Shown piece after piece: positions 1 through 32,669 of a stretch of DNA of 32,669 nt (its first letter is position 1; every line of letters begins with the position of its first letter). Below the pieces are notes generated by a model. The model saw nothing but the letters and a program-made list of their open reading frames with translations. It made no database searches and was not told the DNA's origin. Source of the stretch: Deltaproteobacteria bacterium (lineage in GTDB: Bacteria > Myxococcota_A > Polyangia > Polyangiales > B10-G4); contig QMMC01000016.1 of NCBI GenBank assembly GCA_003647065.1, positions 1 through 32,669 on the forward strand, written 5' to 3'. The translations under genes were made by a program, and so were the position numbers.

Positions 1-96
1 CCTCGGGCCGCCGTCGCGGCGCCTTCTCGTGGGGGACGCGATTTTTTCGCACACTGCGACTTGCCTAAGGCGTCCCCCGCGCCTATCTCGGGCGCC

Positions 97-624
97 ATGC
101 GTAGGACCAACATGGGTAGGGCGCTCGCAGCAGCGCCCATGGGTTGTGGCGGCGGTGGCGTTGACGTGGCCGAAGCCGAAGGCGGCGAGGGAACCTCCGG
201 CGGAGAACACGGAGGCAAGTACGGAGAGCTTTTGGCCGAGGTCACGGCGTTTCACGACGTCCTCGCGCCCATCTGGCACGCCGAAGAGGGGCAGGTCCGC
301 CGCGACGCTGCCTGTGAGAACATCCACGTCCTCGACGGCGCAGCAGACGACGTCGAAGCGATGAGCGTGCCCGAAGGCGTCGACGAAAACGCCTGGCACG
401 CGGCGACGGATGACCTGATGGCCGACGTCGACGTGGTCGCTGGCGCCTGCGAAGCGGACGCCGACGATGTCGAGGCGAAGCTCAGCGAAGTACACGACGC
501 CTTCCACGCCATCGTGGAGCTCGTGAACCCGGAAGAGCACGAGGGCCACGAGGCCGGCGAAAGCCACGAAGACCACGAGGGCCACGAAGGTCACGAGGCC
601 GAAGCGACCGAAGAGACCGAATAA
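97..624 (+). CDS. putative His-rich lipoprotein, function unknown
   Basis: A protein of about 175 residues that I do not recognise as a named family. The ATG at 97 gives a short basic N-terminus (MRRTNMGR), a small Ala-rich stretch and a Cys near residue 17 (PMGCGGG), which could be a weak lipobox; the -3 residue is Pro, so lipidation is uncertain. The middle looks like alternating amphipathic helices (for example YGELLAEVTAFHDVLAPIW), suggesting a helical bundle. The last 30 residues are almost only His, Glu, Gly and Ala, with repeated HEGHE units that would suit binding of divalent metals. The open frame extends upstream to a TTG at 61, but that start would precede the signal-like segment. 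The gene stands alone, with an opposing helicase gene downstream. A periplasmic metal-binding role is inference only. Confidence 0.6.
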   Translation: MRRTNMGRALAAAPMGCGGGGVDVAEAEGGEGTSGGEHGGKYGELLAEVTAFHDVLAPIWHAEEGQVRRDAACENIHVLDGAADDVEAMSVPEGVDENAWHAATDDLMADVDVVAGACEADADDVEAKLSEVHDAFHAIVELVNPEEHEGHEAGESHEDHEGHEGHEAEATEETE

Positions 625-628
625 TCAG

Positions 629-658
629 CCTCGCATGGAGCGTGAGACACAAGCGAGG
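629..658 (+). terminator. weak hairpin after the His-rich gene
   Basis: Five bases after the TAA stop, CCTCGC (629-634) pairs with GCGAGG (653-658) across an 18-base loop. No T-run follows, so this is at best a weak or Rho-assisted 3' end. The remainder up to 761 shows nothing else. Confidence 0.25.
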
Positions 659-761
659 TGGTTCCGGTTTCGAGCAGCCCGCGGAGTCTATCTTTATAGG
701 TGAGCAGGCAGCGCAGAAAGCGGGGCCAGATCGCGCCGTGGATCATGCTCCAGGCGCGCCG

Positions 762-3101
762 TCAGCGCAGGGCGTGCATCGTCCCCCCCGCTTCGATCGT
801 GATCCGGAAGCCCTCGAACCGAGGGAGCCAGGACCGGGGCGGGGGTTTCTTGCGCGTGCCCTTGAGCATGCGGAGGAGGACCCGCCGCTTGGGCACGTCG
901 TACTCCACCCGATAGGTGGCATCCCCGGTCGTGACCTCCCGGGGGTACTCTTGGTCGAGGACGTGACGCACCTCGAAGGGCACGTCGGGGAAGGTCACGT
1001 CATCGAGAGAAAGCAGCGCGAGATCTCCGCTCGCCTCGACTCCGAGCCCTTCGAGATGTTCGAGTAGCCACTCGCCGTAGTCGGTGGACGCGGTGCCGCC
1101 GGCGCTCAGGCCGAGGTGGCCGGCAAGGGCCGTGGCGACGATGCGCTCGGCAGAGATCGCCCGCGCCTTCTTGAAGAGCTTCCCGCGCAGCACCAGGTCG
1201 CGAATCGCCTCGCGGGCCATCGCGCCGTGGGGCACGTCCTCGCGCGTATCGATGACCTTCTTGGCGTAGATCCGCTCGATGCGTACGTGGATCTTGCGCT
1301 TCTCGTAGGTGACGCCGGCGAGGCGGTCCCGGCCGAGGCCTGCTCCCGCGACCCACGGCAATGGGACGGGCATCACCGAGGTCGCAAGCACCTTCGCGTC
1401 CCGCCGCCCGAGGCCGAGGGCGTGGGTCCCGAGCACGACGATGGCTTCGACCTCGTCCTTCTTCTCTTGGCTGACTCGCCCCTGGGCGGCGCTCTCCCGG
1501 CCGAGTTCGATCTCCGTGCCCCCGTTGGACCACGCGACACGTCGCTTGCGACGTCGGGCGACGTGCACCATGCGCGGGTCGGCAGCCATCGCGGTTTCGG
1601 CGAGGCGGCGGCGGTCGATCTTCGCATCGGCGTCGGCGGGGGGCTTCGTGCCGAAGGCGCGGTGTAGGCGCTTGGCGTTGGCCCGGGCTTCACGGAGGGC
1701 AAAGGCACTCAAGGCGTGGCGCCGGGCATCCCCCATGCGCACGGCGCGAATGGCCGCGACGGCGTCACAGCCGCAACTCCGGAGGTCGTCCTCTTCGTGG
1801 ACGGGGCGCGCGCGTTCGAAGAGCGGGCGCTGGAGGGCGAGGGTCGCGACGAGGTCGATGGCGTCGTCGAGGCACGAGGTGCGTTCGGCTTCGATGAGCA
1901 GGCGCCCGAGAGCCGCGTCGAGGGGCAAACCGAACATGGCCCGGCCCCGGTCGGTGATGCGCCCCTCTTCGTCGAGGCCCCCGAGGACCGAGAGTTCAGC
2001 GAACGCCGCATCGAGGGCGTACTCCTTGGGCGCGTCGAGAAATTCGATGCTCCGAGCATCAGCCCCGGCCACGGCTGCGCTCAGAACCAACGGTGTGAGG
2101 GCCTCGCGGTGAATCGCCGGCGGCGTCACGGATTCGAGGCGGGCGGCCTCGCTGAAGAGGCGTATGCAAACGCCAGGTCCGGTCCGGCCCGCGCGCCCGG
2201 CGCGCTGGTCGGCGCTGTCCAGCGCGATGGGAGAGACCGTGAGATACCCCCGGTCCCTGTGGAAATGGGTGCGCCGAACCAGGCCGCTGTCGATGACCAC
2301 CCCGATGCCTACGATGGTGACCGAGGTCTCGGCGACGTTGGTCGCGAGGACCACCTTGCGCCGGCCCCGAGGGGCCGGAGAAAATGCCTTGCCCTGCTGG
2401 TCGAGGGAGAGCCCTCCGTGCAATTCGACGACGTGGTCCTTCCCATGGAGCGCGTCGCGGACCGCAGCGATCTCTCCCTTGCCGGGAAGAAAAACCAAGA
2501 CATCGCCCGGAAGGTCGGCGGTCGCGGCGACGGCGTCAGCGACTCGCGAGGGCAGTTGCTCCCGGTCCGGGAGCAGTACGCCGCCGGCGCTATACCGAAT
2601 GTCGACGGGGTAGGTCCGGCTGTGGCCCTCGACGTGTCGGGCGCCCAGGTACGTCGCGACGCGGTCGGCCTCGAGAGTCGCGCTCATCGCCACCAGGCCC
2701 TTCGCGCGGCCCCGGAGGAGGGCGAGGAGCAGGTCGGTTTCGAGACTGCGCTCGTGGAGCTCGTCGAGGATGACGGCATCGTACCCGGCAACGCGATCGA
2801 GCATGCGCAGCGCCATGCCCGGCGTGACGAAGAGGATGCGGGTGTCGGCCCGCGCCTGCTTGTTGTCGCGGACGTGGAACCCGACTTCGTGACCCAAAGT
2901 GACCCCTTCGAGCTCTGCGACGCGGCGGGCAAGGCTCTGGCACGCCACCCGGCGCGGCTCGACCACCAGGACGCGCCCCGGACACCACCGGGGTACGGCG
3001 GTGCTCTTCCCCGACCCGGTGGGCGCCGAAAGCACGACCGGCCCGCCCTCGAAGGCGTCGAGGAAGTCCCCGCGAACAGCTTCGATGGGCAACGTAGTCA
3101 C
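762..3101 (-). CDS. DExH-box helicase, divergent HrpB relative
   Basis: Predicted ATP-dependent RNA helicase of superfamily 2, 779 residues from the GTG at 3101. That start places LPIEAV immediately ahead of the Walker A motif, as in HrpB; the frame stays open to 3320 but without a good start and would overlap the next gene. Visible motifs are PTGSGKST (about 27-34), DELH (113-116), SAT (140-142), the ATNVAETSVTI segment and QRAGRAGR. The central region resembles HrpB, but the C-terminus does not contain the EFFG...LHL...VQVTxDLxxFW block typical of HrpB_C; it ends in a different domain (VRHVLDQEYPREV onward). A canonical HrpB is also present at 12863-15415, so this looks like an ancient paralogue rather than the orthologue. 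It is divergent from the M3 peptidase with only 32 bases between starts. The biological substrate is unknown. Confidence 0.88.
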   Translation of the reverse strand: MTTLPIEAVRGDFLDAFEGGPVVLSAPTGSGKSTAVPRWCPGRVLVVEPRRVACQSLARRVAELEGVTLGHEVGFHVRDNKQARADTRILFVTPGMALRMLDRVAGYDAVILDELHERSLETDLLLALLRGRAKGLVAMSATLEADRVATYLGARHVEGHSRTYPVDIRYSAGGVLLPDREQLPSRVADAVAATADLPGDVLVFLPGKGEIAAVRDALHGKDHVVELHGGLSLDQQGKAFSPAPRGRRKVVLATNVAETSVTIVGIGVVIDSGLVRRTHFHRDRGYLTVSPIALDSADQRAGRAGRTGPGVCIRLFSEAARLESVTPPAIHREALTPLVLSAAVAGADARSIEFLDAPKEYALDAAFAELSVLGGLDEEGRITDRGRAMFGLPLDAALGRLLIEAERTSCLDDAIDLVATLALQRPLFERARPVHEEDDLRSCGCDAVAAIRAVRMGDARRHALSAFALREARANAKRLHRAFGTKPPADADAKIDRRRLAETAMAADPRMVHVARRRKRRVAWSNGGTEIELGRESAAQGRVSQEKKDEVEAIVVLGTHALGLGRRDAKVLATSVMPVPLPWVAGAGLGRDRLAGVTYEKRKIHVRIERIYAKKVIDTREDVPHGAMAREAIRDLVLRGKLFKKARAISAERIVATALAGHLGLSAGGTASTDYGEWLLEHLEGLGVEASGDLALLSLDDVTFPDVPFEVRHVLDQEYPREVTTGDATYRVEYDVPKRRVLLRMLKGTRKKPPPRSWLPRFEGFRITIEAGGTMHALR

Positions 3102-3133
3102 GACGATCGCTATTGATCTACCATCCCGCCGCC

Positions 3134-5164
3134 ATGACCACCGCCGACAATCCACTCCTGTCCGACGACTTTTCGATCCCCTTCGACCGCATCGGCCCCG
3201 AGCACGTGGTCCCCGGAGTGAATCACCTGCTCGCCGCCGCGAAGACCGCCGTAGACGCCGTGGCCGCAGATGTTGGCCCGCCGACCTACGAGTCGGTCCT
3301 CGGCGCCCTCGAGACAGCAACCGAGGGGCTCGAACGGGCCATCGGTATCGTCGGCCACCTCGAGGCGGTCGCGACGAACGATGCGCTTCGTGCGGCGTAC
3401 GACGAGGTGAAGCCGGCGGTCAGCGCCTTCTACTCGACGCTTCCGTTGAACGCGGACCTCTACCGCCGCCTCATCGCCCTCGCCGAGAGCACGGAAGCGA
3501 GCGGCCTCGTCGGCGGCCGGGCCCGGCACCTCGAGAAGACCGTCGACGAGTTCAAGCGCCACGGCGCCGAACTCGACGCAGAGGGCAAGGAACGCCTGTC
3601 CGAGATCGCCATCGAGTTGACCAAGCTCACGACGAAGTACGCGCAGAACGTGCTCGATTCGACCAACGCCTTCGAGCTCCTCGTCGAAGACGAGAAGATC
3701 CTCGCTGGGCTGCCGCCCTCGGCCATCGCCGCCGCCCGACAGAGCGCAGAGGCCAAGGGCCAGTCGGGTTACCGCTTCACGCTTCAGGCGCCGAGCTTCA
3801 TCCCGGTCCTGACCTACCTCGACGATCGCGCGATCCGCGAACATATCTGGCGTGCCTATTCCACCGGACCGGCGAGCGGAGAGCACGACAACCGCAGTCT
3901 GGTGAGGTCGATTCTCCGGCTTCGGCGAGAGAAGGCCGAGCTCCTGAGCTTCCGCAACTTCGCAGACCTCGTGCTCGCGGACCGCATGGCAAAGATGGGT
4001 CAAACGGCCGAGTCGTTCATCGGCGAGCTCCGGGAGCGCACCCTGCCCTGGTTCGAGCGCGAGAATACGACCCTCGAGGCCTACCGCAACGGCAAGCTCG
4101 GCGACGACGCCGCGGCCATGCGCCCGTGGGATGTCGCCTACTGGTCCGAGAAACAGCGAGCGGAACTCTACGACTTCGACGAAGAGGAGCTGCGCCCGTA
4201 CTTCTCGGTCGACGCGGTGCTGCACGGCCTCTTCGAGACGGTTCGGCGGCTCTACGGCGTCTCGATCGAGCCCACCGACGACATGCCCGTTTGGCACGAG
4301 ACGGTGCGCACCTACCGCTTCCTCGATGCCGACGGGACGATGGCTGGGGCGTTTTACATCGACCTCTTCCCTCGGGAGTCCAAGCGCGGGGGCGCATGGA
4401 TGCAAGACCTGGTGACGGGCGTGCCCCCGGACCCGCACCTCGGCCTTTTCTGCGCCAACGTGACCCCGCCGGTCGGAGACCAACCGGCCCTGCTCACCCA
4501 CCGGGAAGTCGAGACCCTCTTCCACGAGTTCGGCCACCTCATGCACCACCTACTCAGCAAGGTGACCGTGCGCAGCCTCGCCGGGACCAACGTGGCGTGG
4601 GACTTCGTCGAGCTGCCATCTCAGATCATGGAGAACTGGTGCTGGGAGCGTGAGGCCCTCGACGTCTTCGCCCGCCACCACGAGACCGGCGAGGCCATCC
4701 CCGGGCCCCTCTTCGACAAGATGATCCGCGCCCGGACCTACCGTGCCGCGGCGGCGCAGATGCGTCAGCTCGGCCTCGGCGCCGTCGACCTCGCCCTCCA
4801 CGTAGAGTGGGACCCGTCGGACGATTCCGCCCACCTCCTCGAATACGCGCGGGAAATCCTGGGGGCCCACTCCGTGGCGCCCCTGCCCGATGACTACGCG
4901 ATGATCTGCCGGTTCGGCCACCTCTTCGCGAGCCCCGTCGGCTACGCCGCTGGTTACTACTCTTACAAATGGGCCGAAGTCCTCGACGCCGACGCCTTCA
5001 CCCGTTTCAAGGAACACGGCGTCTTCGACCCAGCGATCGGCGCCGCGTTCCGCGACCACATCCTGTCCCAAGGCGACAGCCGGGACCCGATGGAACTCTA
5101 CCAGGACTTCATGGGCCGGGAGCCGCGCATGGAGCCGCTCTTCGAGCGCCAGGGGCTGGTCTGA
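3134..5164 (+). CDS. M3 family oligopeptidase (oligopeptidase A/Dcp type)
   Basis: Zinc metallopeptidase of 676 residues, the usual length for cytoplasmic oligopeptidase A and dipeptidyl carboxypeptidase. The active site HEFGH lies at residues 464-468 and the likely third zinc ligand is E493 in the segment AWDFVELPSQ; the following QIMENW and the late GYAAGYYSYKWAEVLDAD block are typical of family M3. There is no signal peptide, so it should act on short peptides in the cytoplasm, finishing protein breakdown. The ATG at 3134 was preferred to an upstream in-frame TTG at 3113 because the N-terminus NPLLSDDFSIPFDRI then aligns with family starts. It is followed after 58 bases by a CBS-domain gene. 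Whether it is strictly PrlC-like or Dcp-like cannot be decided by eye. Confidence 0.93.
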   Translation: MTTADNPLLSDDFSIPFDRIGPEHVVPGVNHLLAAAKTAVDAVAADVGPPTYESVLGALETATEGLERAIGIVGHLEAVATNDALRAAYDEVKPAVSAFYSTLPLNADLYRRLIALAESTEASGLVGGRARHLEKTVDEFKRHGAELDAEGKERLSEIAIELTKLTTKYAQNVLDSTNAFELLVEDEKILAGLPPSAIAAARQSAEAKGQSGYRFTLQAPSFIPVLTYLDDRAIREHIWRAYSTGPASGEHDNRSLVRSILRLRREKAELLSFRNFADLVLADRMAKMGQTAESFIGELRERTLPWFERENTTLEAYRNGKLGDDAAAMRPWDVAYWSEKQRAELYDFDEEELRPYFSVDAVLHGLFETVRRLYGVSIEPTDDMPVWHETVRTYRFLDADGTMAGAFYIDLFPRESKRGGAWMQDLVTGVPPDPHLGLFCANVTPPVGDQPALLTHREVETLFHEFGHLMHHLLSKVTVRSLAGTNVAWDFVELPSQIMENWCWEREALDVFARHHETGEAIPGPLFDKMIRARTYRAAAAQMRQLGLGAVDLALHVEWDPSDDSAHLLEYAREILGAHSVAPLPDDYAMICRFGHLFASPVGYAAGYYSYKWAEVLDADAFTRFKEHGVFDPAIGAAFRDHILSQGDSRDPMELYQDFMGREPRMEPLFERQGLV

Positions 5165-5222
5165 GCGCCCGGACCGGTTCGCACTAGTTTACTTTGAACG
5201 ACTGAGACTTATAGGGGGAACC

Positions 5223-5747
5223 ATGGATCCAATCGAAGAAGAGGCGGCGATAGCCGAAGAGCGCGCATCGCAACGACCCATGATGACGCCGGACGTTCTG
5301 GACGAGCCCATCAGCGAGCTCTGCGACAAGCCCGCGGTCTCGGTGCCCGTCGGGGCGACGATCGGCGATGCCGTCCGGACGATGCAGGAGAAAGACATCG
5401 GCTCGGTTCTCGTCGTCGACGGAGACGCGTTGGTGGGCATCGTCACCGAGCGCGACGCGCTGAAGAAGGTCGTCGGCAAGGACGTCGCCGTCCTCGAGAC
5501 GGCCGTCACCGAGTTCATGACCCCCGACCCCGAGACTCTTCAGCCCGGGGACAGCCTGATCTACTTGATGAACAAGATGCACGTCGGCGGCTTCCGCCAC
5601 GTCCCGATCGTAGACCCGAGCGGCAAACCGCTCCACGTCCTCTCGCTGCGCGCGGTACTCCGATACCTCATCGAGCAGTTCGGCTCACGCGTAGTGAACA
5701 TCCCTCCGGATCCGTTCCGCGGCGAGCGTCGCGAGGGCAGCGGATAG
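5223..5747 (+). CDS. CBS-pair domain protein
   Basis: A 174-residue protein made almost wholly of two CBS domains, roughly residues 36-95 and 99-160. CBS pairs bind adenine nucleotides and act as energy or ligand sensors. The repeated pattern is clear: AVSVPVGATIGDAVRTMQ...SVLVVDGDALVGIVTERD, then a second copy with HVPIVDPSGKPLHVLSLR. No enzymatic or channel domain is attached, so it is a stand-alone regulator. A strong ribosome binding site, AGGGGG at 5213-5218, sits four bases before the ATG. The stop lies six bases from the stop of the convergent prfC gene. Its target is unknown. Confidence 0.9.
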   Translation: MDPIEEEAAIAEERASQRPMMTPDVLDEPISELCDKPAVSVPVGATIGDAVRTMQEKDIGSVLVVDGDALVGIVTERDALKKVVGKDVAVLETAVTEFMTPDPETLQPGDSLIYLMNKMHVGGFRHVPIVDPSGKPLHVLSLRAVLRYLIEQFGSRVVNIPPDPFRGERREGSG

Positions 5748-5753
5748 CCAGCT

Positions 5754-7343
5754 CTAGTCAGCATCGACCGGGCCGATTGGCGCGGTCTCACTGAACGTCC
5801 AGGTGTCGTTGTCCCGGATGGCACGATTCACCTCCCACTCGTCTCGGAAGAGAGCGACGAGGTGGTGGTCTTGGTCGTGTACGCCGAGGGGAATGCGTGC
5901 CAGGGCCAGGTCCTTCGGGCCCTCGGGGCCGTCGACCCACCGAGCGTAGCTGAAGCCCAGGCGATCCAGGCGAACCTCGGCGTTGTATTCGTGCTCGAGG
6001 CGGTAGGCGAGGATTTCGAACTGAAGCTGGCCCACGACGCCGCAGATCGGGTCCTTCTCGCGGCCGGGCTCGAAGAAGAGCTGGATCGTGCCTTCCTCGG
6101 CGAGCTCCGTGATGCCCTTCTGGAGCTGCTTGCGCTTCATCGGGTCGAGGAGCACGACGCGACCGAAGTGCTCCGGCGAGAACCGGGGCACGGCGTCGAA
6201 GGAGAGCTTGCCCCCCGTCGAGATGGTGTCGCCGATACGATAGAGCCCCGGATCGTAGAGGCCGATGATGTCGCCCGGGTAGGCGTCGACGACCTTTTCC
6301 CGCTCCGACGCGAAGAACTGCTCGGCGCCCTTGAGGCGGATCTCCTTATCCAGGCGCGAGTGCGTCACCCGCATGCCGCCCTCGAAGCGGCCGGAGCAGA
6401 TGCGAGCGAAGGCGATGCGGTCCCGGTGGGACTTGTCCATGTTCGCCTGAACCTTGAAGACGAACGCGCTGAAGCGCTCGTCCTCGGGTGAAACGATGAC
6501 GTCTCCGGCAATGCGGGGCCCGGGCATCGGGCAGAGCCCTTTGAAGACCCGGAGGAACGGCTCGACCCCAAAGCTGGTCAGGGCGCTACCGAAGAAGACC
6601 GGGGTCTGGGTACCGCCGAGGAAAGCCTTCTCGGAGTACTCCTCGCCCGCGCCGTCGAGCAGATCGATCTGGTCCCGGAGGTCGCCATAGGCGCTCTCGC
6701 CGATCATCGCCGCGAGCTCTGGGTCGTCGATGCCGCCGGTCTCGACCGCCGCCTTCCGCGCATTCTGCGCTGTCTTTTCGAAGCGTAGAACCGACTTATC
6801 GTCCCGCACGTACACGCCCTGAAAACGGTCGCCGTCCCCGATGGGCCAGGTGAACGGCACGGTGTGAAGCCCGAGCACGTCCTCAACCTGGCTCATGAGG
6901 CCAAAGGGGTCCCGGGAGGGCCGGTCGAGCTTGTTGACGAAGGTGACGATGGGCGTGCCGCGCATCCGGCAGACGTGGAAGAGCTTGCGGGTCTGCGGCT
7001 CGAGGCCATTAGAGGCGTCGATGAGCATGATCGCGCAGTCCGCGGCGGTGAGCGTCCGGTAGGTGTCCTCGGAGAAGTCCTGGTGACCGGGGGTATCGAG
7101 GAGGTTGTAGTGGATGCCCTCGAACTCGAAGGCGAGCACGCTCGAGGTCACGGAGATCCCGCGCTTCTTCTCGATCTCCATCCAGTCGCTGGTCGCAGCG
7201 CGCTTCGACTTACGCGACTTGACGGCCCCGGCCATGTGAATGGCCCCTCCATAAAGAAGGAGCTTCTCGGTCAGGGTCGTCTTGCCCGCATCCGGATGGG
7301 AGATGATGGCGAAGGTGCGCCGTTTTTCGTACTCGCGGGCCAT
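5754..7343 (-). CDS. prfC: peptide chain release factor 3
   Basis: Translational GTPase RF3, 529 residues, the same length as the Escherichia coli protein. RF3 releases RF1 and RF2 from the ribosome after peptide release. The N-terminus MAREYEKRRTFAIISHPDAG leads directly into the P-loop (DAGKTT near residues 18-23). The switch segments SDWMEIEKKRGISVTSS and LDTPGHQDFSEDTYR and the NKLD specificity motif (FVNKLDR) are all present. The C-terminal half contains the RF3-specific segment with GVVGQLQFE. It is transcribed alone on the minus strand, convergent with the CBS-pair gene and divergent from the lipoprotein gene that starts at 7580. Confidence 0.97.
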   Translation of the reverse strand: MAREYEKRRTFAIISHPDAGKTTLTEKLLLYGGAIHMAGAVKSRKSKRAATSDWMEIEKKRGISVTSSVLAFEFEGIHYNLLDTPGHQDFSEDTYRTLTAADCAIMLIDASNGLEPQTRKLFHVCRMRGTPIVTFVNKLDRPSRDPFGLMSQVEDVLGLHTVPFTWPIGDGDRFQGVYVRDDKSVLRFEKTAQNARKAAVETGGIDDPELAAMIGESAYGDLRDQIDLLDGAGEEYSEKAFLGGTQTPVFFGSALTSFGVEPFLRVFKGLCPMPGPRIAGDVIVSPEDERFSAFVFKVQANMDKSHRDRIAFARICSGRFEGGMRVTHSRLDKEIRLKGAEQFFASEREKVVDAYPGDIIGLYDPGLYRIGDTISTGGKLSFDAVPRFSPEHFGRVVLLDPMKRKQLQKGITELAEEGTIQLFFEPGREKDPICGVVGQLQFEILAYRLEHEYNAEVRLDRLGFSYARWVDGPEGPKDLALARIPLGVHDQDHHLVALFRDEWEVNRAIRDNDTWTFSETAPIGPVDAD

Positions 7344-7485
7344 GGGGCCGCGTATCTAAGCACTCGGCGACCGAAGCTCAAGGGGCATTGCCAAGGTGCT
7401 CGGAGGTATGGGTGGGCGCGTTTCTGGGGTCCTGGCTCCCCGGGGGACCGGACAGAGGTGTTGCCATGAGCCACCTCAGGGAGCC

Positions 7486-7502
7486 AAATTTCGTTGAAAT
7501 TT
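7486..7502. promoter_or_regulatory. 17-bp perfect palindrome upstream of sigma-54 box
   Basis: AAATTTC-GTT-GAAATTT is a perfect 7-3-7 inverted repeat, AT-rich in an otherwise GC-rich region. It ends 15 bases before the -24 element at 7518. It could be an operator or activator site; enhancer-binding proteins usually sit farther upstream, so a repressor or accessory factor site is equally possible. No cognate regulator was found in the window. Confidence 0.6.
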
Positions 7503-7517
7503 CGCGAATACGATCGT

Positions 7518-7533
7518 TGGCACGCTGCCTGCT
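7518..7533 (+). promoter_or_regulatory. sigma-54 (-24/-12) promoter
   Basis: TGGCACG-CTGC-CTGCT matches the sigma-54 consensus TGGCACG-N4-TTGCW at every defined position except one (C for the first T of the -12 element). The GG and GC doublets have the required spacing. A start of transcription near 7544 would give a 5' leader of about 35 bases. The downstream gene has GGGAG at 7570-7574, five bases before its ATG at 7580. Sigma-54 promoters need an ATP-hydrolysing activator, so the lipoprotein gene is probably signal-controlled. Confidence 0.72.
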
Positions 7534-7579
7534 TAGTCTCCCTCCGCCTGGCACGACGCGTGTCAGTCGGGAGCACACC

Positions 7580-9487
7580 ATGAAGACCGCAACGACCATC
7601 GCCCTTCTCCTCGGCCTCTGTTTTGGAGCCGGCTGCGCCACCAACACCCCCCAGGACCCCGTCGAGGCGGCCTGTGGCGGCAAGTGTGACGATGCCCAGG
7701 CCATCCCCCAGTACGAGGCGGACATCGCCGCGATGAACGCCAACTGGTCGGGTACCACCCCGATGCAGACCGTCGAGGACGCTTACCGCGTCACGGTTCG
7801 CCTCGGGGACCAGACCCTCGTCGCCGATACCCACCTCTTCGGCACCGACGTCAACGTCATCCCCTACGCCGACGGCGACAACGTTGCAGACGTCGATGGC
7901 AACAATGTCGAGCGCGGCGACGCGGTCATCGCCCAGTACTTCCCCCCCGGGGAGATCGGCATCGCCGTCAAGCATCACCGCCCGGAGCACCGGGAGCTCA
8001 CCCTCGGCGGACCCGGCGACGACATGAAGGAGCACTTCAAGCTCCAGGATACGCACATCGAGATCGTCGTCGGTGTCGAGCGCGACGGCCAGCCCGGCGC
8101 CATCACCCTCAACAACCCCCAGGACTATCAGAACGGTCGCTTCGGTAACGCGAACTACTCGATGATGTTCCTGCGCCCGGTCTACCCCGCCTTCCTCACC
8201 CCCGACCAGATCACGGCCTTCCGGGACAACATCCGAACGATGCTCCTCGGCTTCAACGCCGTCAGCAACTTCCCCGGCGACTACAACGGCGGCGACCCCC
8301 TCGCGGCGAACAGCCCGGAGAAGGTTCGCGAGCACGTCGGACAGATGATCCGCGCCATCGCCGGTGACGCCGACGCCCGCGCCTGGTTCCAGGACCCGGC
8401 CAACCAGGTCTACTGCGCCGAGCTCGCCCACATCTCGTTCAGCGCCGGCATGATCGTGCCCCTGAACGCCGCGAACATCGTCCCGATGGTCGGCCAGGAC
8501 ACCTGGGACGCCTACGTCGCCGAGCTCGAGAAGCACGCCGCCGGCCAGGACAGCGCCTTCACCGACCTGAATGACAACGAGTACGCCGCCCTCGTCGACG
8601 TGACCCTCGCCCCCGAGGACCTGCGCCCGACCGCCGACTACGCCCCCGTGGGCAACCCCGCCGCTCGGCAGATCGCCTTCCAGCCCATGACCATGGCCGA
8701 CATCGTCGAGAGCTTCATGGCCACCCACATCCCCCGCGACGTCATGGGTGAGGGCGTGGCTCCGATTCAGGCCGCCGTGCTGAGCCAGATGAAGCCCGGC
8801 CTCCTCGAGGCGATGGCCATGGACCAAATCCCCGAGACCGACCCCCGGCGCCAGGCCGTCGACGCCCTCTTCGCCCAGCTGGTGGAGGTCGTCGGCACCT
8901 CCTACGGCAGCTACGACGAGTTCCGCGCCAACCTCCAGCCGGTCATGGACCAGGCCCGCATGATGACCGGTCCCCGCGACGACACCGGCACCGGGCTCTT
9001 CGTTCCGCCCTCCCTCATGCACCTCATCGCCAAGGGCCGCTTCGACGATGGCCTCATGAGCCTCCGCTACATCGGCCACGGCGTGCACTGGAGCATGGTC
9101 CGCGGCGCGAACGCCGGTCCCACCACGCCGACCGAGCCCACCACGCCGGCCGAGCCCACCACGCCGACCGAGCCCACCGACCCCGAGCCCACCAGCAACG
9201 TCATCGCCACCGAGTCCGGCTCGGTCGGTGCCGGCGAGCAGGTGTACTTCACCATCGAGACCCCGGCCGGCGCCTCCCGCCTGGTCTTCACGATGGACTC
9301 CAGCCAGGACGCCGACCTCTACGTCCGCAATGGCGACGAGCCCACCGTCGAGAACTTCGACTGCCGCCCCTACGAGGGCTCCGGCGCGACCGAGGTCTGC
9401 GAGTTCGCCCCGCCGGCTGGCACCTACCAGGTCATGATCCGCGGCTACAACGCCTCGACCTTCGAGCTGACCGTGAAGGCCGAGTAG
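7580..9487 (+). CDS. secreted lipoprotein with C-terminal PPC domain
   Basis: A 635-residue predicted lipoprotein: hydrophobic signal MKTATTIALLLGLCFGAGC with the lipidated Cys at about residue 19, then a short linker with CGGKCDD. The large middle region (about 30-515) is not a family I can name with confidence; a HH pair at 132-133 and YCAELAH with Cys279 recall circularly permuted papain-like (NlpC/P60-related, YiiX-like) hydrolases, but this is tentative. A Thr/Pro/Glu linker of three 18-base repeats joins it to a C-terminal domain of about 90 residues (VYFTIETPAGASRLVFTM..DADLYVR..AGTYQVMIRGY) that fits the bacterial pre-peptidase C-terminal (PPC) domain. Nearly every codon ends in C or G, suggesting high expression. 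The gene has its own sigma-54 promoter and terminator. The ATG at 7580 was chosen for its signal peptide and ribosome site. Confidence 0.85.
   Translation: MKTATTIALLLGLCFGAGCATNTPQDPVEAACGGKCDDAQAIPQYEADIAAMNANWSGTTPMQTVEDAYRVTVRLGDQTLVADTHLFGTDVNVIPYADGDNVADVDGNNVERGDAVIAQYFPPGEIGIAVKHHRPEHRELTLGGPGDDMKEHFKLQDTHIEIVVGVERDGQPGAITLNNPQDYQNGRFGNANYSMMFLRPVYPAFLTPDQITAFRDNIRTMLLGFNAVSNFPGDYNGGDPLAANSPEKVREHVGQMIRAIAGDADARAWFQDPANQVYCAELAHISFSAGMIVPLNAANIVPMVGQDTWDAYVAELEKHAAGQDSAFTDLNDNEYAALVDVTLAPEDLRPTADYAPVGNPAARQIAFQPMTMADIVESFMATHIPRDVMGEGVAPIQAAVLSQMKPGLLEAMAMDQIPETDPRRQAVDALFAQLVEVVGTSYGSYDEFRANLQPVMDQARMMTGPRDDTGTGLFVPPSLMHLIAKGRFDDGLMSLRYIGHGVHWSMVRGANAGPTTPTEPTTPAEPTTPTEPTDPEPTSNVIATESGSVGAGEQVYFTIETPAGASRLVFTMDSSQDADLYVRNGDEPTVENFDCRPYEGSGATEVCEFAPPAGTYQVMIRGYNASTFELTVKAE
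9122..9175 (+). repeat. three 18-bp repeats encoding a TTPTEP linker
   Basis: Three in-frame copies of an 18-base unit (first copy ACCACGCCGACCGAGCCC), one with a single base change (Thr to Ala), encode the flexible Pro/Thr/Glu linker ahead of the PPC domain. Copy number is likely to vary by slippage. Confidence 0.9.
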
Positions 9488-9527
9488 CTCGAGCAATCAT
9501 CCGAGAGTCGATGAAAAGTCGATGAAG

Positions 9528-9555
9528 CGGGGCGGCGACAGCCGTCCCGTTTTTT
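9528..9555 (+). terminator. intrinsic terminator after the PPC lipoprotein
   Basis: CGGGGCGGC (9528-9536) pairs with GCCGTCCCG (9541-9549) over a GACA loop, with one G-T pair, and is followed by six T residues (9550-9555). It lies between two convergent genes; only the plus strand has the proper T-tract. Confidence 0.88.
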
Positions 9556-9560
9556 CGTTC

Positions 9561-12836
<3,276 letters not shown>

Positions 12837-12862
12837 GCTTCCGAGGCCTACCGGCGCCGGGG

Positions 12863-15415
12863 TCAGGACTTGCGGCGGCGCCGGCGGGGCCTCAGGGGCT
12901 CGGCGGTCTCCGGGTCGTCCGGCCAATGGTGGCGCGGATAACGGCGCCGAAGCTCCTTCGCGATGGCGGGATAGTGGCGTTCCCAAAAGCCCGCGAGGTC
13001 GGTCGTGACCTGCACGGCCCGCCTATTCGGCGCGTTCAGGTGAAGCACCAGGGGCACCTCGCCCCCGGCCACCGTCGGGCCCACTCGCGACCCGAAAAAA
13101 TCCTGGAGGAACGATGCGATCCACGGTGGCTTGCCGGGGTCATAGTGCACCACGACCCCATTGGGGTGCCCCGGGATCCGCGCCCGGAGCGGCGCGAGGC
13201 GGTCGAGGGCGGCCCGAGCGGCGGGGCTCATCTGGGCGTGCAGCAGCTCGGGCAGGCGCGCCCCGCGTAGGTCTTCGAAGCTCGACGCCCCATCGGCGAC
13301 GGCGCTGATGGCGTCGCGCAGCGCCTCGTCGTCGAGGGCGTCGACCGTTTCGTCGTAGCGGGCGGCGAACGCCGTCCGGCGCCGCAAGAGATCGAGGGCC
13401 TCCCCATCGCAGATGCGTTCGACGCCGCGAGAAAGCGCCGCCTCCGCGAGGACCCGGGCCGCATCCGGCCCCGTCGCGAGGCTCCGGCTCTCGTCGAGGA
13501 CCAGGCCATCGAAGGACAGCGACCGCACCCGCATCACCCGTTCCCGGTCGGCCTCGAACTCGACTTCGTCCTTCTCTGCTATCTGCCCCGGGAAGAACTC
13601 GAGCAATTGCTCGGGCTCGACGGCGCTCGCCGCCCGGATGAGGGCCGGCCCCCGCTTCCGGTCGTCCACTTCGAGGGCGACGACGAAGGCCGCCTCCTTG
13701 ACGACGCTCGTCGGCGCCAGGTGGCCAGACCCACCCCCGGCAAAAACGATCACGTCCCCATGTTGCTTACGCCGTTTGCCGACCCGGTCGGGATAGGCGA
13801 GGAGGGTCGCCTCGAGGAGCGCTGTCTCCTCGACCGCCGGGTCCCCGACCCGGTCCGCATCACGAGGCGCCGCGAGAGCCCGAACCAACTGGTCCCGCGA
13901 CCTCTTCACGGCGAGGGTGGCGCCCCGTTCGAGGTCCCAACGCCGGAGCGCGCCGTCCCCGAGACCCTCTCGTTCGGCACCCTCGAAGGCGTCTCGGCGT
14001 GCGAGCAAGTCGGAGCTGCCGACCTCGTCGGTGCGCGCCTCGGGGCCGTCGAAGCGCGTGCGCACCGACCGCCGAATCTCTCGCTCACCGATGAGCGCCG
14101 CGAGGAGCGCTCCCTGGCTCGCGACGCCCCGGGCCTCGGCGGCGAGAAGCAAGCGACCGAGGCGCGGGTGGACCGGGAGCTTGCCCATACGGCGCCCGTC
14201 GTCGGTGATGAGGCCGTCGGGGCCCATCGCTCCGAGCAGGGAGAGCAGATGGCGGGCCCGGTCGAGGGCGGCCTCGGGTGGCGCATCGAAGAAGGGAAAG
14301 GTTCCTGGGTCTTCACCCAGAGAACGCAACATCAAGGAGGTCTCGGCGAGGTCGGATCGGCCGATCTCCGGGACGTCGTGGTCCGGCCGGGTGTCGTGGT
14401 CGTGCTTGGTGTAGAGGCGAATGCAGTGCCCCTCGCGAACGCGCCCGGCGCGCCCGGCGCGTTGCTTGGCCGAGGCGCGGCTGATCGGCTGTGTCGAGAG
14501 CCCAGGCAAACCCGTCCACGGCGAGTGGCGAGCCACCCGGGCGAGCCCCGAGTCGACGACGACGGTGACCCCCTCGATGGTCACTGACGTCTCGGCGACG
14601 TTGGTCGAGAGGATGATCTTGGGCCGGTCCCCGCGCCGGATGGCCCGGTCCTGCTCCTTCGGAGGAAGATCGCCGTGGAGCATGACCAGGTCGTAGCCGG
14701 CGTCCGCGGCAAGATCAGCAGAGGCCTCCCGGGCCCGACGAATCTCCCCGGCCCCGGGGAGAAATACCAGGATGTCCCCCCGGTCCCCCCGTCGGATGCC
14801 TCGACGGACGGCCGAGGCGACCTGCTTCTCGAGGCGCCGGTCGTCGGGTTGGTCCAAGTGCTCGACCACGACCGGAAACGCGCGCCCCTCGACGAAGAGC
14901 GGCGAGACCCCGAGGAAGGACGACACGGCGGCGGCATCGAGGGTGGCGCTCATCACCACCAGCTTCAGCGCCGGCTTGGTCGTACGCCGGAGACGCTCCG
15001 CGAAAGCGAGGGCCAGGTCCCCGTGGAGGTGTCTCTCGTGGAACTCGTCGAGGACGACGGCGCCGACCCGCGAGAGCGTGGGATCCGCGACGAGGCGACG
15101 GATGAAGATGCCCTCGGTCACGAAGCGCAGGCGCGTCTCCTTCGAGCTGCGATCCTCGAAGCGCACGGTGTAGCCGACCTCGCCTCCGAGGCGACCGCCA
15201 CGCTCCTTCGCAACCCGGGTCGCGGCGAGGCGCGCGGCGAGGCGCCGGGGCTCGAGGACGAGGATCTCTCCATCGACGATTCCCGCATCGAGCATCGACG
15301 CGGGTACCCGGGTGGTCTTCCCGGCGCCGGGCTCGGCCGAGAGCACCAGCGCCCCCTCGTCACCGAGGCGGCGGGTGATCTCGGCCAGATGGGCGTCGAT
15401 CGGGAGTTCGAGCAC
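12863..15415 (-). CDS. hrpB: ATP-dependent helicase HrpB
   Basis: Canonical HrpB of 850 residues. It has EPGAGKTT (28-35), DEFH (123-126), SAT, STNVAETSVTIEG, QRAGRAGR and the full HrpB C-terminal block: PPWIASFLQDFFG, LHLNAPNRRAVQVTTDL, FWERHYPAIAKELRRRYPRH and WPDDP, followed by a basic tail ending RRRRRKS. The GTG at 15415 was preferred because it places LELPIDAHL just ahead of the helicase core; the frame is open to 15601 but those residues lie inside ettA in another frame. The stop of ettA is 10 bases upstream, so the two genes are probably one transcript. HrpB is a dispensable DExH protein in many bacteria with no settled substrate. Confidence 0.95.
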   Translation of the reverse strand: MLELPIDAHLAEITRRLGDEGALVLSAEPGAGKTTRVPASMLDAGIVDGEILVLEPRRLAARLAATRVAKERGGRLGGEVGYTVRFEDRSSKETRLRFVTEGIFIRRLVADPTLSRVGAVVLDEFHERHLHGDLALAFAERLRRTTKPALKLVVMSATLDAAAVSSFLGVSPLFVEGRAFPVVVEHLDQPDDRRLEKQVASAVRRGIRRGDRGDILVFLPGAGEIRRAREASADLAADAGYDLVMLHGDLPPKEQDRAIRRGDRPKIILSTNVAETSVTIEGVTVVVDSGLARVARHSPWTGLPGLSTQPISRASAKQRAGRAGRVREGHCIRLYTKHDHDTRPDHDVPEIGRSDLAETSLMLRSLGEDPGTFPFFDAPPEAALDRARHLLSLLGAMGPDGLITDDGRRMGKLPVHPRLGRLLLAAEARGVASQGALLAALIGEREIRRSVRTRFDGPEARTDEVGSSDLLARRDAFEGAEREGLGDGALRRWDLERGATLAVKRSRDQLVRALAAPRDADRVGDPAVEETALLEATLLAYPDRVGKRRKQHGDVIVFAGGGSGHLAPTSVVKEAAFVVALEVDDRKRGPALIRAASAVEPEQLLEFFPGQIAEKDEVEFEADRERVMRVRSLSFDGLVLDESRSLATGPDAARVLAEAALSRGVERICDGEALDLLRRRTAFAARYDETVDALDDEALRDAISAVADGASSFEDLRGARLPELLHAQMSPAARAALDRLAPLRARIPGHPNGVVVHYDPGKPPWIASFLQDFFGSRVGPTVAGGEVPLVLHLNAPNRRAVQVTTDLAGFWERHYPAIAKELRRRYPRHHWPDDPETAEPLRPRRRRRKS

Positions 15416-15425
15416 GGCCGCCGGA

Positions 15426-17102
<1,677 letters not shown>

Positions 17103-17199
17103 AGGGGCGTCGTTGTGGCACGGCGCAGCGGCGGGGGGAAGGCTCCGCGACGAACTCGATGAACAGGTCGAGGGGGTGATCCCGTGCCTGCCTACTCGG

Positions 17200-18012
17200 C
17201 TAGGAGGAACCTCGGGTCTCCTCGAATACGATCCAGGCATTCCAAGCCGCGTGGATCAACATGCCGGGGTAGATGCTTCGGGTGCGGTCCCGAACCCAAC
17301 CGAAGGCGAGACCCATCAGCGTATGAGTGAAGAACGCGATCGGCGAAAGGTGCAATACGCCGAATAGCGCACCCTGGAGGATCCACGCTTCTCGCTTCGT
17401 TCCGACGTGCCTCAAGCCAACTTGAATGACCCCGCGAAATGCCACCTCTTCGGAGACCGCGGGGATCACCGCCAGCCACGTGTAGATGGCCCAGAGTGGG
17501 AATCCGGACTCCACATACCTAGCCGTGAAGTTGGCGATGGGCACGCCCGCCATCGCCAACCCCCAAAAGCCCAGTTCGAATACGCAGAGAATCGCAATCG
17601 ATGCGAAGAACACCTCGAGCCCCGGCCGTAGACCCGTCACTCGCGGCACGAACAAGAAGCGAATGTCTTTCCAGTACGCCGCACCGAATGCGAAGACTAC
17701 CGCCACGTCCCAGCCGACAGCGATCGCCTCGGCACGCACGGTCTCGGCGACAGCGTGCGAGTAGAGGCCCAGCGCGAGACTGCTCAGGAGCAAGAGTCCG
17801 AAGAGCCAAGCCTGGAGCCTCAGGTGCTTCATCCGGAAGAGAAACCGGCTCCGATGTTCGGCTCTCAGCTCCTCGGACGAGGCCATGGTGAGCTCTTCGC
17901 TCTGTTCCACCGGAAAGCGTGACGCGCCGCAACCCGCACAGAACCTGGCCGCCGGTCGGTTGGTCGCAGCGCACCTCGAACACTCGAAAGGAGACGGCGT
18001 TGCCGAGTCCAT
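17200..18012 (-). CDS. zinc-ribbon CPBP-family intramembrane protease
   Basis: A 270-residue membrane protein. The N-terminus has a zinc ribbon, Cys11-x2-Cys14 and Cys25-x2-Cys28. Several hydrophobic helices follow (from about residue 60), then the CPBP/Rce1 (type II CAAX protease-like) motifs in the last 85 residues: EEVAFR (Glu188, Glu189, Arg193), FGVLH (Phe217, His221) and HAAWN (His254, Asn258). All putative catalytic residues are intact. Its ATG overlaps the TAA stop of the upstream gene (TAATG), implying translational coupling. Bacterial members do maturation or immunity tasks; CAAX processing is not implied. Codons are less GC-biased than in neighbouring ettA. The open frame extends far upstream to 18645 but only as a shadow of the partner gene. 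Confidence 0.88.
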   Translation of the reverse strand: MDSATPSPFECSRCAATNRPAARFCAGCGASRFPVEQSEELTMASSEELRAEHRSRFLFRMKHLRLQAWLFGLLLLSSLALGLYSHAVAETVRAEAIAVGWDVAVVFAFGAAYWKDIRFLFVPRVTGLRPGLEVFFASIAILCVFELGFWGLAMAGVPIANFTARYVESGFPLWAIYTWLAVIPAVSEEVAFRGVIQVGLRHVGTKREAWILQGALFGVLHLSPIAFFTHTLMGLAFGWVRDRTRSIYPGMLIHAAWNAWIVFEETRGSS

Positions 18013-18809
18013 TACCCGCTGCGCGCACGCAGGTGGAGTTCCGACTTGATCCCTCGTGCGAGGAAGAGGATCACGATGCCCTTGATCAGGAACCCTTGGG
18101 GGATGGTTGCCGGGTCGATGATGCCATTGGTGACGATGACGGCCGCGTAGACGGCAGCGGCAGTCACGATCGCTGCAAACGCGGATCGTTTTGCCCAGAA
18201 AAAGAGCCCAGCCATGGTCACCGCGAGCCCGAGATTGACCACGAGAATGCCCCACGATTCCCATTGAATGAGACTTCGCAGCTCCGCCACGGTGTAGACC
18301 TGCCCCTCGATGGGGTCGAGGACCGTGTCCGATGGCATGCCCTCGAGCCCAGCGAGGGCCGTCTCGGTGGCACCGAGCTGCACCAGGTAGAAGAGAACGC
18401 CCGACAGGGCGAACAAGACGCCGAGCCACTTGATGGTGCCGCGAGCTTGGCCCACGAGCCTCACGGCCTCTTGGTCCTGCGCCGTGGGCAGCTCGTGCCC
18501 GCAGGCGTCGCAGTGCCGGTCGAAGGGACGGACGGCCCCTTTGCACCGGTCGCACGACCGATTCGTCCACTCCGTCGTCATGATCGCGAGGTCGCCGTCG
18601 ATGACGAGTTTGGGGTACGCCGAGCCCGCGAAGGGCCGGATCCACGTCGCCTCGGCGGAACGGCCATCGGAGAGGGTGAACGACTGCGGCTGCCGGGGTC
18701 TGAGCGGCCCGATGGTCGTTCCGTTCAGCAAGACCGTCCGCTTCCCGAAGAGCGCGGGAGAATCCACCGCGACCTCATCCTCTTCGCTCAGCTCCCAGAC
18801 GTATCGCAT
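18012..18809 (-). CDS. zinc-ribbon multi-pass membrane protein, unknown function
   Basis: A 265-residue protein of three parts. Residues 1-75 look beta-rich (MRYVWELSEEDEVAVDSP..FGKRTVLLNG), loosely reminiscent of small beta-sandwich domains such as FAIM1-like folds, but this is only an impression. Residues 86-103 form a zinc ribbon (CDRC...CDAC). Four hydrophobic segments follow, near 122-145, 183-206, 208-230 and 237-255. It has no recognised enzymatic motif. It ends in TAATG, shared with the start of the CPBP protease, which also carries a zinc ribbon, so the two products probably work together in the inner membrane. GGGAGG lies four bases before the ATG at 18809. Confidence 0.78.
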   Translation of the reverse strand: MRYVWELSEEDEVAVDSPALFGKRTVLLNGTTIGPLRPRQPQSFTLSDGRSAEATWIRPFAGSAYPKLVIDGDLAIMTTEWTNRSCDRCKGAVRPFDRHCDACGHELPTAQDQEAVRLVGQARGTIKWLGVLFALSGVLFYLVQLGATETALAGLEGMPSDTVLDPIEGQVYTVAELRSLIQWESWGILVVNLGLAVTMAGLFFWAKRSAFAAIVTAAAVYAAVIVTNGIIDPATIPQGFLIKGIVILFLARGIKSELHLRARSG

Positions 18810-18946
18810 CCGGCCTCCCGTCGCCGAGCCGTAACACCAGCAGCGCCGCTGCCAGGGAAATAGGGAGAGGGGTCCGACCCTCCTGGAAGCACTTTAGAGC
18901 ATGATTTTGCAGCAAATCGCACGTTTTACGGCCATAATAACGGCAT

Positions 18947-18969
18947 GTGTGCGCATATTTATGCGACAC
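18947..18969. promoter_or_regulatory. near-palindrome in front of the AAA/DUF4143 gene
   Basis: GTGT-G-CGCATA-TT-TATGCG-ACAC: a 6-2-6 perfect core (18952-18965) with GTGT/ACAC outer arms offset by one base. It ends seven bases before the ATG at 18977, where a bound protein would block translation or transcription. The 167-base divergent gap (18810-18976) is markedly AT-rich compared with its surroundings and contains a CATAAT hexamer at 18933-18938 that could be a -10 element, although no well-spaced -35 was found. Confidence 0.45.
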
Positions 18970-18976
18970 TGACCCC

Positions 18977-20293
18977 ATGAAGCGTGATGCGCTCGGCCAG
19001 CTCGAAGCGTGGAAGCGCTCACCTCATCGGAAGCCGCTCGTCCTCCAGGGGGCACGCCAGGTCGGCAAGACCTGGATCTTGAAAGAGTTCGCGCGCACCT
19101 ATCCACAGTCGACCTACCTCAACTTCGAAGAGGACCCGAAGCTCCGGAGCCTCTTCGAGACGGCCAAGCCCGATGAGATTCTGAGCAACATCGAGCTCTA
19201 CTTCGGCGGCCCTCCGAGGGATTGGGACGACCACCTGCTCATCCTCGACGAGATTCAAGTGTGCAGCGCCGCGCTCAACTCCCTGAAGTACTTCCACGAG
19301 CACGCCGCCCCGGTACACGTCGCGGCCGCAGGGTCCTTGCTTGGCATTCGACTCGCTGGGCCGCAATCGTTTCCCGTGGGCAAGGTCGATTTCCTCGACC
19401 TGTGGCCGCTGACCTTCTTCGAGTTCCTCGACGCCCACGACGAGGCTCAGCTGCGCCGAAGCCTCGAGGATAGGTCCGGCTTCGAGTGCCTGCCCGATGC
19501 AATCCACGACAAGCTGATCGCGCTGGTCAAGCGCTACACCTTCGTCGGCGGAATGCCTGAACCCGTCGAGAGGCATCGTAGCGGTGCGTCGTTGTCCGAA
19601 GTTCGTGCCGTTCAGCACGACATTCTTCGAGGGTACGCCCTCGACTTCTCCAAATACGCCCCGGCAACGCTCATTCCGAAGCTGTCGCTCGTATGGGAGT
19701 CGATTCCGACGCACCTCGGCCGTGAGAACAAGAAGTTCATGTTCTCCGCATTGCGCAAAGGCGCCCGCGCGCGCGGGTACGAAGATGCAATCGCGTGGCT
19801 GTGTGACGCGCGCCTCGCGCTGAAGTGCCATCGAGTCACCCAGCCTACCTTGCCCCTCCAGGCGCAGGCCGACTCGAACGTATTCAAGGTCTATGCACTC
19901 GACGTGGGGCTGCTCTCTGCGATGACGCGGTTAGAGAGCGCCGCACTGCTCGACGGGAGCCGGGTCTTCGAGGAGTTTCGGGGGGCGCTGACCGAAAACT
20001 ACGTCGCCCAGGAGCTCGTCGCCCACGGCCATGCCCTTCACTACTGGGCGAGTTCCGGCGGTCGGGCAGAGCTCGATTTCGTTCACGCCGCAGGAGTGGA
20101 CATCCTCCCCCTCGAAGTGAAGGCAGGCATCAACCCCCGGAGCCGCAGCCTGCGATCCTATGACCAACAATTTGCTCCACGTTTCCTGTGCCGAACGACC
20201 GCGCTCAACTTCAAGAAACAAGGCCACTTGCACAACTACCCGCTCTACGCGGCCTCCCGGTTTCCCGAGCTCAGCTACGACAGCGATGACTGA
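18977..20293 (+). CDS. AAA ATPase with C-terminal DUF4143 domain
   Basis: A 438-residue protein of the AAA_14/DUF4143 type. It opens MKRDALGQLEAWKRSPHRKP, then Walker A GARQVGKT (25-32) and Walker B LLILDEIQ. The middle has the family segments FLDLWPLTFFEFL and RYTFVGGMPEPV. The C-terminus carries RAELDFVHAAG..PLEVKAG, which fits the degenerate PD-(D/E)xK nuclease-like core described for DUF4143. These proteins are common, often on mobile or variable DNA, and their role is unsettled. The ATG at 18977 was preferred to a GTG at 18947, because the latter lies in a palindrome and the family usually begins MKRxA. It is a lone gene, with no antitoxin-like partner next to it. Codon use looks less GC-biased than the flanks, consistent with acquisition. 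Confidence 0.9.
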   Translation: MKRDALGQLEAWKRSPHRKPLVLQGARQVGKTWILKEFARTYPQSTYLNFEEDPKLRSLFETAKPDEILSNIELYFGGPPRDWDDHLLILDEIQVCSAALNSLKYFHEHAAPVHVAAAGSLLGIRLAGPQSFPVGKVDFLDLWPLTFFEFLDAHDEAQLRRSLEDRSGFECLPDAIHDKLIALVKRYTFVGGMPEPVERHRSGASLSEVRAVQHDILRGYALDFSKYAPATLIPKLSLVWESIPTHLGRENKKFMFSALRKGARARGYEDAIAWLCDARLALKCHRVTQPTLPLQAQADSNVFKVYALDVGLLSAMTRLESAALLDGSRVFEEFRGALTENYVAQELVAHGHALHYWASSGGRAELDFVHAAGVDILPLEVKAGINPRSRSLRSYDQQFAPRFLCRTTALNFKKQGHLHNYPLYAASRFPELSYDSDD

Positions 20294-20345
20294 GGCGTAA
20301 CTCCGTTCTCGAAGAGCACCCCGGAGCGGCCGGTCTGCCAGAACC

Positions 20346-23105
20346 TCAGCGCCCCCGACCGCCGCGCTGGAAGAACGCCACCACGGACTCCCGCTGGGCC
20401 TCGACCCGCGCCGCGCACAATCGCATCGCCTCGAGAGAGGTCGCGAGGTTCCGCGGCCCCCCGGGGAGCTCCGTCACCCGCTCACCGAAGAACGCCTCGG
20501 CCTCATCGGCACGCTCAGCGCTGCAGAATGACATCGTGGCGTAGGGCAGGTACCCCGCCCTCCCCGGCCCAGCGCGCTCGACGAAGGCGTCGAAGTTGTC
20601 GCGGATCCAGGTCCACCCACCGAGGCGGGTCTCGGGCATGCGAAGTTGCCCCATGGGCGGAGTGAAGAGCTCGTTGACGCGCAGGCGCTCGTCGACGGTC
20701 AGGGCGAGGACCCGCGCCGAGAGCGCGGGGTCCCGGGTTCGCACGATGGCGCCAAGGAGCCGGCTGCGCATCGTCGCGTCCTCGGACGCGAAGAACTTCT
20801 CGAGCAAGGCGTCGAAGAACTCCGCGTCACCTTCTTGGACGGCGACCGTCAGGGCGACATCGGCGAGGTTCGGGTCGACGGCGTCGGTGTGGATCTCCCC
20901 GTCGCCGCCGAAGCCGACGTAGGCACGGCCGCGGCGCAATGCCTCGCGGCGCACCGCCGGGTCCTCGACCGTCAAGGCCAAGAACGAGATGACCCTCGCT
21001 CGGAGAAGCTGGGTCTCTCCGTCTTCTTCGCGGCCGCGCCGCGGCTCCCAACGAAGCCGGCGGTAGAGCGGCTGGTAAAGGCGCCGGGCCCAGGCGTCGA
21101 CGCGCGGCCGAAGATCTCCATCGGCGACCCGGTCCCGTGCGAATCCGATGATGTCCATCGGCGCCGTGGCCACCTGCCTGATGTCGTCCCGGGCCATCGG
21201 TGCGAGGGCGCCGAAGACGTCGGCGGCGGACATGGAACCGCTCTCGAAGGCCGCCTTCACGCTGTCGGCGAAGGCCAGGCGCTCACGGGGAGTGAGTGAG
21301 GAAAAACCCCGACGACGCAGAGGCTCGAGCTCGTCGGCGTCCATCGTGAAACGGTAGTAGCCGGACCCGTTGGCGTTGGGCATGACCCAAGTGGGGCAGG
21401 AGTCTCCTTCGAGGGCCATCGTCCCGGTCCCTTCGGAGAGGACGGTGCAGGTCTCCTTCACTTCGTTGCCCACCTGATAGCGGGCGCAGAACGGAATCTG
21501 CCAAGTCTGCTCGGAGCTTCCCGCGGAGCCGACCGGCAAGTACCGGGACTGCGAGAGACGAAGCTCGCGGGCCCCCTCTTCACACCACACGTCGACCGCG
21601 ACCACCGGCACCCCGGGCTGGGTCAGGAAGGAGTTGAACGCGGGCGACACGTCGCGGCCGGCCGCCCGGCTGAGGGAAGCGAGAAGGTCTTCAGCGGTCG
21701 CGGTCCCGAAACGGTGCTCGGCCATGTGCAAGCGCAGCCCCTCGCGGAAGGTATCTTCGCCGAGCAGGCGCTCGAACATCTCGAGGACCCCAGCGCCCTT
21801 CGAATAGGTGATGGCGTCGAAGGCGTTCCGAATGTCGTGGTTGCTCTCGATCGGCTGACGGATGCGCCGGGCGGTCGTGAGGCTGTCGGGGTCCATCGCG
21901 CCCTGGGTCCGAAGCACCTGGCTCACGTCGGCGCCGTACTCGGGATAACGGGCGCGGATGACCTTCGAGGACATCCAGGTGGCGAATGCTTCGTTCAACC
22001 ACAGGTCGTCCCACCACGGCATGGTCACCAGGTTGCCGAACCACATGTGGGCGAGCTCGTGGGCCATCACCGCCGCGAAGGCGCGCTTCTGACTCTCCTC
22101 GGCTTCTTCTTCGTCGACGAGGAGCAGCCACTCGCGGAACGTGACCAGCCCGACGTTCTCCATGGCGCCGGAACCAAAATCGGGAACCGCGACGATGTCG
22201 AGCTTGTCGTAGGGGTACTCGACCCCGAAGTAGCTCTCGAGCTCCGCCAACATCGCCGGCGTCTCGCGAAGCGCGTAGGCGAGGCGCTCCCCCTGGCCCT
22301 TGACCGCCAGACCTCGGAACGGGAGGGGCCGCCGGCGCACGTCGTTCGGCGGGATGGGATCGGCCTCGACCACATCGAGGGGACCGACCGCGAAGGCCAC
22401 GAGGTAGGTGGGCATCGGCTCGGTGGTCGCGAAGTGGACCCGCTTCATGCCGTCGGTCGTCTGCTCCTCGGTCGTCGCCTGAGTATTCGCCGCCGCAACG
22501 TGGTCGGCCTTCACCTCGAGGGTGATGTCGAAGGGAACCTTGAAACGCGGCTCGTCGAAGGACGGGAAGCACCGACGGGCGCTGATCGCCTCGAACTGCG
22601 TAAACGCGTAGCTCTCACCCGCGGTGTCCACCCGATAGAGGCCCTCGAGCTGCCGATTGAAGGGCGCGTCGTACTCGATGTGGATGACCGCGTCGCCGGG
22701 GTGTATCGCCTCCTCGAGGCGGAGGGCGGCAACGCCTTCATCGTCGACCTGCTCCCAGGTGCCAACCATGGCTTCGCCGCCGGCGGGGGTGACCGTCGCT
22801 ACGGTGACGTTGAGGTCTCGGCCGTGGAGCCAGATTACCTCGCGGGCGTGGTCGAGGCTGACGTGGAGGTCGACCACCCCGGAAAAGCGCTCCTCGGTCG
22901 GGATGACCTGGAGGGCAACCTCGTAGCGCCGCGGTGTGATGTCCTCGGGAAGCTTGCCCAGAGGCGGGTCCTCCGCGGCCATGTGGTGGTGCGACTCTAC
23001 GGGCTCCTCCGGAGCGGCGACGGTCGGCCCGGTCGGAACGGGGCTCCCACCACACGCAGCGAAGAAAAAGAGAGAGAAAACGGTGAGCAGACGGGCGGGC
23101 TTCAT
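20346..23105 (-). CDS. M1 family aminopeptidase, lipoprotein
   Basis: Zinc aminopeptidase of 919 residues. The signal MKPARLLTVFSLFFFAACGG has a lipobox with Cys near residue 19, so the enzyme is predicted to be membrane-tethered outside the cytoplasm, unlike cytosolic PepN. The exopeptidase motif GAMEN is at 313-317, and the zinc site HELAH at 349-353 with third ligand Glu372 in LNEAF. The N-terminal beta domain and the long helical C-terminal domain (ERAP1_C-like, from about 550) are both present, as in tricorn-interacting/mammalian-type M1 enzymes. It probably trims peptides in the periplasm or on the cell surface. The ATG at 23105 was chosen because it begins the signal peptide. It is 87 bases downstream of fxsA. 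Confidence 0.94.
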   Translation of the reverse strand: MKPARLLTVFSLFFFAACGGSPVPTGPTVAAPEEPVESHHHMAAEDPPLGKLPEDITPRRYEVALQVIPTEERFSGVVDLHVSLDHAREVIWLHGRDLNVTVATVTPAGGEAMVGTWEQVDDEGVAALRLEEAIHPGDAVIHIEYDAPFNRQLEGLYRVDTAGESYAFTQFEAISARRCFPSFDEPRFKVPFDITLEVKADHVAAANTQATTEEQTTDGMKRVHFATTEPMPTYLVAFAVGPLDVVEADPIPPNDVRRRPLPFRGLAVKGQGERLAYALRETPAMLAELESYFGVEYPYDKLDIVAVPDFGSGAMENVGLVTFREWLLLVDEEEAEESQKRAFAAVMAHELAHMWFGNLVTMPWWDDLWLNEAFATWMSSKVIRARYPEYGADVSQVLRTQGAMDPDSLTTARRIRQPIESNHDIRNAFDAITYSKGAGVLEMFERLLGEDTFREGLRLHMAEHRFGTATAEDLLASLSRAAGRDVSPAFNSFLTQPGVPVVAVDVWCEEGARELRLSQSRYLPVGSAGSSEQTWQIPFCARYQVGNEVKETCTVLSEGTGTMALEGDSCPTWVMPNANGSGYYRFTMDADELEPLRRRGFSSLTPRERLAFADSVKAAFESGSMSAADVFGALAPMARDDIRQVATAPMDIIGFARDRVADGDLRPRVDAWARRLYQPLYRRLRWEPRRGREEDGETQLLRARVISFLALTVEDPAVRREALRRGRAYVGFGGDGEIHTDAVDPNLADVALTVAVQEGDAEFFDALLEKFFASEDATMRSRLLGAIVRTRDPALSARVLALTVDERLRVNELFTPPMGQLRMPETRLGGWTWIRDNFDAFVERAGPGRAGYLPYATMSFCSAERADEAEAFFGERVTELPGGPRNLATSLEAMRLCAARVEAQRESVVAFFQRGGRGR

Positions 23106-23192
23106 GGGGCCGGCTATAGCGCCCATCCGCGGGAACGTCCACGGGGGCGCAGCAATCCCCGAGTGGTGACAGATTGGCGGCTTCAGGCGGCT

Positions 23193-23708
23193 TCAGCCTT
23201 CGACGTCGATCACCTCGCCCTCGACGTCGATGACGCCGGGCATCGCCGGGACGGAGCGTTGGCCTCGGGGTGCGGATCGCGGCGCAGACCGGGGCGCGCC
23301 GGCACCAGGGCCGCCGAGACCGTAGGACACGACGTGCACGGACCCCGCCGCGACGCGGCGTTCGACGGAACGCATGACGAAGCCGGCGATGATGCGCCGA
23401 GTCGGGGGTATCAGGAGCATCAGGCCCGTGAAGTCGGTCAGGACCCCCGGGGTGACCAGGAGCACTCCGCCCACCAGGACGAGCACGCCGCCGAGGACCC
23501 CTTCCTCGGGGACCCGCGCCTCGGCGAGGGCGGCCTGCCACTTCTCGAGGACTCGGAGGCCTTCACGCTTGGCTAGAATGGCGCCAATGGCGCCGGTCGA
23601 AGCGACGATGGCGACCGTCGGCCAGAAGCCGACGCGATCCCCGATGAAGAGCAGGAGGTAGAGTTCGACGAGGGGGACGACAGTGAAGAGAAGGAGGAGC
23701 TTGCCCAC
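23193..23708 (-). CDS. fxsA: FxsA family membrane protein
   Basis: Small inner-membrane protein of about 171 residues from a GTG at 23708; an ATG at 23744 would add 12 residues. The GTG is preferred because VGKLLLLFTVVPLVELYLLL then matches the usual FxsA N-terminus and an AGGG lies eight bases upstream, whereas the ATG has no ribosome site. Family features are ASTGAIGAILAKREGLRVL, and LVTPGVLTDFTGLMLLIPPTR, with about four membrane segments. FxsA was described in E. coli as a suppressor of phage T7 exclusion by the F plasmid; its normal role is unclear. The C-terminal 45 residues are Arg/Ser/Pro/Gly-rich and end with a duplicated VIDVEG. Confidence 0.85.
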   Translation of the reverse strand: MGKLLLLFTVVPLVELYLLLFIGDRVGFWPTVAIVASTGAIGAILAKREGLRVLEKWQAALAEARVPEEGVLGGVLVLVGGVLLVTPGVLTDFTGLMLLIPPTRRIIAGFVMRSVERRVAAGSVHVVSYGLGGPGAGAPRSAPRSAPRGQRSVPAMPGVIDVEGEVIDVEG

Positions 23709-23762
23709 GGCGGCAACCCTAACCACCCCTGAGGCTGTCGTCATCTGCAGCCAGCATATGAG

Positions 23763-25067
23763 CTAGGGCTCGGGAATCTCTCGAAGGGGCGGTTTACCCT
23801 CGGGGCCACAGGCGATCGCACGAACGAGATATGGGAAAGCCATCTCGACGAGGTCGACGCTCGGGTCGAGCTGCTTGCCGAGCCCCTCGGCCACGAGGAC
23901 GGCGATATTGACCACCGTGTAGACGGGATCGATCACCACCCGGTGCTTCCGGAGGACGGCCATCGCGCCGCCGACGATGACGCTCACTTCGACCTCACCG
24001 AGGGCCTTGCCGTAGAAGCCGTCGAAGAACTCGACGATCTCTCCTGCGAAGGCGTAGTAGTCGACGTCCTCGACGGAGGGCGCGTAGACGTAGAAGAGGC
24101 GCGCCAGCTCCTCGCCGTTTCGCTGGGCGAGGGCCATGAAGGTCAGGCACCAGGGCTTGAGCATGTCGTCGGGGATCTCCGCGACGAGACCGAGGTCGAT
24201 CAAGACGAAGTGCCCGTCTGCGGTGAGCAAGATGTTGCCGGGGTGGAGGTCCGCGTGCACGAAGCCGTCTTCGAAGACCATCTTCAACACCGCCTCACCA
24301 CCGCGCCGGGCGAGCTCGGTCCGGTGTCCCCCGACCTTCTCCGGCTCGGTGGCACGGACGCCCTCGACCAGCTCCATCGTCAGGACCTGCGCCGTGCAGA
24401 GGTCCTCGTGCAATGCCGGCACCTCCACGCCGTCGATCTCGGCGAAGCTCGCCGCGAAGCGTCGGTTGTTCCCGGCCTCGAGGCGGAAGTCGAGCTGGTC
24501 ATGCATCGCCTTCGAAAATCGCGCGAGCGCACCGGGCAGCGAGAGGGGTCGGAGCTGCGGGAACAAGTTCAGGAACCGCACCCCGAGGCCCATCAGGATG
24601 AGGTCTCGTTCGATCTGGGTACGCGCTTCGGGGCGCTGCACTTTGACCGCGACAGCTTCTCCGGTGTCGAGGCGCCCCCGATGCACCTGTGCGACAGACG
24701 CCGCCGCGATGGGGGTCTCGTCGATTTCGACGAGCCGCGCCCGGGCCGTCGCGCTGAGCTCCCGGGATAGCGTCTCGTCGATTGCCGAGAAAGGCCCGGG
24801 GGGCACGGCATCTTGGAGCCGCGAGAGCGCGGCGATGACGCCCGGGGGAATGAGGTCCGGCCGCGTGCTCAGGATTTGGCCGAACTTGACGTAGGTGGCG
24901 CCCAGCCGTTCGAGCATGCGTGCGAGCTCGGTGCCGGCGAGGTGCTCTTCTTGCTCCGGGCCGAGATGGGCAGCGACGGCCCGGGCCGCTGCCCATCGAT
25001 AGACCGCTGCCCAGAAGACCCAGAAGACCCAGAAGAACCGGAAGGTGAGGAGTACGGCGCTCTGCAT
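23763..25067 (-). CDS. UbiB/ABC1 (ADCK) family atypical kinase
   Basis: A 434-residue member of the UbiB family of atypical protein kinase-like ATPases. KFGQ is at 61-64 (KFGQILSTRPDLIP), followed by the Ala-rich loop (IAAASVAQVH), the lysine strand AVAVKVQRP, the catalytic-like DLHPGN and the DLG-equivalent IDLGLVAEI. UbiB proteins support quinone or isoprenoid-lipid metabolism at the membrane. The first 30 residues are strongly hydrophobic and aromatic (FFWVFWVFWAAVY), an N-terminal membrane anchor; UbiB itself carries its helices at the C-terminus. The gene lies 15 bases after the DUF2007-like gene and 18 to 54 bases before fxsA, within a likely operon. A quinone link is possible but no ubi/men genes are adjacent. 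Confidence 0.92.
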   Translation of the reverse strand: MQSAVLLTFRFFWVFWVFWAAVYRWAAARAVAAHLGPEQEEHLAGTELARMLERLGATYVKFGQILSTRPDLIPPGVIAALSRLQDAVPPGPFSAIDETLSRELSATARARLVEIDETPIAAASVAQVHRGRLDTGEAVAVKVQRPEARTQIERDLILMGLGVRFLNLFPQLRPLSLPGALARFSKAMHDQLDFRLEAGNNRRFAASFAEIDGVEVPALHEDLCTAQVLTMELVEGVRATEPEKVGGHRTELARRGGEAVLKMVFEDGFVHADLHPGNILLTADGHFVLIDLGLVAEIPDDMLKPWCLTFMALAQRNGEELARLFYVYAPSVEDVDYYAFAGEIVEFFDGFYGKALGEVEVSVIVGGAMAVLRKHRVVIDPVYTVVNIAVLVAEGLGKQLDPSVDLVEMAFPYLVRAIACGPEGKPPLREIPEP

Positions 25068-25082
25068 GGGCCCTCGAACAGC

Positions 25083-25529
25083 TCAGCGGAGCGCCAGCAG
25101 CGTCCAGATGATCACGAGGGTCAGGGCGACCCCGGCGATGACCGTACCGCCGAAGGATCGCTTCGGCTCGTCGGCGCCTCGCTTGGGCGGCCCCTCGCGA
25201 TAGGGGCCTGCCCCAGCATCGTGGATCGCCCGTGGGTCACCATAGTCGGCGTGGTCCGCAGTGCGCAGAAACGAGGCCTCGTCATCGTCGACGAGTTCCA
25301 CGTCTTCTTCGTCGAGGGCCTCGATGAGCTCGGACGCCTCCACGGCACGGCTCTCGAGGACCTGCAAGTGAATCGTGACGAACGCCCCGACTTGACCGAA
25401 GAGCGCGCTGTGGTTGGCGCCCGCGATCGTTGCCTCGATCCCCTCCTGGGCGAGGATGTCCTTCAGGACCTCCGCGCGCACCGGGTCCTGAATCGTCGCA
25501 ATGGTGACGAAGCGATCCCGGCGCGCCAT
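25083..25529 (-). CDS. DUF2007-like protein with C-terminal membrane helix
   Basis: A 148-residue protein. Residues 8-75 (FVTIATIQDPVRAEVLKDIL..EGIEATI) resemble the DUF2007 'putative signal-transducing' fold, a small alpha/beta domain whose function is unknown. An acidic linker (residues 72-90) and a Gly/Pro/Lys stretch lead to one hydrophobic helix at the C-terminus (GTVIAGVALTLVIIWTLLAL), so it is probably tail-anchored. Its ATG at 25529 sits one base after the fadD stop triplet, so the two are almost certainly co-transcribed and coupled. Family assignment is moderate. Confidence 0.72.
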   Translation of the reverse strand: MARRDRFVTIATIQDPVRAEVLKDILAQEGIEATIAGANHSALFGQVGAFVTIHLQVLESRAVEASELIEALDEEDVELVDDDEASFLRTADHADYGDPRAIHDAGAGPYREGPPKRGADEPKRSFGGTVIAGVALTLVIIWTLLALR

Positions 25530-25530
25530 C

Positions 25531-27309
25531 TCACCCGTAGAGTGCGTCGAGGTCGTCGCCGTAGGCCTTCATGACGATACGTCGTTTGAGCTTCATGGTC
25601 GGGGTGAGCATGTCGTTCTCGGTCGTGAAGTCCTCGGCGATGAGCTTGAACTTTCGCACCTTCTCGAACTGCTTGAATCCCGAGGAGTGCTCGTCGAGCT
25701 CCTTGGTCATGAGCTCGGCCACCTTCGGATCGGTGAGCAGATCGCCGGTGATGCCGTTGTCCTTGCCCCACTTCTCGAGGGACACCATGTCCGGGACGAT
25801 GATCGCCACGTTGAACGGCTTGTTCATGCCGTTGATCATGACGCTCGCTATGAAGGGAGAGAGCTTGAGCTGCTCCTCGAGGGGCCCGGGGACGACGTAC
25901 TTGCCGTTTTCGAGCTTGTACTGCTCCTTGATGCGTCCGGTGATGTAAACAAAACCGTCATCGTCGATGCGACCCATGTCGCCGGTCCGGAAGCCCCCGT
26001 CGTCGGTGAAGACCTTCGCGTCCTCTTCGGGCAGCTCGTTGTAGCCCTTCATGATGTTGTGGCCGTAGACGACGATCTCGCCGTTGACGGGGTCCTTGGT
26101 GACCTCCTTGTCGATCTTGACCTCGACCCCCGGGATCGGCTTGCCGATCGAGCCGATCCTCCGCGACCCGGGCCAGTTCGCGGTGGCGATGGGCGAGGTC
26201 TCGGTCAGGCCGTACCCCTCGTAGACGGTGATCCCGAGGTTATCGATGAAGATCGCGATGTCCTTGTTGATGGCGGCGCCGCCGCTGAAGGCGTACTTGA
26301 GCCTTCCCCCGAAGCGGTCCCGGACCTTGGAGAAAACCAGTTTGTCGAAGATGCCGTGCTTGAAGTCGGCCCAGCCACTCGACTTGCTCTCGGCCGCGAG
26401 GGCGCGGCGGTGGTCCTCGTTGGCGATGGCGGCATCAAAGAGCGCCTTCTTGACGCCCCCCTCATCGGCCATGCGCTTCTGGAGCCCGTCGTAGATCTTG
26501 TTGAAGATACGAGGAACGCTGACCAGCAACGTCGGTTGCACCTCGGCAAGGTTCACGATGATCTTGTCGACCGCTTCTGCAATTCCGAGGGACGCACCCA
26601 TCGAAAAGAGCCCGTGCAACTCGACCGTCTGACCGAAGGAGTGGGCCCACGGGAGGAAAGAGAGCGAGCGATCGTCGGCCGACATCGGAAAGACGTCGTG
26701 GATGGCGCTCACGTTGTAGGCGAGGTTCTTGTGGGTGAGCAGAACGCCCTTGGGCATTCCCGTCGTCCCGGACGTGTAGATGAAGCCGGCGACATCGTCG
26801 GGGGAGACGTCGACGATCTCGGCCGGCTTTTCCTCGCCGCGGGCGAGGAGATCTTCCCACCCGATCGAATTGTCGTCGCCCTTGCCGTCGATGACGACCA
26901 ACTGTTCGAGCTTGGGGAGGTCACCGCGGAACGACTGGATGCGATCGCGAATGCCCTCGTTCGCCGCGAAGACGACCTTCGCGCCGCAGTTCTCGAGGAT
27001 GAACTTCCAGTCCTTGTCGAGCTGGGACTCGTACATCGGAACGAACTGTGCGCCGAGGCCATAGCTCGCGTAGGCCCCGATGGCCCACTCGGGGCGGTTG
27101 TTCGCAATGATTGCGACCCGGTCACCCTTGACCACGCCGACGTCGGCAAGGCCGCCCCGGAGAGCGTCGACGCTCTTGGCGAACTCGGCGTAGGTCGACC
27201 AGTTCCACGTCCCCCCCTTCTTCACGCCGAAGAGCGGATTTTGACCATACTCCTTGGTCGCGTGGCGGTAGATGTCGACTAGGGTCTGAAAGCGTGGTTG
27301 GAACGCCAT
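25531..27309 (-). CDS. long-chain acyl-CoA ligase (AMP-forming)
   Basis: ANL-superfamily adenylating enzyme of 592 residues. The phosphate loop is YTSGTTGMPKGV (178-189), followed by YGLTETSP, TGDMGRIDDDGFVYITGR and a C-terminal catalytic-lysine region (TPTMKLKRR). The N-terminus (TYAEFAKSVDALRGGL, VAIIANNRPEW) and length agree with FadD/FadD15-type long-chain fatty acyl-CoA synthetases. It activates a fatty acid with ATP and CoA for degradation, phospholipid use or modification. The ATG at 27309 has AGAGGA eight bases upstream. It follows the kinase gene by 103 bases, a gap with a GC hairpin (27331-27353) but no T-run, and leads directly into the DUF2007-like gene. Confidence 0.94.
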   Translation of the reverse strand: MAFQPRFQTLVDIYRHATKEYGQNPLFGVKKGGTWNWSTYAEFAKSVDALRGGLADVGVVKGDRVAIIANNRPEWAIGAYASYGLGAQFVPMYESQLDKDWKFILENCGAKVVFAANEGIRDRIQSFRGDLPKLEQLVVIDGKGDDNSIGWEDLLARGEEKPAEIVDVSPDDVAGFIYTSGTTGMPKGVLLTHKNLAYNVSAIHDVFPMSADDRSLSFLPWAHSFGQTVELHGLFSMGASLGIAEAVDKIIVNLAEVQPTLLVSVPRIFNKIYDGLQKRMADEGGVKKALFDAAIANEDHRRALAAESKSSGWADFKHGIFDKLVFSKVRDRFGGRLKYAFSGGAAINKDIAIFIDNLGITVYEGYGLTETSPIATANWPGSRRIGSIGKPIPGVEVKIDKEVTKDPVNGEIVVYGHNIMKGYNELPEEDAKVFTDDGGFRTGDMGRIDDDGFVYITGRIKEQYKLENGKYVVPGPLEEQLKLSPFIASVMINGMNKPFNVAIIVPDMVSLEKWGKDNGITGDLLTDPKVAELMTKELDEHSSGFKQFEKVRKFKLIAEDFTTENDMLTPTMKLKRRIVMKAYGDDLDALYG

Positions 27310-27412
27310 GGGGAAGATCCTCTGTTGGTGGCCCGCGAGGGGGCTCAGCGGGCGCCGGAATCTACCTCCTGAAGGGCATGGAGTCGAGGTGAGCCCACGG
27401 CCGGGCCGGGCT

Positions 27413-29581
27413 TCAGAACCCCGGGTCGGCCACGAACCCCGAACCCATCGACCGGCGCATCCTCGGGGAACGCATCCCGCTACCGCGCATGCCAGCGCGG
27501 TCGTCGCCATTGGCGCGCGATCGGGCCCCGGCTTCTTCGGGCCTGGGGTCTCCCGGGTCCTCGGCTCCCTGCGCTTCGGCCCCTTCGTCGGCCCCGACCA
27601 TGGCTTCAGGGCCGGCTCCCTCGGGTTCGACCGGCGGGGAAACCTGCGGCTCCTGGGGCTCCTCCAGAGCCCCACCCGTGGGGCCCTCAGTGCTCATTGT
27701 GTTAGAGCGCCGGACGGAATCGTGGCCCTCGGGGTCGCTGAACCAGGCCGACGCCGCGAGGATGCCAACGAGGACCAAGACCGCGACCGCCACGAGGACG
27801 ACCGCCACGTTGGGCTTTGGGGGGCCGACGCTAGCGAGCGAATCATCGCTCTCCTCGCGGGCACCGGGCAGCGCGATCCGCGCCACCACCTCTTCGCTGG
27901 TGTCGAGCTCAGGACCGGCCGCGATCTCTTCTTCGAAGAGGGTCTCCATGTAGCTGGCGATGGTGGCCGAAGAGACGACATCTCCCCGCTTCTGGAGGAA
28001 ACGCGACAGCGCTTCATGAAAGTCTGCGGCCGTCTTATAGCGGTCGGCCAGGGTCTTCGCGACCGCCTTCTGGATGATCTCGTCCAGCTCGGGCGGTACA
28101 TCGTCGCGGATCCCCGAAACGAGGGGCACGTCGTCCTCGATGATCGCCTTGAACGTTTCGTACTGGGTCTCGCGCTTGAAAAGCGACTTCGCGACGAGTG
28201 CCTCCCAGAGGCAGACGCCGAGGGAGAAGACGTCCGCCCGCCCATCCACCGCCCGCCCCGTGCACTGCTGGGGCGACATGTAGTTGAACTTGCCTTTGAC
28301 CGTCCCGGAATCCGTCTCTTCTTTGGTAGTGCGGCCCTTGGCGACCCCGAAGTCGAGCAGCTTGATCACACCGTCGTAGCTCACCATGACGTTGTGCGGG
28401 CTGACATCACGATGGACGATGTTGAGGGGCCGGCCGCGGCCGTCCCGCGTCCGGTGGGCCGAGTCGAGGGCCTCGGCGACCTGGGCTACGACCTTCACGA
28501 CCACATTGACCGGGAGCGTTTCACCCCGTGACTTTGCGCGGCGGGTCAGGTCCCGCATCGACACACCGTCGACCCACTCGAGAGCCATGAAGTAACGGCC
28601 GCGCTCTTTGCCGAACTCATAGACGTGGCAGATGTTCGGGTGCGTGAGGCGCATGGAGAGGCGCCCCTCGTTGGTGAACATCTCCTCGAAGCCGGTCAGA
28701 TCGACGAGTTGTTCGCGGGCCAACTTGACGACCACGTTGCGCACGCCGCCACCGGCGGTCTCTTCCCGGGCAAGGAAAATCTCCGCCATACCGCCCATGG
28801 CGAGGCGACCGAGAATTTGATACCGGCCGAAGCGGGCCACCGAAGGCGGAGCCGACGGACCGAGGCTCATGGCGGGGGGCATCTCCGAGTCGAGGGTCAC
28901 CTCGAAGTCGGCGGTGTCGATCGGGGCGGGGAGCGGAATGGGGGCCGAATGTTCGCCATCGACGTAGCCCGGGGGACGCATCGTCACATCGGCCAACGCC
29001 GCGATGCTGGCTGCACTCGGCATGGGTATTTTGGTCCCCGGGTTGAGCGCAGCTTTGCTCGGTGCCGCGCCGGAGGACGCGTCGCTACCGGTGGCCGAGG
29101 CCGAATCCGTGGCCGAATCCGTGGCCGAATCCGTCTCCGTCTCCGTGGCCGAATCCGTCTCCGTCTCCGTGGCCGAATCCGTCTCCGAGGCCGTCTCCGA
29201 GGCCGAATCCGTCTCCGTCTCCGAGGCCGAATCCGTCTCCGTGGCCGTGGCCGAATCCGTGGCCGAATTCTGCGCGGGGGACGGTCGCAATGGGGGGATG
29301 GCCCTCGCGCCCGATTCCGTAACCTGAGGGCCGAGGGGTCCCCGGACCGGGGCCACCTTGCTTCCACCCGCCGATGGGGACGACTTCTTGGGGGTCGCGG
29401 CGAAGTCACTCGCCGCCGAAGCCTCAGTCCCGCTCCCGAGGCGTACCTTCTTCGACCCGTCGCCGGCGGCGACCTTCTTTCGAGCTAGGGCCGAGGGAGC
29501 GGGAGGCATGAACCCGGGCCCGGCGCTCGCCGTCCCAGCCTCTTCAACCCCATCCCCCGGGGACTTGGGCGACCCCGCCAT
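27413..29581 (-). CDS. transmembrane Ser/Thr protein kinase with Ser/Thr-acidic tract
   Basis: A 722-residue eukaryotic-like kinase. Residues 1-250 are low-complexity, including a 60-residue tract (about 106-168) built only of Ser, Thr, Ala, Glu and Asp. The kinase domain spans about 252-525: Gly loop LAMGGMAEIFLA (260-271), Lys286, HRD 390-392, DFG 410-412. The loop reads HRDVSPHN, Ser replacing the usual Lys, as in the other kinase here. One membrane helix (about 592-614) leads to a 108-residue Pro/Glu/Arg-rich external tail with no sensor fold. The ATG at 29581 was chosen over a TTG at 29626; either is plausible. The lipoprotein gene lies 60 bases upstream, and a TPR/PEGA-like gene before that, on the same strand. 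Confidence 0.9.
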   Translation of the reverse strand: MAGSPKSPGDGVEEAGTASAGPGFMPPAPSALARKKVAAGDGSKKVRLGSGTEASAASDFAATPKKSSPSAGGSKVAPVRGPLGPQVTESGARAIPPLRPSPAQNSATDSATATETDSASETETDSASETASETDSATETETDSATETETDSATDSATDSASATGSDASSGAAPSKAALNPGTKIPMPSAASIAALADVTMRPPGYVDGEHSAPIPLPAPIDTADFEVTLDSEMPPAMSLGPSAPPSVARFGRYQILGRLAMGGMAEIFLAREETAGGGVRNVVVKLAREQLVDLTGFEEMFTNEGRLSMRLTHPNICHVYEFGKERGRYFMALEWVDGVSMRDLTRRAKSRGETLPVNVVVKVVAQVAEALDSAHRTRDGRGRPLNIVHRDVSPHNVMVSYDGVIKLLDFGVAKGRTTKEETDSGTVKGKFNYMSPQQCTGRAVDGRADVFSLGVCLWEALVAKSLFKRETQYETFKAIIEDDVPLVSGIRDDVPPELDEIIQKAVAKTLADRYKTAADFHEALSRFLQKRGDVVSSATIASYMETLFEEEIAAGPELDTSEEVVARIALPGAREESDDSLASVGPPKPNVAVVLVAVAVLVLVGILAASAWFSDPEGHDSVRRSNTMSTEGPTGGALEEPQEPQVSPPVEPEGAGPEAMVGADEGAEAQGAEDPGDPRPEEAGARSRANGDDRAGMRGSGMRSPRMRRSMGSGFVADPGF
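29091..29269 (-). repeat. degenerate hexamer/12-mer repeats encoding SATD/SETE tract
   Basis: About 29 hexamers drawn from GGCCGA, ATCCGT, CTCCGT and GTGGCC-like units (plus strand) run without interruption, many as GGCCGAATCCGT. On the minus strand they encode the Ser/Ala/Thr/Glu/Asp tract in the kinase N-terminus. The frame is kept throughout, which suggests selection on the protein while the unit number can drift. Confidence 0.85.
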
Positions 29582-29641
29582 CCCTGGAAGGATACACGGT
29601 TTTTTGGTTTTTGGTTCTCTTCCCAAGATCGAACGCCCGGA

Positions 29642-30490
29642 TTACCACGCGCAAACACAGATCGGATCATCGTCAGGGAGGTCGCAGCTGATCGGCACGT
29701 CTCTACGACAAACGTTCGAGCCTGCGTGTTTTGTGAAAGCTTCCGCACAAGTGCCTCCACCGAGAGCGCAAATCGAGTCGCAACTCGCAACCGTATCGGG
29801 CACCGAATAGAACTCGCAGCCCACCGGACTCTCGACGCAGAGGGAGTAATCGGTCAACGAGCCGTAACGGCCGTCACAGGTCATGGGTCCGGCATCTTCC
29901 CCGCCCCCATCGAGGACTCCAGAATCCTCGACCATCCCGTCGAGGGCAGCATCCGCGGCGTCTCCCGCATCTCCCGCATCTCCCGCGTCTTCAGGAACGC
30001 CCGAATCCATGGCCGGCGGATCAGGCCAGGGGGTCAGTTCGGATGGTTCGATGTCGATAGGGCGGCAGACCCCGGCCTCGCAGGTCAGATCGGAATCGCA
30101 GGTGACATCGGCACATGCCCGGTCCAGATCGATCCTCAATTGCAGCGTGCGGCCTCGTTGAAACTCGAAAACCACCCGGCGCTCGACCATCCGACGATCG
30201 TCCAACGTCGAGTCCGCGACCAGCGCCGCGATAGTGACATCGATCGGCCCGAGCTCGCCTCCCTGGTGCACTAGGGCCAGGGTCCGGGGCAGGTCTCCCG
30301 GGTCCGTGAGCACGGCCCCGGCCGTCTGAATCTGCATGTTCGGCCCGGAGGCCATCACGGAAAACTCGGAGACTTCGGCGGGCACTGCATAGTCGGTGCT
30401 CACGACGAGGAGAACCTCCGTACGAGGTTCGGTGCTGCAGCCAGACGCCGCCCACGAAGAGATGACCAAGAGCGCAACGAGGTGACGCAT
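29642..30490 (-). CDS. Cys-rich lipoprotein, unknown function
   Basis: A 282-residue predicted lipoprotein. The signal MRHLVALLVISSWAASGC gives a good lipobox with Cys18. Residues 20-135 look like a beta-rich domain (VLLVVSTDYAVPAEVSEFSV). A compact Cys motif follows (C-x4-C-x5-C-x4-C, from ACADVTC to GVCRP), then an Asp/Ala/Gly linker with DAG repeats, then a C-terminal domain with about nine Cys ending in PICVCAW. Such linked Cys modules are common in myxobacterial envelope lipoproteins but I cannot name this one. It starts two bases after the TPR gene stop and ends 60 bases before the kinase gene, so it is probably part of the same transcript. Confidence 0.78.
   Translation of the reverse strand: MRHLVALLVISSWAASGCSTEPRTEVLLVVSTDYAVPAEVSEFSVMASGPNMQIQTAGAVLTDPGDLPRTLALVHQGGELGPIDVTIAALVADSTLDDRRMVERRVVFEFQRGRTLQLRIDLDRACADVTCDSDLTCEAGVCRPIDIEPSELTPWPDPPAMDSGVPEDAGDAGDAGDAADAALDGMVEDSGVLDGGGEDAGPMTCDGRYGSLTDYSLCVESPVGCEFYSVPDTVASCDSICALGGGTCAEAFTKHAGSNVCRRDVPISCDLPDDDPICVCAW
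29961..29987 (-). repeat. three 9-bp repeats encoding DAG-type linker
   Basis: Three consecutive 9-base units (plus strand TCTCCCGCA, third with one change) encode the GDAGDAGDA linker of the Cys-rich lipoprotein. Confidence 0.85.
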
Positions 30491-30492
30491 CG

Positions 30493-31350
30493 CTAGTCCC
30501 ACGTCAGCACCCCCGGTTGGAAGTTGCCCGCGATCGGGGCCTCGTGACCGCCTGACCCAGCGGCAACGGCGGCGATGATGACGATGACGGCAACGACGAC
30601 GACTGCTCCACCGACGGCCGCCCAGAAGCGCCAGTCGCCCAGGAGCCCTGGGGACGAATCGTCGTCCGTCCCCGGTGAATCGACGGGCCCCCTAGTCGCC
30701 AGCTCCCCATGCACGTCGAGGTCGATCGCGACGGGCTCATCGGCGGTCACCAGGACGTTCGCTCGGGCCACCGCCTCCTGGCCGCGGCGAGCCTCGACGA
30801 CGTGGTCGCCAACACTGGTGGTCATCTCGGTGCCCACCCGCGTCGACGCGATCTCCCGAGCATCGAGGAACACCGACTCGTCACCCCGGGGCCCCTCGAG
30901 GCGCACCGTCAGCTGGCCGCCGGTGATGCGAATCCGCTCGAGGAGGCTCTCGACCGAGGCGCGGACGTTCTCGTCCGTCGCGGAATCCTCCAGCACGTGA
31001 ACGGCAATCTCCTCGGACTCGTTGAGCTGCCCGAGCTCGAAGAGCGCAGCCGCAAGATTGTACTCGACCGGAGGCGTGGGCCGGATACGCCGGACGGCGC
31101 GAAATCGTTCCGCCGCCCGCGACCAGTCGAGGGCCTCGACAAAGGCCACGCCTTCGAAGAAAAGCCTCCGGGCCTCGATGGTCCCTCGAGCCGTCTCGGC
31201 GGCGTCTGGCGTGCCCTCGGTCGAATCAGTGCTCGCGGGACCGGCGTCCTGACCATCTTGGCCGTCTTGGCCGTCCTGAACCTGAGCCTGAGCCCCTGCC
31301 GTGAGGAGGAGGCTCGCTACGAGCGCCCCCACGCGCAACAACAAAGACAT
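30493..31350 (-). CDS. exported TPR/PEGA-like protein with C-terminal membrane helix
   Basis: A 285-residue protein with a cleavable signal (MSLLLRVGALVASLLLTAGA, cleavage near AQAQ) and a DGQ-repeat stretch (three 9-base repeats). Residues 60-140 contain helices with a TPR-like pattern (LFFEGVAFVEALDWSRAAERF, YNLAAALFELGQLNESEEI). Residues 150-215 (GGQLTVRLEG..VFLDAREIASTRVG) resemble a PEGA-like beta domain. A single hydrophobic helix (about 243-266) and the tail GNFQPGVLTWD end it. The ATG at 31350 is preferred to a TTG six bases upstream. It is the first gene of a likely operon with the Cys-rich lipoprotein and the kinase, and could act as periplasmic scaffold or sensor for that kinase; this is inference. 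Confidence 0.8.
   Translation of the reverse strand: MSLLLRVGALVASLLLTAGAQAQVQDGQDGQDGQDAGPASTDSTEGTPDAAETARGTIEARRLFFEGVAFVEALDWSRAAERFRAVRRIRPTPPVEYNLAAALFELGQLNESEEIAVHVLEDSATDENVRASVESLLERIRITGGQLTVRLEGPRGDESVFLDAREIASTRVGTEMTTSVGDHVVEARRGQEAVARANVLVTADEPVAIDLDVHGELATRGPVDSPGTDDDSSPGLLGDWRFWAAVGGAVVVVAVIVIIAAVAAGSGGHEAPIAGNFQPGVLTWD
31252..31278 (-). repeat. 9-bp repeats encoding the QDG stretch
   Basis: Three near-identical 9-base units, plus strand GCCGTCTTG with single-base changes, encode DGQ repeats just after the signal peptide of the TPR/PEGA-like protein. Confidence 0.75.
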
Positions 31351-31504
31351 GGGCAAATGATACTACAATGGGGACGCTTCGCTCGCTTTTTGCTCGGATA
31401 ACGTAGAGGCGCCCGGCGGAGCGGCGGTTGAGATCACATGAGGACGCCGACGGGCCCGTTGGCTCCTCGACGCGGCCCCTTTCAGGGGGTAGTTTCCCGC
31501 CGCC

Positions 31505-32227
31505 ATGGCCCCCCGGATTCTCATCGTCACGCCGACCTACGACGAGCGTGAGAACCTCGAACCCTTCCTGGCGGGGGCGTTCGAGGCGCTCCCGGAGGCG
31601 CACGTCCTCGTCGTCGACGACAACTCTCCGGATGGGACCGGGGACCTCGCGGATTCCATCGCGGCCGAAGACCCCCGGGTTCAGGTCATGCATCGACCGG
31701 GCAAGCTCGGCCTGGGGAGCGCCTACCTGGACGCGTTCCGCTGGGGTCTCGAGCGCGACTACGAGATCATTCTCGAGATGGACACGGACCTGAGCCACGA
31801 CCCCCGCTACCTGCCGGACTTCATTCAAGCGATCGAGGACGGCGCCGGCGTGGTCATCGGCTCCCGGAACGTGCCCGGCGGGGGCGTCGAAGGCTGGGGC
31901 CTCGGACGCCACGTCCTGTCCAAGGGGGGCTCTCTCTATAGTCGAAGCATCCTCGGGCTCTCGGTCCGCGATCTGACGAGTGGCTACAAAGCGTTTCGTG
32001 CCGACGTGCTGCGGGCGATCAGCCTCGATGAGGTGCACTCCGAAGGTTACTCGTTTCAAATCGAGTTGACCTACCGCTCCCTGCGCAAGGGCTTCCGCGT
32101 CCAGGAGGTCCCGATCATCTTCGTCGATCGACGCGCCGGCGAGAGCAAGATGAGCCGGAAGATCTTCGCCGAAGCCATCATGATGGTGTGGAAGCTGCGG
32201 TTCGACGCCCTCACCGGCAAGTTCTGA
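31505..32227 (+). CDS. polyprenol monophosphomannose synthase (GT2)
   Basis: A 240-residue family 2 glycosyltransferase of the dolichol/polyprenol-phosphate mannose synthase type. It would transfer mannose (or another hexose) from a nucleotide sugar to a polyprenol phosphate at the inner face of the membrane. Motifs are VTPTYDERENL, VVDDNSPDGTG (37-47), the metal-binding MDTDLSHDP (92-100), RDLTSGYKAFRADVL and VPIIFVDRRAGESKMS. It consists of the catalytic domain only, with no C-terminal membrane segments, as in actinobacterial Ppm catalytic units and unlike GtrB. The ATG at 31505 starts the fold directly. It is divergent from the TPR gene across 154 bases with no clear promoter. Its stop codon lies in the first copy of a 10-base duplication leading into the terminal repeat region. 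Confidence 0.92.
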   Translation: MAPRILIVTPTYDERENLEPFLAGAFEALPEAHVLVVDDNSPDGTGDLADSIAAEDPRVQVMHRPGKLGLGSAYLDAFRWGLERDYEIILEMDTDLSHDPRYLPDFIQAIEDGAGVVIGSRNVPGGGVEGWGLGRHVLSKGGSLYSRSILGLSVRDLTSGYKAFRADVLRAISLDEVHSEGYSFQIELTYRSLRKGFRVQEVPIIFVDRRAGESKMSRKIFAEAIMMVWKLRFDALTGKF

Positions 32228-32234
32228 ATCGCGC

Positions 32235-32359
32235 TGAATCGCGTCCACTCACGCCATTCGCCGGCTTACGTCCTCGGGACCTCGGTCGCCGTACGAAAGG
32301 TACGGCTCGGTCGGCCCCTGCGGGCGCGCTCGCCAGCTGACGCAAGTGGACGCGATTCA
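32235..32359. repeat. 125-bp element with terminal inverted repeats (MITE/REPIN-like)
   Basis: TGAATCGCGTCCACT (32235-32249) is the exact reverse complement of AGTGGACGCGATTCA (32345-32359), and similarity continues a few bases inward. At the centre GCCGTAC (32288-32294) pairs with GTACGGC (32300-32306) over a GAAAG loop. No protein is convincingly encoded. Ends like these suggest a short non-autonomous mobile element or a REP-doublet-like hairpin. No direct target duplication was established. Confidence 0.7.
32323..32355. repeat. dispersed repeat end, copy 1
   Basis: GGCGCGCTCG, four variable bases, then CTGACGCAAGTGGACGCGA (32337-32355). The same arrangement recurs at 32637-32669, where it is cut by the window edge. 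The two 19-base cores are identical and in the same orientation. Confidence 0.85.
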
Positions 32360-32636
32360 CCCAACTGAGGATTTGGGGACGCGTGGTTGCTTAATTGTCT
32401 TACGGGCCCGACGACCATGCCGGTCGCACCAGCTCCGGTCCCAATCCCGGCTCCGGTCGACTGACGTCGCCCTTTCGCCTTCTTGGGACCTCCGGTCGAC
32501 TGACGTCGCCCTTTCGCCTTCTTGCCGACCTGCGGGCTCACACTGCCGGCTCCGCTACCGCCAGCCCTGCCGGCTCTGCCTGACTGCGTCAGGCTGCCGC
32601 CTCGGGGCTGCCGTTCGCGGAGCCTTCTTGTTGAGG
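32360..32636. other. non-coding spacer between repeat copies
   Basis: No convincing gene. It holds a short AT-rich piece (near 32383-32402), a 39-base tandem duplication (32451-32528), two CTGCCGGCT units, and a perfect hairpin GCCTGAC-TGC-GTCAGGC (32578-32594). A minus-strand frame of 91 codons crosses it but looks incidental. Confidence 0.6.
32451..32528. repeat. 39-bp tandem duplication
   Basis: Two adjacent 39-base units, 32451-32489 and 32490-32528, agree perfectly over their first 35 bases (beginning CTCCGGTCGACTGACG). The length is a multiple of three, but there is no credible gene here. Confidence 0.9.
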
Positions 32637-32669
32637 GGCGCGCTCGGCGACTGACGCAAGTGGACGCGA
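32637..32669. repeat. dispersed repeat end, copy 2 (truncated by window edge)
   Basis: GGCGCGCTCG, four variable bases, then CTGACGCAAGTGGACGCGA (32651-32669) repeats the right end of the inverted-repeat element. The remaining terminal bases lie outside the window, so it cannot be seen whether another full element follows. Confidence 0.8.

Follow-up and report, generated by a model that had tools for sequence, protein, structure and literature searches.

The window analysed here is a whole contig of 32,669 nucleotides (QMMC01000016.1) from a genome of the order Polyangiales (G000). Close to its right end lies a 125-base palindrome (32235-32359) consisting of two arms, a core and an apical hairpin, immediately preceded by the stop codon TGA (32225-32227) of a gene on the plus strand. 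The features of this region are as follows.

The palindromic element and its neighbours

31505-32227, plus strand: upstream host gene, family-2 glycosyltransferase of 240 aa (ORF list; PF00535, E 5.7e-27)
32224-32243, plus strand: tandem direct repeat, two units of CTGAATCGCG, which duplicates the stop codon at the left edge of the element
32235-32261, no strand assigned: left arm, complementary to the right arm (inverted repeat, folds)
32262-32332, minus as the better-folding strand: conserved core CGGCTTACGTCCTCG...CTGCGGGCGCGCTCG (exact pattern match G000:C16:32262-32332; strand comparison)
32288-32306, no strand assigned: apical hairpin GCCGTAC-GAAAG-GTACGGC (sequence, folds)
32333-32359, no strand assigned: right arm (inverted repeat, folds)
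32373-32405, plus strand: module M2, TTGGGGACGCGTGGTTGCTTAATTGTCTTACGG, a neighbour of the hairpin and not part of it
32437-32490, plus strand: module M3, a small hairpin repeat of about 54 nt with complementary, copy-specific ends
32491-32529, plus strand: second, partial copy of M3
32636-32669, plus strand: another copy of the element's right portion (91% over 34 nt), truncated where the contig ends

The outer ends of the element pair perfectly over 15 bp (32235-32249, TGAATCGCGTCCACT, with 32345-32359), and the central hairpin is formed by GCCGTAC (32288-32294) and GTACGGC (32300-32306), both as described in an earlier note on this DNA. The copy of one terminus that this note had placed about 314 bases away is found at 32636-32669, and its naming of the upstream gene as a mannosyltransferase is consistent with the family-2 glycosyltransferase match. 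The palindrome exceeds chance expectation: folded as RNA, the minus strand reaches -84.5 kcal/mol (z -8.3), a value attained by none of 200 shuffles, and the plus strand reaches -64.6 kcal/mol (z -3.4). A covariance model built from 17 G000 copies, of which the window copy is one, scores the latter with 137 bits.

Several other small repeats accompany the element. Its doubled left edge is also present at locus L011. M2 trails many element copies in G000 (e.g. L008, L010, L018) and recurs elsewhere, sometimes together with tandem partial duplications of the right half of the element, and it resembles the GGGGWSAS type among the terminal inverted repeats of tyrosine transposases (motif description in PMC3733652). 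M3 is nested inside several element copies (L002, L012, L021, L023, L028, L030), with end pairs such as GGTCCC/GGGACC, GTGGC/GCCAC and GTCAGC/GCTGAC. In addition, another repeat of about 150 bp (..GATGGAGCGTGAGACACAAGCGAGGTGGTCTCGG..) adjoins several copies in G000 (L006, L007, L016, L021). A Twister-P5 match at 32410-32450 (18.9 bits, below the gathering threshold of 37.6) is probably due to chance.

Distribution, conserved centre and position at stop codons

About 35 full copies were detected by BLAST and the covariance model in the fragmented, incomplete 7.1-Mb assembly of G000, which bears out the suggestion of the earlier note that the family is repeated in the genome; the element is neither unique there nor part of a longer gene. 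The 17 copies of the model share a rod-like structure of 41 pairs, in which both sides have changed at 19 pairs and a one-sided standard change occurs in only one sequence-pair. Of 184 genomes of the order, 38 contain matches to a strict pattern of the roughly 70-nt core (CGGCTTWCSTCCTCG-hairpin-CTGCGGGSGCGCTCG), whereas the reversed control pattern gave no match in any of the 184. Among 56 genomes of the order other than G000, the covariance model matched 28. Copy numbers by the strict core pattern are highest in G038 (90) and G097 (84), the latter being the sole carrier among the sampled genomes of its family. In a sample of the phylum, 27 of 379 genomes matched, a few of them outside the order, so that the distribution in other Myxococcota is patchy; the named carriers among the matches listed belong to Myxococcota or 'Deltaproteobacteria', apart from a few bins named only Proteobacteria or uncultured bacterium. 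Neither the plasmid and phage collections contained DNA similar to the element, nor did Rfam yield a match over the window element or at 10 other loci, and a search of the open-access literature found no published account of the family. Apparently, this is an undescribed hairpin family spread over many Myxococcota, a phylum-wide repeat not recognised before, which can reach about 90 copies in a genome and modifies the 3' ends of ordinary genes.

The centre of the element is common to the genomes, while the arms of about 25 nt are typical of a genome or subfamily, unrelated between genomes, and complementary to each other in essentially all complete copies. Accordingly, the core of about 70 nt sits between differing terminal repeats, namely AGAGCTGTC.. 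(with TGA/TCA duplications), GGCACCTGGCAG.., GGAGGCCGG.. and GTAACCGTTCAGG.., and at several loci of G022 (including L109, L135 and L222) it lies within a larger palindromic element with the ends GTAACCGTTCAGGGGGG...CCCCCCTGAACGCTTAC. We take these G022 ends, GTAACCGTTCAGG as well as GTAACCGTTCAGGGGGG...CCCCCCTGAACGCTTAC, to be IS66-like. This architecture inverts the usual rule for transposons, since here it is the ends that are exchanged while the centre stays the same.

Most copies stand directly behind a gene. When gene ends were called with a home-made caller based on codon usage rather than with a published gene finder, a same-sense stop codon abutted the left arm in 78 of about 107 classified copies, nine of which also touched a convergent stop, and an antisense stop alone was found in three. 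The abutting same-sense stop most often ends exactly 24 nt before the core. Likewise, among the 24 scorable rows of G000, 18 copies directly follow stops in sense and one in antisense orientation. Insertion thus occurs mostly in or against stop codons, so that the gene is left intact. Moreover, the downstream gene is convergent at 60% of these sites, compared with 33% at other gene ends (p 1e-5). One copy (L284, G004:C15) has tRNA-Ile on one side and tRNA-Ala on the other, as read from the sequence by eye, and is probably located in the spacer of a ribosomal RNA operon.

In genomes of three families, the element stands at the stop codon of the gene for B12-dependent ribonucleotide reductase (RNR), with unrelated arms (L233, L235, L236, L256, L258, L260), and two more genomes have remnants of it there (L234, L239). 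Deep conservation was considered for these shared copies. Their arms can, however, be similar to the arms of further copies within one genome (as in G038); because of this resemblance, and of a rough estimate that allows recurrent insertion, the sharing of the RNR stop is not used as proof. The stop-codon site, the conserved centre with exchangeable arms, the phylum-wide family and the strand asymmetry described below all go beyond the earlier note.

Movement and strand asymmetry

A comparison of empty and filled sites, as proposed in the earlier note, was possible for five aligned copies in G004 and its close relative G012, and revealed four clean empty sites and one remnant consisting of arms without the core. 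In the G043 subfamily (AGAGCTGTC...GACAGCTCT), identical trinucleotides flank 18 of 22 copies (TGA in 13, TCA in five), and true stop codons are found at 11 of the 22 (seven sense, four antisense). Two other copies of G043 and G022, whose outer ends differ, have TAA and TTA as flanks, and in the genus of G004 the element and a short tail are followed by a repeat of the TAG stop, which fits a CTAG-like duplication. Target duplications therefore differ between genomes, and G000 itself has no clear one. The empty sites in a close relative, together with the target duplications in G043, show that the element has moved. Such duplications also offer a simple account of how some mobile repeats can land exactly on stops without harm to the gene.

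The two strands of the element are not equivalent. The one-by-one mismatches in the arms, read on the plus strand, are mainly C.A (133) and T.C (79), and read on the minus strand they become G.U and G.A; among arm pairs, G.U accounts for 1.4% on the plus and 8.6% on the minus strand. Since shared ancestry inflates such counts, group means were compared instead: the minus strand is the better folder in 24 of 27 genome groups when RNA energies are used (p 5e-5) and in 25 of 27 when DNA energies are used (p 6e-7), these groups being incompletely independent owing to the common core and to the relatedness of some genomes. For 49 diverse copies, the consensus of the minus strand had an energy of -42.3, compared with -29.0 for the plus strand, and pairing reached 82% over the outer 18 pairs, with 3.6 Watson-Crick types at each pair, whereas a control with permuted 3' halves gave 47% (maximum 52%). 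A correction of the palindrome at the DNA level was rejected as the reason for the low share of G.U on the plus strand, the mispairs being arranged such that G.U and G.A fall on the minus strand. The better folding of the minus strand in the groups and in the consensus indicates that what is preserved appears to be the folding of the strand antisense to the abutting gene, a result that both RNA and single-stranded DNA fit. The asymmetry makes it possible to test whether bacterial hairpin repeats are maintained in their capacity as single-stranded DNA or in that of RNA, which is a long-standing question for REP, ERIC and YPAL.

A mobile hairpin and its alternatives

Taken as a whole, the element is probably a non-autonomous, MITE-like mobile hairpin of about 125 nt, with a conserved core and with arms that serve as terminal inverted repeats. 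As in MITEs, we found dispersed non-coding copies, terminal inverted repeats, target site duplications (in G043, and not clear in G000) and filled and empty sites. Of the two classes proposed earlier, MITE- or REPIN-like, the first is largely supported by repetition, empty sites and target duplications, whereas the link to REPINs and RAYTs is not, as most copies lack GTAG and the two Y1 genes of G000 do not adjoin the element. The same three observations agree with the view that the unit has no coding sense and is apparently moved by an enzyme supplied elsewhere.

The arms are probably the terminal repeats of whichever transposon moves the element in each genome. DDE transposase groups differ in target preference, and those cutting at TNA or (C)TAG targets would act in trans; TGA and TAA fit a TNA target and TAG a CTAG target. 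Part of the reason why stop codons are hit so often would then be that all three are target sequences in their own right, and this, together with the loss of insertions inside genes, would explain part of the position at stop codons. Selection may preserve the hairpin of the antisense strand, whether in single-stranded DNA or in RNA, and one orientation would prevail for this reason.

A transposase with matching ends was looked for, as the earlier note had recommended. The Y1 genes of G000 have no adjoining element, and in G043 the 25-nt arm also borders a transposase remnant, VDAGADVLVRVNRTSMPL, which is similar to DDE transposases (one genome, 29 codons). A relative of this remnant gave a weak, sub-threshold match to PF01609, and plasmid homologues are annotated as transposases. 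G043 carries an internally deleted relative with a transposase remnant, which we take as a pointer to the mobilising enzyme rather than as proof of it. No intact autonomous element was found, and the ends of plasmid-borne transposase relatives are unlike the G043 arms. An all-against-all blastp of 733 called proteins, made in search of a recurrent neighbour, gave housekeeping-type orthologues and paralogues only and no recognisable recurrent transposase.

The closest published kin in kind are YPAL and ERIC (PMC2229807) and the stop-supplying REPs (PMC3733652). By the description in PMC2229807, YPAL/RU-2 of Yersinia is about 168 bp long, is known from Yersinia and Erwinia, and makes duplications of 3 to 26 bp; like the element, it is a small non-coding palindromic mobile repeat with target duplications and with filled and empty sites between relatives. 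By the same description YPAL/RU-2 is not A+T-rich, has targets with dyad symmetry and is said to be co-expressed with upstream genes, which we count as likenesses. Judged from this description of YPAL, the element differs in its conserved core with exchangeable arms and in its strand asymmetry (PMC2229807). The ERIC, RUP and Correia MITEs, as presented there, are non-coding, hairpin-forming units of 100-160 bp whose movement is attributed to IS transposases acting in trans (IS630-Spn1 in the case of RUP), and ERIC acts on mRNA in one orientation; they have recognisable family-wide ends with TA termini (PMC2229807), whereas the element has a conserved centre and ends that differ from genome to genome.

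Two features stand against a simple MITE reading, since a transposon should conserve its ends and not its centre, and since targets that are symmetric, like TSA or CTAG, would not lead one to expect a strong orientation bias. To account for this bias and for the conservation of the core, an additional, putative strand-specific role is needed. It is conceivable, albeit doubtful, that the strand-specific hairpin core is a portable module at the centre of unrelated transposon ends, which may be recognised through the folding of its antisense-side strand and may direct insertion towards stop codons; one core between different ends across genomes would then mean that the module, rather than the transposon, is the unit that persists.

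As another tentative possibility, the element could encode or itself be a structured RNA read from the minus strand, antisense to the abutting gene, such as a small antisense RNA or an element in the 3' UTR of convergent genes, with movement only as a by-product. The higher share of G.U on the minus strand (8.6% against 1.4%), its mismatches, which are mostly G.A, the z of -8.3 of the window copy on this strand and the enrichment of convergent neighbours would all agree with this. However, the downstream gene is co-directional in 40% of the stop-abutting copies, where the minus strand therefore has no obvious transcript, Rfam gave no match, and DNA energies yield the same asymmetry, so that RNA is not required.

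A transcription terminator or 3' stabiliser of the upstream mRNA acting on the sense strand is unlikely. The precise site after stops, the sense orientation and the enrichment before convergent genes would suit such a role, as would the ordinary-looking terminators that several element-free relatives have at the RNR gene. In contrast, the sense strand is the poorer folder, no U-tract follows the 3' arm at the RNR loci (by eye, uncounted), the copy between the two tRNA genes apparently lies within a ribosomal RNA operon, and several co-directional downstream genes begin 13-58 nt past the core end. On the strength of the strand folding, the missing U-tract and the tRNA-spacer copy, a sense 3' UTR or terminator was rejected as the main account, and the proposal in the earlier note of an RNA 3' structure for the mannosyltransferase mRNA is not supported, as the antisense strand folds better.

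A giant REP- or REPIN-like element moved by a RAYT (Y1) transposase is very improbable. REPs of the GTAG/CGTC type with RAYTs measure 20-40 bp, carry a terminal tag and are recognised as single-stranded hairpins; similar to the element, they are palindromes downstream of genes and between convergent genes, and the termini of GTAG REPs often provide a TAG stop codon (PMC3733652). Unlike in these REPs, GTAG stands at the hairpin foot in only 9 of 137 copies, neither of the two Y1_Tnp genes in G000 is flanked by the element, and the latter is about 125 nt long.

There is little to recommend a folded single-stranded recombination site like integron attC, used as the bottom strand by a tyrosine recombinase. 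The geometry is shared, with a hairpin right after a stop, covarying arms, a stabler bottom strand, which in attC is the active one, and a length near that of long attC sites, but the R'' (RYYYAAC) and R' (GTTRRRY) boxes occur together in none of 137 copies, copies are dispersed behind housekeeping genes and not in cassette arrays, and the G043 target duplications point to a DDE enzyme. Another origin, put forward in the past for repeats of Nannocystis exedens, a myxobacterium of the same phylum, is the integration of retron msDNA hairpins (Lampson and Rice 1997, as cited in PMC6868368). These are long DNA hairpins as well, and msDNA-like repeats were reported, yet they are a most implausible source: among 16 reverse-transcriptase matches from 10 carriers, a single one has the element nearby, inserted where the gene ends (3'), and the carrier G030 has no such match. 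Attribution to integron attC, GTAG REPs or retron msd was hence rejected, the features of membership having been looked for and not found.

Two further loci may be recorded here. At L062 (1280-2480), a Y1-type transposase gene lies between the inverted repeats GGGGACGGTATAAACTTTCTCACTTT and AAAGTGAGAAAGTTTATACCGTCCCC, and at L268 (1825-1896, G038) a reverse transcriptase gene carries an inserted copy of the element at its 3' end, into which its reading frame runs.
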